A DNA stretch of 64,000 bases, taken from positions 3,551,501 through 3,615,500 of the forward strand of contig JAURUC010000001.1 in the NCBI GenBank assembly GCA_030803735.1, given 5' to 3'. Numbering within the stretch: the first letter of the stretch is position 1; the number at the start of each line of letters is the position of its first letter. This DNA is from Actinopolyspora lacussalsi (GTDB taxonomy: Bacteria; Actinomycetota; Actinomycetes; Mycobacteriales; Pseudonocardiaceae). The notes below the pieces were generated by a model that was not told where the DNA came from, ran no database searches, and saw nothing but the letters and a program-made list of their open reading frames with translations. The position numbers were made by a program, and so were the translations under genes. Shown here one piece after another: positions 1-64,000 of the stretch.

Positions 1-623
1 CCGCGCTGTACCGCTACTACGACTCCCGCGAGGACCTGCTCCACCGGCTCTCCGAGGACATCTGCGACGACCTCTCGGCGGAGCTGAACGAGACGATGCG
101 CGGCATCGAGGACGACCACCTGAGCAAGGTGTTCGCGGTGTGCCGGGGCTTCCGGAGCTGGGCGCTGACACATCCACGGGAGTTCGCGCTGGTGTTCGCC
201 ACTCCGGGCGGCAACGGTGGCGAGAACGCCGGTGCCGACGAGCGGGAGCCCGATTCCACGGCGACGGCAGTGCCCGCCACGCGCAGCGACGAGCTGGGCA
301 GCGTCTTCCTGGGTGTGGTCGGCCCGCTCATGGCGGAGGGAGCCAACAACTCGCCACCACCCCGGATTCCCGAAGAGCTGCGGGCCGGACTGGCGGACAG
401 CCAGCGCGACCTGGCGGCGGCCTTCAACACGCACGGCATCGAGATGCCCCCGGAGGCGCTCAGCGCCGAGGCGGTCCACATGCTGCTGCGCTGGTGGGCG
501 AGGCTCTACGGCCAGGTCGCGCTGGAGGTTTTCGAGAAGTTCCCCTTCGACGTCAGCCACGCCGACCGGCTGTTCGAGTCGATGCTGGAGGAACTCGGCC
601 GGGAGGCCGGGCTGTACCGGTAG
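1..623 (+). CDS. TetR/AcrR-family transcriptional regulator, 5' end outside the window
   Basis: The reading frame is open from the first complete codon and ends at TAG 621-623, giving 206 visible residues. It begins ALYRYYDSREDLL, the typical end of a TetR helix-turn-helix followed by the first ligand-domain helix, so only about the first 40-50 residues are missing. The remainder is the all-helical effector-binding domain, with the LTHPREFALVFA signature of WHG-type TetR C-terminal domains. It is a DNA-binding repressor responding to an unknown small molecule. The target cannot be inferred because the upstream neighbour lies outside the window. Confidence 0.85.
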   Translation, partial: ALYRYYDSREDLLHRLSEDICDDLSAELNETMRGIEDDHLSKVFAVCRGFRSWALTHPREFALVFATPGGNGGENAGADEREPDSTATAVPATRSDELGSVFLGVVGPLMAEGANNSPPPRIPEELRAGLADSQRDLAAAFNTHGIEMPPEALSAEAVHMLLRWWARLYGQVALEVFEKFPFDVSHADRLFESMLEELGREAGLYR

Positions 624-749
624 CGGGTTCGCCGATTCGGCTGCCGAGGGAATCGCACGAGGCCCTCGGCAACACCACGGTCTCTATTGGACGGACGTCC
701 CGTTGTCGGGGCGGGACGGCCTGTCGCCTCGCTTCGGTGATACCGCTGG

Positions 750-2123
750 TCAGCGGCCCTGCTCGTAGGGGGTCTCACCCAGCACCGGCGGGGCGACACG
801 TTGCATGTCGTTGGTGAACACGTCCTCGTCCTCGACCAGCCAGCTCGGACGATCGTGCTCCTCCTCACCACCACCATCGCCCTGCCGAGCCCCGGCACCA
901 CCCATCGGCCCACCACGAGCACCACCAGCAGCAGCATTGGAACCCGACACCACCGAGCCACCGCCCCTCGAACCATAAGAACCCGTCCCGGACCGACCAC
1001 CAGCGGCCGGCTCACCCGAACCGGAACCACCGAGCCCACCGGCACGACCACCGACACCTCCAGCGGAACCACCACCACGGGCACCACCCACACCGCCCGC
1101 GCCACCGGCACGACCACCCGAACCGGAACCACCGGACACCCCCGGCGGACCGTTCGGAGCCGGCGCCCACCGGCCGTTATACGGATTCTGCCGCTGCCAA
1201 CCCCCATCAGGACCCTGCCGGTAGACCGTGCCGTCCGAACCACGCACCGCCCCCGGAGAAAGCGAACCACCGCCCGCGGAACCACCACCCGAGGGACTCA
1301 CCCACGCCGACCCCGAACCAGCCGGCTGCGACGTGTAGGAACCACCACCCACACCGGAACCACCCGACGGGACATGCGACCCACCGACCGAACCAACCGA
1401 ACCACCAGAACCCCCGGCCCACGCCGAGGACGAGGAAGCCGACGCCGCATAGCCCGAACCCACACTGTTGTCAAAGGTGCTGCCCGCCACCACACTGCCC
1501 GCACTACCGCCATAACTGGCCTGCCGCGACGCGTCGGTATCGGACTCCTCCGACGGCGTGAACTCCGGCAACCCCCGCGTGGCCGCCGTCGTCTGCTCCG
1601 TATACCGAACCATCACACTGTTGGCCTCCTCATTCGTAGCCCGATAACGCTCCTGCTTCTCCTCGTAATCACTGGTCCACCCCAACCCGGGAAAACCACT
1701 GACCCCACTGTCATCCGCCCAATTCTTCTCCGGAACCTCCAACTGAGCCGGACCACCATCGGAGAGCTTGCCACCCTCGACGGGGAGATCCTGGAAGGTC
1801 TTGTGCTGCGTGCCGGCCTGAGCGTCCAACGAGTCCTGCACGGTTTCGCAGAAATCGGCCGCGTTGTCGACGACCGGCTTGACCGCGGATACCGAAGCCT
1901 TGGCGATCTCGGCCGCACGGCCCTCGTGAGCCTCTTCGGCCTTGCCCAGCGCCGAGTTGACGGTTTCGACGATGCTTTTGAACTTCGAAGCGGCGGCGCT
2001 AAGCGAACTCGACCCCTGGCTACTAGCCGAAGGCAGGCTGGGCGCATCGGGCGATCCCGCCATACTCGCCCGAATGTCCTTCGCCTGACTCGCATAACAC
2101 TTCATCGGAACGACAGAAGACAT
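750..2123 (-). CDS. PPE/WXG100-like protein with long Gly/Ser-rich region
   Basis: This 457-residue protein has a helical N-terminal part (about residues 1-180) and then a low-complexity Gly/Ser/Ala-rich stretch (about 200-420). It ends in a short conserved-looking tail containing WLVEDEDVF and VAPPVLGE, seen in actinomycete type VII secretion-associated proteins. It lacks Cys-rich or enzymatic motifs. I chose the ATG at 2123 because GAGAGG lies 8 bases upstream; a GTG at 2123+9 (2132) is an alternative. It is the last gene of a three-gene minus-strand cassette (EspC-like, DUF3558 lipoprotein, this gene). By analogy with such cassettes it is probably a surface or ESX-related substrate or partner. 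That role is inference. Confidence 0.7.
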   Translation of the reverse strand: MSSVVPMKCYASQAKDIRASMAGSPDAPSLPSASSQGSSSLSAAASKFKSIVETVNSALGKAEEAHEGRAAEIAKASVSAVKPVVDNAADFCETVQDSLDAQAGTQHKTFQDLPVEGGKLSDGGPAQLEVPEKNWADDSGVSGFPGLGWTSDYEEKQERYRATNEEANSVMVRYTEQTTAATRGLPEFTPSEESDTDASRQASYGGSAGSVVAGSTFDNSVGSGYAASASSSSAWAGGSGGSVGSVGGSHVPSGGSGVGGGSYTSQPAGSGSAWVSPSGGGSAGGGSLSPGAVRGSDGTVYRQGPDGGWQRQNPYNGRWAPAPNGPPGVSGGSGSGGRAGGAGGVGGARGGGSAGGVGGRAGGLGGSGSGEPAAGGRSGTGSYGSRGGGSVVSGSNAAAGGARGGPMGGAGARQGDGGGEEEHDRPSWLVEDEDVFTNDMQRVAPPVLGETPYEQGR

Positions 2124-2135
2124 TACCCCCACCTC

Positions 2136-2756
2136 TCACTTCGCCGCAGGCCACGACGAGACGGACAACCGCAACGCCTTCTTGGCATTGCCACACGGAT
2201 CCACCTCGCCCGTGTCCGCGGCGTTCAACCGCCAATACGACTTTACGACTTGGTTTTGCTTGGTCGCCAGGAAAATGTCACAGCTTCCACCGCTCATCGG
2301 GTCGTCCCGGTTGGCCCGCACGGCGGGATATCCTGCGATGTTCAGCTTCTTGAAATCCACGTAGGACTGTGGATTGTCGTAGTACTGCTGAATCGAACGG
2401 CCCGCCAGCGGCGTGAGCGAAACACTGGTGGCTCCGTACGAGCTCTTCCAGACACAGCGATCAGCCGCCTCGTCCGGAAGTGTCAAATTCCCTTCCGGAG
2501 TCTCGCCGCGCGGTTGCAACCCCAACTCCCGCGCCGCCTCCGCAGGAAGCAGCTCACACACCTTCGCGGTCGTCGCATCCTTGGGGTTCGCGATCTCCGG
2601 TCCGGCGGCGTTGCGCGAAGCGGAGGATTCCGCACTCCGCTCCTCCGAACCGGGCGATTCGGGAGCCGAACCACCCGAGCACGCCATCAGCACGGCACCC
2701 AAGACCACACAGCCGAGGACCGCACCAGCACGACGAAATCCAGACTCGGCACTCAT
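2136..2756 (-). CDS. DUF3558 family lipoprotein
   Basis: This 206-residue protein starts with a lipoprotein signal: Arg-Arg, a hydrophobic stretch and the lipobox VLMAC with Cys at about residue 26. A Ser/Glu-rich linker follows, and then a globular domain resembling DUF3558, a family common in actinomycete cell envelopes. The domain includes VCELLPAEAARELGL and a conserved late Cys pair (SCDIF and DPCGN) that may form a disulphide. It sits 5 bp downstream of the EspC-like gene and 12 bp upstream of the Gly/Ser-rich protein gene, so the three are probably one transcript. The biochemical function of DUF3558 is not known. Confidence 0.82.
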   Translation of the reverse strand: MSAESGFRRAGAVLGCVVLGAVLMACSGGSAPESPGSEERSAESSASRNAAGPEIANPKDATTAKVCELLPAEAARELGLQPRGETPEGNLTLPDEAADRCVWKSSYGATSVSLTPLAGRSIQQYYDNPQSYVDFKKLNIAGYPAVRANRDDPMSGGSCDIFLATKQNQVVKSYWRLNAADTGEVDPCGNAKKALRLSVSSWPAAK

Positions 2757-2761
2757 GGCAC

Positions 2762-3094
2762 TCAGCCCCGCCTCTCGGTGTCCCGCTGCGCGACCGAGGC
2801 GTTGTCCTCGGCCCGGCCGTACTCCCCCAGCGCCGCCCGGTAGACGTCGATCCTCTCCTGCAACTTGATGAATATGTCGTTCGCCGCGCTACGCAACGAA
2901 CTGTCCGAGCCCGTGAGGCGCTTCCGGAACAGCTCCCGGGCCTCCTCGGTGTTCTGATCACCGGCGACCAGTTCACCGGGCTCCATATCCCCGGCCTCAT
3001 CAGCCAACTGCCGAGCCTTGTCCCGGATCTTCTCCAGTTTGTCGACGGCCTTGCGCAGCCCGTCCTCGTCGACGACGAATCCGTCCCCGGCCAT
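2762..3094 (-). CDS. EspC/WXG100-like small helical protein
   Basis: This 110-residue, highly charged, mostly helical protein has heptad-like spacing of Leu/Val/Ile and no signal peptide or Cys. It resembles the EspC/DUF2580 and WXG100-type helical hairpins secreted by type VII systems. The start is set at the ATG at 3094 because GGGAGG lies 6-7 bases upstream; the upstream GTG at 3118 lacks a comparable site. It is the first gene of the cassette with the DUF3558 lipoprotein and the Gly/Ser-rich protein. No ESX ATPase or membrane genes are present here, so secretion would depend on a system encoded elsewhere. Confidence 0.65.
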   Translation of the reverse strand: MAGDGFVVDEDGLRKAVDKLEKIRDKARQLADEAGDMEPGELVAGDQNTEEARELFRKRLTGSDSSLRSAANDIFIKLQERIDVYRAALGEYGRAEDNASVAQRDTERRG

Positions 3095-3360
3095 ACCTGC
3101 CTCCCACACAGCGCACACTCCGAAACCGATTCATATCTTCCCCGATAAGCACGCACGACATCAGCCAACCCGAATCAACGCCGATGTGACGCACGACACC
3201 GGAAATCGGTTCCGAATCGCGCCTTCATATCCACAATGGATTCCGAGTCGGGTGAACCGTGGCCACCACGAGGACGAGCCGGTCGCGACAGCACGCGGAG
3301 TCACAGTGTCGAATTCACAGAATCGAAGCCGCGGTGGTGAATCCGCCGTGAACCACGATC

Positions 3361-5325
3361 TCAGCCGGTACCGGGCTGCTCACCGGTCGCGATCGGGGCG
3401 CTCAGCCACTGCCGTGGCATCCCGAATGCGCTGACCAGCTCGACCGCGTGCGGACGCAGCCCCTTGCACAGCGCGTTGACGGCCTCGGTGATCGCCTTGG
3501 CCCGGCGCGGGCTGATCCGCTCGTGCTCCAGGAACCAGCCGCGATCGGCCTCGATGTCGGACAGCACGTACAGATCGCACAGCCGCTCCAACATCTCGGC
3601 GGCCGCCGGATCGGTGCAGCGTTCGATCCCGGCGACGAACGCCTCCAGCACGACGCGGTCGACGTGCACCCGCGCGGCGCGCAGCACGTGGTCCTGCGCG
3701 TCGTTGAACACCTCGAACGGGTCGGCGTCCCCGGACCCGGCACGGCGCAACCTGCGGGCCACCCCGTCCAGCACGTGCCGTTCCCGGTCCTCGAACAGCC
3801 GCAGCTGCCAGCCCCGGTCGAACAGCGCGTCCTCGTCGTCCCTGCCGGGTGAGGCGTCCACCAGGCGCTGGATCAACGAGCGGGCGGCGGTCCGCTCGAT
3901 CACGGTTCCCACGAACTGGTCGGCGACGTAGCGTGCCATCCCGAGCGTGCCGAGCTCGTCGAAGCTCTCGCGGTAGCCGGTCAGCAGTCCCTTGGCCACG
4001 AGTTGCAGCAGCACCGTGTTGTCACCCTCGAAGGTGGTGAACACGTCGGTGTCGGCCTTCAACCCGGCCAGCTGGTTCTCGGCCAGGTAGCCGGATCCGC
4101 CGCAGGCCTCGCGGCAGTCCTGGATGGTGCGGGTGGCGTGCCAGGTGGTCACCGCCTTGAGCCCGGCGGCGCGGGACTCCAGCTCCCGCTGGGCGCGTCC
4201 CTCGGGATCGTCCTCCGGGGAGGCCTGCCGCAGGTCGTGCAGCGTGGCGACCAGTTCCTCCTGCGCGAAGTGCAGCGCGAAGGAGGTGGCCAGCGCGGGA
4301 AGCAGCTTGCGCTGGTGTGCCAGGTAGTCCAGCACCGGTGTCTCGGCGCCGGTCCGGGGGTTGGTGAATTGCCGCCGGGTGTCGCCGTAGCGCAGTGCGA
4401 TCTCCAGCGCGAGCTTGGTCGCGGCCCCGGCGGTGCCCGCCACCGACACCCGCCCGGTGATCAGGGTGCCGAGCATGGTGAAGAACCGTTTGTTCACCCC
4501 CTCGATCGGGCTGCTGTAGGTGCCGTCCTCGGCCACGTCGCCGTAGCGGTTCAACAGTGCTTCCCGGGGCACTCTCACCCGGTCGAAGGAGATCCTGCCG
4601 TTGTCCACCCCGTTGAGACCGGCCTTGCGGCCGCAGTCCGAAATGGACACTCCGGGGAGCGGGTTTCCCGCCCCGTCGCGGATGGGAACCAGCAGGGCGT
4701 GCACCCCGTGGTTCTCCGTCTCGCCGTCGGAGGTGGGGGTGTGCAGCTGGGCGAAGACGGCCGCGGTGCGCCCGTCCCGCGCGGCGTTGCCGATGTAGTC
4801 CTTGCGCGCGGACTCGTCCGGGGTGTGCACCACGAACTCGGCCGTGGCCGGATCGTAGACGGCCGTGGTCCCGAGCTGCTGCACGTCGGAACCGTGGCCG
4901 GTCTCGGTCATCGCGAAACAACCCGGCTCCGAGAGGTCCATTATGGACCGCAGGTATTCCTCGTGGTGCCGTTCGGTGCCCAGCGCGGTGACCGCTCCAC
5001 CGAAAAGTCCCCATTGGACACCGGCTTTGACCATCAGCGAGAGGTTGCCCGCCAGCATCTCCATGGCGACCACCGAACCGCCGCGGTCGCCGGATCCGCC
5101 GTACTCGACGGGAAAACCGATCCGGACGATCTCGCTACCTGCCAACCGCCGCAGCTGTTCGAAGGTGTGCGCCCGGTGGGACTCGGTGTCCAGCCCGTCG
5201 CCGGTGGGCAGGGGTTCGTTCTCCAGGACGCCGCGCACCCGGTCCCGGACCTCGCCCCAGCGGCCGTCCAGTGACTCGCGCAGCTTCGCGGGATCGAACT
5301 TCACGGGGATACTCGGGGTCCGCAT
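3361..5325 (-). CDS. Acyl-CoA dehydrogenase/oxidase family protein
   Basis: This 654-residue flavoprotein is as long as acyl-CoA oxidases rather than the roughly 380-residue dehydrogenases. Domains in order are an N-terminal helical domain, a middle beta domain with CFAMTETGHGSDVQ (flavin and substrate contacts, about residue 135), a C-terminal flavin domain with RTIQDCREACGGSGY (about 405), and a further helical oxidase-type domain. The Glu in TTFEGDN is at the usual catalytic-base position. It would catalyse alpha,beta-dehydrogenation of fatty acyl-CoA in beta-oxidation, passing electrons to oxygen or to ETF. It stands alone, with no thiolase or hydratase neighbours. Confidence 0.85.
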   Translation of the reverse strand: MRTPSIPVKFDPAKLRESLDGRWGEVRDRVRGVLENEPLPTGDGLDTESHRAHTFEQLRRLAGSEIVRIGFPVEYGGSGDRGGSVVAMEMLAGNLSLMVKAGVQWGLFGGAVTALGTERHHEEYLRSIMDLSEPGCFAMTETGHGSDVQQLGTTAVYDPATAEFVVHTPDESARKDYIGNAARDGRTAAVFAQLHTPTSDGETENHGVHALLVPIRDGAGNPLPGVSISDCGRKAGLNGVDNGRISFDRVRVPREALLNRYGDVAEDGTYSSPIEGVNKRFFTMLGTLITGRVSVAGTAGAATKLALEIALRYGDTRRQFTNPRTGAETPVLDYLAHQRKLLPALATSFALHFAQEELVATLHDLRQASPEDDPEGRAQRELESRAAGLKAVTTWHATRTIQDCREACGGSGYLAENQLAGLKADTDVFTTFEGDNTVLLQLVAKGLLTGYRESFDELGTLGMARYVADQFVGTVIERTAARSLIQRLVDASPGRDDEDALFDRGWQLRLFEDRERHVLDGVARRLRRAGSGDADPFEVFNDAQDHVLRAARVHVDRVVLEAFVAGIERCTDPAAAEMLERLCDLYVLSDIEADRGWFLEHERISPRRAKAITEAVNALCKGLRPHAVELVSAFGMPRQWLSAPIATGEQPGTG

Positions 5326-5474
5326 ACGTCCTCCAGCTCATTCGACTACCGCCAGCTCGATTACCCCGTGACGGAGTTGTCGAACCAGTCTGGCGCTCCC
5401 CGGGGTTTCGGCGCGTGCCCACCCCGGCGGACGAGTGCCATCCGGCAGCCCCACAGCCACGCGCTCGTCCCGGA

Positions 5475-6215
5475 TCACCCGCCGCCCGAGCTCGTGCCGT
5501 CCTTCGGGTGCAGCGCGTCGATGCGCCGCAGCACATCGAGCTGGGCGGGGTTGTACAACTCCAGCAACGCCTGGACGACGACCGACTCCCTGGACGTCTC
5601 TTCCCGCCGCCTGGCTTTCGCCCACGGATCAAGCAGCGCGGGGTGGTTCTGGTAGTGCTGTCGGATCTCCGGGAAGTAGCGCTCGGCCAGCCGACTCCGA
5701 GTGTCCTCGCTCGCGTCCGCGGGCAGGGCGTCGAACTCTTTCTCAACCGGAGTGGGAGGTCGCGACAGCATCTCCCACAACGCCGCCATCGCCGAGTCGC
5801 CGAAGACCCGCGAATAGATCAGCAGCAGGGCCCGGTCGGCGTCCGAGCGCTCGGCAGCGACCTCGTCGAAGCCCGCGGGCAGGTCGGCCGGGGAACGATG
5901 CCGCAGGATCACGGCCAGCTCCTCCCGCATCCGCTGCTGCCGTTCGATGCTCGCCGCCAGCTCGTCATCCAGAGCGCGGAGCGACTGGTCCGTGTTCTCC
6001 TCCGATTCCTCCATCACAGCGATCTCGGAAAGCGGCACGCCCAGGTCGACGAGCCTGCGGATCCGCAGCAGTCGGACCAGGTGCCCGATGCGGTACCGCT
6101 TGTACCCGTTCGCCGCCCGTTCCGGCTCGTCCAGCAGTCCGACCTCGTGGTAGTGGCGGACGGTTTTCAGCGTCGTGCCCGCGAGTTCTGCCAACTGCCG
6201 CGTGCTCCAGGCCAC
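5475..6215 (-). CDS. MerR-family transcriptional regulator
   Basis: This 246-residue protein has a winged helix-turn-helix at residues 2-70 (STRQLAELAGTTLKTVRHYHEVGLL, then YKRYRIGHLVRL), the canonical MerR N-terminus. A coiled-coil dimerisation helix and a large helical C-terminal domain of the TipAS-like length class follow. The GTG at 6215 is the start because the MerR domain begins there; the longer frame to 6419 would put about 68 non-homologous residues first. It is divergent from the CPBP protease gene, with an inverted repeat between them. Control of that neighbour is therefore plausible, but is inference. Confidence 0.85.
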   Translation of the reverse strand: MAWSTRQLAELAGTTLKTVRHYHEVGLLDEPERAANGYKRYRIGHLVRLLRIRRLVDLGVPLSEIAVMEESEENTDQSLRALDDELAASIERQQRMREELAVILRHRSPADLPAGFDEVAAERSDADRALLLIYSRVFGDSAMAALWEMLSRPPTPVEKEFDALPADASEDTRSRLAERYFPEIRQHYQNHPALLDPWAKARRREETSRESVVVQALLELYNPAQLDVLRRIDALHPKDGTSSGGG

Positions 6216-6285
6216 CGGACCGCCTACCTCTCGTGCTCCTCGGCAACCGCTGTCCTCGACGGTGGGTCGTGTGCCCGAGGACACA

Positions 6286-6311
6286 GTCAAGCAGAACCGG
6301 GCGAGCTTGAC
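6286..6311. promoter_or_regulatory. Inverted repeat GTCAAGC-N12-GCTTGAC, candidate MerR operator
   Basis: A perfect 7-bp inverted repeat with a 12-bp spacer lies in the 196-bp divergent intergenic region between the MerR gene and the CPBP protease gene. Each half-site contains TTGAC reading outward, so the two arms could be the -35 elements of back-to-back promoters. MerR proteins bind dyads within the promoter spacer, which makes this the best operator candidate. No -10 element was convincing at the expected distance. Confidence 0.45.
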
Positions 6312-6411
6312 CATGCCCCAACGGCACGGTTTGCGATAACTCGCGTCGGCCGGAAGCGGTGCATCGGTGCGACGCCCCTCCGAAAACAACGAGCACGAGG
6401 AGTCAACCACC

Positions 6412-7140
6412 ATGTCCACCGATCAAGCCGAACTACAGCAGCCGACATCGGCGGATACCACCTCACCGAAGCGCCCGGGATGGCCCGAGATCGTGGTCGG
6501 CCTGCTCGCGATGATCGCCGCCACGGCCCTGGTGCCGTTCTTCGGCCCGTGGGGGCTGGAACTGGGCCCGACGGCGTACGGGCTGGTCCTGACCGCCTGG
6601 TCGGGCGTGGTCGGCCTCGTCGGCTTCGGCGTGGCAGCGTTGCTACGCATCCGTTCCCTGGCAGCCTTCAGCGTGCGCCGCACCACCTGGCGCTGGATGC
6701 TCATCGGTGTGAGCGGGGGCGTGGTCGTCCTCACTGCCAATCTCCTGTTGAGCTACGCGATCATCGGCATCACCGGATTCGACTCCAATCCGCAGGGCGC
6801 GTACTACGACGCCGCGAACGGCGGGGTGCTGCACCTGATCCTGACGTTCGTCTTCCTGTCCCTGCTCACTCCCATCGGTGAGGAGTTCCTCTTCCGTGGC
6901 GTGGTCGCCAACGCCCTGCTGCGCTACGGACCCGTCACCGGCGTACTGAGCAGCACGGTGATCTTCGCCCTGTTCCACGGCATCAACATCGTGCTGCCCG
7001 CGGCGATCGCGGTGGGCGTCATCGCCGCCGAGCTGATGCGCCGCAGCGGATCGATCTGGCCCGCGGTGGCCGTCCATACCGTCAACAACCTGGGGCTGCC
7101 GCTGTACGTGTTGCTCACCGGCGCGGTCGGGCCCGCCTGA
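6412..7140 (+). CDS. CPBP-family intramembrane metalloprotease
   Basis: This 242-residue polytopic membrane protein has about seven hydrophobic segments. It carries the three CPBP (Abi/CAAX-protease-like) motifs: EEFLFR at residues 157-162, FALFHGIN at about 187-194, and HTVNN near the C-terminus. These supply the Glu/His zinc-site residues. Family members cleave prenylated or small membrane peptides and often act in bacteriocin self-immunity or stress signalling. The ATG at 6412 is preferred over the upstream in-frame GTG because GAGGAG lies 8 bases before it. It is divergent from a MerR regulator. Confidence 0.85.
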   Translation: MSTDQAELQQPTSADTTSPKRPGWPEIVVGLLAMIAATALVPFFGPWGLELGPTAYGLVLTAWSGVVGLVGFGVAALLRIRSLAAFSVRRTTWRWMLIGVSGGVVVLTANLLLSYAIIGITGFDSNPQGAYYDAANGGVLHLILTFVFLSLLTPIGEEFLFRGVVANALLRYGPVTGVLSSTVIFALFHGINIVLPAAIAVGVIAAELMRRSGSIWPAVAVHTVNNLGLPLYVLLTGAVGPA

Positions 7141-7187
7141 GCTCGCGGCACACTGCCGGAAGACCCGATCGGCCGCCTCGGCGGCAA

Positions 7188-7268
7188 GTGGCGCTCAGCC
7201 GGACTGTGCGTCCGGAGAACATCGGGATCATCTCGGTGCGTAGGTCTCACGCTGCGGAGTTAGGGATT
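7188..7268 (+). pseudogene. Remnant of a BrnT toxin 3' end
   Basis: The sequence immediately upstream of the BrnA-like gene encodes ENIGIISVRRSHAAEL, which resembles the C-terminal strand of BrnT toxins (the I-R-I-I-S-A-R-R-A region). One frame over, the continuation reads VRDYEGC and stops just past the brnA start, which matches the usual BrnT end and the usual brnT/brnA overlap. The catalytic N-terminal two thirds of BrnT are missing and the frame is broken, so no active toxin can be made. The homology is recognised by eye only. Confidence 0.45.
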
Positions 7269-7631
7269 ATGAGGGCTGCTGAGTTCGACGACAAATTCGA
7301 TCGCGGCGAGGAGATCACCTCGACGCTCGATCTCGCCAAGGCACAACGTCCCGGTGAGGAGCAGCGGCGCGTCAACGTCGATTTCCCCGCCTGGATGATC
7401 GCGGCGCTGGATCGTGAAGCCAGGAGGCTGGGTGTGACGCGTCAGTCCGTCATCAAGGTCTGGCTCGCCGACCGGCTGGAACACACACCACGCACGCTGC
7501 CTGAGCCCGCGAATCAGCGGGACTCGACGCCCTGCCGAAGCCCTGCCCGCCCAGAACCCTGTTCGAACTTGACGCTCGCACGAGGAAGTGCAGGCGTCAG
7601 CCCCTGCCGTAGTAGAGGATCTCGCAGTTGA
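7269..7631 (+). CDS. brnA: BrnA-family antitoxin (orphan)
   Basis: Residues 1-72 match BrnA/CopG antitoxins closely: MRAAEFDDKFDRGEEI, an acidic dimer arm, then RVNVDFPAWMIAALDREA and LGVTRQSVIKVWLADRLE, which form a ribbon-helix-helix DNA-binding domain. BrnA normally stops shortly after this point. Here the frame runs on for about 48 low-quality residues and overlaps the 3' end of the convergent RTX gene by 35 bp, suggesting a lost stop codon. The ATG at 7269 is the start because family homology begins there. BrnA represses its own operon and neutralises the BrnT RNase. The partner toxin is only a remnant here. Confidence 0.75.
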   Translation: MRAAEFDDKFDRGEEITSTLDLAKAQRPGEEQRRVNVDFPAWMIAALDREARRLGVTRQSVIKVWLADRLEHTPRTLPEPANQRDSTPCRSPARPEPCSNLTLARGSAGVSPCRSRGSRS

Positions 7632-8094
7632 CGACCTTGTCGTCGAGATCGGCGTTGTAGCGGTCGGTGCCGGGACCGCAGTCGACGACGTCCGCCTCGT
7701 CGTCGGAACCGAGCTCGTCGGACATCACGGTGTCGTCACCGGGACCGGCGTAGAGATAGTCACCACCCTGTCCACCGTGGAAGAAATCGTCACCGTTGCC
7801 ACCCCGGATGACGTCATTTCCGGAGTTGCCGAACAGGCTGTCGTCATCGGCCTCGCCGAAGATGACGTCGAAGCCGCCCCGGACCTTGATCACGTCCTGA
7901 CCGGGCGTGCCGTGCAGGCCATCCGGCCCTTCGGTCCCTTCCTGATGGTTCTCCTCGTCCGCCGCGGCGGTGAGCGTAGGCTGGGTCTGGGAAGGCGTCG
8001 CCGCGGCCAACGGCGCGCCTACCACCAGAGCAGCCGCGGCGATTCCGGTTCCCACCAGTCCGGTCAGGCCGGTTCTCGTACGCGTGGTACGCAC
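7597..8094 (-). CDS. Secreted calcium-binding RTX-repeat protein
   Basis: This 165-residue protein has a Tat/Sec-like signal: several Arg/Thr residues, then LTGLVGTGIAAAALVVG and the cleavage-like PLAAA (about residues 8-33). An acidic spacer is followed by several glycine-aspartate nonapeptide repeats (for example GGFDVIFGEADDD, GNSGNDVIRGG, GGQGGDYLYAG, GPGDDTV) forming a calcium-dependent beta-roll. It ends with two cysteines (DCGPGTD, NCEIL) common in these short actinomycete proteins. The GTG at 8094 is chosen because AGGAG precedes it by 9 bases and the signal peptide starts there. No RTX toxin or type I exporter is adjacent, so it is more likely an extracellular structural or binding protein. 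Confidence 0.8.
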   Translation of the reverse strand: MRTTRTRTGLTGLVGTGIAAAALVVGAPLAAATPSQTQPTLTAAADEENHQEGTEGPDGLHGTPGQDVIKVRGGFDVIFGEADDDSLFGNSGNDVIRGGNGDDFFHGGQGGDYLYAGPGDDTVMSDELGSDDEADVVDCGPGTDRYNADLDDKVVNCEILYYGRG

Positions 8095-8814
8095 AGCGGT
8101 TCGCTCCTTTCGCCGTGCGATCAGCCCTCCGTAGCCCCTGGGGCTGATCCCACGATTCGGTTTCCGTATGCCACTCCTGGTGACGTAGTACCCCACCGGA
8201 GGTTGAGTGTCGGATCCGGACGATTTGAAACCACAGTGCACTCCGTTCCCACGAGCGGCGGCCGCCCGGGACCGGCTCCCGCCTCCCTTCCGTAGTGACC
8301 ACGATCGATCGGACGGAGGCGGCGACTTTTTCTCGAACCGCCAATTCTTTATCAGGTTTTCCCCGCCAACAACCCTCCAAGGGAAAAATCATCCTCGGCC
8401 TCGCCTATGATCAACTTACTCCCGATCCGCGATCACTTCAATCACACGAAGGTGTAAGCATTCCGGGAAACAGCACACAAAACAACATTCCCTCAAACCG
8501 GAAACACGCCTCCCACCCAAGAGTGAGTTTTCTGGACAAAAAACACTGGATTCGATAAAGGATTTTCCAACGAACCGAAGCCACCAGCACACGTTCACCG
8601 GGCAATCGGACGGAACGACCGGACCTCACCCGATCGGACCGATTCGGGGATCGTCCGAGGGACGGAAACACCCGCGAAAAGGGGAGCTCCGACCACCGGA
8701 AGACGGAACCGCCCCTTGTTCTTCGAGGCTTCCTCGATGTCAGCGTTATCCGCACGGTGCGCCCAGTGGTCCGGGAGCGGTGTCCCAACTGCTCGTTGAA
8801 CCGGGCGACCACGC
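8095..8814. other. Intergenic stretch without a convincing gene; low-GC core
   Basis: No frame here has codon use, a ribosome site and length that together look like a gene. About 8320-8560 is clearly poorer in G+C than the surroundings, with runs such as tttttctcg, ggaaaaatcat and gacaaaaaacactgg. It lies at the left edge of the leuS-proximal island. That fits a border between resident and acquired DNA, although base composition alone does not prove it. Confidence 0.5.
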
Positions 8815-8844
8815 GGCGGGCCTGTGTCTTGCGTCAGGCCCGCC
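8815..8844 (-). terminator. Hairpin terminator of the DUF262 gene
   Basis: GGCGGGCCTG and CAGGCCCGCC form a perfect 10-bp stem with a 10-nt loop. It begins 10 bp past the stop codon of the DUF262/DUF1524 gene on the minus strand. There is no T-tract, as is common for actinomycete terminators. Confidence 0.65.
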
Positions 8845-8853
8845 CGACATCGC

Positions 8854-10728
8854 TCATGGCCGGTAGTCCTCCAGTCGGGCCGGGTCCCAGATTCGGTCCA
8901 CCAGGGCTCGAACCAGCTTGCTCCGCTCCTCGTGCTCGGCCTTGCCGAACCGGTCGTACGGCCGAAACGGCAGGCCGGACCGCTCCACGAAAGAGCTGAA
9001 CTGGGGCTGGTGCTGGTAGGCGGCGCTGGTCAGGCTCGCGGCGTAGAGGTTCTGCTTCGCGTAGTGCGGCGCCTTCTGCTCGAACGGCTTGTCCTGGTAG
9101 CTGCGGTTCACGTCGGCGGGCAGCAGCACCAGACCGGCGACATGGTCACGCCACAGGTCGAAATCCTCGCGGGTCGGACACTCGTCGGCGTAGCGCTCGT
9201 GGTGATCGGGCCAGATGTGCTCGATGTCCCACGGGTTACGCAACGTCCGGTCCACCAGTTCGTCGAAGCGATCGGGCTTACCGGCCTCCCGCTCGGTGTA
9301 GGCGGTCAGCCGGGCCAGCAGATGGTAGATGTAGCGCCTGCTGAACTGGTTCAGCCCGAGTCCCGCGATGCCGCGCCGATAACGGCTCGGACTCCCGTCG
9401 AACGAGACATCGTCCTCGTCCTGATCCAGCTTCGACCGCAGGGTGTCGATCAGATCCGGCAACGACATGCCGCGGATGTCGCGGCACAGCAACCACATGG
9501 CGTAGTTGACGCTCGAATAGCTGATCCGGATGTAGTTGGCGGCTCGGCGCATAATCCAGATATCGAGGTAGGTCGCGGTCGCCGCGAGCTTGCGGCGTAC
9601 GGTCTCGTCCTCGTCACCGACCCTGAGCGGCGCCAGCAGCACGGTGCTCTGCCAGGTGAACTCGTTGTGCGCGTTGTAGAAAACCGGTTCCAGCCCCGAG
9701 GTGTAGCCGCGCGAGGCCTCCAGGACCTTCCGGTACGCCCGCGCGAAGAACGGCACCTCGTTGGTCATCAGGGCGAGGTTGCGCCCCGCGTCGCCCACTC
9801 CGACGCGGCTGGTGTTGTCACGGACCCAGCGGTGGAACGTGGAACCGATCAGTTCCCAGTCACGGTCGAGGGCACCCGCACGACGCTCCCGGATCGACTC
9901 GGCGTACTTGGCACGGAGCCATGCCTTGACGAAGGTGGCGTCGCGTTCCGCGTCGGGGTCGGGCTCCCAGGAAGTCAGTTCCAGCAGAGTCCTCTTCCAA
10001 ATACGGTTCGCGTTCGCCCGCTCACCCGCGTCCTCCACCGCACCGAGCAGATACGCCTTCAGCATGTCCACCGGGCTCAACGGTTTGCCCCGGTCGTTCA
10101 TCGTCTCGAAGATCGAGTAAGCGTGCGCGTCGGTCTCGGTCGCGATCTCGATCAATCCGACATTGCCGATCAGCCAATAGATGAACGGCTCCAGCCCGTC
10201 GCCGAGTTCGTCCGCCGGATCGATCGACACGAGGTCGTTGTACCGAGCGACGATCGTCTTGATCGACTCGTCCTTGCCCTCGGCGTCGTACTCCGCACCG
10301 TCGAACAACGCCCGGAGCACCGGCACGCGCTCGGCGATATCGAGGTTGAACTTCGGCTCGCCGTAGTCGTCGGAGAAGATCAACGGCTCCACTGTGGAGG
10401 TCACCCTGAGCCCGCGCTCCCGCGCCACCCGGTACAGGTAAATCAGCAGCAACGTCAGGGAGGTGACCCGCTGCTGACCATCGACCAGGTAGCTCTTGTT
10501 GCCACGCCTGGTCACGATGATCGAACCGAGGAAGTAGTCGCCGTAATCACCGGCGTCCCTCGGTGTGTCGCCGGTGCGGTAGAACGTCGAGAACCTGTTC
10601 TGCAGGTCGGTGACCAGTTCTTCGATGTTCTCCCGGTCCCACTTGTACTCCCGCTGGTACTCGTCGATCGCGAAGGAACGGGACTGCAGCAGCTCCTTGA
10701 TCGTGCGGTAGTGCGGCGTGATGCTCAT
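8854..10728 (-). CDS. DUF262/DUF1524 protein, GmrSD-type defence nuclease
   Basis: This 624-residue protein has an N-terminal DUF262 (ParB/GmrS-like) domain with YQREYKW at 24-30 and the diagnostic DGQQR motif at 83-87. Its C-terminal DUF1524 His-Asn-His-type nuclease region carries IEHIWP (from residue 502), a His pair at 509-510 and VNRSY near 541. Characterised relatives (GmrSD and the related SspE/BrxU types) are NTP-dependent type IV restriction factors that cut modified phage DNA or nick DNA. AGGGGAG precedes the ATG by 4-5 bases. It lies directly downstream of the toxin-antitoxin array, on the same strand, which favours an anti-phage role. Its modification target cannot be read from sequence. 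Confidence 0.82.
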   Translation of the reverse strand: MSITPHYRTIKELLQSRSFAIDEYQREYKWDRENIEELVTDLQNRFSTFYRTGDTPRDAGDYGDYFLGSIIVTRRGNKSYLVDGQQRVTSLTLLLIYLYRVARERGLRVTSTVEPLIFSDDYGEPKFNLDIAERVPVLRALFDGAEYDAEGKDESIKTIVARYNDLVSIDPADELGDGLEPFIYWLIGNVGLIEIATETDAHAYSIFETMNDRGKPLSPVDMLKAYLLGAVEDAGERANANRIWKRTLLELTSWEPDPDAERDATFVKAWLRAKYAESIRERRAGALDRDWELIGSTFHRWVRDNTSRVGVGDAGRNLALMTNEVPFFARAYRKVLEASRGYTSGLEPVFYNAHNEFTWQSTVLLAPLRVGDEDETVRRKLAATATYLDIWIMRRAANYIRISYSSVNYAMWLLCRDIRGMSLPDLIDTLRSKLDQDEDDVSFDGSPSRYRRGIAGLGLNQFSRRYIYHLLARLTAYTEREAGKPDRFDELVDRTLRNPWDIEHIWPDHHERYADECPTREDFDLWRDHVAGLVLLPADVNRSYQDKPFEQKAPHYAKQNLYAASLTSAAYQHQPQFSSFVERSGLPFRPYDRFGKAEHEERSKLVRALVDRIWDPARLEDYRP

Positions 10729-10819
10729 GCTTCTCCCCTGCGGCAGACAGGCACGTTCGCCCGGGCAACGGTTACCGCATCATGGTCCACTTCACCACGT
10801 CGGCCTTCGCGAGCCGTCG

Positions 10820-10885
10820 TCACTTACGAGCAGCGCGCCGACAGATGTCCTTGCTCGCCCGCGGACGCGGCTGTTTTTCGCTCAT
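10820..10885 (-). pseudogene. Truncated MazF-like toxin (array unit 1)
   Basis: The overlapping ATGA after antitoxin copy 1 opens a frame identical to the intact toxins for seven codons (MSEKQPRP begins it). The array sequence then ends at 10863, and the frame continues into unrelated residues before a stop. All toxin-fold residues are absent, so unit 1 makes antitoxin without toxin. Confidence 0.75.
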
Positions 10886-11115
10886 TCGGACTCGTGCACG
10901 TCGGACACGGCCACATCGGTTTCGGCCAAAGCGTGTTGTTCGTCCCGGTATTCCCGCAGTTCCTCGTCGGACAAGCGCGCCAGCGCGGCGAAGGACTCGT
11001 GTTCGAAGGCCAGTCGAGCCACCGTCTCGTCCAGGCTCGCACCGCCGTAGTCGCGCTCGGCGATACGTGCGAGCGCGTCCCGATTGGCGGAGTCGATCCG
11101 CATACTCGTTTGCAT
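10882..11115 (-). CDS. MazE/RHH-type antitoxin, copy 1 (without intact toxin)
   Basis: This 77-residue protein starts MQTSMRIDSANRDAL. The MRIDSANRDALARIAERDYG part resembles actinobacterial antitoxins that pair with MazF. It has a short ribbon-helix DNA-binding N-terminus, a helical middle (SLDETVARLAFEHESF) and an acidic tail (EETDVAV/HESE-like) expected to wrap the toxin. It is identical to copies 2 and 3. The following toxin is truncated, so this copy would supply surplus antitoxin. Translation may begin at the first ATG, which sits at the expected transcription start, or at the internal ATG before RIDS. Confidence 0.8.
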   Translation of the reverse strand: MQTSMRIDSANRDALARIAERDYGGASLDETVARLAFEHESFAALARLSDEELREYRDEQHALAETDVAVSDVHESE

Positions 11116-11150
11116 ACCTCAAGCATACGCCGGTGGCGAAGCCGTGACCA
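11116..11150 (-). promoter_or_regulatory. Promoter of antitoxin copy 1, probably leaderless
   Basis: The minus strand reads TGGTCA (11150-11145), 17 bp, TATGCT (11127-11122), then 6 bp and the antitoxin ATG. This places the expected +1 at or next to the A of the start codon. Confidence 0.55.
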
Positions 11151-11202
11151 CCCGCAGTGCTCCGGCACGGTCACCCGTGCCCGCTCATCACCGACGAGCA
11201 CC

Positions 11203-11241
11203 CCGGGGCTTCGGCTCCCGCACGAGAAACCGAAGCCCCGG
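11203..11241 (-). terminator. Duplicated leuS terminator hairpin, unit 1
   Basis: CCGGGGCTTCGG and CCGAAGCCCCGG form a 12-bp perfect stem with a 15-nt loop. This is the same hairpin that follows the real leuS stop codon. The loop carries the one substitution specific to this copy (11227). Confidence 0.6.
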
Positions 11242-11285
11242 CGAGGACGCTGTGGCGGGCGAGCCCGTCACGACGGGAAACCCGC

Positions 11286-11590
11286 TCAGCCGACCACGTT
11301 GACCAGCCGCCCGGGCACCACGATCACCTTGCGCGGCTCACCACCGCCCAACAGCTCCACGACCCTGCTGTCGGCCAACGCGGCAGCGCGGATCTCGTCC
11401 TGCTCGGCCGAAGTCGACACGGTGATCCGGGAACGAACCTTGCCGTTGAACTGAATCGGGTACTCGACCGTGTCATCGACCAGGTACTCCTCGTCGGCCA
11501 CCGGGAACGGCCCGTGCACCAGGCTCCGCTCGTTCCCCAACCGCGACCACAATTCTTCCACCGGGTGCGGGGCCACCCCACGGAGCCGCT
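11286..11590 (-). pseudogene. leuS 3'-terminal fragment, unit 1
   Basis: It encodes the last roughly 90 residues of LeuS (from [10 protein letters not shown] to the VNVVG terminus) without start codon or catalytic domains. It is identical to native leuS over 266 bp except for one synonymous change at 11514. The first roughly 30 bp (11552-11581) are instead a diverged version of the same gene (PHPVEELW against native PHLAEELW). It follows the toxin stop codon directly. Confidence 0.9.
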
Positions 11591-11935
11591 CTACTGGTTG
11601 ATGTCGATGATTCCGCGGAGCACGAATTTGATCTTGTTGATCTCGTCGGGAGTCAGCCGCGCACGATGAGGTCGCCGCAGTCGTTGCTGGCTGATGGACT
11701 TCACGTGGTCGCACATGGCGAACGTGGGCTGATTGAGGCTACTCAGCTGTGGTTGGTACGGCAGTTCTCGATCCGCGGTGGTGCAGGGCACCACGATGGT
11801 CAGCCCGTTGGGCAACGCGCATTCGAACGAGGTGGAGACGATCACGGCGGGACGGAGCCCCGCCTGCTCGTGTCCGACCTGAGGATCGAAGTCGGTCCAC
11901 CACACCTGCCAAGGACGCGGCTGTTTTTCGCTCAT
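11591..11935 (-). CDS. MazF/PemK-like mRNA interferase toxin, unit 2
   Basis: This 114-residue protein starts at the ATG overlapping the antitoxin stop (ATGA), so translation is coupled. The fold shows in order: [20 protein letters not shown] (strand 1 with the G-x-E/G-x-RP motif), [19 protein letters not shown] (active-site Thr region), and [14 protein letters not shown] (the family's C-D-x-V-R/K-x-I-D segment), then a final helix. MazF toxins cleave single-stranded RNA at short sequence motifs and arrest translation. The longer frame to 12172 is the antitoxin region read out of frame and is not used. It is identical to the unit 3 toxin. Confidence 0.85.
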
Positions 11936-12165
11936 TCGGACTCGTGCACGTCGGACACGGCCACATCGGTTTCGGCCAAAGCGTGTTGTTCGTCCCGGTA
12001 TTCCCGCAGTTCCTCGTCGGACAAGCGCGCCAGCGCGGCGAAGGACTCGTGTTCGAAGGCCAGTCGAGCCACCGTCTCGTCCAGGCTCGCACCGCCGTAG
12101 TCGCGCTCGGCGATACGTGCGAGCGCGTCCCGATTGGCGGAGTCGATCCGCATACTCGTTTGCAT
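11932..12165 (-). CDS. MazE/RHH-type antitoxin, copy 2
   Basis: This 77-residue antitoxin is identical to copies 1 and 3 and overlaps its toxin by 4 bp (ATGA). That overlap enforces stoichiometric, antitoxin-first translation. The N-terminal DNA-binding part likely autoregulates the promoter immediately upstream. Its gene lies 121 bp downstream (minus strand) of the leuS fragment stop at 12336-12338, with a hairpin in between that should isolate it from read-through. Confidence 0.85.
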   Translation of the reverse strand: MQTSMRIDSANRDALARIAERDYGGASLDETVARLAFEHESFAALARLSDEELREYRDEQHALAETDVAVSDVHESE

Positions 12166-12200
12166 ACCTCAAGCATACGCCGGTGGCGAAGCCGTGACCA
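12166..12200 (-). promoter_or_regulatory. Promoter of antitoxin copy 2, probably leaderless
   Basis: TGGTCA (12200-12195), a 17-bp spacer and TATGCT (12177-12172), with the ATG 6 bp after the -10 box. The sequence is identical to the other two copies. Confidence 0.55.
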
Positions 12201-12252
12201 CCCGCAGTGCTCCGGCACGGTCACCCGTGCCCGCTCATCACCGACGAGCACC

Positions 12253-12291
12253 CCGGGGCTTCGGCTCCCGCACGAGGAACCGAAGCCCCGG
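12253..12291 (-). terminator. Duplicated leuS terminator hairpin, unit 2
   Basis: The same perfect 12-bp stem (CCGGGGCTTCGG/CCGAAGCCCCGG) lies 45 bp past the end of the leuS fragment. Confidence 0.6.
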
Positions 12292-12335
12292 CGAGGACGC
12301 TGTGGCGGGCGAGCCCGTCACGACGGGAAACCCGC

Positions 12336-12640
12336 TCAGCCGACCACGTTGACCAGCCGCCCGGGCACCACGATCACCTTGCGCGGCTCACCACCGCCCA
12401 ACAGCTCCACGACCCTGCTGTCGGCCAACGCGGCAGCGCGGATCTCGTCCTGCTCGGCCGAAGTCGACACGGTGATCCGGGAACGAACCTTGCCGTTGAA
12501 CTGAATCGGGTACTCGACCGTGTCATCGACCAGGTACTCCTCGTCGGCCACCGGGAACGGCCCGTGCACCAGGCTCCGCTCGTTCCCCAACCGCGACCAC
12601 AATTCTTCCACCGGGTGCGGGGCCACCCCACGGAGCCGCT
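12336..12640 (-). pseudogene. leuS 3'-terminal fragment, unit 2
   Basis: It is identical to the unit 1 fragment: about 90 C-terminal LeuS codons with native sequence plus a diverged first 30 bp at 12602-12631 next to the toxin stop. It has no start codon. It probably persists as a by-product of the amplification. Confidence 0.9.
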
Positions 12641-12985
12641 CTACTGGTTGATGTCGATGATTCCGCGGAGCACGAATTTGATCTTGTTGATCTCGTCGGG
12701 AGTCAGCCGCGCACGATGAGGTCGCCGCAGTCGTTGCTGGCTGATGGACTTCACGTGGTCGCACATGGCGAACGTGGGCTGATTGAGGCTACTCAGCTGT
12801 GGTTGGTACGGCAGTTCTCGATCCGCGGTGGTGCAGGGCACCACGATGGTCAGCCCGTTGGGCAACGCGCATTCGAACGAGGTGGAGACGATCACGGCGG
12901 GACGGAGCCCCGCCTGCTCGTGTCCGACCTGAGGATCGAAGTCGGTCCACCACACCTGCCAAGGACGCGGCTGTTTTTCGCTCAT
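12641..12985 (-). CDS. MazF/PemK-like mRNA interferase toxin, unit 3
   Basis: This 114-residue toxin is identical to the unit 2 copy over its whole length, with the same ATGA overlap with its antitoxin. Two identical intact toxins and three antitoxins give a 3:2 antitoxin excess in gene dosage. Recombination between the 1050-bp repeats could remove a whole unit without leaving an unbalanced toxin. Confidence 0.85.
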
Positions 12986-13215
12986 TCGGACTCGTGCACG
13001 TCGGACACGGCCACATCGGTTTCGGCCAAAGCGTGTTGTTCGTCCCGGTATTCCCGCAGTTCCTCGTCGGACAAGCGCGCCAGCGCGGCGAAGGACTCGT
13101 GTTCGAAGGCCAGTCGAGCCACCGTCTCGTCCAGGCTCGCACCGCCGTAGTCGCGCTCGGCGATACGTGCGAGCGCGTCCCGATTGGCGGAGTCGATCCG
13201 CATACTCGTTTGCAT
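12982..13215 (-). CDS. MazE/RHH-type antitoxin, copy 3 (leuS-proximal)
   Basis: This 77-residue antitoxin is the first gene after the real leuS, 170 bp beyond its stop codon. It is identical to copies 1 and 2. The arrangement leuS - hairpin - promoter - antitoxin - toxin is probably the original insertion layout from which the array was amplified. Confidence 0.85.
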   Translation of the reverse strand: MQTSMRIDSANRDALARIAERDYGGASLDETVARLAFEHESFAALARLSDEELREYRDEQHALAETDVAVSDVHESE

Positions 13216-13250
13216 ACCTCAAGCATACGCCGGTGGCGAAGCCGTGACCA
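13216..13250 (-). promoter_or_regulatory. Promoter of antitoxin copy 3, probably leaderless
   Basis: TGGTCA (13250-13245) matches TTGACA at 4 of 6 positions. A 17-bp spacer and TATGCT (13227-13222) follow, then 6 bp to ATG. Leaderless mRNAs are frequent in actinobacteria, so the lack of a spaced ribosome site is not evidence against the gene. Confidence 0.55.
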
Positions 13251-13302
13251 CCCGCAGTGCTCCGGCACGGTCACCCGTGCCCGCTCATCACCGACGAGCA
13301 CC

Positions 13303-13341
13303 CCGGGGCTTCGGCTCCCGCACGAGGAACCGAAGCCCCGG
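13303..13341 (-). terminator. leuS terminator hairpin
   Basis: A perfect 12-bp stem (CCGGGGCTTCGG/CCGAAGCCCCGG) with a 15-nt loop, starting 45 bp after the leuS stop on the minus strand. Confidence 0.65.
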
Positions 13342-13385
13342 CGAGGACGCTGTGGCGGGCGAGCCCGTCACGACGGGAAACCCGC

Positions 13386-16298
13386 TCAGCCGACCACGTT
13401 GACCAGCCGCCCGGGCACCACGATCACCTTGCGCGGCTCACCACCGCCCAACAGCTCCACGACCCTGCTGTCGGCCAACGCGGCAGCGCGGATCTCGTCC
13501 TGCTCGGCCGAAGTCGACACGGTGATCCGGGAACGAACCTTGCCGTTGAACTGAATCGGGTACTCGACCGTGTCATCGACCAGGTACTCCTCGTCGGCCA
13601 CCGGGAACGGCCCATGCACCAGGCTCCGCTCGTTCCCCAACCGCGACCACAGCTCCTCGGCCAGGTGCGGCGTCAACGGAGCCACCAGCAGCACCATCGG
13701 CTCCATCACCGCGCGCGGCGGACCGGCGGCACCCGAGTACGCCTTGGTCACCCGGTTGTTCAGCTCGATCAGCTTGGCCACCGCGGTGTTGAACTGCAGC
13801 CCGTCGTAGTCCTCGCGCACCCCGGCGATGGTCTTGTGCAGCGCACGCAGCAGCTCGACGTCGGGTTCCTCGTCGGTGACCCGCACCTCGCCGGTCCGCT
13901 CGTCGACGACGTTGCGCCACAACCGCTGCAGGAAGCGGTGCGAACCGACCACGTCCTTGGTCGCCCACGGCCGCGAGGCGTCCAACGGCCCCATGGACAT
14001 CTCGTAGAGCCGCAGCGTGTCCACGCCGTAGGCGTCGGCCATCTCCTCGGGCGAGACCGAGTTCTTGAGGCTCTTGCCCATCTTGCCGTACTCGCGGTTG
14101 ACCTCCTCGCCGTTGTAGAAGTACTTGCCGTCCTGCTCGACGACCTCCTCGGCGGGCACGTAGACACCGCGCGAGTCGGTGTAGGCGTAGGCCTGGATGT
14201 AGCCCTGGTTGTACAGCCTGCGGTACGGCTCCTCGGCCGAGACGTGCCCCAGGTCGTAGAGCACCTTCTGCCAGAACCGCGCGTACAGCAGGTGCAGCAC
14301 CGCGTGCTCCACACCGCCGACGTAGAGATCCAGCCCGCCCGGATCGTTCGCGCCGTGCCGGTCGGGGCGCGGCCCCATCCAGTACCGCTCGTTCTCCGGA
14401 TCGACGAACCGCTCGTCGTTGTCGGGATCGATGTAGCGCAGCTGGTACCAGCAGGACCCCGCCCACTGCGGCATCACGTTGGTGTCGCGGTGGTAGTGCT
14501 TGAGCCCGTCGCCGAGATCCAGTTCCACCTCGGCCCAGTCGGACGCCTTGGACAGCGGCGGTTCGGGTTGGCTGTCCGCGTCCTCGGAGTCGTAGGTGCG
14601 CGGGGAGTAATCGGCCACCTCGGGCAGCTCCACCGGCAGCTGGTCCTCCGGCAGGCCCCTCGGGTTGCCGTCCTCGTCGTAGACGATCGGGAACGGCTCG
14701 CCCCAGTAGCGCTGCCGCGCGAACAGCCAGTCGCGCAGCTTGTACTGCACGCTGCCGCTGCCGTGACCGTGCTGCTCCATCCAGGAGACGACCTTGGTCT
14801 TGGCTTCCTCGACCGAGAGGCCGTTCAGGGTCAGCCCCGTGGCCTCCGAGGCGGAGTTGATCGCGGGTCCGTCACCGGTGTAGGCCTCGCCCTCGAAGTC
14901 GGCCGGGGGTTCGACGGTGCGCACGATGGGCAGTCCGAACTCGGAGGCGAACTCCCAGTCCCGCTGGTCCTGCGCGGGAACCGCCATGATCGCGCCGGTT
15001 CCGTAGGCCAGCAGCACGTAGTCGGCGGCGAACACCGGAACGAGCTCGCCGTTGACCGGGTTGACCGCGCGCAGCCCGGTGAAGACCCCGGTCTTGTCCT
15101 TGTTCTCCTGCCGGTCCAGCTCGGACTTCGTCGCGGCGAACCGGCGGTACTCCGCCACCGCCTCGGCGGGGCCCGAGTAGCCGCCGGTCCAGCGTTGATC
15201 GGTGTCCGCGGGCCACTCGCCGAACTTCTCGGGGGCAGCGAGGATCTCGTCGACCAGCGGGTGCTCCGGGGCGAGCACCATGTAGGTGGCGCCGAACAGG
15301 GTGTCCGGCCTGGTGGTGAACACCTCGATCGTCTCGTCACGACCCTCCAGCGCGAAGTGCACCTCCGCGCCCCGGGAGCGGCCGATCCAGTTGCGCTGCA
15401 TGGTCTTGACCTTGTCCGGCCACTCCAGGCGGTCCAGGTCGTCGACGAGCCGGTCGGCGTAGGCGGTGATCCGCATCATCCACTGCTTGAGGTTGCGCCG
15501 GAACACCGGGAAGTTGCCGCGTTCGCTGAGTCCGTCCGCGGTGACCTCCTCGTTGGCGACCACGGTCCCCAGGCCGGGACACCAGTTCACCGGGGCCTCG
15601 GAGAGGTAGGCCAGCCGGTAGGAGTCGATGATCTCGCGCTGCCGATCGCGCCCCAGTTCCTCCCACGGGGTGCCGTCCGGCGTGGTCCGCTCACCGGAGG
15701 CGAACTCCGCTTCGAGCTCGCTGATCGGGCGGGCACGCCCCCTGCCCTGGTCGGCCTCGGTGTCGTACCAGGCGTGGAAGATCTGCAGGAAGATCCACTG
15801 CGTCCACTTGTAGAACTCGATGTCGGTGGTGGCGACACGGCGCCGCTCGTCGTGACCGAGGCCGAGCCTGCGGATCTGCGTGAGGTAGCGCTCGATGTTG
15901 TTCTCGGTCGTGGTCCGCGGGTGGGTGCCGGTCTGCACCGCGTACTGCTCGGCGGGCAGCCCGAAGGCGTCGAATCCCATCGTGTGCAGCACGTTGCGCC
16001 CCAGCATCCGGTGGTAGCGGGCGTAGACGTCACTGCCGATGAACCCGAGCGGGTGCCCCACGTGCAGGCCGGAACCCGAGGGGTAGGGGAACATGTCCTG
16101 CACGAACAGCTTCTCGGATGCGGCGTCCTGCCCACGCAACGGTCCCACCGGGTTCGCGGCGTGGTAGCTGCCGAGCTCCTCCCAGCGCCGCTGCCAGTCC
16201 CGCTCGATGTCGCCCGCGATGCCCGCGGTGTACCGGAAGGGGGGCGTGTCGTCGCCCGCACCGTCCGTGCCCTGTGAGTTCCGTTCCGCGCCACTCAT
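13386..16298 (-). CDS. leuS: Leucyl-tRNA synthetase
   Basis: This 970-residue class I synthetase charges tRNA-Leu with leucine in the cytoplasm. The HIGH-type motif is [12 protein letters not shown] (residues 71-82) and the KMSKS-type loop is [11 protein letters not shown] (about 732-742). Between them lies the CP1 editing domain that removes misactivated Ile/Met/norvaline. The C-terminal tRNA-binding domain follows and ends VNVVG. Length is normal for actinobacteria. ATG 16298 has AAGGAAA upstream. The 5' leader carries an attenuator-like structure, and the 3' end is the core of the downstream tandem array. The native copy has a distinguishing A at 13614. Confidence 0.97.
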
Positions 16299-16385
16299 CG
16301 TGTGCGTTTCCTTCCCCTAGTCCGTCGCTCCGACTCGCCGGGTAACGCTCCGAGCGACTCATCGGTGTGCCGCCACTGAAAAGTT

Positions 16386-16451
16386 AAAAACCCCTCAGCC
16401 CTTGAGGGCATGAGGGGTTGCCGCGCCGAGGGGCGATCGCCTCAGCGCGGC
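16386..16451 (-). promoter_or_regulatory. leuS leader: pause hairpin plus terminator, candidate attenuator
   Basis: On the minus strand a hairpin GCCGCGC...GCGCGGC (16451-16420, extended inside by GAGG/CCTC) is followed directly by a terminator. The terminator stem is CCCCTCA/TGAGGGG (16417-16411 with 16397-16391) with inner GCCCT/AGGGC, and then TTTTT (16390-16386). The 3' part of the first hairpin, CCCCTCGGC (16433-16425), can pair over 9 positions (one G-U) with GCTGAGGGG (16399-16391). That pairing would dissolve the terminator. It lies 88 bp before the leuS start, with no other minus-strand gene upstream. Confidence 0.7.
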
Positions 16452-16489
16452 TTCGTAAGCAGTCGGGCGGTGGCCACGACGGACAGCAT
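16442..16489 (-). CDS. Putative leuS leader peptide (15 aa)
   Basis: ATG 16489 opens a frame reading MLSVVATARLLTKPR and stops at TGA 16444-16442. Three of fifteen residues are Leu, including the adjacent pair CTG-CTT at codons 10-11. A ribosome paused there would cover the 5' arm of the first leader hairpin (16451-16445, which overlaps the last codons) and favour the antiterminator. TACGCT followed by 6 bp precedes the ATG, so the transcript may be leaderless. Translation is inferred from arrangement only. Confidence 0.55.
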   Translation of the reverse strand: MLSVVATARLLTKPR

Positions 16490-16721
16490 AACCGGAGCGT
16501 AAAGCGCGATAACCGGGTGGGAACCCCCGACAGGGGGACAGGTGCGAACGATGCTGATGCCCCGGACGGCGTCGCGGCCGACGTTCGAGAACGAAGAGGC
16601 GGATCCGGGGCCTACGGCGGGAACCGTAGCAGTGGAGTCGGAGTGGGCACCACGTGTGCTCCCGCGCACCCGAGGCGGGAGCTGTCCGTGCTCCCGCGCG
16701 AGGGAGTCGTAGGCTGGCGGG

Positions 16722-17252
16722 GTGGCACTTGCATCGCTGATCATCGTGTGTGCCGTCGTGATCGTCGCCGGTCTCGCCGCGCTGGTTCTGGGGTGGCGCG
16801 GGTTGCGCGGCACGCTGCCGCGCAACCGGTACGTGGGGGTGCGAACCCCGGCGGCGCTGCGTGACGACGAGACGTTCCGCCTGGCCAACCGGGTGGCCGC
16901 TCCGCCGATCCTCGCCGGCGGCACGATCGCCGTGGTGGTGGGCTGCTGCCTGGCCGCGCTGGGCGGCACCGGCACGGGATGGCTGATCACGGGAATCGGC
17001 GTGCTCGGCGCGCTGGTGCTGATCGTGGCCGGTGGCGTGCTCGGTGGGCGAGCGGCAGCGGCGGTGCCCGAGACCGCCCACGCGGCTTCCGGTTGTGCCG
17101 CCTGCTCCTCGGCCCCCGCGGGGAACATGTCCGAGCCGAGCGGTGGTGGCTGCGCCGCGGCGGGACTGTGCTCGGCGGCGGGAGGATGCTTCGCCGCCAC
17201 GGCTCCGGGAGCGAGCGGGAACGAGGGCACGGCCGAGCCGGACGGCCGGTGA
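16722..17252 (+). CDS. SdpI-family membrane protein with Cys-rich tail
   Basis: This 176-residue protein has three hydrophobic segments (about 3-24, 62-84, 90-110). The signature WRGLRGTLPRNRYVGVRTPA followed by ETFRLANRVAAP between the first two matches the SdpI/YhfL-type domain. SdpI in Bacillus gives immunity to a secreted killing factor, but most actinobacterial relatives have no assigned role. Unusually, the last 65 residues contain six cysteines (CAAC, GGGC, GLC, GGC), which could be disulphide-bonded or metal-binding. GTG 16722 is the start. It is convergent with the YqgE gene. Confidence 0.75.
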   Translation: MALASLIIVCAVVIVAGLAALVLGWRGLRGTLPRNRYVGVRTPAALRDDETFRLANRVAAPPILAGGTIAVVVGCCLAALGGTGTGWLITGIGVLGALVLIVAGGVLGGRAAAAVPETAHAASGCAACSSAPAGNMSEPSGGGCAAAGLCSAAGGCFAATAPGASGNEGTAEPDGR

Positions 17253-17347
17253 ACCGGGAGCACCCCGAGGTGGCGTCCATCGAGAGGCGCTCGTCCATCG
17301 GGAGAGACTGCCACGCCCCGAAGCGTGATCACAGGGTCACGGCAGTT

Positions 17348-17366
17348 CCCCGCTGCCCGAGCGGGG
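17348..17366. terminator. Hairpin between convergent SdpI and YqgE genes
   Basis: CCCCGCT-GCCCG-AGCGGGG forms a 7-bp stem with a 5-nt loop, 10 bp past the YqgE stop codon and 96 bp past the SdpI-family stop. It could serve both directions. Confidence 0.5.
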
Positions 17367-17375
17367 GCAACTCGC

Positions 17376-17948
17376 TCAGTTGAGCTGTACGTCCCCCGGA
17401 TGGGTGGCCAGGAAAGCCAGTGGCGGCCCCTGCCTGCGCAGCACCCTGGCCCACAGGTTCTCGTCGGGCGGCGCGATCACGTCTTCCGGCAGTGCCGGGA
17501 ACACGTGCCAGTCACCCCGGTCGATCTCGCCCGTCAGCTGCTGCTTGCCCCAGCCCGCGTAGCCCGCGAAGAACCGCATCCCGCGCGCCTGACCGGCCAG
17601 CTCGTCAGGGTCGCTGTCCAGATCCACCAGCCCTACCGGCCCGTTCACACCGACGATGTTGCTGAACTCCCCGGCGTCGACCCCGGTTCGCAGCGCGGCG
17701 AGGCAGATCGCGGTGCGCTGCTCGACGGGCCCGCCGACGAACAGCGACTGGGGTTCGCTCGCCAGCTCGCCCCACTTGGGCAGCACGTCGTGCACCGGTA
17801 TCTCGCTGGGCCGGTTGAGCACCACGCCGAGCGTGCCCTCGTCGTGGTGGTGAATGACGAAGACCACCGCACGGCTGAAGTTGTCGTCCTGCAGCGTGGG
17901 CGCCGCCACCAGCAGCGTCCCCGGTTTCACATCCGCGTCGGATCCCAC
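17376..17948 (-). CDS. YqgE/AlgH family protein
   Basis: This 190-residue cytoplasmic protein has family hallmarks: GTLLVAAPTLQDDNFSRAVVF at the N-terminus (a single-domain alpha/beta start), a HHDEGTLGVVLNRPS segment, and GYAGWGKQQL in the middle. AlgH/YqgE proteins are widespread and were linked to alginate regulation in Pseudomonas, but their molecular function is unknown. It lies between the SdpI-family gene (convergent) and pcnB (same strand, about 250 bp upstream). Length is normal. Confidence 0.85.
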   Translation of the reverse strand: MGSDADVKPGTLLVAAPTLQDDNFSRAVVFVIHHHDEGTLGVVLNRPSEIPVHDVLPKWGELASEPQSLFVGGPVEQRTAICLAALRTGVDAGEFSNIVGVNGPVGLVDLDSDPDELAGQARGMRFFAGYAGWGKQQLTGEIDRGDWHVFPALPEDVIAPPDENLWARVLRRQGPPLAFLATHPGDVQLN

Positions 17949-18153
17949 CCGCCCATGATCTCACTACCGGGCGGAGTTGGGGACCGGCCGTTCGTACCGA
18001 GGAGTGTCGAGGCGCCGATACCGCCGGGCGGCCCGGCGATCTCGCGAGAAATCGGCACTCGGCGACAGCGAGACGGAAGCGGCCACAACGAGACGGAAAC
18101 GACGAAAGCGATCGAGGGCACGAAGCCGGGAACAGTGAACGCGAGCCGGTAGC

Positions 18154-18186
18154 AGTGAGCACTACTACCGAACAGTGATGCTCACT
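18154..18186 (-). terminator. Hairpin downstream of the CCA-adding enzyme gene
   Basis: AGTGAGCA and TGCTCACT form a perfect 8-bp stem with a 17-nt loop, 11 bp past the pcnB stop on the minus strand. There is no T-tract. Confidence 0.45.
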
Positions 18187-18197
18187 AATAATGCCGA

Positions 18198-19760
18198 CTA
18201 CTGCTCCGGCGGCTCGACCCCCTGCTCACGGGCCCAGCGATGCAGTTCGGCTACCGCGTCCTCCCGCTCCAGCGGTCCCTGATCCAGCCGGACCTCCTTC
18301 AGATGGCGCCACGCCTGACCGACGAGCGGCCCCGGGCTGATCCCCAACAACCGGATGATCTCGTTGCCGTCCAGGTCCGGGCGGACCCGCGCCAGGTCCT
18401 CCTCCTCGGCGATGCGCTGGATGCGGGCCTCCAGGTCGTCGTAGGAGCGCTGCAGCGCCCGCGCCTTGCGCTTGTTGCGGGTGGTGCAGTCGGCGCGGAC
18501 CAGCTTGTGCAGCCGCCGCAGCAGATGCCCCGCGTCGTTGACGTAGCGACGCACCGCCGAATCGGTCCAGTTTCCCTCGCCGTAACCGTGGAATCGGAGG
18601 TGCAGGTACACGAGATCGGAGACGTCGGAAACGACTTCCTTGGAGTACCGCAGCGCACGAAGCCGCTTGCGGGCCATCTTGGCGCCGACGACCTCGTGGT
18701 GGTGAAAACTCACCCCGCCGCCCGGCTCGAAGCGCCGGGTGGCCGGTTTGCCGATGTCGTGCAGCAACGCGGCCAACCGCAGCACCAGATCCGGCTCGCC
18801 ATCGGGGTCCTCGGCCCGCTCCAGGTCGATGGCTTGATCCAGTACTACCAGTGAGTGGTAATAAACGTCCTTGTGCTGGTGGTGCTCGTCGATCTCCAGC
18901 CGCATCGCGGGCAGCTCGGGCAGCACGTGCTCGGCCAGACCGGTGTCGACCAGCAGTTCGATGCCGCGGCGGGGGTAGGTGCCGCAGAGCAGCTTGGAAA
19001 GCTCAGCCTGTATCCGTTCCGGAGTGATGCGCTCGATCTCGGCTGCCATCCGGCGCATCGCGTCCAGCACCCGTTCGGCGGGCTCGAACCCCAGCTGCGC
19101 CGCGAACCGGGCGGCACGCAACATCCGCAGCGGGTCGTCGGCGAAGGACTCCTCCGGTGGGGCGGGGGTGTCCAGCCGCTGCCGGACCGCGTCGCGCATC
19201 CCGCCGTGCGGATCGACGAACTCCCCGGAGATCGGTTCCACCGCCATCGCGTTGACCGTGAAGTCCCTGCGCAGCAGGTCACCGGAGATGGAGTCGCCGA
19301 AGACGACCTCGGGATTGCGGCTGGTGCGGTCGTAGGTGTCGGCCCGGAAGGTCGTGATCTCCACGGTCACGCCGCGCCGGTAGGCCCCCAGGGTGCCGAA
19401 CTCGATACCGGTGTCCCACACCGTCTCGGCCCAGTCGTCCAGCAGTCCGCGCACCCGCTCCGGCCGCGCGTCGGTGGTGAAGTCGAGATCCCCGCCGAAC
19501 CGTTCCAGCAGCACGTCGCGCACGCTGCCGCCCACGATGTAGAGGGAAAGCCCCTCGGCCGCGAACCGTTCGGCCAGTTCCCGAGCGGTCGGCACCAGTC
19601 GCGACAACTCCCGCACCACGTTGTGCTGCGCCGTCCGCACGGCGGTCACTTCGGGATCGTCGGTCCGCGCGGCGGAGTCGTGGGAACCCGCGGCGTCGAA
19701 AACGGAAGGGGACACGGCCGTCAGGGTATCGGCCCCCAATGAATCGACCACGGCGGTCAC
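18198..19760 (-). CDS. pcnB: CCA tRNA nucleotidyltransferase
   Basis: This 520-residue protein adds or repairs the 3' CCA end of tRNAs. The nucleotidyltransferase core has [18 protein letters not shown] and the catalytic carboxylates in [10 protein letters not shown] (about 75-100), then [11 protein letters not shown] and an RNA-binding head domain ([14 protein letters not shown]). A C-terminal HD domain includes [14 protein letters not shown] (about 325). The extra N-terminal roughly 40 residues are low-complexity. The GTG at 19760 is the longest start and shorter ones are possible. It is the orthologue in position of M. tuberculosis Rv3907c and is divergent from the NUDIX gene. Confidence 0.9.
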
Positions 19761-20024
19761 CGCACCCGGCCCCTCGCGCGACGGACGCGCGTTCCGATCC
19801 GGTCGAGCGGCCGAGCCGGTACGGCGTCCCGGGCGGGAACTCGTGGGACGTCACCGCCGAACCGGAGTACGCACGGGACCGTGATCATTACTATGATCGC
19901 ATCGTTCGTCGCCCGAACGGGTGAGCCTGGATGGTCGAGGAGCGGAGGGCGGCGCCGATCGGAACGCGCCACGGCGGTCGTCGAGAACGACGGTTACCCG
20001 CCCGATCGCATTACCATCGGCTAC

Positions 20025-20558
20025 ATGCCCCCTCTGCCCGGTCGCTCCGGCGGCTCCCGATCCAAACGTCGGGGTCCGCGGCGGCGGCGCGGGCTGCGGA
20101 CCGTGGACGAGACCTCCGCCGGTGGGCTGGTCGTCGACGGGAGCTGGGAGAACGCTGCCGTCATCGGACGTTCCGACCGGCGGGGTCGGTTGCTGTGGTC
20201 CCTGCCCAAGGGCCACATCGAGACCGGCGAAACACCGGAGGAGACCGCCGCGCGAGAAGTCTCCGAGGAGACGGGCATCATCGGACGGGTAATCCGCCCG
20301 ATCGGGACGATCGACTACTGGTTCGTCGCGGACAACCGGCGGGTGCACAAGACCGTGCACCACTTCCTGCTGGTGGCCATGGGCGGCGATCTTTCCGACG
20401 AGGACGTGGAGGTCACCGAGGTGGCGTGGATGCCGCTTGGTGAGCTGGACAAAGCTCTGGCCTACGCCGACGAGCGCAGGCTCGTCCAGCACGCGATCGC
20501 GCTGTTCGGTCCCGGGGCGGGCAGCGCGGAGTTCGGCACCGGAACGGAGCACGGATGA
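20025..20558 (+). CDS. NUDIX hydrolase (MutT4 position)
   Basis: This 177-residue protein has an Arg/Lys-rich N-terminal tail (residues 7-25) and a Nudix domain. The full Nudix box is at residues 63-85, from GHIETGE to REVSEETGI, with all metal-binding Glu residues present. It would hydrolyse a nucleoside diphosphate-linked substrate; the specificity is not readable. ATG 20025 begins [10 protein letters not shown] as in mycobacterial MutT4 (Rv3908), and upstream in-frame codons lack family similarity. The stop overlaps the DUF6049 start (ATGA), so the two are translationally coupled. Confidence 0.85.
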
Positions 20559-23002
20559 TCCGCGGCCCCGGTCACGCACGAAAGCCGCGCGGCGCACGGA
20601 TCCGGTTACGGGCGGGGCTGCTGCTCGTGGTGAGCGCCCTGCTCGCCGCGTTGGCCCCCGTGACCACCCCGGTGGCCGAGGCACAGCCCACCGAGCGGAT
20701 CGACATCACCGTGTCCACGGTCACGCCACAGCTGGTTCGGAATGATTCGTCGAACACGCTGACGATCAGCGGAACCATTCACAACACCAGCGACAGCACC
20801 CTGCGCGACCTGGAGATGCGACTGCAGCGCGGCAAGGCCCGCGCCACCCGTGCCAGCGTGCTCAAGGCACTGCGGGACCGGGCGTCCACCGCAGTGGTGC
20901 GGACCAGGTTCGAGCCGGTCGCCACGAGACTGGCAGCGGGTGCCCGGACCGACTTCGAACTACGGGTGACGCTGAGCGGCGCGGACTCCCGATCGCTGCG
21001 CGTCGGCTCCCCGGGAATCTATCCGCTGCTGCTCAACGTCAACGGTGAGCTTCCCTCCCAACGCCGGGCCCGCGTCGGCTCCACCCGGTTCATGCTGCCC
21101 GTGCTCTCACCTCCGGGAGGATCCCCGGCGGCCCCTTCCGAGAGCACGCCGGTGACCACGCTGATACCGCTGATCGACTACCCGAGGATGATCCAGCAGC
21201 GGCTGCCCGGACGGCCGACCATCCTCACCGACGACCGACTCGCCCGATCGCTGGCGCCGGGCGGCAGGCTGCACGGCCTGGTCCGGGCGGTGTCCGAGGA
21301 AGTCCCCCCGGACGAACCGCTGGGCAAGGGACTGTGCTTCGCGATAGACCCGGACCTGATCGTCACGGCGAAAGCCATGGCCGAGGGCTACCGGGTACGC
21401 CGGGACAACGGCGACACGGTGCGGGGAACCGGTTCGGAAGTCGCCAGGACCTGGCTGGACGAGCTGCGGTCGGTGACCCAGGACCGCTGCGTGATCTCGA
21501 TGCCCTACAGCGACACGGACGTGGTGGCGCTGGGGCGTGCGGAGCTGCCCGAACTGATCGAGAACTCACTCGACGGCGCGGACGCGGTGAGCGAGGAACT
21601 GGGCGTCGAGGTCCGCGAGGACGTCCTCTGGCCGGTGGACGGAGCGCTGGACGAACCGGCCGCCTCCCAGCTCGCCGACACCGCGGTGAACAAGGTGCTG
21701 CTGCACCCCGACTCACTGGCGAGCACCGACGGGTCGCTGCGGCCGGCACGGCTGAGCACCGCGAACTCCGACTACACGCCGAGCGCTCGGCTGATCGACC
21801 CGCTGGTGGCCGACGCGCTCAACCCCATGCGCGGGCAGAGCGCCGCCAACTCGACCCAGCTCTCCCCGCCGGGTGACGCCACTCCAGCACTGCTGGACGG
21901 CCTGGCGAGCCTGACGTTCCGCTCCCGGAACGCGGCGGTGCCCGGCACCACGCTCATCGCCCCGCCCCGTCGCTGGAATCCGAATGAGGGGGAGCTGCGC
22001 GACTTCCTCTCGGGACTGCGAACACTGCGGGACGCCGGGTTCGTGCGGCCGACGGCCCTGCCCGAGCCCGGTGACGGCTCGGCGGAGCGGGGAGCGGCCG
22101 GAACGCGGGAGCAGTCCGCCGGGAACGCTACCCGGCAGGTGGCGCTCGCCTATCCGGCGAGCAGCGCCGCCGACGAGATCCCGCAACGGGTACTCGACGA
22201 GCTCGCGGCGCAGAACCGCAAGGTCGGCCGGTTCTACCGGGCCGCGGCGCGTGAACCCGCCAAGAACGTCGACCCGGCCAGCGTGACCACACCACTGCGC
22301 AACGGCCTGTTGCGCGGCGCCTCCAGCGCATGGCGGGGTGAGAGCGGCACCGCCCGGAAATGGGTGGAAACGGCGGAGCGCACCCTGCGGGGGATCCTCG
22401 GCAGCGTTCGGCTGGGGGATCCGAAGCCGATCTCCCTGACGTCGAGCAACGGCAAACTGCCCGTGACGGTGGTCAACGACCTGCCGGTGACCATATGGTT
22501 CGAGCTGCACGTGGACAGCCCACGCGGGGTGAGCGTGGACGATCTCGGCAGGTTGAAGGTTCCCGCCAACGGCAAACGCCAGTTCCTGCCGAAGCTGCAC
22601 GCCGAGCGGGCGGGCAAGTTCACCGTGGATGTGACGATGCGCACCGAGGGGGGCACGAAACTGGGCAGGACCCAGCGCATCCGGGTGAACTCGAACGCCT
22701 ACGGCACGGTTTCGCTGATCATCACGATCAGCGGTGCGGCGCTGCTCGTGCTGCTTTCCGGCAGACGTATCGTCCGCCGGATCAGGGGCCGCAACGGCAC
22801 CACCACGCCGAACGGTCCCACCGGGACAGCGGCGGAACAGCCTGGTCCGAACGGGAGTGAGCCACCCGACACTCCGCCGAACTCGCCCGAAACGAAGAAT
22901 GCGGACGAAACGGCCGAAACACCGCTCGGCTCGGCGGACGACACCCGAACGGACGGCGCGGCCGACCGCCCGACCACCGAAAATGATCCACAGCAGAGCT
23001 GA
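20555..23002 (+). CDS. DUF6049 family secreted/membrane-anchored protein
   Basis: This 815-residue protein has a signal or anchor segment (about residues 13-38) after an Arg-rich start. A large extracellular region follows with an N-terminal beta-sandwich-like part ([20 protein letters not shown]). A C-terminal membrane helix (about 718-740) precedes a basic stop-transfer and an acidic, disordered cytoplasmic tail. It corresponds to Rv3909, an essential mycobacterial protein of unknown function always found next to murJ. The context suggests a role in peptidoglycan precursor export or in partnership with MurJ, which remains inference. It overlaps the NUDIX gene by 4 bp. Confidence 0.85.
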
Positions 23003-23226
23003 GACCCTTTGACCCGAGCCCTGTGCACAGCGTCGCGATCAGTTTCCGGGCGCACCGGAACACGGCGGTTCCCGGGAGCTCGCGGGCTCCGGGAACGCAC
23101 CGGTCATCGGAGAGGCCCGCTCGTCGGAGGCACCGGTCGCGGGTCGGTGAGTGCACGGTGAGCACCTCGCCGGATCGGGGCCCGCCCACCCGTAACGGCG
23201 AGCCATCAGGTGACGCGGCCTCAGCT

Positions 23227-23240
23227 AACCTGGCCAGGTT
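23227..23240. promoter_or_regulatory. 14-bp palindrome upstream of murJ
   Basis: AACCTGGCCAGGTT is a perfect palindrome 41 bp before the murJ GTG. Its position fits an operator in the murJ promoter region. The 279-bp gap 23003-23281 otherwise shows no gene. Confidence 0.4.
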
Positions 23241-23281
23241 GCACACGTACGGGTGAGCATGCCGATCGAAGGAATGAGTTG

Positions 23282-25198
23282 GTGAACGGAGACAACCGCA
23301 CCGGAGCCCTCGGTTCGCGAGGAGGACCCGGTGGGGAGGACGCTCACCCGACAGAACCGCTCCCACGGATGACCGGTTTCCCGGCGCCTCCCACCTCGGC
23401 ACCGAACACGGACGCCTCCGACAACGCCGCGGAGCTGACCCAACCGATACCGACCGTCGGCCACGGCCCCGGCAATGTCCGGGCCGAGCAGCACACCGAG
23501 GTCATACCCAGCGTCGACGACAGGGCCGAGCGCTTGACTCCCGATCCGGAAACCGCCCGCGCCCAGGAAGACGAAACTTCCGAACCCCGGCACAGCGGCG
23601 GCAAGAAGTCGCTGCTCAAAGCCAGCGGATCGATGGCGATCGCCACGCTGATCAGCCGGATCACCGGATTCGGCTGGAAACTGGTGCTGGCCTACACCAT
23701 CGGGTTCAGCGTCGCCAACGACTCGTTCACCGTCGCCAACACGCTGCCGACCAGCATTTTCGAACTGCTCATCGGTGGTGTGCTCACCAGCGTGATCGTT
23801 CCGGTGCTGGTGCGGGCGCAGAAGTCCGACGCCGACGGCGGGCAGGAGTACGTGCGCAAGCTGCTGGCCGCCTCGGGACTTGTGCTGGTGGTGGGCACCC
23901 TGGTGTCCCTGCTCGCCGCACCGGGACTGGTCTGGCTGTACATGGGCGACTCCGACAAGGCCAACCCGGAACTGGCCACGGCTTTCGCCTACCTGCTGCT
24001 GCCCCAGATCCTGTGCTACGGCGCCAGCGCGCTGTTCGGCGCGCTGCTGCAGTCCAAGCAGATCTTCGGCCCGCCCGCCTGGGCGCCGGTGATGAACAAC
24101 GTGGTCATCCTCGCCACGCTCGGCGTCTACACCATGCTGCCCGGCGAACTGACCGTGAATCCGGTGCGGATGACCGACGCGCACCTGCTGACCCTGGGGA
24201 TCGGCGTCAGCTGCGGTGTGCTGGCGCAGGCGTTCGTACAACTTCCGGCGCTGCGCAGAACCGGGCTGAGTTTCGTCCCCAGATTGGGCTGGGACTCCCG
24301 GCTGTCCGAGTTCGGCGGGATGACGCTGTGGATGCTGGGCTACGTCGGGGTCAGCCAGGTGGGGTTGCTGGCGTTGTCCCGCGTGGCCACCGCAGCCGAC
24401 CCTGGCGCGTGGTCCATCTACAACTACGTGTGGATGCTGCTGCAGCTGCCCTACGGGGTGATCGGGTTCTCGGTGATGACGGCGATCCTGCCGCGCATGA
24501 GCGCGGCCGCCGCGGACGGGGACAACGAGCGGATGGTCGGTGACCTCTCGCTGGGCAACCGGCTCTCCACCGTCTCGCTGCTGCCGATCAGCGCGGTGAT
24601 GACCGCACTCGGCGTGCCGATCGCCATGGCGCTGTTCTCCGTCAGGGACGGCATCGGCTCGGTCGAGCAGCTCGGAGTCGCGCTGGCCGTCTCCTCGTTC
24701 GGCGTGCTGCCCTTCGCGATCACCATGATGCAGATGCGCGCCTTCTACGCCCTGAAGGACGCGCGGACCCCCACGCTGATCATGGTCGTGATGACCGTTG
24801 TGAAGGTGTTACTCGCGATCGGGGTGGCCGGTGTGCTGCCCGAGGAGAGCGTCGTCCTGGGGATAACGTTCACGAACTCGTTCACCTTCGTCATCGGTTC
24901 GCTCGTCGGCGAGCTCTGGCTGCGGACTCGACTGGGCCCACTCGGCACCCGCCGTTTTCTGAGCACTTTGGGCAGAACGCTGGTGGCCTCCGTGGCGGGC
25001 GGCGCACTGGCCTGGCTGGTCAGCACCGGTATCGACACGGTTGTTCCCGGCGACGCCGGCGCCGTGATCGGGTGGCTGCAGGTGGTGTTCGGCGGCACTA
25101 TCGGACTGGCCGCCATCTTCGGCGTGATGTGGGTGCTGCGGGTTCGGGAACTCCAACCCGCGTTCAACCGAATTACGGGTCTGCTGCGTCGCCGCTGA
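23282..25198 (+). CDS. murJ: Lipid II flippase MurJ
   Basis: This 638-residue protein has a cytoplasmic Pro/Glu-rich N-terminal extension of about 110 residues and then the MATE-like MurJ core. The core runs from SLLKASGSMAIATLISRITGFG to about 14 hydrophobic segments, including PTSIFELLIGGVLTSVIVPV and LLLPQILCYGASALFGALL. MurJ flips lipid II across the membrane for peptidoglycan synthesis. GTG 23282 has GAAGGA 8 bases upstream. Unlike M. tuberculosis MviN (Rv3910), the pseudokinase region is not fused but encoded by the next gene. Confidence 0.93.
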   Translation: MNGDNRTGALGSRGGPGGEDAHPTEPLPRMTGFPAPPTSAPNTDASDNAAELTQPIPTVGHGPGNVRAEQHTEVIPSVDDRAERLTPDPETARAQEDETSEPRHSGGKKSLLKASGSMAIATLISRITGFGWKLVLAYTIGFSVANDSFTVANTLPTSIFELLIGGVLTSVIVPVLVRAQKSDADGGQEYVRKLLAASGLVLVVGTLVSLLAAPGLVWLYMGDSDKANPELATAFAYLLLPQILCYGASALFGALLQSKQIFGPPAWAPVMNNVVILATLGVYTMLPGELTVNPVRMTDAHLLTLGIGVSCGVLAQAFVQLPALRRTGLSFVPRLGWDSRLSEFGGMTLWMLGYVGVSQVGLLALSRVATAADPGAWSIYNYVWMLLQLPYGVIGFSVMTAILPRMSAAAADGDNERMVGDLSLGNRLSTVSLLPISAVMTALGVPIAMALFSVRDGIGSVEQLGVALAVSSFGVLPFAITMMQMRAFYALKDARTPTLIMVVMTVVKVLLAIGVAGVLPEESVVLGITFTNSFTFVIGSLVGELWLRTRLGPLGTRRFLSTLGRTLVASVAGGALAWLVSTGIDTVVPGDAGAVIGWLQVVFGGTIGLAAIFGVMWVLRVRELQPAFNRITGLLRRR

Positions 25199-25335
25199 CG
25201 GCGGTGTCACGTACTCTCGAACGGGGAGTCTCTACGGCGGGGCGGACGGGATCATCGTGGACTACGGCCGTCCTTGCACGAGCGGGGTTCGCGTTCGGCG
25301 ACCCTTTGCCGACGGGAAGAATCGGGAGACGGCAG

Positions 25336-26979
25336 GTGAGCGGAAAACCGACCGAGCAGCCGGGTGCCGGACAGCACGAGGACACGATTCACAACGAGCG
25401 AACCGTGCGTCGGGAGGACACTACGAGTACGGCACACGCATCCGAGCAGCGACTCGCGCCGGGCGCGGTACTCGATCACGGACGATATCGGCTGCTCGCC
25501 AAGGTCGGTTCGGACAGTCGTTGCAACGCTCAGCTCTGGCGGGCCAAGGACGGCGTCCTCGGACGCGACGTCTCCCTGACGATCATCGTCGGGGACAGCA
25601 CCGACACCACCCAGACCTCGGACGCGCGCCGCACGCTGGAACGCGCGATGCACGCCAGCACTTTCAACCACGTCGGAGTGGCCAGGGTGCTCGACGTGGT
25701 CAGCAGCGCTCCCGGCGATCCGGACGGCGTGCTGGGCATCGTGATAGCGGAGTGGACCCACGGCAGCGACCTGACCGAGTTGATCTCCGACGGTCCGCTG
25801 GCCCCGGGTACCGCCGCCAGGCTGCTGCAACCACTGGCCGCCGCCGTGGAAGCGGCGCACCACGCGGGACTGGTGCTGGGCATCGACCACCCGCAGCGGG
25901 TGCGGGTCACCGGCGACGGCGAGATCCGGATGGCGTTTCCGGGGCCGATGCCGGACGCGGGTTCCGGGGAGGACGTGCGCGGGCTGGGCGCCGTGCTCTA
26001 CCTGCTGCTGACCGGCCGCTGGGCGCTTTCCGGCAGTCCGGAGGGCGTCTCCTCCGCACCGGCGGGACCCGACGGGACCGTCGTCTCACCCCGCACGCTG
26101 CGCCCGGCCATCCCGCTGGAACTGTCAACGGTGGCGGTGCGCGCACTGGGCAGTCCGGAGTCGAACGGCACCACCGGCGGCGTACGAACCGGGGCGGCGG
26201 TGCTGCGGGTGCTGGAGCAGTACGCACAGCAGGACGCGGGTGAAGCCGTGATGCACTCGGCACCGGCGGGGGTGGAGGCTCGCGGTGACGACGTCTGGCA
26301 ACGCGAGGACCCCAAACCCGACCCGGGCAGACGGCGCAAGCTGATCTACGGGGTCGGGGCCGTGGCCGTGGTGACGCTCTTCGTGGTCAGCTGGCTGGCC
26401 GCCATGCTGATCGGCATGTTCGTGGGCCCCGAGAAGACCTCGGGCCCCAACCAGATCGTCGGTGGGGAGACGAACAGCGACTCGCAACAGCAGCCGTCGT
26501 CCAGCTCGGAGGAGAGCTCCGCGCCCCCACCGAAACCGCTCGCGGTGACCGGCTCGGACGTGTTCGTCACCGAGCAGGACCGGGACAACCGGGACGAGGT
26601 CGACCTGTTGCACGACGGTGACGAGGGCACCAGCTGGCAGACCGACGGCTACAACGACCAGCTCGGAACCGGTTTCAAGAGCGGTATCGGCATCGTGCTC
26701 ACGTTGGAGAACCCCTCGCAACTCACCGAAGTGGACGTCACTTCCCCCAGTTCGGGGACCGAACTGGAGATCCGTGCGGCGTCCGACGACTCCCCGGAGC
26801 TGTCGAGCGCGAAGGTGATCGGCGAGGGTGAGCTCAGCGACGGAACCACCACCATCCCGGTGAAAACCGACGAGTCCACTTCGCACGTGCTCGTCTGGAT
26901 CACCGAGCTGTCCCAGGACGACCGCTACAGCTCCGAGATCGAGGAGATCGAGCTGCGCGGCAGCAACGGGCAGGCCTGA
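25336..26979 (+). CDS. Pseudokinase with transmembrane helix and extracellular discoidin-like domain
   Basis: This 547-residue protein contains a Ser/Thr-kinase-like fold (about 45-300: GAVLDHGRYRLLAKVG, then LLQPLAAAVEAAHHAGLVLG). The catalytic HRD is replaced (GIDHPQRV) and there is no DFG. It also has a membrane helix (about 335-360) and an extracellular C-terminal beta domain (from DVFVTEQD, with TSWQTDGYND). This is the domain order of the C-terminal half of mycobacterial MviN, where PknB phosphorylation of the pseudokinase recruits the FHA protein FhaA to restrain MurJ. The GTG at 25336 follows GGGAG by 7 bases. The roughly 90 residues upstream in frame overlap murJ and are not used. 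Confidence 0.85.
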   Translation: MSGKPTEQPGAGQHEDTIHNERTVRREDTTSTAHASEQRLAPGAVLDHGRYRLLAKVGSDSRCNAQLWRAKDGVLGRDVSLTIIVGDSTDTTQTSDARRTLERAMHASTFNHVGVARVLDVVSSAPGDPDGVLGIVIAEWTHGSDLTELISDGPLAPGTAARLLQPLAAAVEAAHHAGLVLGIDHPQRVRVTGDGEIRMAFPGPMPDAGSGEDVRGLGAVLYLLLTGRWALSGSPEGVSSAPAGPDGTVVSPRTLRPAIPLELSTVAVRALGSPESNGTTGGVRTGAAVLRVLEQYAQQDAGEAVMHSAPAGVEARGDDVWQREDPKPDPGRRRKLIYGVGAVAVVTLFVVSWLAAMLIGMFVGPEKTSGPNQIVGGETNSDSQQQPSSSSEESSAPPPKPLAVTGSDVFVTEQDRDNRDEVDLLHDGDEGTSWQTDGYNDQLGTGFKSGIGIVLTLENPSQLTEVDVTSPSSGTELEIRAASDDSPELSSAKVIGEGELSDGTTTIPVKTDESTSHVLVWITELSQDDRYSSEIEEIELRGSNGQA

Positions 26980-27240
26980 TTCGATCGTCGCGCGCGACCG
27001 GTCCCGGGGCCGGGCTCTCCCCGTCGCGGGGCGAGAGCCCGCCGGGCGGGGAGGCGCCGAGCGGATGGGCGCCGCCGGTTCCGGGCCGTTTCACGTCCCA
27101 CCACCGACAGGGCGCGGGATCGGGGGGGGGATCGCGGCGACAACGCCTGACGGCGCGGGGAAGTCCACTGCGGTGGGACGGGAGGCGCTCTGACCAATCT
27201 GGTGGATGTGTAACAGCGCATAATCAGTAGGGTTCGTGGC

Positions 27241-27849
27241 GTGTCAGAAACCGCCAGTTCGGATGCCGATCTCATAGCGGCTCACCTATCCGGGGACCGG
27301 CAGGCGTTCTCCGAGCTCTTCCGGCGGCACCGTGATCGACTGTGGTCGGTGGCCCTGCGGACGATGCGTGATCCGGAGGAAGCCGCCGACGCGCTGCAGG
27401 ACGCGATGATCTCCGCGTTTCGCAACGCGGGTTCGTTCCGCTCCGAGTCCAGGGTCACCACCTGGCTGCACCGGATCGTGGTGAACGCCTGCCTGGATCG
27501 AATTCGCAGACGTCAGGCCCGAGCCACCGTCCCACTACCGGAGGACGGTCCGGGCGAACCCGCACACCCGCACGACAGAATAGCCGAGCACGACACCCGA
27601 ATGGTCGTATCGGACGCGCTCGGCGAGCTGCCGGAAGATCAACGAGCCGCTATCGTGCTCGTGGACGTCGAGGGATATCCGGTTTCGGAAGCGTCGAGAC
27701 TGCTCGGCGTGGCCGAGGGCACCGTCAAGAGCCGCTGTGCCAGAGGCCGGATCAAGTTGGCGCAACTTCTCGGGCATCTACGGAACCCGAGTGCGGACGC
27801 GCACGTCTCAGACGAAGGCATGGCCACGCGTCGACGGGAGGGACGATGA
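27241..27849 (+). CDS. sigM: ECF RNA polymerase sigma factor SigM
   Basis: This 202-residue ECF sigma factor has region 2 (AFSELFRRHRDRLWSVAL to DAMISAFRNAGSF, about 20-65) and region 4 (LPEDQRAAIVLVDVEGYPVSEASRLLGVAEGTVKSR, about 128-165). The order sigM - anti-sigma - trxB - trxA is conserved in mycobacteria and streptomycetes. GTG 27241 is the start. It overlaps the anti-sigma gene by 4 bp. A run of nine or more G residues lies about 110 bp upstream (27122-27130). Confidence 0.92.
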   Translation: MSETASSDADLIAAHLSGDRQAFSELFRRHRDRLWSVALRTMRDPEEAADALQDAMISAFRNAGSFRSESRVTTWLHRIVVNACLDRIRRRQARATVPLPEDGPGEPAHPHDRIAEHDTRMVVSDALGELPEDQRAAIVLVDVEGYPVSEASRLLGVAEGTVKSRCARGRIKLAQLLGHLRNPSADAHVSDEGMATRRREGR

Positions 27850-28721
27850 GTGGCGAGGATCGGCGTGCCGGTGAGCACGGGGTGCCGGAATGGTCCCCCG
27901 AGATGCTGGCCGAACTGCACGCGGGAGCGCTCGACGAGGAGACAGCGGCGCGACTACGGCCCGCGACAAGCGCTGATCCGGCAGCCGCGGCGGTCCTGAC
28001 CGCGCTGGAGACCACGCGGACCCAGCTGGCGGAACAGGTCGCCGTCGAGATACCGGAGGAGGTGGCGGCCCGCATCGAACAGTCACTGGCCGTCGAACCG
28101 CTTCCGGTGGACACGGACGGCGCCGACGGACAACACGAGCACACCGTCGGACACGGGATCCACGGTGCCGAACGAGCGGAGTCCCACGGCTCGCCGGGGC
28201 CGGAACGGGCCGAAGTGATCGACATCGGGCGTGCTTCCGGCCGGGGCGGCAACCGACGCCGCCGACGCCGCGGCCTCGTGTGGGGCTCGGGCCTGGTGGC
28301 CGCGGCCGCCGCGGTGCTGGCCGTGGTGCTGGTCACGCTTCCGGGCGGCGGCTCCGGTGACCATCAGGCGGGCGACACCGGTTCGGAGCCCCCGGCCGCC
28401 ACCGGCCCCTCCGACCCACCGTTGGCGTTAACCGGGGAGCAGGCGACGCTCAACGGCGAACAGCTGCGGGCAGTGCTCTCCGCCGAGGAGAGGTACGCGG
28501 GCGGGCTGGACGACCCCGGCCGACTGCTGCGGTGTTTACAGGCGAACGGGATCTCCGACAGCGACCCCATGGGAGCGCAGCGGATCACCTTCAATGGTGA
28601 CCCGGCCCAGCTGATGGTGCTGTCCACCGGCGAGGTCGGCCAGTTCCGGTTATTGACGGTCGGCACCGACTGCGGGGCGGGCAATCCCGCCACCATCTCG
28701 GACACCGTGGTCGGTGGCTGA
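27846..28721 (+). CDS. Anti-sigma-M factor (RsmA-like membrane protein)
   Basis: This 291-residue protein has a cytoplasmic N-terminal helical part beginning after EWSPEMLAELHAGALDEETAARL, expected to bind SigM. It also has a Gly/Arg stop (GRGGNRRRRRRG), one membrane helix (about 142-163) and an extracytoplasmic domain with two Cys residues (LLRCLQANG, GTDCGAG) that may be disulphide-linked. There is no zinc HxxxCxxC motif, as in Rv3912. It is translationally coupled to sigM by an ATGA overlap, which fits stoichiometric inhibition. It would hold SigM until an envelope or redox signal. Confidence 0.85.
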   Translation: MSGEDRRAGEHGVPEWSPEMLAELHAGALDEETAARLRPATSADPAAAAVLTALETTRTQLAEQVAVEIPEEVAARIEQSLAVEPLPVDTDGADGQHEHTVGHGIHGAERAESHGSPGPERAEVIDIGRASGRGGNRRRRRRGLVWGSGLVAAAAAVLAVVLVTLPGGGSGDHQAGDTGSEPPAATGPSDPPLALTGEQATLNGEQLRAVLSAEERYAGGLDDPGRLLRCLQANGISDSDPMGAQRITFNGDPAQLMVLSTGEVGQFRLLTVGTDCGAGNPATISDTVVGG

Positions 28722-28885
28722 CTGGGAGCTCCGAGCCGGATCGTCCACGAGGGTGCTCGACCTCGCCGTTCCGTATGGCACGGCCGGCGAGGCCGACGAG
28801 CGGCCGTGGGGTGGACAACCGGGTTCGCCCCGGCCGCGAGAACAACGGTCCAGCATGTGGGCGCGGGCACTCACCCCACGGGGGT

Positions 28886-28913
28886 GGGAACAACCGACGC
28901 CTAGTATCGCGTT
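28886..28913 (+). promoter_or_regulatory. ECF-type promoter GGGAAC-N18-CGTT before trxB
   Basis: GGGAAC (28886-28891) and CGTT (28910-28913) are separated by 18 bp, 60 bp before the trxB start. This matches the GGAAT/C-N18-20-GTT pattern used by SigR/SigH-type and related ECF sigma factors, which drive trxBA in other actinomycetes. The adjacent SigM is an alternative user. Confidence 0.55.
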
Positions 28914-28972
28914 GACGATGAAGCGCGCGGACACCGACCACGCGCGAACGACGTGACGACGGAAGGGGCGCG

Positions 28973-29986
28973 GTGACTGGCGACGTGCGGAACCTGATTG
29001 TCGTTGGCTCCGGTCCTGCCGGCTACACCGCTGCGGTGTACGCGGCAAGGGCGGAGCTGCGACCGCTGGTCTTCGAGGGCACCCAGTACGGCGGTGAACT
29101 CATGAACACGACCGATGTGGAGAACTATCCCGGATTCCGTGACGGGATCATGGGCCCCGAGCTCATGGAGCAGTTCCGCTCCCAGGCGCAACGCTTCGGG
29201 GCGGAGCTCAAGACCAGCGACGTCGAGGAGATCGATCTCGGCGGCCAGGTCAAGACCGTCACCTCCGGCGGTGTGGAGTACCGCGCCAGGGCCGTGATCC
29301 TGGCGATGGGTGCGGCGGCGCGCTACGTCGGCGTTCCCGGCGAGGACCGGCTGCTGGGGCGTGGTGTCTCCTCGTGCGCCACCTGCGACGGCTTCTTCTT
29401 CCGCGACCAGGACATCGCCGTGGTCGGCGGTGGGGACTCCGCCATGGAGGAGGCCACCTTCCTGACCAGGTTCGCGAGGTCGGTGACCATCCTGCACCGC
29501 CGCGAGGAGTTCCGCGCCTCCAAGATCATGCTTGAGCGGGCGCGGTCGAACGAGAAGATCCACTGGCGCACGAACACCGTGGTCACCGAGGTCAACGGCG
29601 AGGGCACCGTCTCCGGGCTCACCGTGCGGGACACCGTCACCGGTGAGGAGTCGGAACTGCCGGTGACGGGTATGTTCGTCGCGATCGGGCACGACCCGCG
29701 CAGCAAGATCGTCGCCGACCAGGTCGAGGTGGACGAGGAAGGCTACGTGCGGGTGCACCATCCCTCGACCGCCACCGACATCCCGGGTGTATTCGCCGCG
29801 GGTGATCTGGTGGACAAGACGTACCGGCAGGCTGTCACGGCTGCCGGTTCGGGCTGCTCGGCGGCCATCGACGCGGAGCGTTGGCTGGCCGGACAGGAGG
29901 CCTCCGACGCGGCGGAGGTCGCGCCGGAGCTCGTCGGTGGTGGGTACGGAGCCGCCACCGAGGCCGACACCGCGGCAGCCCACTGA
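28973..29986 (+). CDS. trxB: Thioredoxin reductase
   Basis: This 337-residue FAD/NADPH enzyme reduces thioredoxin. Visible features are the FAD motif [18 protein letters not shown] (about 9-26), the redox-active CATCDG (Cys135, Cys138), the NADPH motif [12 protein letters not shown] (about 152-163), and the C-terminal FAD contact [10 protein letters not shown]. The last roughly 25 residues are an Ala/Glu-rich tail beyond the usual end. GTG 28973 is the start. It is followed by trxA after 103 bp containing a 20-bp palindrome. Confidence 0.95.
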
Positions 29987-30037
29987 AGGCCGCGAGCGGA
30001 GACCCGACCGCTTCCGGTGTGGCCCCGCCGCGCCGAG

Positions 30038-30057
30038 GGGGCGGTGATCACCGCCCC
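30038..30057. promoter_or_regulatory. Perfect 20-bp palindrome between trxB and trxA
   Basis: GGGGCGGTGATCACCGCCCC is fully self-complementary with no loop. It lies 52 bp after the trxB stop and 32 bp before the trxA ATG. It could be a protein operator controlling trxA separately, or fold as an mRNA processing or termination hairpin. Confidence 0.45.
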
Positions 30058-30089
30058 GTACCGATCCGAGCACCGAGTAAGGAGCGAAG

Positions 30090-30416
30090 ATGGCAGCCAA
30101 GCCGGTTACCGTTGATTCCGAGTCGTTCAAGAACGACGTCCTCAACAGCGACAAGCCCGTCCTGGTGGACTTCTGGGCCACCTGGTGCGGCCCCTGCAAG
30201 ATGGTGGCCCCGGTGCTGGAGGAGATCGCCTCGGAACACGAGGACAAGATCACCATCGCCAAGCTGGACATCGACCAGAACCCCGGTGTCGCCCGTGACT
30301 ACCAGGTGATGTCGGTTCCCACCCTGCTGCTGTTCTCCAACGGGGAACCGGTCAAGCAGATCGTCGGCGCCAAGCCGAAGGACCAGTTGCTCTCGGACAT
30401 CTCCGACTACCTGTGA
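30090..30416 (+). CDS. trxA: Thioredoxin
   Basis: This 108-residue classical thioredoxin has active site WCGPC at residues 32-36, the cis-Pro segment VMSVPTLLLFSNGEPV, and a C-terminal helix. It reduces protein disulphides with electrons from TrxB and feeds ribonucleotide reductase and peroxiredoxins. AAGGAGCGAAG precedes the ATG. The stop codon is inside a GTGACAGGTG/CACCTGTCAC hairpin (30413-30436). Confidence 0.95.
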   Translation: MAAKPVTVDSESFKNDVLNSDKPVLVDFWATWCGPCKMVAPVLEEIASEHEDKITIAKLDIDQNPGVARDYQVMSVPTLLLFSNGEPVKQIVGAKPKDQLLSDISDYL

Positions 30417-30469
30417 CAGGTGAGCACACCTGTCACACCCGGGCGGCGACGCCCGAGTGGTACCTCGAC

Positions 30470-30503
30470 GAGATCCCACCGCCCATCGGGGCGGTGGGAT
30501 CTC
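30470..30503 (+). terminator. Strong hairpin terminator after trxA
   Basis: GAGATCCCACCGCCC and GGGCGGTGGGATCTC form a perfect 15-bp stem with a 4-nt loop, 53 bp after the trxA stop. There is no pronounced T-tract. Confidence 0.75.
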
Positions 30504-30703
30504 GTGTTCGAACGGTCGACGATCAGGGCCGACCAGGCTAGCGGAACGTACCGAAACGACGACGGTGCGGCCCGTGGCCCACGCTCCACAGCGACAAGGC
30601 ACAATACTTCGCAGCGGACCGCATCGGAATAAACTGATACTTGGGGGTAATGACACGTCGTTAGCACCGGCCGAGGTCGGTGCCTGAATCGAGCGAGGAG
30701 TGC

Positions 30704-31855
30704 ATGCAGCTGCTCCACCGCGGTGACGTCGGCCCGGCCGTAACAGAGATCCATGGCGTTCTCGTTACGCTGGGGCTCTTACCACCACCGAACGGCCATG
30801 TGGGACCGGCCACCTACGACGAGTCGGTGGAACACGCGGTACGCGCCTTTCAACAGCAACGAGGCCTGATAACCGACGGCGTCGTCGGCCCGGCCACGTA
30901 CCGAGCGCTCACGGACGCCAAGTGGCGGCTGGGCGATCGTTCGCTCGCTTACTTCGTGTCCCGTCCCATCAGTGGTGACGACGTGTTCGCCCTGCAGGAG
31001 CGGCTGCTCGAACTGGGGTACGACGCAGGCCGCCCGGACGGGATCTTCGGCAGGCAGACCGAGTACGCGCTGCGGAACTTCCAGCGCGAGTACGCGCTGA
31101 ACTCGGACGGTATCTGTGGACCGGCGACCCTGCGTTCGCTGCGACAGCTGGCCCCGAAGGTGCGCGGCGGGCGCCCGGTCTACCTGCGGGAGCAGGAGAA
31201 GGTGCGGCGGGCGGGACCGCGCCTGCGTGGCAAACGCATCGTCATCGACCCGGGGCACGGGGGCAGTGACCGGGGATCCGTGATCAACGGTGTGGCCGAG
31301 GCCGACCTGGCCTGGGACTTCGCCCGCAGGATCGAGGGCCGCATGGTCGCCACCGGTATGGAGGCACTGATCTCCCGAGGCCCCAACTCGTGCCCCGCCG
31401 AGGCCGACCGGGCCTCGTTCGCCAACGAGGCGGGCGCGGACCTGTTCCTGTCGCTGCACGTGGACGCCAATCGCTCACCGCAGGCGCAGGGGGTCGCCAC
31501 TTTCCACTTCGGCACCGGCAACGGCACCACGTCGAACGTGGGGGAGGCGCTCGCCGGTTTCCTGCAACGCGAAGTGGTGGCACGTACCGCCATGCTGGAC
31601 TGCCGCAGCCACCCGAAGAGCTGGGAGGTCCTGCGCTGGACGAAAATGCCCGCCGTGCGCATCGAAGCCGGGTACCTGAGCAACCCGGAGGACCGGGCGC
31701 GGCTGTTGGACCCCGGCTTCCGCGACGTGGTGGCCGAGGCGGTGCTCGTCGCCGTCAAACGGCTCTACCTGCTGGGCGAGGACGACCGACCCACCGGCTC
31801 CTTCACCTTCGACGATCTGCTGCGCTACGAGCTCACCCGCGCCGAGGGCGCCTGA
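30704..31855 (+). CDS. cwlM: CwlM-like N-acetylmuramoyl-L-alanine amidase domain protein
   Basis: This 383-residue protein has no signal peptide. It carries two peptidoglycan-binding_1 domains (about 5-65 and 85-145; the second has LLELGYDAGRPDGIFG) and an Amidase_3 domain (about 170-365). The zinc/catalytic residues are retained: DPGHGG, the Glu in GVAEADL, SLHVDAN, and RIEAGYLSN. It corresponds to Rv3915, which acts in the cytoplasm as a PknB-controlled activator of MurA rather than as a wall hydrolase. The lack of a signal agrees with this. ATG 30704 has GAGGAG 4 bases upstream; an upstream GTG at 30680 is less likely. Confidence 0.9.
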   Translation: MQLLHRGDVGPAVTEIHGVLVTLGLLPPPNGHVGPATYDESVEHAVRAFQQQRGLITDGVVGPATYRALTDAKWRLGDRSLAYFVSRPISGDDVFALQERLLELGYDAGRPDGIFGRQTEYALRNFQREYALNSDGICGPATLRSLRQLAPKVRGGRPVYLREQEKVRRAGPRLRGKRIVIDPGHGGSDRGSVINGVAEADLAWDFARRIEGRMVATGMEALISRGPNSCPAEADRASFANEAGADLFLSLHVDANRSPQAQGVATFHFGTGNGTTSNVGEALAGFLQREVVARTAMLDCRSHPKSWEVLRWTKMPAVRIEAGYLSNPEDRARLLDPGFRDVVAEAVLVAVKRLYLLGEDDRPTGSFTFDDLLRYELTRAEGA

Positions 31856-31887
31856 ACGCGCGTCCGACCCGGAACATCGGGGATACT

Positions 31888-31923
31888 TCCGAGAGCGGCT
31901 CTCACACCAGGAGCGCTCTCGGA
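31888..31923 (+). terminator. Hairpin terminator after cwlM
   Basis: TCCGAGAGCG and CGCTCTCGGA form a 10-bp stem with a 16-nt loop, 33 bp after the cwlM stop. The rest of the 321-bp gap to the aminotransferase gene shows an A/T-richer patch (32009-32040) suited to a promoter and no gene. Confidence 0.6.
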
Positions 31924-32176
31924 GATCACCGCCGCGATCGGACATTCGCGGTCCGCGACCACGCGCAACGGTGCCGCCGGTCAAGCATTCCCAGGGGGCG
32001 TTCGGAGCTTTTCAACTAGTGATTTTGCTCACTGTTGGCCAGGATGGAACGAGGCGGACGTTACACAACCGCGAACGTCACACGATGAACCGGTTAGAAT
32101 CGCCGGATCAAATCCGGTCCCGCTTCCCCGTGACCGGTGCCGATCACACGGCGCACCACCGACCCTGGAGCGCGGA

Positions 32177-33541
32177 ATGTCCGATCATTCGAACCAGCCG
32201 AACGAGCAGGCCGAGCCGGAGGAAACCGGCACGTCGACTCCCGCGACGGGGGCGGCGATGGGCAACCTCGACACTCACTCCGCACGGTATGCCGAGCGCA
32301 CGGCGGGGATGACGGCATCGGAGATCAGGGCACTCTTCGCGGTGGCCAGCAGGCCGGAAGTGGTTTCACTGGCGGGTGGCATGCCCAACCTGGCGGCGCT
32401 GCCGCTGGATTCGCTGTCCGAGGAAGTGGGCAGGCTGATCGCCGAACAGGGACAGGCGGCGCTGCAGTACGGCTCCGCACACGGCGTTCCGGAGTTGCGC
32501 GAGCAGATCTGCGAGATCATGGCACTCGAGGGCATCTCGGGCCAGCCGGACGACGTCATGGTCACCGTGGGCTCGCAGATGGCGCTGGACCTGGTCACCA
32601 GGATCTTCTGCGATCCGGGCGACGTGGTGCTGGCCGAGGGGCCCTCCTACGTCGGCGCCATGGGCGCGTTCTCCACCTATCAGGCCGATGTGGTGCACGT
32701 GGCGATGGACGAGCACGGGCTGCAGCCGGACGCGCTGCGCGGTGCCATCGAGGAACTCCACGGGCAGGGCAGGACCATCAAGTTCCTCTACACGATCCCG
32801 AACTTCCACAACCCGGCCGGTGTCACGCTGGCGGAGGAGCGACGCCCGGAGATCCTGGAGATCTGTTCCCGGCACGGCATCATGGTGCTGGAGGACAATC
32901 CCTACGGCCTGCTCGGCTTCGAGGGCCAGACCTACTCGTCGCTGCGTTCGCTGGATCCCGACAACGTGGTGTACCTGGGCTCGTTCTCCAAGACCTTCGC
33001 GTCCGGACTCCGGGTCGGCTGGGTACTGGCACCCCACGCCGTCCGGGAGAAACTCGTACTCGCCGCCGAGTCGGCGACGCTGTGCCCACCGACGCTGAAC
33101 CAGATGATCGTCTCGCGCTACCTGAGCACGCACGACTGGCTGGGACAGATCAAGAGCTTCCGGGAGCAGTACCGGGAACGCCGCGACGCGATGCTCAGCG
33201 CGCTGGAGCAGCACATGCCCGCGGGCTGCGAGTGGACCCGCCCCGACGGCGGCTTCTTCGTGTGGCTCACCGCCCCCGAGGGTGTGGACACCAAGGCGAT
33301 GTTGCCGCGGGCGGTCACCCAACGGGTGGCCTACGCCTCCGGGACCGGTTTCTACCGGGACGGCCTGGGAACCAGGCAGATGCGGCTGTCGTTCTGCTAT
33401 CCCACCCCGGAGCGGATTCACGAGGGCGTTCGCAGGCTGGCCAACACGCTCAACGAGGAGCTGGACCTGCTGCGAACCTTCGGTTCCGGTGGCGGACGCG
33501 AGCTGTCCGGGCCGCAAACCCCCTCGCCGGACACCGCCTGA
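32177..33541 (+). CDS. PLP-dependent class I/II aminotransferase
   Basis: This 454-residue cytoplasmic aminotransferase has an acidic 35-residue N-terminal tail. The fold-I core shows VVSLAGGMPNLAALP, a PLP phosphate site (GSQMALDL), the NP-A-G motif (IPNFHNPAGVTL), the cofactor Asp/Tyr (LEDNPYGLL) and the Schiff-base Lys in SFSKTF (about residue 272). It resembles 2-aminoadipate/aromatic aminotransferases of the LysN group. The exact substrate is not readable. It has no MocR-type DNA-binding domain. GGAGCGCGGA precedes the ATG. Confidence 0.85.
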   Translation: MSDHSNQPNEQAEPEETGTSTPATGAAMGNLDTHSARYAERTAGMTASEIRALFAVASRPEVVSLAGGMPNLAALPLDSLSEEVGRLIAEQGQAALQYGSAHGVPELREQICEIMALEGISGQPDDVMVTVGSQMALDLVTRIFCDPGDVVLAEGPSYVGAMGAFSTYQADVVHVAMDEHGLQPDALRGAIEELHGQGRTIKFLYTIPNFHNPAGVTLAEERRPEILEICSRHGIMVLEDNPYGLLGFEGQTYSSLRSLDPDNVVYLGSFSKTFASGLRVGWVLAPHAVREKLVLAAESATLCPPTLNQMIVSRYLSTHDWLGQIKSFREQYRERRDAMLSALEQHMPAGCEWTRPDGGFFVWLTAPEGVDTKAMLPRAVTQRVAYASGTGFYRDGLGTRQMRLSFCYPTPERIHEGVRRLANTLNEELDLLRTFGSGGGRELSGPQTPSPDTA

Positions 33542-33686
33542 TCGTCGGTGAGAGAGCCGCACGACCGTTCCCGGTTCGGGGTCTTCCCAGCCTCGGCGAG
33601 CACTCCGAGCCCGCTCGGGGCAGCCCTACCGACCGGTTGCCGAACCGCATAACGTCATCCGGGTAGGTTTTTCGTACTGGTCCGGT

Positions 33687-33720
33687 AAGTCCGTCACGCT
33701 CGGCAGGGTGTGACGGACTT
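33687..33720. terminator. Hairpin between the aminotransferase and ligase genes
   Basis: AAGTCCGTCAC and GTGACGGACTT form a perfect 11-bp stem with a 12-nt loop, ending 18 bp before the TTG start of the ligase gene. It may end the aminotransferase transcript or act in the 5' leader of the ligase mRNA. Confidence 0.5.
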
Positions 33721-33738
33721 CGTCATGCAGGAGTCCAC

Positions 33739-34689
33739 TTGAGCGATCGCTGGGTTGCCGTACTTTCCGGAGGACTGTCGCACGAGCGCGACGTCTCGCT
33801 GCGTTCCGGCCGCAGACTGTCCGCCGCACTTCGCTCCACCGGGCTCACCGTGACCGAGCTGGACGCCGACCACGAACTGCTCAACCGCCTGAGCATCGAA
33901 CGGCCGGAAGCGGTGCTGGTCGCGTTACACGGTGGGGAGGGGGAGAACGGCGCGATCCAGTCCATCCTGGAGCTGCTCGACATTCCCTATGTGGGCACCG
34001 ATCCCCGGGCCTGCCGCCGGGCCTGGGACAAACCGACGGCCAAGGCCGAACTCGCCAGGGCCGGGTTGCCCACTCCCGAGTGGATGGTGCTGCCGCAGTC
34101 CACCTTCCGCGAGCTCGGGGCTCATCCGGTGCTGGACGCCCTGGTGGACAAGATCGGTCTCCCGCTGATGCTCAAACCGGTTCAGGGCGGCTCCGCGTTG
34201 GGCGCACGAGTGGTGCGGGACTCCTCGGAGCTTCCCTCCGCGATGATGGGGGCGTTCTCCTACGGCGACACGGTCCTGGTCGAGAAGCTGGTGGAGGGCA
34301 CCGAGCTGGCGATCGGAGTGCTGGAGGACTCGGATGGGCCACACGCGCTCCCCGCCGTACGAATCGAACCGTCGAAGGGGATCTTCGATTACACGGCGCG
34401 CTACACGGCGGGGCTGACGAGCTATCAGGCTCCCGCCGAGCTCTCGGAGGGCGTGGCTCGCCGCGCGGCCGAACTGGCCGTTTCCGCGCATCGCCTGTTG
34501 GGACTGCGCGACATCTCGCGTACGGACGCGATCGTGGACGAGTCCGGCGAGGTCCACTTCCTCGAGGTGAACGTTTCGCCCGGTCTGACCGCGACCTCGC
34601 TGATGCCGATGGGGATCGAGGCGGCGGGACGTGGACTCGGGGACGTCTTCGACGGACTGATCGAACGAGCGATCGACGGTCGGGACTAG
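33739..34689 (+). CDS. D-alanine-D-alanine ligase family ATP-grasp protein
   Basis: This 316-residue protein has the Ddl N-terminal domain (VAVLSGGLSHERDVSLRSGR, ALHGGEGENGAIQ). The ATP-grasp domain includes PLMLKPVQGGSALGARVV and VEKLVEGTELAIGVL, and the metal site HFLEVNVSPGLTATSLMP. It would ligate D-Ala to D-Ala or D-lactate/D-Ser. Because it sits next to the partition genes rather than in the mur region, it may be a paralogue of the housekeeping ligase. TTG 33739 is the start, with AGGAG 5 bases upstream. It is convergent with parB. Confidence 0.85.
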   Translation: MSDRWVAVLSGGLSHERDVSLRSGRRLSAALRSTGLTVTELDADHELLNRLSIERPEAVLVALHGGEGENGAIQSILELLDIPYVGTDPRACRRAWDKPTAKAELARAGLPTPEWMVLPQSTFRELGAHPVLDALVDKIGLPLMLKPVQGGSALGARVVRDSSELPSAMMGAFSYGDTVLVEKLVEGTELAIGVLEDSDGPHALPAVRIEPSKGIFDYTARYTAGLTSYQAPAELSEGVARRAAELAVSAHRLLGLRDISRTDAIVDESGEVHFLEVNVSPGLTATSLMPMGIEAAGRGLGDVFDGLIERAIDGRD

Positions 34690-34707
34690 CGGCTCCGACC
34701 TCGCTTC

Positions 34708-34721
34708 GTTTCACGTGAAAC
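34708..34721. promoter_or_regulatory. parS site 1
   Basis: GTTTCACGTGAAAC is a perfect match to the actinobacterial parS palindrome bound by ParB, located 19 bp after the ligase stop in the ligase-parB gap (34690-35185). Confidence 0.95.
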
Positions 34722-34829
34722 GCGGGTACCGCTTCCGTTCACGAAAGCACCGTCCGAAACAGAATGTCACCGTGACGGAACCATGTCGGACCCAAGGGGC
34801 CTTCGATTCCGTCCGCGGTTGGAGCGCGC

Positions 34830-34853
34830 CGGGGCAGTGGTCGTACTGCCCCG
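34830..34853. terminator. Hairpin in the ligase-parB convergent gap
   Basis: CGGGGCAG and CTGCCCCG form a perfect 8-bp stem with an 8-nt loop. The remaining part of the 496-bp gap has parS and two copies of the dyad GTAGGTCGCTAC (34959-34970 and 35094-35105). I see no gene in it. Confidence 0.4.
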
Positions 34854-35185
34854 CTGTGCGACGCCGTCGACCAGCGAGCCGAAGCCCCCACCACTTACGC
34901 AGTCGGCACCGCCGCGGGTTCTTCCGTGCGGCTCTCGCGAGGACGCCGGAGACGTTGTGTAGGTCGCTACCCGATGTCGAACACCGTAACTGGTTCGAAC
35001 CGGAACCGGCCCGGTATCGCAACCATGAGCGAGACAGCGGGCTCGTCCCCGGTGCGTGAGTCGGATGCATTGCGAGGCCGGGCCGCTCGCCGCGTAGGTC
35101 GCTACTCAAGAGCCGGCCCAACACAGCAAGGCGCCGACTCACGTGCCGGCTACGCAACCACGCGGACAAGTGCTGATGTGGACAC

Positions 35186-36175
35186 TCAATCCCCCAACAG
35201 AAGTTCGGTGAGTCTCCGTAGATCATCGGAGGAACCGAACTCCACGACAATGCGCCCCTTCCGTTGCCCGGACTCCACCTTCACCTTGGTATCCAGCCAG
35301 TCGGCGAGGCGGTCCTGCACTTCCTCGGCCCCCGTGAGCTCCATCTTGGGACGTTGCTTGGACTTCGGCTTCTCCGGCTGTTCCCGCTTCTTGAGCGTCA
35401 CCTGCTCTTCGGCGGCACGCACCGAGAGCCCTTCCGCCACGATGCGGTTGGCGATCTCCTCCTGGTCCCGCGCATCGTCCAGACTGAGCAGCGCTCGGGC
35501 GTGCCCGGCCGCGAGCACCCCGGCTGCGACTCGACGTTGCACGGGCAACGGCAGTCGCAGCAGGCGAATCATGTTGGTGATCACGGGCCTGCTGCGCCCG
35601 ATCCGATCGGCCAGCTCGTCGTGGGTGACCTCGAACTCCTCCAGCAGCTGCTGATACGCGGAAGCCTCCTCCAACGGGTTGAGCTGCACCCGGTGGATGT
35701 TCTCCAGCAACGCGTCCCGCAACAACGCGTCGTCCTTGGTCTGCCGGACGATCGCGGGAAGCGTGGCCAATTCGGCCTGCTGCGCCGCTCGCCAACGGCG
35801 CTCGCCCATGATGAGTTCGTACTGCTCGCCACCGTCGAGCTCACGCACCACGATCGGCTGCATGAGGCCGAACTCCTTGATGGAGTGTTCCAGCTCGGCG
35901 AGTGCGTCCTCGTCGAAAACCTGACGTGGCTGCCTCGGATTGGGAACTATCGCCGAGATCTCGATCTCGCGGTAGACGGCTCCGGCGACGCTCTCGCTCG
36001 TTTCACGTGAAACAACGGGTTCCACGGCGGAGCCACCGGCCGGGGGAGCGGTACCAGCTTCGGCCGAAACCGTCACCGTGTCGAAATTATCCCCTGTCGG
36101 TGGCGCCTCCGATTCCGGAGCACTCGGAATGAGTGCGGCCAGTCCGCGGCCCAAACCACCACGACGCTCGGTCAT
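35186..36175 (-). CDS. parB: Chromosome partitioning protein ParB
   Basis: This 329-residue protein begins with the ParB signature [13 protein letters not shown] disordered linker precedes the CTPase/ParB domain ([21 protein letters not shown] and [24 protein letters not shown]). The HTH domain ([12 protein letters not shown] to [27 protein letters not shown]) and the C-terminal dimerisation domain ([19 protein letters not shown]) follow. It loads on parS as a CTP-dependent clamp. The start overlaps the parA stop by 4 bp. One parS site lies in its own coding sequence. Confidence 0.96.
36000..36013. promoter_or_regulatory. parS site 2 (inside parB)
   Basis: A perfect GTTTCACGTGAAAC within the disordered linker of parB, where it is translated as VSRET. 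Confidence 0.95.
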
Positions 36176-37179
36176 GACGTCTTCCTCTCCGTACCGCGCT
36201 CGGCGATCTCACGAGCAGCATCCAAGTAACTCATGGAACCCCGCGAGCCGGGGTCGTAACTCAGCACGGTTTGCCCGAAGCCGGGAGCCTCGGAAATCTT
36301 GACGCTACGAGGGATGACGGTTCGCAGTGCCCGCTCGCCGAAATAGTTGCGGACTTCCTCGGTAACCTGTTCGGCGAGCTTCGTGCGTCCGTCGTACATG
36401 GTCAGCAACACGGTGGAGACGTTGAGCCCGGGGTTGAGGTACGACTGCACCAACTCGATGTTGTTGATCAGTTGCCCCAGCCCCTCCAACGCGTAGTACT
36501 CGCACTGGATCGGGATCACCACTTCGTGCGCGCCCACCAGCGCGTTCACCGTGAGCAGTCCCAACGAGGGCGGACAGTCGATGAAGACGTAGTCGTAGTC
36601 CAACTCGTCGAGCACCGCCGGTCGCAGCGCTTCTCGCAGTCTCGCTTCGCGAGCGACCATCGTGACAAGCTCCACCTCCGCGCCTGCCAGATCGATGGTG
36701 GCGGGCACACAGCTGAGGTTCTCCGACTGTGTACTGGTGGCGGCGGCGTCGGCGACACCGATCTCACCGAGCAGGAGTTGGTAGACCGAGGGAACCCCCG
36801 CCTGGTGATCCACTCCCAGCGCGGTACTGGCGTTTCCCTGCGGGTCGAGATCTATGACCAGAACCCGCAGCCCCTGCACTGCCAGCGCGGTGGCCAGGTT
36901 GACCGTGCTGGTCGTCTTTCCCACGCCGCCTTTCTGGTTGGCGACGGTCATGATCCGACGCTCATCGGGTTTGGGCAGTCGGGTCGATTCCGGAGCCGGG
37001 GAGGAGGTGCTCCGTTTCACCTCCTCCACGAGAGGGGTCCAGGCGGTCCAATCGGAGCTCGCTTCCTCCGCCTGCGCTCCCTCGCCGGCCACGGCGGGGA
37101 AACGCATCCCACCCATGGAACGACCCTTTGTTTCACGTGAAACACCATCGGTCTGGTTCGATTCCGGGGTCACCGTCAC
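36172..37179 (-). CDS. parA: Chromosome partitioning ATPase ParA
   Basis: This 335-residue Walker-type ATPase has a variable N-terminal tail of about 75 residues, a deviant Walker A ([20 protein letters not shown]), [13 protein letters not shown] (Walker A'), and [17 protein letters not shown] (Walker B). It moves ParB-parS complexes by a nucleoid-bound gradient. The GTG at 37179 overlaps the rsmG stop (GTGA). A second GTG at 37173, with AAAGGA 9 bases upstream, is an equally plausible start. The longer frame to 37326 lies wholly in rsmG and is not used. Confidence 0.95.
37130..37143. promoter_or_regulatory. parS site 3 (inside parA)
   Basis: A perfect GTTTCACGTGAAAC in the parA N-terminal tail, again translated as VSRET. 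Confidence 0.95.
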
Positions 37180-37961
37180 CGTTCCTTTCTGTTTGGCCGG
37201 TTGTCCGGCCGACGCGTCCCCATCCCACGAGCTCGCCTTCCGGAGCCGGTGGAACGCGACGGAGCCGCCTCCGAACGCCGCACCACGACGACATTGGCAG
37301 GAGTCTCCAGCACATCCGTTCCGCAATGGCGCACCTCGGCCGACACGCCACCACGACGTGCTATCGCGGCACGATCACGCTCCAACTCCTCGGAAGCACT
37401 GGCGCCCTTCTGCGCGAGCAGCAGGCCGCCCGGGCGCAGCAGCGGCAGACACCATTCGGCGAGCCGCTCCAACGAGCTCACCGCCCGAGCGACCACGAAG
37501 TCCTGATCGTGCAGCCGGGCACGGATCGGTTTTTCCTCCGCTCGTCCCCGCACCACCGTCACGGGCAGTCCCAGATCATCCGACAGTTCCTCCAGCCACG
37601 CGACCCGACGCGCCATCGGTTCCAGCAATGTGACGGTCAGATCGGGACGAGCGATCGCGAGCGGTATACCGGGCAGCCCCGCCCCGGAGCCGACATCGAC
37701 CACCGTGGCTTCACGTGGCAACAACTCCCGCAACACTGCCGAGTTGTAGATGTGGCGTTCCCAGAGCCGGTCTCCCTCCCTCGGACCGATCAAGCCACGT
37801 TGCACGCCATCCGTCAAGAGGCGTTCCGCGAACTCGCTCGCCAATGACGCCCGATCACCGAAAATCATCCGCTCCGGTGACATTCCCTCGACCCCTCGCA
37901 CAGCCTCACCCGCATCATTCTCGGCCGGGAACCGCCCGACCGGACTCTCGTCGTCCAACAA
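37176..37961 (-). CDS. rsmG: 16S rRNA m7G527 methyltransferase RsmG
   Basis: This 261-residue methyltransferase modifies G527 of 16S rRNA. The SAM-binding core is TVVDVGSGAGLPGIPLAIA with VTLLEPMARRVAWLEEL, and the family motif is VVARAVSSLERLAEWCLPLL. Both ends are longer than in E. coli RsmG: an acidic N-terminal tail of about 25 residues and a basic C-terminal tail of about 30. Tandem TTG codons at 37961 follow GAGGCGGG; an internal ATG (MSPERM) is an alternative start. It is co-transcribed with parA and parB. Confidence 0.92.
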   Translation of the reverse strand: MLDDESPVGRFPAENDAGEAVRGVEGMSPERMIFGDRASLASEFAERLLTDGVQRGLIGPREGDRLWERHIYNSAVLRELLPREATVVDVGSGAGLPGIPLAIARPDLTVTLLEPMARRVAWLEELSDDLGLPVTVVRGRAEEKPIRARLHDQDFVVARAVSSLERLAEWCLPLLRPGGLLLAQKGASASEELERDRAAIARRGGVSAEVRHCGTDVLETPANVVVVRRSEAAPSRSTGSGRRARGMGTRRPDNRPNRKER

Positions 37962-38007
37962 CCCGCCTCTTCGATGCCCCGGTTTCGATCCCGTTCATCA
38001 TAGAGTT

Positions 38008-38021
38008 GTTTCACGTGAAAC
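38008..38021. promoter_or_regulatory. parS site 4
   Basis: A perfect GTTTCACGTGAAAC, 46 bp upstream of the rsmG start, in the jag-rsmG gap. It probably overlaps the rsmG-parAB promoter region. Confidence 0.95.
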
Positions 38022-38175
38022 ACGCCCCGAAGGCAGGCTTCGACACAGCCACCCACAGAAAACGAATATTTCTCACACGACATGGGTGCCACTCCGCCGA
38101 ACGGTCACGCCGCACCCCTCGGGCAACGAACCCGGGCCGCCCCGCACACCATCCCGCGAGCGAGACCGCCGCACT

Positions 38176-38189
38176 GTTTCACGTGAAAC
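38176..38189. promoter_or_regulatory. parS site 5
   Basis: A perfect GTTTCACGTGAAAC in the jag-rsmG gap (37962-38340), which contains no gene. Confidence 0.95.
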
Positions 38190-38261
38190 GCCCCGCGCGA
38201 CCGTGTGAGACCACCCCATGACGAAGCCACGGGACGAAGCCACACGGGCCCGCCGAACACA

Positions 38262-38298
38262 ATGCTGCCCCTGTGACGCGATGTCACAGGGGCAGCAT
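38262..38298 (-). terminator. Hairpin terminator of the rpmH-jag operon
   Basis: ATGCTGCCCCTGTGAC and GTCACAGGGGCAGCAT form a perfect 16-bp stem with a 5-nt loop, 42 bp after the jag stop on the minus strand. It separates the rpmH-rnpA-yidD-yidC-jag transcript from rsmG-parA-parB. Confidence 0.8.
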
Positions 38299-38340
38299 GA
38301 CAACGAACCGGTCCGGCCGGAACGACCACACGCCGAGCAA

Positions 38341-38907
38341 TCACCCGGCCCGGTAAACGACCACACGCCTGCTGGGCGGCTCTCCCTCGCCCTCGCTGGT
38401 GACACCCGACACCGCGGCGACCGCGTCGTGCACCACCTTGCGCTCGAACGGACTCATCGGGCGCAGCCGCTGGGTCTTACCGGTACTCGCGACCTTCTCG
38501 GCCGTCCGACGGCCGAGATCACTGAGTTCGTCGCGCCGGTTCGCGCGCCAACCGGCGATGTCGAGCATCAGCCTGCTGCGCACCCCGGTTTCCTGCTGCA
38601 CGGCCAGCCGGGTGAGCTCCTGCACGGCTTCGAGCACCTCGCCCTGCGAACCGACGAGCTTCTCGAGGTCCTTGCCGCCTTCCACGCTCACCACGGCACG
38701 CCCCGACTCCACATCCAGATCGATGTCGCCGTCGTAGTCGAGCAGGTCCAACAGCCGTTCCAGGTAGTCACCGGCGATATCGCCTTCGCGCACCAGATCG
38801 GCTTCGCTTCTGGCCGTCGATCCACTGTCCCGATCAGTGGCCTGTTCGGAACCACTGACTGCCACGGACTGCTCGTCCTGGCCGGCCTCCTGCACGGTAT
38901 CGGACAC
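38341..38907 (-). CDS. jag: Jag/KhpB family RNA-binding protein
   Basis: This 188-residue protein has an acidic N-terminal tail, a KH-like domain (LLDYDGDIDLDVESGRAVVSVEG, GSQGEVLEAVQELTRLAVQQ) and a C-terminal R3H domain. The R3H domain contains the RLRPMSPFERKVVHDAV motif. Jag/KhpB/EloR binds RNA and influences cell elongation in other Gram-positives. The N-terminal jag domain of firmicute homologues is absent, as is usual in actinobacteria. It lies 32 bp downstream of yidC. Confidence 0.92.
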   Translation of the reverse strand: MSDTVQEAGQDEQSVAVSGSEQATDRDSGSTARSEADLVREGDIAGDYLERLLDLLDYDGDIDLDVESGRAVVSVEGGKDLEKLVGSQGEVLEAVQELTRLAVQQETGVRSRLMLDIAGWRANRRDELSDLGRRTAEKVASTGKTQRLRPMSPFERKVVHDAVAAVSGVTSEGEGEPPSRRVVVYRAG

Positions 38908-38939
38908 TGGGTGTCTCCTCTCTGGAGCTGCTTACGGAT

Positions 38940-39887
38940 TCACCGGTGCTCGTCCGGCTTGTCCGTGTCGCTGGAACGGTCTTCCGGTATTCCGGGCAAT
39001 TCGGCTCGCTCGTCGTCTTCCGGTCGGGCACGGGAGTCCACGCGCTCAACCGGCGAGGAATCGATCACCGCGGGCGCCGCGTCCGGCGTCTGCTGCCGCT
39101 GTGCTTCCTCCTCGTCGATACGTCGAAACACGATACGCTGCTGTCCGAGGGTCCAGAAGTTGTTCGCCAGCCAGTACAGCAGGATCGCCAACGGCAGGAA
39201 CGGGCCGGCTACCACGGCGAACGCCGGAAAGAGCCACAGCATGATCCGATTCATCATCGCCTGCTGGTTCGGAGCGGGCGAGGGGGTGCGTTCGCCACGC
39301 TGCCTGGCTATCGAATGTCTGGTGGTGAAATGCGTCGCGATCCCCGCCGCGATCATCAATGGAACTCCGACCAACAGCATCGAGGCCCGATCGGTCCCGA
39401 AAGTGCTCAGCGCCTCGGCGGGAGCCGTGAGCGTGCCGGAAAGGCTGGCGCCGAACAAGTGGGCGTCGAGGAAGGAACGCACCCCCTCCGCGCCGAAGAA
39501 GTAGTTGCTCTCCTCGTTCGGCTGAAAACCGTTGAGCACCCGGAACAACCCGATGAAGACCGGGACCTGCACGATCATGGGCAGACATCCACCGAGTGGA
39601 TTGAACCCCTGCTCGGACTGCAGCTTGCGCATCTCGGCGGTGAGACGCTGCGGATCGTCGGGGTAGTCCCGCTGCAGCTGCTGTATCCGCGGCGCGACCT
39701 CCTGCATCTTGCGCATGGAGCGGACCTGGTGCACGAAGGGCTTGAACAGCAGGATCCGCAGGGTGAACACCAGGAACATCACGGACAGCGCCCAGGCGAA
39801 ACCACTGTCCGGACCGAGCAACGCCCCGAACACGGCATGCCACGACCACAGGATGAACGAGACCGGGTAATTGATGAAGTCCAGCAC
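38940..39887 (-). CDS. yidC: Membrane protein insertase YidC
   Basis: This 315-residue Oxa1/YidC insertase starts with a membrane helix (MLDFINYPVSFILWSWHAV). The conserved core has LRILLFKPFVHQVRSMRKMQ (hydrophilic groove Arg region), a coiled cytoplasmic loop (RIQQLQRDYPDDPQRL), GGCLPMIVQVPVFIGLF, and two further helices. An acidic Arg/Asp-rich cytoplasmic tail of about 60 residues follows. It inserts membrane proteins with or without SecYEG. It is 6 bp downstream of yidD. Confidence 0.95.
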   Translation of the reverse strand: MLDFINYPVSFILWSWHAVFGALLGPDSGFAWALSVMFLVFTLRILLFKPFVHQVRSMRKMQEVAPRIQQLQRDYPDDPQRLTAEMRKLQSEQGFNPLGGCLPMIVQVPVFIGLFRVLNGFQPNEESNYFFGAEGVRSFLDAHLFGASLSGTLTAPAEALSTFGTDRASMLLVGVPLMIAAGIATHFTTRHSIARQRGERTPSPAPNQQAMMNRIMLWLFPAFAVVAGPFLPLAILLYWLANNFWTLGQQRIVFRRIDEEEAQRQQTPDAAPAVIDSSPVERVDSRARPEDDERAELPGIPEDRSSDTDKPDEHR

Positions 39888-39893
39888 TTCGGG

Positions 39894-40217
39894 CTACTCC
39901 TCGCCGGTGGAAGGATCTGTGGCGCGACGCGTGTCACGGGGCGGCGGAACCGGATCCACCCCGCCCGGGTGCCAGGGGCCACAGCGCGACAGTCGCCGCA
40001 GCGTCAGCCAACCACCCCTGAGAGCGCCGTGAACCCGCAGCGCCTCCACGGCATAGGCACTGCAACTCGGATAGAACCGGCAGGTGGGCGGAAGTATCGG
40101 TGATACGACCTTGCGGTAGACGTGGATCGGCAACGAGAGCAGCCAGGCGATCGGCCCCGGGCGAGTCACGGGAGCCGCTGCCGGGTCATCGGACGAACCG
40201 GGGTCTTGCTCTGCCAT
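39894..40217 (-). CDS. yidD: Membrane protein insertion efficiency factor YidD
   Basis: This 107-residue protein has the invariant YidD core [22 protein letters not shown] with its Cys residues, [12 protein letters not shown], and [19 protein letters not shown]. It assists YidC-dependent insertion at the inner membrane face. Its ATG shares one base with the rnpA TAA (TAATG), so the two are translationally coupled. Confidence 0.95.
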
Positions 40218-40714
40218 TACGCGGGATCCGTGGTGGAGTGGGCACCACCGTCCGATTGATCACCCGGAACCGGCAGGCCCAACTTGCGAGCGGCCCTGTC
40301 CAGGTCCCGGCCGAGTTCCGCACTGGTGGCCGCTGCCGCTGGTGGCAGCGCTCGTACCACCACCATTGTGCCCGCGGGCAACACCGGAATGCGGTCACGC
40401 ATCAGATGACGCAGCTGTCGCGACACCCTGTGCCGGACCACCGCGTTGCCGACGGCCTTACTCACGACGAAACCCACCCTGGGTCGCTCCCGCTTTTCCA
40501 GGGTGGGCGGACTGTCGGATGTTCCGCGCTTGTTCTCGTCGTCGGGTTCAGCGACGGCATCGCCGGCAGCCCGGGACTTCACGGCCGGTTCGGCGTCCAC
40601 CGTCCCGCACGTCAGTGCGTGCAGCACGAGACGTGGCCTGCCCGCTCGACGTCCACGACGTACGACCCGGGTGAAATCCTGGCTGCGCCTGAGCCGCGCT
40701 GCCGCTGGAAGCAC
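40217..40714 (-). CDS. rnpA: Ribonuclease P protein component
   Basis: This 165-residue protein is the protein subunit of RNase P, which trims tRNA 5' leaders together with the rnpB RNA (not in this window). The family motif [20 protein letters not shown] is intact and the N-terminus ([20 protein letters not shown]) is typical. It is about 40 residues longer than usual because of an acidic insertion (about residues 36-75, including [16 protein letters not shown]) between the first strand and the RVGFVVSK strand. It lies 12 bp downstream of rpmH. Confidence 0.93.
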
Positions 40715-40726
40715 GGCCCGCCCCGA

Positions 40727-40870
40727 TCAGGCGGTCAGACGCTTACGGCCCCTGCGGCGCCGGGCGGTCACGATGGCGCGGCCGGCCCTGGTGTGCATCC
40801 GCTGCCGGAAACCATGCGTCCTGGCCCGTTTGCGGTTGTTCGGCTGGTAGGTGCGCTTGCCCTTGCTCAC
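40727..40870 (-). CDS. rpmH: 50S ribosomal protein L34
   Basis: The 47-residue, extremely basic protein starts [20 protein letters not shown] and ends [11 protein letters not shown], the full-length L34 sequence. GTG 40870 is the start. It is too short for common ORF cut-offs. It is the first gene of the rpmH-rnpA-yidD-yidC-jag operon, divergent from dnaA as in most bacteria. Confidence 0.97.
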
Positions 40871-41436
40871 GGTCGGCTCTCCCGGTTACTACAGGCCAAC
40901 CATGCGCCTTACAAGGCACAAGATGGCCGCTGTGGCTCGGTCAAGTGTCCCCGCGCTGGAAAGCGGAAGCGGCTTTGGAGCTTTATCCGCGGCAGGCGCA
41001 CGCACTTTGGTCGTACGCGCACGATCCCGTGCGGACGAACCAGGTTGGGCGCCGGATCGGACTTCGCGACCGACACAACCATCGAACGCCCGCATTACAG
41101 CGGGAGACCCAACGAGGGTACTTACTCGAACGCCGAGCCGCGTAGCCGGGGTGCCGGTCAGCGAAGGGACCAGCGCCGCGATCAGGATAGCGCCGGGGAT
41201 TTCCGAACTCGATCAAGACCGCCCCCAAGAGCGGGCGGAGCGCCACGGACGCCCCCGACAGTCACGGGCCTCCGGCTCTGTCGTACCTTCGGCAGAGCTG
41301 TGGACAACTCTGTGGATACCTCGTTTCCACCTTGTCGTACACAGGTGATTCGACCCGGAACCGGCCGAGCGGAATTCACGAACCCGCCACCGGGGCTTCC
41401 GGAGTCCCACGGCAACGAGGGGAGGGGAGCTCAGCG
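40871..41436. promoter_or_regulatory. rpmH-dnaA divergent intergenic region with DnaA boxes
   Basis: The 566-bp region holds no gene. TGTGGACAA at 41299-41307 is a perfect reverse-complement DnaA box (TTGTCCACA), and TGTGGATAC at 41311-41319 is a second, weaker one 118 bp before the dnaA GTG. They are consistent with DnaA autoregulation. The dnaA ribosome site is GAGGGGAGGGGAG at 41417-41429. Confidence 0.65.
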
Positions 41437-43326
41437 GTGTCGGACCACCAAGCCGATCTCGGCAGGGTCTGGGACGAGGTGGTGCACGAGCTGTCATCGG
41501 GAACGCTCTCACCCCAACAACGCGCGTGGATGCGCGTGACACGTCCCATCGGACTGCTGGACGGGACCGCCCTGCTGGCGGCCCCGAGCGACTTCGCGAA
41601 AGAGGCCATCGAGCGCGCCCTGCGGGATCCGATAACCGACGCGCTCTCGCGCAGGCTCGGCAGAGAGATCTCGCTGGCCGTGAAAGTGGACACCGCGGTT
41701 CCCGCCCCGACGCGCCCCGTCACACCACAGTCCATGGGCGAGGAGGACGGTGAGGACGTCCCCGGTCCGGTCGATGCCGATCCGGAACCCGACCCGGAAC
41801 CCGTCGACGAGGGCCGGTGGCAGTTCGGCCAGGTCGAGCTGCCCTACGAAACCGGCTACGGCGCCACACCGGGGAACGGGCCAATGGGCTACATCCCCGC
41901 GGACGAGGCGCAGGGATGGCACGGCAGGCCGAGCGAGCACCGGCAACGCCCCCAAAGCACGCACGAGACCGAGGACTACGGCAACACCGCGCACACGGGT
42001 TCGATCAGCGGGGCGCTTCCCCCGGCCCCTCCGGAGCAGCACCGACCCGGGAGCACCGGGTCGGACTACTCGTGGCAGGGCATGACCCCCCTGCCGTTCG
42101 GTCCGCAGTACCGGGCCGGCGAACAGCACGCCGACGGCGAGAGCGACTCCGAGCCCGAGGAGGACGAGGAAGGGGAGGCCCTGCGGGCGGCCAACGAGAT
42201 CTGGCCGACCTTCGGCGGCGACAACAAACCGGAGCAGCAGCAGGGACAGCCCTACACAGCACCCAAGAACGGTCCCCCCACCTCCCAGACCCGGTTGAAC
42301 GCGAAGTACACCTTCGACACCTTCGTGATCGGCTCCTCCAACAGGTTCGCGCACGCGGCCGCCGTCGCCGGGGCGGAGGCACCGGCGCGCGCCTACAACC
42401 CGCTGTTCATCTGGGGAGAGTCCGGACTGGGCAAAACCCACCTGCTGCACGCGGTCGGCCACTACACCCAGCGGCTCTTCCCGGGAATGCGGGTGCGCTA
42501 CGTCTCCACCGAGGAATTCACCAACGACTTCATCAACTCGCTGCGGGACGACCGGCAGGTGGCCTTCCAGCGGCGCTACCGGGACGTGGACGTGCTGCTG
42601 GTGGACGACGTGCAGTTCCTGGAGGGCAAGGAGGGAACCCAGGAGGAGTTCTTCCACACCTTCAACACGCTGCACAACTCGAACAAGCAGATCGTGGTTT
42701 CCTCCGACCGGCCGCCGAAGAGCCTGCACACACTGGAGGACCGGCTGCGCACCCGGTTCGAGTGGGGACTGATCACCGACATCCAGCCCCCCGAACTGGA
42801 GACCCGCATCGCGATCCTGCGGAAGAAGGCGGCGCAGGACCGGTTGGCAGCGCCCGCGGAAGTGCTGGAGTTCATCGCGGCACGTATCGAGCGCAACATC
42901 CGGGAGTTGGAGGGCGCGCTGATCCGGGTGACCGCGTTCGCGTCGCTGAACCAACAGCCGGTGGACGTGCAGCTCGCCGAGATCGTGCTGCGCGATCTGA
43001 TTCCGGACGACGCCCAGCCCCCGGAGATCAGCACGCAGACCATCATGTCCATGACCGCCGAGTTCTTCGGCGTGACGGTGGACGATCTGTGCGGCCCGGG
43101 CAAAACCAAGGCACTCGCCCAGGCGAGACAGATCGCCATGTACCTCTGCCGCGAACTCACCGACTCCTCGCTGCCCAAGATCGGCCAGAGTTTCGGTGGG
43201 CGGGACCACACGACGGTGATGCACGCCGACAAGAAGATCCGCAAGGCGATGGCCGAGCGGCGCCGGGTCTACGACCACGTGCAGGAACTCACCGCCAGGA
43301 TCAAGCAGCAGGCCTCGTTCCTTTAA
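41437..43326 (+). CDS. dnaA: Chromosomal replication initiator DnaA
   Basis: This 629-residue initiator has domain I (about 1-90), a very long acidic Pro/Gly/Glu-rich domain II (about 95-285), and an AAA+ domain III. The AAA+ domain shows Walker [10 protein letters not shown] at about 326-334, Walker [16 protein letters not shown], and sensor regions. Domain IV has the box-recognition signature [15 protein letters not shown]. It binds DnaA boxes and melts oriC. The GTG at 41437 follows a strong purine-rich site; the in-frame upstream extension to 41332 lacks one. It is longer than mycobacterial DnaA because of domain II. Confidence 0.97.
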
Positions 43327-43510
43327 CCGATTGTCTCCCCGGTTGCCGGGATGGGCGCTTGGCGGAACCTCTCGCGGGCTCTCGCTCCGGGGGTCCGACA
43401 TCGGTAGCGGCCTACACAACGTCGGGCCTTCCTCGCGAGAGCCGCACGCGAGAACCCGCGGCGGTGCCGACTGCCGGGGTGGTTGGAGTGCGGTTACTCG
43501 TCGGCGCTGC

Positions 43511-43612
43511 CGGCCCGGCGATTTCTCGCGAAATCGACCCCCATCCTGGCCGGGCCGCCTCACGCGCCGGGCCCCTCGCCGCAGCGGCCCGGCGATTTCT
43601 CGCGAAATCGAC
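43511..43612. repeat. Two 28-bp direct repeats with a TTTCTCGCGAAA dyad
   Basis: Positions 43511-43538 and 43585-43612 are identical over 28 bp and share the core GCGATTTCTCGCGAAATCG, a near-palindrome. A related sequence, with CTCGCGAGAAATCG in the reverse sense, lies at 18041-18054 upstream of the YqgE gene. The two copies sit between dnaA and the DnaA-box cluster. Their function is unknown. Confidence 0.8.
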
Positions 43613-43689
43613 GCCGCCCGTGTCCGCGGCCGAGCGGTCCGACGCCTTCCGGACACCTCGCCCGATGAACCGGACTAAAAGCGCAAAAC

Positions 43690-44210
43690 GGGAGTGTGCA
43701 CAACCTTGATCACACTGCGTACTCGGGAAGCACGAAGATCACACAAATGTGAATTTCCACATCTGAACCCCGCTGAAAGTCACTCGGAAGTGGGGTTGTG
43801 CACAGCTTTCGGGATCCCCAAGGATGAGCTGGAACAGCGCCCGATCGCCTCACAGGCTGTACACAACAGCGGGGAACTTGCCCACAGCTACCCTCAAGTT
43901 GCCCACAAGATGTCCACAGATTTATCCACAACCTGATCGAGCGATCATGGTGTATCCACAAGAACTGGGGACAACCTGCGAAAATCTTGGGGATCGACTG
44001 TGGATCAACACGCCACAACTGTGGACAACTCGGCTTGTGGACAAATCGATCCACAGTGCGGCCTGTTCATCCCCAAGTTGCCCACAGGATTCTCCACAGT
44101 CGGGTAGGGCCGCTCAGCAGCGAAAAACCGGGTTGTCCCCAATATCCACAGCCCCTACTACGCCTGCGTTGTTTGGTTTTTCTCTTAAAGACAAGGGGAA
44201 ACGAAGTAAG
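43690..44210. other. oriC: Origin of replication oriC (DnaA-box cluster)
   Basis: The dnaA-dnaN spacer (43327-44474) contains no gene but a dense series of DnaA-box-like sequences in both orientations. They include perfect TTATCCACA at 43922-43930, perfect TGTGGACAA at 44020-44028 and 44036-44044, three TTGCCCACA, and several TATCCACA/TCTCCACA/TGTCCACA variants: about fifteen in 450 bp. An A/T-rich stretch (about 44165-44205, ggtttttctcttaaagacaa) is a candidate unwinding element on the dnaN side. Confidence 0.92.
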
Positions 44211-44474
44211 GCCGCGAGGCAAGATCAACTTTTCGGGAGCTCCGGGCTCGACGAGCCGTGAAACCCCGGACCCACGTCATGGGCGCAGAGCGCACGCTCT
44301 ACCGTGGGAGACCCATCGGGCTTGAGAGCCGCCGCGGTTCCGCCGCGCTGGGTGGGGGCTCGAAGCACGATTCGCCGTACCCGCTTCGGTTCGCGGTGCA
44401 CAGCACACCCGCATCCCGTTCGACCAGGCTCTCCACGACCGAGACGTCGTGGAACCGGAACCGAAAGGACACTC

Positions 44475-45596
44475 ATGAAGATCCGTCTGGAACGTGACGG
44501 TCTCGCCGATGCTGTCGCCTGGGTCGCTCGTAGCCTGCCCTCACGCCCGCCGGTACCGGTGCTGGGTGGGATGCTGCTGGATGCCGACGAGGGCAAGCTG
44601 ACCATCTCCGGTTTCGACTACGAGGTCTCGGCGCAGGTCGGTGTGGACGCTGAGGTGGAGACCGGCGGCAGGACGCTGGTCTCCGGCAGGCTGCTCGCCG
44701 ACATCACCAAGGCGCTGCCGCAGCGCCCCGTCGAGATCACCGTCGACGGCTCCCGGGTGAGCATCACCTGCGGCAGTTCCCGCTTCAGCCTCCCCACCAT
44801 GCCCGTGGAGGACTATCCACAGCTGCCGCGGATGCCCGAGCTCGCCGGCTCCGTGCAGGGTGACTCGTTCAGCTCGGCGGTGGCCCAGGTCGCCGTGGCC
44901 GCGGGCAAGGACGAGACGCTGCCCATGCTCACCGGCGTGCGGATCGAGATCAACAATGATCAGCTGACCCTGGTGGCCACCGACCGGTTCCGACTCGCGA
45001 TGCGCGAGCTCACCTGGCAGCCCACCGAGTCCGTCGAGGACACCGAGGTGCTGGTTCCCGCACGCACCCTGTCCGAGTCGGCCAAGACACTGGGCGGCGC
45101 GGGCACCACCGTGGAACTGTCGCTGGCCTCCTCCGACGGGCTGCTCGGCCTGTCCGGAACCACCCGCCGCAGCACGACCAGGCTGCTGGACGCCGAGTTC
45201 CCGCCCTACCGCAAGCTGCTGCCCGACGAGTACTCCACCTCCGCCGTGGTCGACGTGGGGACGCTCGCCGACGCGATCAAGCGTGTCTCGCTGGTCGCCG
45301 AGCGCGGCACCCAGGTGCGGCTGGAGTTCTCCGAGAACGCGCTGCGCCTGACCGCGGGCGGTGACGACGAGGGCAGCGCCGAGGAGGAACTCCCGGTCGA
45401 GTTCGAGGGCGAGCCGCTGACCATCGCTTTCAACCCGAGCTACCTGCAGGACGGGCTTTCCGCGCTCAAGGCGGACCGGGCCCGCATGCTCTTCACGACT
45501 TCCAGCCGTCCCGCCGTGATCAAACCCGCGGGTGAGGACGGCGAGGTGCTTCCCGGGTATTTGTACCTGCTCATGCCGGTTCGGATGCCGGGCTGA
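44475..45596 (+). CDS. dnaN: DNA polymerase III beta subunit (sliding clamp)
   Basis: This 373-residue protein has the three-fold repeated clamp domains of DnaN. It starts [21 protein letters not shown] and ends with the ring's C-terminal [12 protein letters not shown], the hydrophobic-groove region that binds polymerase and repair clients. ATG 44475 has GAAAGGACAC upstream; the extension to 44304 is spurious. It dimerises around DNA to give processive replication. Confidence 0.96.
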
Positions 45597-45661
45597 AAAC
45601 GCAGCACGTTCACGCGGCCCAACGCGGTGCGACGTCGGCTGCGACGACGTTGCTGTGACCC

Positions 45662-45686
45662 CGCCCCGGTGCGATCCGCCGGGGCG
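45662..45686. terminator. Hairpin between dnaN and gnd
   Basis: CGCCCCGG and CCGGGGCG form a perfect 8-bp stem with a 9-nt loop, 66 bp after the dnaN stop and 30 bp before the gnd start. Confidence 0.4.
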
Positions 45687-45715
45687 AGGCCAGCGAAGTG
45701 TGAAAGGGAGTTTCG

Positions 45716-46606
45716 GTGCAACTGGGTCTGGTCGGTCTCGGCAAGATGGGCTACAACATGCGCGAGCGGCTGCGCGCGGACGGCCACGAGGTCGTGGGCT
45801 ACGACCGTGACCAGCAGGTAGCCGACGCGTCCTCGATCACCGCCATGGTGGCCGAGCTCACCGCGCCGCGCACCGTGTGGGTCATGGTTCCGCACGGCGA
45901 GCCAACCAGCAGCACCGTCCGGGAACTCGCCGGACTGCTCGAACCGGGCGACCTCGTGATCGAGGGCGGCAACTCGCGCTACACCGACGACCGGGACAAC
46001 GCGGCGTTGCTGGCCGAGTCCGGAATCTCCTACGTCGATGTGGGCGTTTCCGGCGGAGTCTGGGGTGCCGACAACGGCTACGGCCTGATGGCGGGTGGCG
46101 AGACCGCCGACGTGCAACGCGCCATGCCGATCTTCGACACGCTGCGCCCCGCGGGCGAGCGGGCCAAGGGCTTCGTGCACGCGGGCCCGGTCGGCGCGGG
46201 CCACTACGCCAAGATGGTGCACAACGGCATCGAGTACGGCCTGATGCAGGCGTACGCCGAGGGCTTCGAACTGCTCGCCGCATCGGACCTGGTCACCGAT
46301 GTCGCTGGCACGATCAAGGCATGGAGCCACGGCACCGTGGTGCGTTCCTGGCTGCTGGACCTGCTGGTCCGGGCCATGGAGCAGGATCCGGAGCTGGAGC
46401 AGTTGCAGGGCTATGTCACCGACTCCGGTGAGGGCCGCTGGACCGTCGAGGAGTCCATCAACCACGCGGTACCCACCCCGGCGATCACCGCCGCGCTGTT
46501 CGCCAGGTTCGCCTCCCGGCAGGACGACTCGCCCGCCATGAAGGCGGTGGCCGCGTTGCGCAACCAGTTCGGCGGTCACGCGGTGCAGTCCAGCGACGGC
46601 GAGTGA
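45716..46606 (+). CDS. gnd: 6-phosphogluconate dehydrogenase, decarboxylating (short GndA/YqeC type)
   Basis: This 296-residue enzyme belongs to the short 6PGDH class (about 300 residues). It has a Rossmann start MQLGLVGLGKMGYNM, EGGNSRYTDD, the substrate motif DVGVSGGVWG, and catalytic Lys in GAGHYAKMVHNGIEYG. Short 6PGDHs are often NAD+-preferring and make ribulose 5-phosphate. The gene sits between dnaN and recF, an insertion seen in streptomycetes and many Pseudonocardiales but not mycobacteria. GTG 45716 follows AAAGGGAG. Confidence 0.92.
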   Translation: MQLGLVGLGKMGYNMRERLRADGHEVVGYDRDQQVADASSITAMVAELTAPRTVWVMVPHGEPTSSTVRELAGLLEPGDLVIEGGNSRYTDDRDNAALLAESGISYVDVGVSGGVWGADNGYGLMAGGETADVQRAMPIFDTLRPAGERAKGFVHAGPVGAGHYAKMVHNGIEYGLMQAYAEGFELLAASDLVTDVAGTIKAWSHGTVVRSWLLDLLVRAMEQDPELEQLQGYVTDSGEGRWTVEESINHAVPTPAITAALFARFASRQDDSPAMKAVAALRNQFGGHAVQSSDGE

Positions 46607-46678
46607 GCCGCTGGTGGTGGCCGCGCCGCGGTCACCACGTCCCCACCCGGTTCGTGCCTCCTCGCCCCTAGGACCGTC

Positions 46679-47854
46679 GTGTACGTACGCCACCTGCAAC
46701 TCACCGATTTCCGGTCCTGGCAGCACGTGGACCTTCCGCTGGACGCCGGGCCGACGGCGCTGGTCGGCGCCAACGGTCAGGGCAAGACGAACCTGGTCGA
46801 GGCGCTCGGCTACGTGGCCACCCTCGGTTCGCACCGCGTGCCCAACGACGCCCCGCTGATCAGGCACGGTGCCCAGCGCGCGGTGGTACGTGCGGCCGTG
46901 GTGAACCAGGACAGGGAACTGCTCGTCGAACTGGAGATCGCCCCGGGGCGGGCCAATCGCGCGCGGATCAACCGCGGCTCGGCCACGAAACCGCGCGACG
47001 TCCTCGGCATCCTGCGCACCGTGCTGTTCGCCCCGGAGGACCTGGCGCTGGTGCGGGGCGATCCCGGCGGGCGGCGGGACTTCCTCGACGAGCTGCTGGT
47101 GGCCCGATCCCCGCGTTACGCCGGGGTGCGTTCCGACTACGAGAAGGTGCTCAAGCAGCGCAGCGCACTGCTGAAGTCGGCGGGCGCGGCGCGGAGCACC
47201 GATCCGGCCGACCTGCGCACCCTCGAGGTCTGGGACGGCCACCTCGCCAAGTACGGCGCCGATCTCCTGGCGGGCAGGTTGGACCTGGTCGCCGACCTGA
47301 TGCCACACGTCACGCGTTGCTACGCCGAGGTCGCCGCTGACGGGTCGCAGCCGGGTGAGGGCCCCGCGTCCCGGGTGGCCGAGCTGGCCTACCGCGGCAG
47401 CGTGCCGGGACTGCCCGAGGAGTACGGCACCCCGCACGGCACACGGGCCGATCCCGTCACGATCGAGTCAGCCCTGCTGACGCGGCTCGGCGAGTCCCGG
47501 CAGCAGGAGCTGGAGCGCGGTGTGTCGCTGTCGGGGCCGCACCGCGACGACCTGGAGCTGGTGCTGGGGCGGGCTCCGGCCAAGGGATATGCCAGTCACG
47601 GCGAGTCCTGGTCGTTCGCGCTCGCGTTGCGACTGGCCTCGTATCACCTCCTGTCCGAGGATGGTGCCGAACCCGTGCTGCTCCTGGACGACGTCTTCGC
47701 GGAGCTGGACGCGCGGCGGCGCGCCCGGTTGGCCCGGTCGGTGGCCGGGGCGGAACAGGTACTGGTGACCGCGGCCGTGGCCGAGGACGTTCCCGCCGAA
47801 CTGTCGGGGGTTCGGTTCGACGTGCGCGAGGGGGAGGTGCGGCGTGCCGAATGA
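46679..47854 (+). CDS. recF: DNA replication and repair protein RecF
   Basis: This 391-residue SMC-like ABC ATPase has Walker [17 protein letters not shown] (about 29-44), the signature segment [13 protein letters not shown], and Walker [18 protein letters not shown] (about 330-346). It loads RecA at gaps with RecO and RecR. It overlaps the dciA gene by 11 bp. GTG 46679 begins [13 protein letters not shown], the canonical RecF N-terminus. Confidence 0.95.
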
Positions 47855-48593
47855 GTTCGGAGGACGACCCAGGTCCGCGGCCGAGCGTGACGCGTTGTTC
47901 GCGTCCTGGCGGCCGGCACGAGCAGCGTCGGGCCGGTCCCTTACCTCACCCGGCGGTGGCGACTCGGAACACGGGGCCACGGTTGGGGATCGAACTGTGG
48001 ACAGTGTGGACAACTCGAAGGGTGCTTCGAGTTCCCGCGACACCACATCTGCCGATAGCCGGGCCGCGGGACTCGAACCCGTTGGGGCAGCGGGCGAACG
48101 GACGACGGGTTCGGACCTGGCCCGCGCGGCGTTGCAGGCGGCGCGCGAGAAGTCCAAAGCACGCCCCCGTGGCCGGGGCGCGCGCCCGACCGGCCGCACT
48201 CGGCGCAGCCGTGGCTGGTCCGGCCCCGACGCCGACGACCGGGATCCGCAGGAGCTGGGGCGGCTGCTCCGGCGGGTCGTCGACGCCAGAGGGTGGTCCG
48301 AGCGGTTGACCGGCGGCCAGCTGTTCGGGCGCTGGGCGGAACTCGTGGGGGAGGAGATCGCGGCGCACAGCGAACCGGTCGAGTTGAGCGAGGGGGTGCT
48401 CACGCTGCGGGCGGAGTCCACGGCGTGGGCCACCGAGCTCCGGTTGTTGCAGCGCCAGCTCGTGCAACGGATCGCGGACGGCCTCGGCAGCCGGGTGGTG
48501 CGGCGGATCAAGGTGTCCGGTCCGGCGGCGCCCAGCTGGCGGCACGGACCCCGGCACATCTCCGGGAGGGGGCCGCGCGACACCTACGGGTGA
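47844..48593 (+). CDS. dciA: DciA family (DUF721) replicative helicase loader
   Basis: This 249-residue protein has a disordered, Arg/Ser-rich N-terminal half and a C-terminal DUF721/DciA domain (about 135-225). Recognisable segments are [22 protein letters not shown] and [25 protein letters not shown]. DciA, as studied at Rv0004, interacts with the replicative helicase DnaB. The position between recF and gyrB is the conserved actinobacterial one. It is longer than mycobacterial DciA in the linker. Confidence 0.9.
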
Positions 48594-50956
<2,363 letters not shown>

Positions 50957-51074
50957 TCGACGCCCGCGCCGAATCCCCACGACCCCGCGTGCTCGTCCGG
51001 CGGTGGTCGGGCCGCGTACCCGACGGGGCCACCGGGCGAACCGCGACCGCCAACCCAGCGAAGAGAAGGACGGT

Positions 51075-53570
51075 ATGACCGAGACCTTGCCCCCGGAGGG
51101 TGGCCGAGTCGAACCGGTCGATCTCCAGCAGGAGATGCAGAACTCCTACATCGACTACGCCATGAGCGTCATCGTGGCGCGGGCGCTGCCCGACGTGCGC
51201 GACGGGCTCAAACCGGTGCACCGCAGGGTGCTGTACGCGATGTACGACTCCGGGTTCCGGCCCGACCGCTCCTACGTGAAGTGCTCGCGCGTGGTCGGCG
51301 ACGTGATGGGTAACTACCACCCGCACGGCGACTCGGCGATCTACGACACCCTGGTGCGGATGGCCCAGCCGTGGTCGATGCGCAACGTGCTCATCGACGG
51401 CCAGGGCAACTTCGGCTCGCCCGGCAACGATCCGGCCGCCGCGATGCGCTATACCGAATCCCGGCTGGCGCCGCTGGCGATGAGCATGCTGGCCGAGATC
51501 GAAGAGGACACCGTCGAGTTCTCGGACAACTACGACGGGCGCACGCAGGAGCCGGACGTCCTGCCCTCGCGCATCCCCAACCTGCTGGTCAACGGCGGTG
51601 GCGGCATCGCGGTGGGGATGGCGACCAACATCCCGCCGCACAACCTGCGCGAGGTCGCCGACGGCGTGGTCTGGGCGCTGGACAATCCCGAGGCCACCGA
51701 CGACGAGCTGCTCGAGGCCATGATCGAGCGCATCAAGGGTCCGGACTTCCCGACCCACGCGATGATCATGGGAACCAACGCGATCGCCGATGCCTACCGC
51801 ACGGGCCGCGGCTCGCTCCGGATGCGCGCGGTGGTCGACGTGGAGGAGGACGCGAAGGGGCGCACCTCGCTGGTGGTCACCGAGCTCCCGTACCAGGTCA
51901 ACCCGGACAACCTGATCGAGAACATCGCCACGATGCATCGTGAGGGCAAGATCTCGGGGATCACCGACATCGCCGACGAGTCCAACAGTCGGCGCGGTAT
52001 GCGCATCGTGGTCACGCTCAAGCGGGACGCGATCCCCAAGGTCGTGCTCAACAACCTCTACAAGCACACCCAGCTGCAGACCACCTTCGGCGTCAACATG
52101 CTGGCGCTGGTCGACGGCGTGCCCCGCACCCTGCGGCTGGACCAGGTGATCCGCTACTACGTGCGGCACCAGATCGACGTGATCGTGCGGCGCACCAGGC
52201 ACCGCCTGCAGCGTGCCGAACGGCGTGCCCACATCCTGCGCGGGCTGACGCTGGCGCTGGACCAGCTGGACGCGGTCATCAACCTGATCCGGGGCTCGTC
52301 GACCGTGGACGACGCCCGTTCCGGGTTGATCGAGCTGCTCGGCATCGACGAGGACCAGGCCACCGCGATCCTGGACATGCAGCTGCGCAAGCTGGCCGCG
52401 CTGGAGCGGCAGAAGCTGCTGGACGAGCTGGCCGAGATCGAGGCGCAGATCGCCGATCTCAACGACATCCTGGCCAAGCCGGAGCGGCAGCGCCTGATCG
52501 TGCGCGACGAGCTGATGGAGATCGTGCACAAGCACGGCGAGGAGCGACGCACCAGGATCGTCCCGTACGAGGGTGAGGTTTCCATGGAGGACCTCATCGC
52601 GGACGAGGACGTGGTGGTGACCATCACCCGAACCGGTTATGCCAAGCGGACCCGTACCGATCTCTACCGGGCCCAGAAGCGCGGCGGCAAGGGTGTGCAG
52701 GGCGCCGCGCTGAAGCAGGACGACATCGTCTCGCACTTCTTCGTGTGCTCCACGCACGACTGGATCCTGTTCTTCACCAACAAGGGGCGGGTCTACCGTG
52801 CCAAGGCCTACGAGCTGCCGGAGGCGAATCGCACCGCCCGCGGGCAGCACGTGGCGAACCTGCTCGCGTTCCAGCCGGACGAGCACATCGCCCAGGTGAT
52901 GCAGATCAAGGACTACACCGTCGCCCCGTACCTGGTGCTGGCCACCAAGAACGGTCTGGTCAAGAAGTCCAAGCTCACCGACTTCGACTCCAACCGTTCC
53001 GGCGGGCTGATCGGCGTCAACCTCAAGGACGGCGACGAGCTGGTCGGTGCCGTGCTCTGCTCGCCGGAGGACGACCTGCTGCTGGTCTCGGCCGAGGGGC
53101 AGTCCATCCGCTTCAACGCCAGTGACGAGGTGCTGCGCCCGATGGGGCGTGCCACCTCCGGCGTGTTGGGGATGCGGTTCAACTCCGGTGACGAGCTGCT
53201 GGCCATGGGCGTCTGCCACGAGGACCGTTACGTGCTGGTCGCGACCCAGGGCGGGTACGCCAAACGCACGCCCATCGACGAGTACCCGGTGCAGGGACGC
53301 GGCGGTAAGGGCGTGTTGACCATTCAGCACGACCGGAAACGTGGCAGGCTAGTGGCAGCGCTCATCGCCGAACTGGAGGATGAGCTCTACGCGATCACCT
53401 CCACGGGCGGGGTCATTCGCACCACCGCCAAGGAGGTGCGCAAGGCCGGTAGGCAGACGAAGGGGGTGCGCCTGATGGATCTGGGTGAGGGGAACTCGCT
53501 GGTGGCCATCGCGCGCAACGCTGATGAAGCCGCCGATCCGGACGCAGCCGGCCCGGAGCAACGAAAGTAG
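51075..53570 (+). CDS. gyrA: DNA gyrase subunit A
   Basis: This 831-residue subunit carries the catalytic Tyr126 in [10 protein letters not shown] and the quinolone-determining region [20 protein letters not shown]. Both classical resistance positions are the susceptible types (Ser and Asp). The C-terminal beta-pinwheel contains the GyrA box as QKRGGKGV, and further blades follow (for example [10 protein letters not shown]). ATG 51075 has GAGAAGGA upstream; the extension to 51003 is spurious. It introduces negative supercoils with GyrB. Confidence 0.97.
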
Positions 53571-53621
53571 GCGCGGGGAACCCCGCGTGGTAGGCAGCCG
53601 ACGATCAGTGAAGGATCGCTC

Positions 53622-54530
53622 GTGACATCTTCGGACAAGCCGCAGGAATCGGAGTCCCGTTCAACCGGCGAGCAGGAAACGACCTCGACCACTACGACGG
53701 CGGAGGCGACCACCTCGGTTTCCGAGGGGATGTCCACGGACGCTGCCGAGAGCGGTGGGGATTCGCGTGGTTCGGCCGGTGGCGCGAAGGGCTCCAGCAG
53801 TGAGGCCGACGGTTCCGGGGGCACTCCTCCCTGGCAGCGAGTGGGTGGCTCGATGAGCGCTTCCGCCGCCTCGGCGGACACCTCCTCGGGCGCCACGGAG
53901 GTTTCGGACGACTCGGACGGGCATCGTGGCGCGGACTCGGGGACGGGATACGAGGAGGAGGAAACGCACCGGATTCCGCATCCCGGTGGTTCGGCTTCCC
54001 AATCAGCCGGTTCCCAATCCGCCGGTGCGCAGTCCGCCGGGGACTCCGTCGGTGACGGTGCCGGTGACGGTGCCGCGGAATCGGCCCGTGCGGGAATCTC
54101 GCTGGGCATGGGGGGCGGCGCTCGCGGTGGGGCGGCCACTCAGGGCGCGCCGCGTCGGCCGAGTCGCGGTCCTCGGCGGGCGAGCCTGCAGATTCGGCGG
54201 GTGGATCCGTGGTCGGTGCTCAAGCTGGCCCTCATGCTCAGCGTCACGCTGTTCTTCGTGTGGTTGATCGCCGTGGCGGTGCTGTACGGGGTGCTCGGCG
54301 GTATGGGGGTTTGGGAGCAGCTCAACGGGACGTTCAGTGAGCTGACCCAGCCCGAGAACTCGTTGAGCCAGCCGTTGATCAGCCCGGTGCGGGTGTTCGC
54401 GGTGGCCTCGATGATCGGTGCGGTCAACATCGTGCTGTTCACCGCCCTGGCCACCGTCGCCGGGTTCATCTACAACGTGGCGGCGGACTTCGTCGGTGGG
54501 GTCGAGGTGACCCTTTCCGAGCGGGAGTGA
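53622..54530 (+). CDS. DUF3566 domain membrane protein (Rv0007 position)
   Basis: This 302-residue protein is mostly a disordered Ser/Thr/Gly/Glu N-terminus (about 1-185, with a short repeat SQSAGSQSAGAQSAG near 125-140). A DUF3566 domain (about 188-302) follows with two membrane helices (around 205-230 and 265-290) and the motif LQIRRVDPWSVLKLALMLSV. It is the conserved neighbour of gyrA in actinobacteria. Its function is unknown, and the mycobacterial orthologue is a membrane protein of the division/envelope neighbourhood. Confidence 0.85.
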   Translation: MTSSDKPQESESRSTGEQETTSTTTTAEATTSVSEGMSTDAAESGGDSRGSAGGAKGSSSEADGSGGTPPWQRVGGSMSASAASADTSSGATEVSDDSDGHRGADSGTGYEEEETHRIPHPGGSASQSAGSQSAGAQSAGDSVGDGAGDGAAESARAGISLGMGGGARGGAATQGAPRRPSRGPRRASLQIRRVDPWSVLKLALMLSVTLFFVWLIAVAVLYGVLGGMGVWEQLNGTFSELTQPENSLSQPLISPVRVFAVASMIGAVNIVLFTALATVAGFIYNVAADFVGGVEVTLSERE

Positions 54531-54540
54531 GGTTCCGGTT

Positions 54541-54579
54541 GACTCCCGGTTCCCCGGTTGACCTGGGGTTCCGGGAGTC
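54541..54579 (+). terminator. Hairpin terminator after the DUF3566 gene
   Basis: GACTCCCGG and CCGGGAGTC form a 9-bp stem whose interior adds CCCC/GGGG pairing, 10 bp after the stop codon. Confidence 0.6.
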
Positions 54580-54670
54580 CGCTCCGGGGACGGTCGCCAC
54601 TCGGGGCGGTGAAGGGGACCCCCCTTTGGAAGACGATCGTGTGGGTGTGTAGTATCTATAACCGCACGCA

Positions 54671-54744
54671 GGGCCTATAGCTCAGTCGGTTAGAGCGCTT
54701 TGCTGATAACGAAGAGGTCGGAGGTTCAAGTCCTCCTAGGCCCA
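54671..54744 (+). tRNA. tRNA-Ile (GAT anticodon)
   Basis: The 74-nt cloverleaf has acceptor GGGCCTA/TAGGCCC, D-arm GCTCAGTCGGTTAGAGC, an anticodon loop CTGATAA within CTTTG/CGAAG, and T-arm GGAGGTTCAAGTCCTCC. The discriminator is A. CCA is not encoded. Its position after gyrA matches mycobacterial ileT. Confidence 0.97.
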
Positions 54745-54810
54745 CGTGACACGTGCCGCCGCTGCGATTATCGCGGCGGCGGCATACGTTCGTAGTAGGA
54801 GGCGTCCGAA

Positions 54811-54927
54811 GTGAAGAAGCTGCTCGTTCTCGCTGCTGTTGCCGGTGCCGTCCTGTTCGTCGTGCGTCGCAAGACCGCGGCCAAGGCGGAGGCCGATCTG
54901 TGGCGTGAAGCTACCGCGGAGGTCTGA
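54811..54927 (+). CDS. DLW-39 family small protein
   Basis: The 38-residue protein starts MKKLLVLAAVAGAVLFVVRR (one N-terminal hydrophobic helix). Its tail contains the family's hallmark AEADLWREAT before the end. GTG 54811 has a perfect AGGAGG 8 bases upstream. It lies between tRNA-Ile and tRNA-Ala, the usual place for this actinobacterial family. The function is unknown; the helix suggests a small membrane protein. Confidence 0.88.
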   Translation: MKKLLVLAAVAGAVLFVVRRKTAAKAEADLWREATAEV

Positions 54928-55026
54928 GCGAACCGCGGTTCGGCCGCGCTTCGGGGTGTCCCACTACGACACCACCGATCGGGCAACGTTGTCCGCGGGC
55001 CGTGGGGCAGTGCTTCGGCGCTGCGA

Positions 55027-55099
55027 GGGGACGTAGCTCAATCGGCAGAGCACCGCTTTTGCAAGGCGGGGGTTAGGGGTTCGATTCCCCTCGTCTCCA
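55027..55099 (+). tRNA. tRNA-Ala (TGC anticodon)
   Basis: The 73-nt cloverleaf has acceptor GGGGACG/CGTCTCC, the anticodon TGC in the loop TTTGCAA within CCGCT/GGCGG, T-arm AGGGGTTCGATTCCCCT, and discriminator A. CCA is not encoded. Confidence 0.96.
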
Positions 55100-55105
55100 C
55101 CAACG

Positions 55106-55137
55106 AAGGACCAGGTCATTTGGCCTGGTCCTTTTTC
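55106..55137 (+). terminator. Rho-independent terminator after tRNA-Ala
   Basis: AAGGACCAGG and CCTGGTCCTT form a 10-bp stem with an 8-nt loop, followed by a T run: the most canonical intrinsic terminator in the window. The remaining roughly 240 bp to the VOC gene show nothing else. Confidence 0.85.
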
Positions 55138-55376
55138 GTGTTCCACCGCGTGACGCGTCCCGGGGCGTGTCCGGGGCACAGCCGCCGAACCGGACTCCCC
55201 GGCAGCGGGAACCGCTGAAACCTTGCGGCCACGTGTGTCGCACGGTCGGTCGCGGATTCGAAAAAACCCTTCGCGCCGGTTCGAGTCGCCCATTACGATC
55301 TCGAGCGGTTCCCACGGTGGGAGCGCGAGATCCGCGCGTGGCCGTCCGGTCGCTGAGCTGAAAGCAGGTTTCGTCA

Positions 55377-55766
55377 ATGGCGTGTCGTATCGGCGAGCTC
55401 GTGCTCGATTGTCGCGATCCCGAGGTGCTGGCGCGGTTCTGGTGCGAGGTCCTGGACTTCGTGGAGCTCGGCCGCGAATACGCCGGGGAGGACTACGCCA
55501 TCGAGATCGGGCCGCGCGAAGGGTTCGGTGGCCCACAGCCGACGATCATCCTCCGGAGCGGGGGCGAGCCGTGCCGGGGAAAGTCTCGACTGCACATCGA
55601 TCTCAACCCCACTGATCGCGATCAGGACGCCGAACTCGAACGCCTCCGCGCGCTCGGGGCGCGCCCGGCCGACATCGGCCAGACCGGCGAGGAGCAGTGG
55701 AACGTCCTCGCCGATCCCGAGGGCAACGAGTTCTGCCTGCTCAAGGCCCGTCTCAACCCGCTCTGA
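55377..55766 (+). CDS. VOC family (glyoxalase/bleomycin resistance-like) protein
   Basis: This 129-residue protein has the two beta-alpha-beta-beta-beta modules of the vicinal oxygen chelate fold. It starts IGELVLDCRDPEVLARFWCEVLDF and ends WNVLADPEGNEFCLLKA, the pattern of the Glyoxalase-like domain (Glyoxalase_6). Such proteins act on small reactive or toxic metabolites, and the substrate is not inferable. It is monocistronic, followed by a DUF1648 gene after 131 bp. Confidence 0.85.
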   Translation: MACRIGELVLDCRDPEVLARFWCEVLDFVELGREYAGEDYAIEIGPREGFGGPQPTIILRSGGEPCRGKSRLHIDLNPTDRDQDAELERLRALGARPADIGQTGEEQWNVLADPEGNEFCLLKARLNPL

Positions 55767-55897
55767 CGGGGCCGCGTGCCCGGCGCGGCCCTTCTTCGTG
55801 GGTGGGTTTCGTCGAGCTCGACAAAATTTCACAACTGCCCGCACGGTGCCGTACAGGGGGCGTGCCGGGGCGGGACGGTTCAGCGGGGTGATGTGCG

Positions 55898-56428
55898 ATG
55901 TCCACGGAGAGCAGGCCACGGTTCCCGTGGCCGTGGTTGGTGCCGAGTCTCGTGCTCCTGGTCGGCATGAGTGCTTGGGGGGCGACGGTGTATCCCGAAC
56001 TGCCCGAAACGGTGCCTCAGCACATCGGTCCGGGCGGGGTCGACGCGTGGGCACGCAAATCCGTCGGCTCCGCCTTCGTGCCCGTCTTCCTCTACATCGT
56101 GACCACGGTGCTGTTCGCGGGCGCCGCCTTCGCCGTCGCACGGACCGAACCCGAGAACGAGCTGCCGTCCGCCGCTCGCACCGGCGCGGTCAAGCGCCCC
56201 GCCACCAGAGCCTCGGCGGTGCGGCAGGCCAGGGCAGTCCTGGTGCTCAACGCCGCCCTGGGCACGGCGCTGCTACCGCTGTGCGCCGTCCAGTGGCGCA
56301 CCATACGGACGGCCGAGGTCGGCTGGTGGCCGCTCCCGGTGTTCCTCGTGCTCTTCGTCGCCGGGTTGGTGCCGCTGTTCGTCGCGGCTCGGCGGGATCG
56401 GGTGGAGAAGCGTCGAACCACCCGCTGA
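55898..56428 (+). CDS. DUF1648 domain membrane protein
   Basis: This 176-residue protein has four hydrophobic segments (about 12-30, 63-85, 112-130, 143-162). The DUF1648 hallmark after the first helix is VYPELPETVPQHIGPGGVDAW, with Trp-Ala and Lys contacts. DUF1648 occurs in SdpI-like immunity and sensor membrane proteins. The function is unknown. The basic C-terminus (RRDRVEKRRTTR) suggests a cytoplasmic end. Confidence 0.75.
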   Translation: MSTESRPRFPWPWLVPSLVLLVGMSAWGATVYPELPETVPQHIGPGGVDAWARKSVGSAFVPVFLYIVTTVLFAGAAFAVARTEPENELPSAARTGAVKRPATRASAVRQARAVLVLNAALGTALLPLCAVQWRTIRTAEVGWWPLPVFLVLFVAGLVPLFVAARRDRVEKRRTTR

Positions 56429-56625
56429 GATTCCCGCCTTGGGTCCGTGCCCGGTGGATACGCCCGGTGGATACGCCCGGTCGGACGAAGCCGGGTTTCC
56501 GAGTGACGCACGCCGGGCAGCCCGCATGCGCACGGGAGCGGCACCTCTTCGGTGGCCGCCTAGGTTGCCTCGGTGCTTCGCGAATCCCGGAAACGGCACG
56601 CCGTTGTCGTTCGGGAGTAACTTGA

Positions 56626-57306
56626 ATGTCGTCTCCGGTCGACAAGCGCCGAAGCGGAAAGCACAGGTGGGAAATGCGGACGACGGCAACGAAACTCGAG
56701 CGGTCCCGGCGGCACTGGGATCGGCAGTCCCCGAGCTACGACCGGCAGATGGGGCGCATCGAGCGCCGCTTCTTCGGTGACACCAGGCAGTGGTTGTGCG
56801 GGCTGGCGGAGGGGGAGGTGCTGGAGGTGGCCATCGGCACCGGGCTCAACCTCGACCGGTATCCGGCCGGGATTCGATTGACGGGGGTGGACATCAGCAC
56901 GGGGATGCTCGACCAGGCGCGCCGTCGCGCCGAGAGGTCGGGGCGTTCGGTGGAACTCGGCATCGGTGACGCGCAGCGGTTGGCCTTCCCGGATTCCTCG
57001 TTCGACACGGTCGTCTGCACCTTCTCGCTGTGCGCGGTTCCCGATGTCCGTGCCGCGTTCTCCGAGATGGATCGTGTGCTCAAGCCGGGTGGGTTGCTGT
57101 TGTTGGCCGACCACGTGGTGAGTACCTCTCGGCCGGTGCGGGTGGTGCAGCGACTGCTGGATCTGGTCATGGTTCCGCAGGCTGGGGAGCACTTCCGGCG
57201 TCGTCCGATCGAGCAGGTCCGCGCGGCCGGTTTCGAGCTGCAGCGGCACGAGAGGTTCAAGCTCGGCATGGTGGAGCGCCTGGTCGCCCGCAGTCCCGCG
57301 TCGTGA
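56626..57306 (+). CDS. Class I SAM-dependent methyltransferase
   Basis: This 226-residue methyltransferase has motif I VLEVAIGTGLNLDRY (about 65-79), LTGVDISTGMLDQARRRA, motif IV-like FDTVVCTFSLCAVPD and the late LKPGGLLLLADHV. It is UbiE/COQ5- or Methyltransf_11-like. Its substrate is unknown. The second in-frame ATG at 56674 is an alternative start, because the fold does not begin until about residue 27. Confidence 0.82.
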   Translation: MSSPVDKRRSGKHRWEMRTTATKLERSRRHWDRQSPSYDRQMGRIERRFFGDTRQWLCGLAEGEVLEVAIGTGLNLDRYPAGIRLTGVDISTGMLDQARRRAERSGRSVELGIGDAQRLAFPDSSFDTVVCTFSLCAVPDVRAAFSEMDRVLKPGGLLLLADHVVSTSRPVRVVQRLLDLVMVPQAGEHFRRRPIEQVRAAGFELQRHERFKLGMVERLVARSPAS

Positions 57307-57415
57307 CGCCTACCGGGTCCGTGGCGAGGTCGCCCGGAGCTGTGGTCGTTGCCCGTGTCGTTCCCCGAATCGTCCGGTGCTTCGCCGCGGTGGAGCTGTG
57401 GCCCCGAGCCTTCCG

Positions 57416-58390
57416 TTACGGATTCCGGGTGTCCTGTCGAGCGGTCAGGAAGTCGCGATACCACTCGACGGTGGCGCGCAAGCCGTCGACGAGCGGGGTG
57501 GGTCGACGGTCGAAGTGCCGCTCGAACGGTGTCGAGACCATGTTCTGCGGCACGAGGTGCTGGTAGAAGATCTCGGCGTACTCGCTCATGAACCGCTCGT
57601 CGAACGGTCCGGTGGCCACCGGTTGGTCGAGCACCCGTGTGGTGATGCCGCCGCCGATGATCCGTTCGACGAGTGCGTGGATGTGCTCGGTGCTGACCGC
57701 GGGCACCGTGGGCAGGTGCCACACCCGGCCGAGCGCCGCCTCGTCGGTGGTGGTCCCGAGGTCGACCAGCCCGGTGGCGATGTCGGGCAGGTAGGAGTAG
57801 CTGTGCGGCAGTGTGATGTCGCCGAATCCCAGGGCGGGCTCGCCGGTCAGCACGGCGGGGAAGAACGCTCCCCCCAGCGTGGAGTTCACCACCCGCGGCC
57901 CGTAGAAGTCGGCGGCCCGTCCCAGTGCGACTCTCGCTTCGCCGGTGTGGTGCGCGTCCAGGTAGGCACGGTCCAGCGCGGCGCGCATCCGACCCTTGCG
58001 GCTCGTCGCCTCCCAAGGGGTCTGTTCCGTGATCGCCGCGCCGTCGGCCTCGCCGTAGGGATAGAGCGTGTCGAGCACCACCAGCCTCGCGTCGTTCCGG
58101 TGTGCGGCGGTGAGCACCGCTCGGCCGATGTTCGGTATCGCCTCCACCTGGAGGTGGTAGGGCACGTTGACGGCGTGGTAGATCGTCGCGGCTCCCTCGG
58201 TCGCCGCCACCGCCCGCTCGGGTGAGGAGATGTCGGCCGTCACCGTTTCGACTCCGGCGGGAGCGTCGTCGATCGGGGTGCGGTTGACGTGTCGTACCCG
58301 CAGGCCACGTGCGAGCAGTTCGTCCACGAGGGTTCTGCCGGCGGGACCCGCGCCGAGTACGACGTGTGGTTTGCCGGTGGTCGTGTTCAT
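57416..58390 (-). CDS. NAD(P)-dependent epimerase/dehydratase family protein
   Basis: This 324-residue atypical/extended SDR has the Rossmann motif VLGAGPAGRTLVDELLARGL (about 11-30) in place of the usual GxxGxxG. It has DTLYPYG where the catalytic Tyr would lie and an LGRAADFYGP segment typical of nucleotide-sugar epimerase-like proteins. A palindrome matching that of the neighbouring TetR gene lies 19-36 bp before its start. It is probably a TetR-regulated oxidoreductase. The substrate is unknown. Confidence 0.78.
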   Translation of the reverse strand: MNTTTGKPHVVLGAGPAGRTLVDELLARGLRVRHVNRTPIDDAPAGVETVTADISSPERAVAATEGAATIYHAVNVPYHLQVEAIPNIGRAVLTAAHRNDARLVVLDTLYPYGEADGAAITEQTPWEATSRKGRMRAALDRAYLDAHHTGEARVALGRAADFYGPRVVNSTLGGAFFPAVLTGEPALGFGDITLPHSYSYLPDIATGLVDLGTTTDEAALGRVWHLPTVPAVSTEHIHALVERIIGGGITTRVLDQPVATGPFDERFMSEYAEIFYQHLVPQNMVSTPFERHFDRRPTPLVDGLRATVEWYRDFLTARQDTRNP

Positions 58391-58408
58391 CGTTCCCTCC
58401 GATTCGTG

Positions 58409-58426
58409 AGTGAATGTTCATTCACT
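58409..58426. promoter_or_regulatory. TetR-type operator, epimerase promoter
   Basis: AGTGAATGTTCATTCACT is an 18-bp palindrome with symmetric arms AGTGAATG/CATTCACT, directly upstream of the epimerase-family start at 58390. It agrees at 16 of 18 positions with the copy before the TetR gene. Confidence 0.75.
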
Positions 58427-58496
58427 TTTGTGGGCGACAACAGCCGCCGTGATGTTCGCCGCCGTGAGGTCTTTCGGTCGGGGCGGAGAACAGTGG

Positions 58497-59060
58497 TCAG
58501 GAGGCCGGGCTGTGCCGGAATCCCTTCGTGAGCGAGTTCGCCCAGTCGGCATCGGTGTCGAACGCGTCGATCGCGGTCAGCAGGTGGCACAACTGGCCGC
58601 GTGCCAGAAAGTGCTGCGCCTGGCTCGCGTCGGCCCGTGCCCTGGAGACCACCAGGGAGGTGATCCGTCCGACGCCGTCGCGCACGGCCGATGCCACTTC
58701 CGGGAGCTGGGTCGAGGCCAGTGCCTGCACCTGTAGCAGCAACAGGTCGCGGTCACCGATCAGTTCGGCGTACCGGGCTCCCATCCTGTTCAGGATCTCG
58801 TCGGTCTCCGCGTCCCCGGCCTCCTCGGCGGCTTCCGCGAGTTCGTCGAGTATGCGGTCGTAGCAGTCACCGATCGCCGCGACGAACAGGTCGATCTTGC
58901 GTGGGAACAACTTCATGACGTAGGCCGAGGAGATTCCCGCGTGCTCGGCCACTCGAGTGACCGGGCTGGTCTCGTACCCGGAGCGGGCGAACACGGTCAC
59001 CGCGCTGCGGATGACGGCGCGCCTGCGCTCCTCGGCTGTCGCTCTGGAACCCGTCCGCAT
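58497..59060 (-). CDS. TetR-family regulator of the adjacent epimerase gene
   Basis: This 187-residue TetR protein has an N-terminal helix-turn-helix: RRAVIRSAVTVFARSGYETS, then VTRVAEHAGISSAYVMKLFPRK (about 11-55). A helical ligand domain follows. The ATG at 59060 starts directly at the conserved HTH; the longer frame to 59249 is not used. An 18-bp palindrome lies 5 bp upstream and a near-identical one precedes the next gene downstream, so it probably represses itself and the epimerase gene. The inducer is unknown. Confidence 0.88.
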   Translation of the reverse strand: MRTGSRATAEERRRAVIRSAVTVFARSGYETSPVTRVAEHAGISSAYVMKLFPRKIDLFVAAIGDCYDRILDELAEAAEEAGDAETDEILNRMGARYAELIGDRDLLLLQVQALASTQLPEVASAVRDGVGRITSLVVSRARADASQAQHFLARGQLCHLLTAIDAFDTDADWANSLTKGFRHSPAS

Positions 59061-59064
59061 AGTG

Positions 59065-59082
59065 AGTGACTGTACATTCACT
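59065..59082. promoter_or_regulatory. TetR-type operator, autoregulatory
   Basis: AGTGACTGTACATTCACT lies immediately upstream of the TetR ATG and differs from the 58409 palindrome at two positions. Between 59083 and 59400 I see no gene. Confidence 0.75.
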
Positions 59083-59400
59083 ATCGTGGGGTCGCAAGTA
59101 GCTCCGAGGCGGCGCACAGCCCGACCCGCGTGCTGACCGTGTTGACGCTGTTCTTCGTGCCGCTGATCCCAACGCACGTCAAGCGGGTCACACAGTGCGC
59201 CTTCCGCGGTTCCGTACAGAAAGTGTCCGAAAAAGGACGCTGAACGCATGACCGCTCAGGAACAACCGCGGTTCGACTCCGCCGCTCCGGCCGGGAACGG
59301 AGCAGCGACACCCGACTGCTTCGTGGGACGAACGATGTCCTGTTGTGCCGGTGCCTCGAAACGTCGAGTCCGGACCGCCCGACGCGCGTACCGAACGGGC

Positions 59401-59661
59401 TCAATTCGACTGGGCGTGCCGACCAGCGGTCTGCAGCACCGCCACATCCGACCGACCCGTTCCGCTCGACTCGCTGTCGACGGAATCGGTCCCGGCCTCC
59501 TCGTTGTCGCGGTGCCTGCCGCTGAGCGCCGAGTCGACCAGCAGGTCCGCGAACTCGGGCGGCTCGGAAACGGCGATCTCGGAGTCGATCGGATCGGACA
59601 GTTCGCGGGCCAGTTCGGCGAAGATCGGGTTCATCGTCTCGTTCGTGAGGTTGTCGGACAT
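59401..59661 (-). CDS. Small acidic protein of unknown function (86 aa)
   Basis: I do not recognise this gene. ATG 59661 has GGAGAGG 5 bases upstream. The product starts MSDNLTNETMNPIFAELARE, is strongly acidic through residue 40, and turns polar, Ser/Gly-rich and weakly basic towards the end (GRHAQSN). It has no Cys, no signal peptide and no membrane helix. The leader-then-polar-tail layout is reminiscent of peptide precursors, but no modification enzyme or transporter is adjacent. Confidence 0.5.
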   Translation of the reverse strand: MSDNLTNETMNPIFAELARELSDPIDSEIAVSEPPEFADLLVDSALSGRHRDNEEAGTDSVDSESSGTGRSDVAVLQTAGRHAQSN

Positions 59662-60029
59662 CGTTTCCTCTCCTGTTCTCCGGATCGTTCCGCTCGGTTG
59701 TCGCGTTGTCGTCGTTGTGGGGGAGGGGCCCGAACTTCCCCGGTTCGGGCCCCGGTGCACCGCCCGATCCCTCCCCCGTGAACGCCGATGACCGGGCGGT
59801 GCTCACGGACGCGTGCCCTCGGCGCCGGGGCTCCCCGTTGCCGTCCGTTGTCCGTGGGACGCACGGTCCGCCCGCTCGTGACGTGACTAGATCCGTCCGA
59901 TTTCGTTCCGCTACCCGGTCGTTATGACCGGTTCGGGAAACCGTGGCGCGGCCGCTGGTGGCCGGAAAGCCTGTCGGTGCGTCGGACAGCCCGGTCTCCG
60001 CTCCGTACCGGGCTTCGTGCCGGGTTACT
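59662..60029. other. Intergenic stretch, nothing recognised
   Basis: The 368 bp between the small acidic protein gene (minus strand, starting at 59661) and the SRPBCC gene (minus strand, ending at 60030) contains no supported gene, RNA or clear hairpin. The promoter of the small acidic protein should be near 59665-59760. Confidence 0.5.
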
Positions 60030-60557
60030 TCAGTCGGTCGCGGCGCGGCCGTGTGCCTGCTCGACGGTTCGCTTCACGGCGCGGACGGTGTGGCGCATCC
60101 CGCCCTCCAGTCGCGACCTGCGGCGGGCCAGGAACAGCGCCGCCTGTTGCTCGGAGAGCTCGGCGAGCTGGATCCGCAGCCCGTGGCGTAGTTCACTCAT
60201 CACGTACCGCTGGGTCAGCAGACAACCGCCCTCGGCAGGAGTGACCTCGAACGACCAGATCGAGGTGTCGGCCGCGTTCACACTGCTGTGGACGCACCAC
60301 GAGAACAGGCGGGGGCGGTCGGCCTCCAGGACCTCGCACTCGGTGGTCCAGTCGCGCTGCTCGTCCCTGTTGTGGCCGTGGAAGCGGGCTCCGGGTTGTC
60401 CGGGTGGGCCGGTGAGCCATTCCCCACCGGTGTTCTCGGGGCTCCACTCGCCCATGCGGGTGATATCGCTGACGGTGTCGTAGACGGTGTGGGGAGCGGC
60501 GTCGATGTGTACGGCGGCGTGCAGCTCGAAGCGCGTGTCGATCTCGGGCTCGGCCAT
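60030..60557 (-). CDS. SRPBCC/polyketide cyclase-like ligand-binding protein
   Basis: This 175-residue protein has the helix-grip fold pattern: HAAVHIDAAPHTVYDTVSDIT at the N-terminus, MGEWSPENTGGEWL after the first helices, and a long C-terminal helix with LEGGMRHTV. It binds a hydrophobic ligand or acts as a cyclase; the family does not allow more. The ATG at 60557 is taken because the fold starts there, and the longer frame to 60974 overlaps the next gene. It lies downstream of cwsA on the same strand. Confidence 0.78.
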   Translation of the reverse strand: MAEPEIDTRFELHAAVHIDAAPHTVYDTVSDITRMGEWSPENTGGEWLTGPPGQPGARFHGHNRDEQRDWTTECEVLEADRPRLFSWCVHSSVNAADTSIWSFEVTPAEGGCLLTQRYVMSELRHGLRIQLAELSEQQAALFLARRRSRLEGGMRHTVRAVKRTVEQAHGRAATD

Positions 60558-60673
60558 ACGCGTACTCTGCCGAGCCACCCTGACAAATCGCTCCGACGAA
60601 TCGCCCGGGATTACCGGCGTGGGGGCCGGTACGAGAACCACCGGCCCCCACATCCGCTGTCGTTCACCGTCGG

Positions 60674-61234
60674 TCAGTGATTCTGCGACCCCTGGTGCGG
60701 CTGCTTGTCCGAAACCTGGCCGTTCTCGGTCGACGCGGGGCTCTGGCCCTGCGGCTCGTTCGGGGGGAACTGCCCGTCGTCGATCGGCAGTTCCTCGGGA
60801 CGGCGCGAGAGGGCGGCTGCCGCCGCTGCCGCGGTTCCGGCGAGGATCAGCACCACCCACGGCCACTTGCGCCGCTTGGGCTTGCCCGGATCGATCCGCC
60901 CCGCAAGCTCCTTGCGCGCGACCTCGGCGCTCTTGGCGAGCTGCTTGCGCTGCTTGGCGGTCCGCTTGTCCCACGCCTTGCGGGCCTTCTTGCCGCGTTT
61001 GGCGAGTTCCTTGCGGGACATTCCGGTGGCCCGCTGCGCGATGCGTTCCTGCAGGTCGTCCGTGGAGATGCCGCGTGCGGCCAGCTCCTGTTCGGCCAGT
61101 GCCGCGGCCTGCTTGGACACCTTCGATCCCACGGTGCGGGCCTTGACCGCACCGTGCTTGGCGCCCTTCACTCCGGTGCCGACGGCCCTGCCCACGTTCT
61201 CGCCGGCGCGGGACATCGCTTTGACCTCGTCCAT
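60674..61234 (-). CDS. cwsA: Cell wall synthesis protein CwsA
   Basis: This 186-residue protein is basic and helical in its first 130 residues (GENVGRAVGTGVKGAKHGAV, then QERIAQRATGMSRKELAKRG). A single C-terminal membrane helix follows (WPWVVLILAGTAAAAAAALS, about 142-162) with a polar tail. The domain order and position next to ppiA match Rv0008c/CwsA, which interacts with CrgA and Wag31 in polar growth and division. GGAGG 7 bases before ATG 61234 fixes the start. The longer basic region is distinctive relative to the 145-residue mycobacterial protein. Confidence 0.82.
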   Translation of the reverse strand: MDEVKAMSRAGENVGRAVGTGVKGAKHGAVKARTVGSKVSKQAAALAEQELAARGISTDDLQERIAQRATGMSRKELAKRGKKARKAWDKRTAKQRKQLAKSAEVARKELAGRIDPGKPKRRKWPWVVLILAGTAAAAAAALSRRPEELPIDDGQFPPNEPQGQSPASTENGQVSDKQPHQGSQNH

Positions 61235-61440
61235 GCTGTTGCCTCCTATTCCTGGGCCCTGCCGGACTCCTCGCCCGGGTGGCACCGCTGATCGTCCGGC
61301 TTTCGCGGGATTACCGCCGTGATCAGCGAGCTGTGGACCCGGTGCTCGCTTCGCGTTCACCGGGTACCGCGCACTCCTTGACGATCAAACCCCATACTGC
61401 ACCCTGTGGCGGTTCGTACGCTCGTCGATGCGAGGATGAG

Positions 61441-62004
61441 ATGGTGGCAGACAACGGATCGCTCGTGGGAACGACAGTGACCGCGACCCTGCATACTACG
61501 CAGGGCAATATTCGAGTCGAGTTGTTCCCGAACCAGGCTCCAAAGACCGTGTCCAACTTCGTCGGGCTCGCGGAGGGGACGGCGGACTACACGGAGCCCA
61601 ACGCCCGGGGTGAACGGTCCGGCCCGTTCTACGACGGTGTGATCTTTCACCGGGTCATCGATGGTTTCATGATCCAGACCGGGGATCCGACCGGTACCGG
61701 TCGTGGTGGCCCCGGTTACACGTTCTCCGACGAGTTCCACCCCGAGTTGCAGTTCAACCGGCCGTACCTGTTGGCCATGGCCAACGCTGGGCCGAACACC
61801 AACGGCTCGCAGTTCTTCATCTCGGTCGCGCCGACCACGTGGTTGAACTACAAGCACACCATCTTCGGCGAGGTCGCCGACCAGGAATCGCGTAACGTGG
61901 TGGACGAGATCGCCAACACCGCCACCGGTCAGGGCGATCGTCCTGTCAACGACATCGTCATCGAGAAGGTGACCATCGAACGTGGCGAGACCGCCGAAGC
62001 CTGA
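61441..62004 (+). CDS. ppiA: Peptidyl-prolyl cis-trans isomerase (cyclophilin)
   Basis: This 187-residue cyclophilin has the catalytic Arg in FHRVIDGFMIQTGD, GTGRGGPGYTFSDEF, the Gln-Phe-Phe segment GSQFFISVAPTTWLN, and HTIFGEV. It has no signal peptide, so it is cytoplasmic. It accelerates prolyl isomerisation. ATG 61441 follows GAGGATGAG and a frame extension to 61279 is spurious. It is followed after 57 bp by a rhomboid gene. Confidence 0.94.
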   Translation: MVADNGSLVGTTVTATLHTTQGNIRVELFPNQAPKTVSNFVGLAEGTADYTEPNARGERSGPFYDGVIFHRVIDGFMIQTGDPTGTGRGGPGYTFSDEFHPELQFNRPYLLAMANAGPNTNGSQFFISVAPTTWLNYKHTIFGEVADQESRNVVDEIANTATGQGDRPVNDIVIEKVTIERGETAEA

Positions 62005-62061
62005 GCCGTGGCGACGCGGCCGGTGCCGGTCGCGCGCCTCGCACGTGGAGCGGGGTTCGAG

Positions 62062-62985
62062 GTGAACGTTCCACCCGGACAGGGCGGGGACCCGAACAGT
62101 CCCCAGGGAATGCCGACGTGTCCGCGTCACCCGGACCGGCAGACCGGACTGAGCTGCACGCGTTGCGGGCGCCCCGCTTGCCCGGAGTGCCTGCGGGACG
62201 CCTCGGTGGGGCAGCACTGCGTGGACTGCGTCAAGCAGGGACAGCGCGGTGTTCGCCAGCCGGTGACCGTGGCGGGGGCTCCGCTGCGGAGCAAACCCGT
62301 GTTGGTTCCCGGGCTGATCGCGGTGAACGTGCTGCTCTACGTGCTCACCGCGGTCCAGGCTGGTTCGGCCGCCGCCAACAGCTCCGCCCCGCTGTTCCAG
62401 GCGTGGTGGTTGATGCCCGCACAGGTGGCGGGAGACCAGTGGTGGCGGGTTTTCACCTCGGCCTTCCTGCACTTCGGGCTGATTCACCTGCTGATCAACA
62501 TGATCGCGCTGTGGGTGGTCGGTCGTGATCTGGAGTTGTTGCTCGGCAGACTCCGGTTCTCCGCCGTCTACCTGCTCTCGCTGCTCGGCGGCAGCATGTT
62601 CGTCTTCCTGTTCGACGCGCCGTTCACGCGGACGGCCGGTGCCTCGGCCGCGTTGTACGGGTTGTTCGGCGGGCTGGCCGTGGCCGCATGGCGCCTGAAG
62701 CTGAACATAAGGCCCATCCTGCTCGTGATCGGGCTCAACGTGGTGCTTACCGTCACCATCCCGAACATCTCGCTGTTCGGGCACCTCGGTGGACTCGTGC
62801 TGGGTGCGGTGTCCACCGCCGCGCTGCTGTACGCGCCCGCCGCGCGCCGCAACCGCTGGCAGGCCGGAGGACTGGTCGCGGTGTTCCTGGTGATCGTGGC
62901 CGCGATGCTCACCCGCGACGCGATACTCGGCGGCACGGTGTGCGACGTGCTGCAGGGCAGGGAGCTCTGCGTGCGGACGGACTGA
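62062..62985 (+). CDS. Rhomboid family intramembrane serine protease
   Basis: This 307-residue protein has an N-terminal zinc-finger-like segment with four Cys pairs/His (TCPRHPD, SCTRCGR, ACPECLR, HCVDCVK; about 18-60). A rhomboid domain with six helices follows. The catalytic Ser is in TRTAGASAALYG, and the partner His is in FGHLGGLVLG. Rhomboids cleave membrane helices of substrate proteins. GTG 62062 is preferred because the zinc-finger N-terminus starts soon after. An upstream GTG at 62008, 3 bp after ppiA, is also possible. Confidence 0.88.
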   Translation: MNVPPGQGGDPNSPQGMPTCPRHPDRQTGLSCTRCGRPACPECLRDASVGQHCVDCVKQGQRGVRQPVTVAGAPLRSKPVLVPGLIAVNVLLYVLTAVQAGSAAANSSAPLFQAWWLMPAQVAGDQWWRVFTSAFLHFGLIHLLINMIALWVVGRDLELLLGRLRFSAVYLLSLLGGSMFVFLFDAPFTRTAGASAALYGLFGGLAVAAWRLKLNIRPILLVIGLNVVLTVTIPNISLFGHLGGLVLGAVSTAALLYAPAARRNRWQAGGLVAVFLVIVAAMLTRDAILGGTVCDVLQGRELCVRTD

Positions 62986-63159
62986 TCCGGACTCCCGCCG
63001 CACCGGGACTCGTCCGCACCGCGTCCGCACCGGGAGCCGTGTGAGTTCGTGGGACGCCGAGCGCCGCTTCGGGAGTGCCGGGAGCGCGGTCTCGACGCGG
63101 TCGGAGACATCAGCCGCGGCAGTTTCAGCGCCGGGCGTTCCTCAGTGCCGCCGTGTTTC

Positions 63160-63609
63160 TCAGCGCCGCAGCGTTTCGAGGTCCTCGGCCACTTCGGCCG
63201 GTTCCGCGCCCAGATCGAACCGCCCCAACAGCAGCAGTCCACCGGTCAGATCCGCTTCGGGAACCTCGATCTCCAGCATCGGCACGGTGCGGCCGAACCG
63301 GCTGCTGGTGGTGACGCGGTACGAGAGCCGTGCCCAGGGCCAGCGGTGGCTGCCACCGAGCGTGCGCACGGTTATCCCGTCGGGATCGGCACGAAGCCTG
63401 GGGCGCAGGTAGGTCAGACATCCCGCGACCACCACGACCACCGCCAGGGCGGCGCCGAGGAAGACGCGGTCGAGGCTGCTCCCGGCCAGCCACACCACGG
63501 GTACCAGTCCCGCGGCCACCACCCAGCAGAGCACCAGCGCGCCTACCGGTGTGGACCAGATCCGGGATTGCGCCGCGCCGGGAACGCCGGAGTTGTCATC
63601 GCAGCTCAA
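63160..63609 (-). CDS. PH domain-containing membrane protein (Rv0010c position)
   Basis: This 149-residue protein has two hydrophobic segments (about 22-42, 47-68) followed by a small bacterial PH-like domain (RLRADPDGITVRTLGGSHRWPW and VPMLEIEVPE). It occupies the place of Rv0010c next to crgA. The start is uncertain: TTG 63609 gives the longest frame without a clear ribosome site. The function is unknown. Confidence 0.75.
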   Translation of the reverse strand: MSCDDNSGVPGAAQSRIWSTPVGALVLCWVVAAGLVPVVWLAGSSLDRVFLGAALAVVVVVAGCLTYLRPRLRADPDGITVRTLGGSHRWPWARLSYRVTTSSRFGRTVPMLEIEVPEADLTGGLLLLGRFDLGAEPAEVAEDLETLRR

Positions 63610-63697
63610 CGGCTATCCGAACGAAGTTGTCCACAGGAGTTGTCCACATGGGGATGACTTACATTCGTGTTATTCGGCGTCCCGGCCCGGACAGCTC

Positions 63698-63964
63698 TCA
63701 CCGCCATTTCATGGTCATCAACAGCCCGATGATCATGAATCCGAAGCCGACGGCGAAGTTCCACGGCCCGAGATCGGCCATGAACGGGATCTTGGGGCCC
63801 GCCAGATAGTTGACCACCAGCCACAGCAGGCCCAGCACCATCATGCCGAGCATCACGCCGACGTAGATGGGGTGGGAGGGTCCGGCTGACTTCGCCTTCA
63901 CCGGTGTGCGGCGATCTACTGGCGGGGGTGAGGAGGTCTTCTTGCGGACCTTTGACTTGGGCAT
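63698..63964 (-). CDS. crgA: Cell division protein CrgA
   Basis: This 88-residue protein has a basic N-terminus (MPKSKVRKKTSS) and two membrane helices (PIYVGVMLGMMVLGLLWLVV and FAVGFGFMIIGLLMTMKW). The intervening GPKIPFMADLGPWN and the C-terminal KWR are diagnostic of CrgA/UPF0233. CrgA recruits or stabilises septal proteins (FtsZ-ring partners, FtsI, CwsA) in actinobacteria. Confidence 0.93.
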   Translation of the reverse strand: MPKSKVRKKTSSPPPVDRRTPVKAKSAGPSHPIYVGVMLGMMVLGLLWLVVNYLAGPKIPFMADLGPWNFAVGFGFMIIGLLMTMKWR

Positions 63965-64000
63965 GGTGTCCTCGCCAGGTGGGTTCGGCCGCCCCGACCG

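Follow-up and report, generated by a model that had tools for sequence, protein, structure and literature searches.

How an array of toxin-antitoxin genes came to be built together with the 3′ end of leuS, and why it is kept, is the question raised by a locus in the 64,000-nucleotide stretch of Actinopolyspora lacussalsi DNA analyzed here (the window). An offset comparison of the window reproduced the 1050-bp unit, present in 2.66 tandem copies with two substitutions in total, that a preliminary description of this DNA had claimed. Identity at a period of 1050 spans positions 10863 to 12601, with the partner reaching up to 13651, and mismatches occur at 11227 and 12564 (partner 13614) and nowhere else. 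Repeat copy 1 (10863..11912) and repeat copy 3 (12963..13651, partial and continuing into native leuS) each carry a private substitution, and copy 2 (11913..12962) has none of its own. The units share one orientation and are joined at the repeat, as in tandem multiplication, and all features described here are on the minus strand. A near-identical repeat of 1050 bp is far above chance expectation; it was not reported by Tandem Repeats Finder because the longest period searched was 500. The left edge of the array at 10862/10863, where the toxin start of copy 1 is cut, is abrupt, and the right edge at 12601/12602 is gradual, with 35–40 nt beyond it that keep their likeness to leuS. The copy number is that of the assembly, in which the genome is one contig of 5.03 Mb.

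Translations and a Pfam search bore out the gene content claimed for the array. It holds three antitoxin genes, which are identical, two intact toxin genes of the PemK/MazF type and a third toxin gene that breaks off after eight codons. The antitoxin genes are found at 10882..11115 (copy 1, without an intact toxin behind it), 11932..12165 (copy 2) and 12982..13215 (copy 3; 77 aa), and the intact toxin genes at 11591..11935 and 12641..12985. Both intact toxins overlap the stop codon of an antitoxin (the latter that of copy 3) through an ATGA and therefore have a coupled small antitoxin gene directly upstream, as is typical of type II systems. The toxin belongs to PF02452 (PemK_toxin; 68.5 bits versus a cut-off of 23.1), and its residues 7–108 match MazF/PemK structures in the PDB, such as 5ck9 and 1ub4, with E about 3e-15. 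Although the toxin resembles these known proteins, its partner reaches the cut-off of no family in Pfam or NCBIfam: the antitoxin has no match in NCBIfam, and its best Pfam match, DUF1127 at E 0.039, is under that family's cut-off. Antitoxin and toxin matches are adjacent in 12 of 15 loci of relatives, and the toxin is broken in 2 of those 12. The leftmost, truncated toxin of the window (10820..10885) consists of eight codons (MSEKQPRP) fused to 13 unrelated codons, and the left flank of the array is a gene for a GmrSD-type modification-dependent restriction protein (8854..10728; PF03235 and PF07510).

The remainder of each unit derives from the end of leuS. The leucyl-tRNA synthetase gene itself is intact and full length by Pfam (13386..16298), and its 3′-end fragments of 266 nt at 12336..12601 and 11286..11551 each differ from native leuS at one of the 266 bases, which confirms that the leuS end supplies the repeat homology. 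The joint between the toxin end and the leuS fragment (12602..12640) is still leuS-like. Behind leuS lies a hairpin (13304..13345; about 12254–12295 and 11204–11245 in the other units) that folds at −40.2 kcal/mol (z −4.5) without a U run; a similar hairpin sequence is found 3′ of leuS in A. biskrensis. It is a probable terminator; a simple terminator scan returned 1 site versus 1.8 expected. The promoter that had also been proposed for the unit was not recovered, as a scan for sigma-70-type promoters, other types being outside its reach, found 0.

The two closest intact relatives of the toxin adjoin genes other than leuS, namely glpD in A. biskrensis (G001) and a DUF1295 gene in Halosaccharopolyspora lacisalsi (G013). 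At glpD, a 629-bp cassette lies between 141-nt direct repeats of the gene's 3′ end that are 92% identical (L032, 5976–6116 and 6746–6886), and at the DUF1295 gene a 655-bp cassette lies between 171-nt 3′-end repeats that are 99% identical (L033, 6169–6339 and 6995–7165). These sizes agree with the about 630–702 bp at leuS, and at all three sites the two genes nearly fill the insert, with no transposase or integrase in it. The inserts start 2 bases past the stop codon in G013, about 20 past it in G001 and past the hairpin at leuS, and the gene ends are intact. When direct repeats across the pair were required to be 100 nt or longer and 85% or more identical, cut-offs that were chosen after the loci had been seen, flanking gene-end repeats were present in all 3 loci whose intact toxin is at least 74% identical (n = 3; in the window the repeats belong to the array itself) and in none of the other 13, whose toxins are more distant or broken. 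These are 16 distinct loci, i.e., 15 of relatives plus the window, L049 and L115 being one genome. Three other repeat places of this kind were found in 462 kb, which corresponds to a chance of roughly 0.5% per locus. Gene-end repeats thus flank the cassette at other genes, and leuS is therefore one target among several. The preliminary description was right about the leuS homology and overlooked this wider occurrence.

The cassette ends of G001 and G013 are unlike each other and showed no inverted repeats by eye, and thus no enzyme is indicated. At glpD, genome G005 has the same cassette end as G001, fused to 14 nt from the glpD repeat, and its antitoxin matches the A. halophila antitoxin at all of the 58 residues listed. 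Beyond the far repeat copy of G001, the sequence follows the glpD flank seen in G002 and G005, for 10 nt only. Genome G004 is cassette-free, with 99 bp between glpD and the region downstream, and glpD of the window genome is likewise without a cassette; in G003 and G005 the repeat at this site is no longer seen. The glpD-internal copy of G001 has its best match in G005 (95.1%) and the far copy has its best match in G002 (93.5%), with a likeness of 92.2% between the two; judging from these values, one of them may have been imported. An empty site for G013 was not found among 41 genomes, in which in-gene matches were about 66–74% and nothing helpful lay behind the gene.

We consider it probable that a stand-alone cassette inserts with a long target duplication and that, at leuS, RecA-type amplification between the repeats followed. 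An antitoxin-toxin cassette of about 630–700 bp, too small for a transposase or integrase, would have entered the chromosome directly after leuS, with the result that a second copy of the leuS 3′ end, about 350–420 bp long, lay beyond it. Unequal RecA-type exchange between the two direct leuS-end copies would have multiplied the unit, and a deletion would have taken most of the last toxin and fused the remainder to the gmrSD flank. Each unit would be an antitoxin-toxin operon that ends in a copied leuS hairpin. Because each unit gained or lost is one of each gene and the outer copy is an antitoxin without toxin, the array would constantly hold n toxins and n+1 antitoxins, and contraction to n = 0 would yield an intact leuS with one antitoxin. 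That is the form of the leuS locus in the one conspecific genome, which is single-copy and toxin-less and shares the cut-toxin junction of the window. This junction occurs in G061 and G007.

Absence of the unit beside leuS from all related genomes, which was to count against the preliminary description, was half borne out: the antitoxin adjoins leuS in 3 of 9 other Actinopolyspora genomes searched, but a toxin match beside leuS was found in none of these 9, which include the conspecific genome and two further leuS-linked species. In a search of 390 family genomes for the toxin-leuS joint, the window's genome was the sole match among the matches listed, and at E 1e-35 the toxin was detected in a single one of 397 order genomes, which was that of the window. 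A toxin with 96% identity is P0051, from a cluster in which the longest contig measures 297,216 bases. The last 175 nt of the window's leuS are 91–93% like G061, versus 97% between G061 and G007, a divergence that suggests that part of the array may stem from another strain. Local import was also considered on the basis of low antitoxin identity and rejected, since the intergenic dip is about equally deep between G061 and G007 (63–74%) and distinctness is confined to the final 175 nt of leuS.

No single-copy leuS allele with a toxin was found among the genomes searched, and no native sequence is recognizable behind the last leuS copy; at leuS, therefore, an insertion duplication is indistinguishable from a plain tandem duplication. 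In the latter case the cassette would have reached leuS otherwise, chance breaks behind the toxin and inside leuS would have made the first repeat, and exchange would have added a unit. This explains the window alone equally well, and the leuS-like joint on the toxin side, a likeness equalled by 22 of 20000 40-mers drawn at random from the genome and by 2 of 20000 shuffled sequences, fits a break at a patch of similarity. It leaves unexplained, however, the lone cassettes that gene-end repeats flank at glpD and at the DUF1295 gene, and we regard it as unlikely, though as the likeliest of the alternatives.

The orphan antitoxins of the genus diverge from the family consensus, with 6/31, 6/31, 7/31, 6/31 and 3/21 conserved positions changed, versus 0/30, 1/31 and 2/27 in the toxin-linked antitoxins of the window, G001 and G013, respectively. 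This comparison used 36 of 50 listed proteins, and its 31 reference rows, G001, G013 and other consensus-defining antitoxins among them, have 1.2 changes on average and at most 7. The dN/dS values (0.28–0.46 among the three leuS orphans, 0.12–0.18 among toxin-linked antitoxins and 0.14–0.43 in mixed pairs) are based on too few sites to carry weight, and dS exceeds 0.55 in every pair with G001 or G013. The G+C content of the cassette is 61–66%, versus 67.5–69.7% in its surroundings.

The preliminary description had proposed that RecA-mediated change in unit number sets toxin dosage. Direct repeats that are 1050 bp long and differ by 2 substitutions are well suited to such change, which is a natural consequence of the repeats, and the n/n+1 arrangement tolerates it. 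The dosage role itself lacks support: variants in copy number were not seen, no toxin match lies at leuS in the conspecific genome and in the two other leuS-linked species, the orphans of the genus are off the consensus, and the array is young or recently homogenized, as it has just two substitutions. We consider an adaptive copy-number device improbable. Retention of the array is most simply attributed to addiction, i.e., to selfish maintenance, sooner than to dosage control; addiction, like the insertion step at leuS and the part played by RecA, is inferred.

A wrong number of units in the assembly is less probable again. Copy 2 lacks a difference of its own, as an artefact would, but the genome is a single contig of 5.03 Mb, and copies 1 and 3 have private substitutions and different unique flanks, and therefore at least one full antitoxin-toxin-leuS′ unit and a further antitoxin are required. 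In addition, antitoxin cluster P0001 lists three members, all on a single contig of 44,727 bases, although the independence of these data is uncertain. A site-specific integrative element for which gene 3′ ends serve as attachment sites, to be restored on insertion, would fit inserts starting shortly past a stop codon (2 and about 20 bases) or past the leuS hairpin with whole gene ends, but is very improbable given that the three targets are unrelated and their repeats unequal in length, and hence no attachment site is fixed, that the ends are not conserved and that a cassette of 629–702 bp is too small for an integrase. A transposon with terminal inverted repeats was rejected, as none were seen by eye at the G001 or G013 cassette ends, and IS elements with long target duplications (IS1549 and IS1634) were dropped for the same want of inverted repeats at these ends. 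Neither was an origin from phage or plasmid retained: no relative was confirmed in viral_contigs, and 244 of 244 plasmid records were below 60% identity (best, 45.9%).

Among known systems, the ccdO157 islet of E. coli is a solo chromosomal type II pair between folA and apaH, for which we know of no gene-end repeats or array. It is decaying in many strains (its decay is mentioned in PMC2654758), another trait that it shares, as a solo type II pair between core genes, with the cassettes described here. At the level of titles and abstract openings of the open-access papers listed, no similar case of toxin-antitoxin arrays or gene-end repeats was found besides the MaOC1-linked module of Microcystis aeruginosa, a type II pair between two identical 152-bp direct repeats, the first of which is 14 bp past the stop codon of a gene (PMC7935541). 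In the available text of that report, this module is, like the cassettes here, fenced by direct repeats near a gene end, but it is ParE/ParD-like, its repeats are intergenic with an inverted repeat instead of a duplicated gene end, and no array is mentioned. Restriction-modification genes are described as duplicating a long stretch of the target when they insert (Nobusato, 2000; Furuta, 2010; both as cited in PMC3031569 and PMC3874152), and a restriction-modification pair flanked by direct repeats is described as becoming amplified in tandem, apparently through unequal crossing-over (as cited in PMC3031569). As far as these secondary accounts go, the insertions involve a small addiction-type pair without a known mobile element and long, variable target direct repeats (on the order of 100 bp); here, in contrast, the pair is a MazF-type toxin-antitoxin and the repeat is a gene 3′ end containing the stop codon in all 3 cases. 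The leuS array likewise has its gene pair between direct repeats, and it differs from the multiplied restriction-modification pair, so described, in being a natural toxin-antitoxin array. The multiplication of the restriction-modification pair is reportedly laboratory work.

For the carrier-free spread of solo chromosomal toxin-antitoxin pairs, a cassette found with gene-end repeats at three genes, together with an amplified state and toxin-less remnants in sister species, makes one route directly testable. In this route, insertion duplicates a long stretch of the target and tandem multiplication follows, as so far described, in the sources available, for restriction-modification genes. This one cassette family shows a rare series of stages, i.e., intact and single, amplified, toxin-less and lost, and the gene-end-flanked cassettes in two relatives hint at its mode of movement and multiplication. 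To our knowledge, the leuS array would, if this reading is true, be the first natural toxin-antitoxin cycle of insertion and multiplication. More tentatively, some chromosomal toxin-antitoxin pairs may be mobile in their own right, settling without a transposase behind core genes with a gene-end duplication of 140–420 bp, such that the gene stays whole, the repeats permit multiplication and the n/n+1 geometry makes expansion and contraction survivable.

The window's genome is a single contig of 5,028,440 bases, and the preliminary description of an array beside leuS was correct: a tandem repeat with a period of 1050 and two substitutions occupies positions 10863-13651. On the minus strand, leuS is followed by a hairpin, an antitoxin gene, a toxin gene and a fragment copied from the leuS 3' end, then by a second hairpin, antitoxin, toxin and leuS fragment, and finally by a hairpin, an antitoxin, eight toxin codons and then gmrSD. 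The latter, a GmrSD-type restriction gene (8854-10728), is the next gene after the array. The toxin clearly belongs to the PemK/MazF family, and the 77-residue antitoxin had no above-cut-off match in Pfam or NCBIfam. Given that G001 (A. biskrensis; Actinopolyspora species names are inferred) has the same hairpin as that at 13304, the native leuS stretch extends at least to 13304. Together with a start near 13231 for the motif ahead of the antitoxin, this puts the length of the leuS repeat at about 348-420 bp and that of the antitoxin-toxin cassette at 630-702 bp. The two private substitutions among the copies indicate that the array is young or freshly homogenised. Where toxin and leuS fragment meet (11552-11590 and 12602-12640), the sequence imperfectly resembles leuS, with different codons, and this likeness exceeds chance (equalled by 22 of 20000 random genomic 40-mers). 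In addition, GTATGC occurs three times at a spacing of 11-12 bp across the antitoxin start (13195-13250), a possible operator, where relatives with an orphan antitoxin (one without a toxin) have other sequence.

The intact toxins closest to that of the window adjoin other genes, namely glpD in G001 (80% identical) and a DUF1295 gene in G013, Halosaccharopolyspora lacisalsi (75%). In both genomes, the gene's 3' end, including the stop codon, is found again beyond the antitoxin-toxin pair (141 nt, 92% in G001; 171 nt, 99% in G013), and the inserts of 629 and 655 bp, respectively, are near the window cassette in size. The DUF1295 gene (locus L033, 5545-6337) appears split across two frames. When 15 distinct relative loci and the window were compared, with cut-offs (at least 100 nt and at least 85%) set after the loci had been seen, gene-end-type repeats flanked all three loci with an intact toxin of 74% identity or more and no locus among the remaining 13, including those of G246 and G003 (A. 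erythraea), where the toxin is broken, and G005, where it is missing. As a base rate, the 462 kb of fetched sequence held three further places with such repeats within 5 kb: small genes paired in tandem (L027), an RTX gene end in two copies (L046) and direct repeats of 167-285 nt away from the toxin of G356 (L118, 722-1139).

The pair or its remains are found at glpD in G001, G003 and G005; glpD lacks the pair in the window genome, G002, G004 (A. mzabensis), G006, G007 (A. alba), G008 and the conspecific G061. In G005, the same cassette end still abuts 14 nt of repeat sequence from glpD, so the duplication is old and, in this genome, decayed. Past the far glpD copy, the G001 sequence matches, over 10 nt only, what naturally flanks glpD in G002 and G005. 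Each of the two copies in G001 is closest to a different species, so import of one is possible. Toxin loss recurs in this cassette family while the antitoxin stays open: the toxin is cut to a short start in G003 (L036, about 6175-6240), absent in G005 (L035, 3449-3664) and carries a stop codon and a frame change in G246 (L120, about 5358-5551).

At leuS, four of the 10 Actinopolyspora genomes, the window's own included, have the antitoxin. It is single in G061, G007 and G004, where no toxin was matched at leuS; G008 has leuS and gmrSD and lacks the antitoxin. Since the window, G061 and G007 share the junction of the cut toxin to gmrSD, it predates the split of these lineages; the G004 locus ends differently. 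The array itself may be younger than this junction, or old and held uniform. The toxin is present in 14 of 390 family genomes (E 1e-20), and among the matches listed for a query of leuS end, toxin and antitoxin against these 390, only the window's genome aligned across the joint. The stretch between leuS and an RTX-like gene differs across the genus and has the look of a small hot spot for insertions. In G061, the 3' end of the RTX-like gene, whose window counterpart (7597-8241) lies near the array, is duplicated (contig C11, L046, 2745-2956 and 4491-4702; 212 nt, 95%, 1746 bp apart), a further gene-end duplication in this neighbourhood.

The array antitoxins are changed at none of 30 conserved family positions, and in the three leuS orphans changes occur at a common set of six N-terminal columns, which suggests that the array is not derived from the orphan form. 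It should be noted that the consensus was built from 31 aligned proteins (the alignment covered 36 of the 50 listed), and some of the 31 themselves reach 7 changes, so this comparison is support, not proof. The last 175 nt of the window leuS are distinct, which fits recombination of a toxin-bearing allele into an orphan locus.

We know of no natural toxin-antitoxin array like that at leuS, and a search of open-access literature listed none among its matches, a weak negative. According to excerpts of two papers, restriction-modification genes insert with long target duplications of variable length, on the order of 100 bp, and a gene pair flanked by direct repeats can amplify in tandem by apparent unequal crossing-over (PMC3031569, PMC3874152); an excerpt of a third reports on a ParE/ParD-like pair that lies behind a gene and is bounded by two 152-bp direct repeats (PMC7935541). 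Insertion of the cassette with a long target duplication, followed by exchange between the two gene-end copies, is probably the simplest common account. At leuS, such exchange would have produced the array, and one outer toxin would have been lost through deletion. Each exchange would gain or drop one antitoxin and one toxin, so that n toxins would stand beside n+1 antitoxins. Given the array's anatomy, the product at n = 0, leuS with one antitoxin, matches the arrangement in G061 and G007, whether or not these passed through an array. The earlier proposal that RecA-mediated copy-number change sets toxin dosage is possible and unsupported; better supported, and more general, is the reading that a stand-alone toxin-antitoxin cassette moves with duplication of gene ends and has multiplied at leuS.
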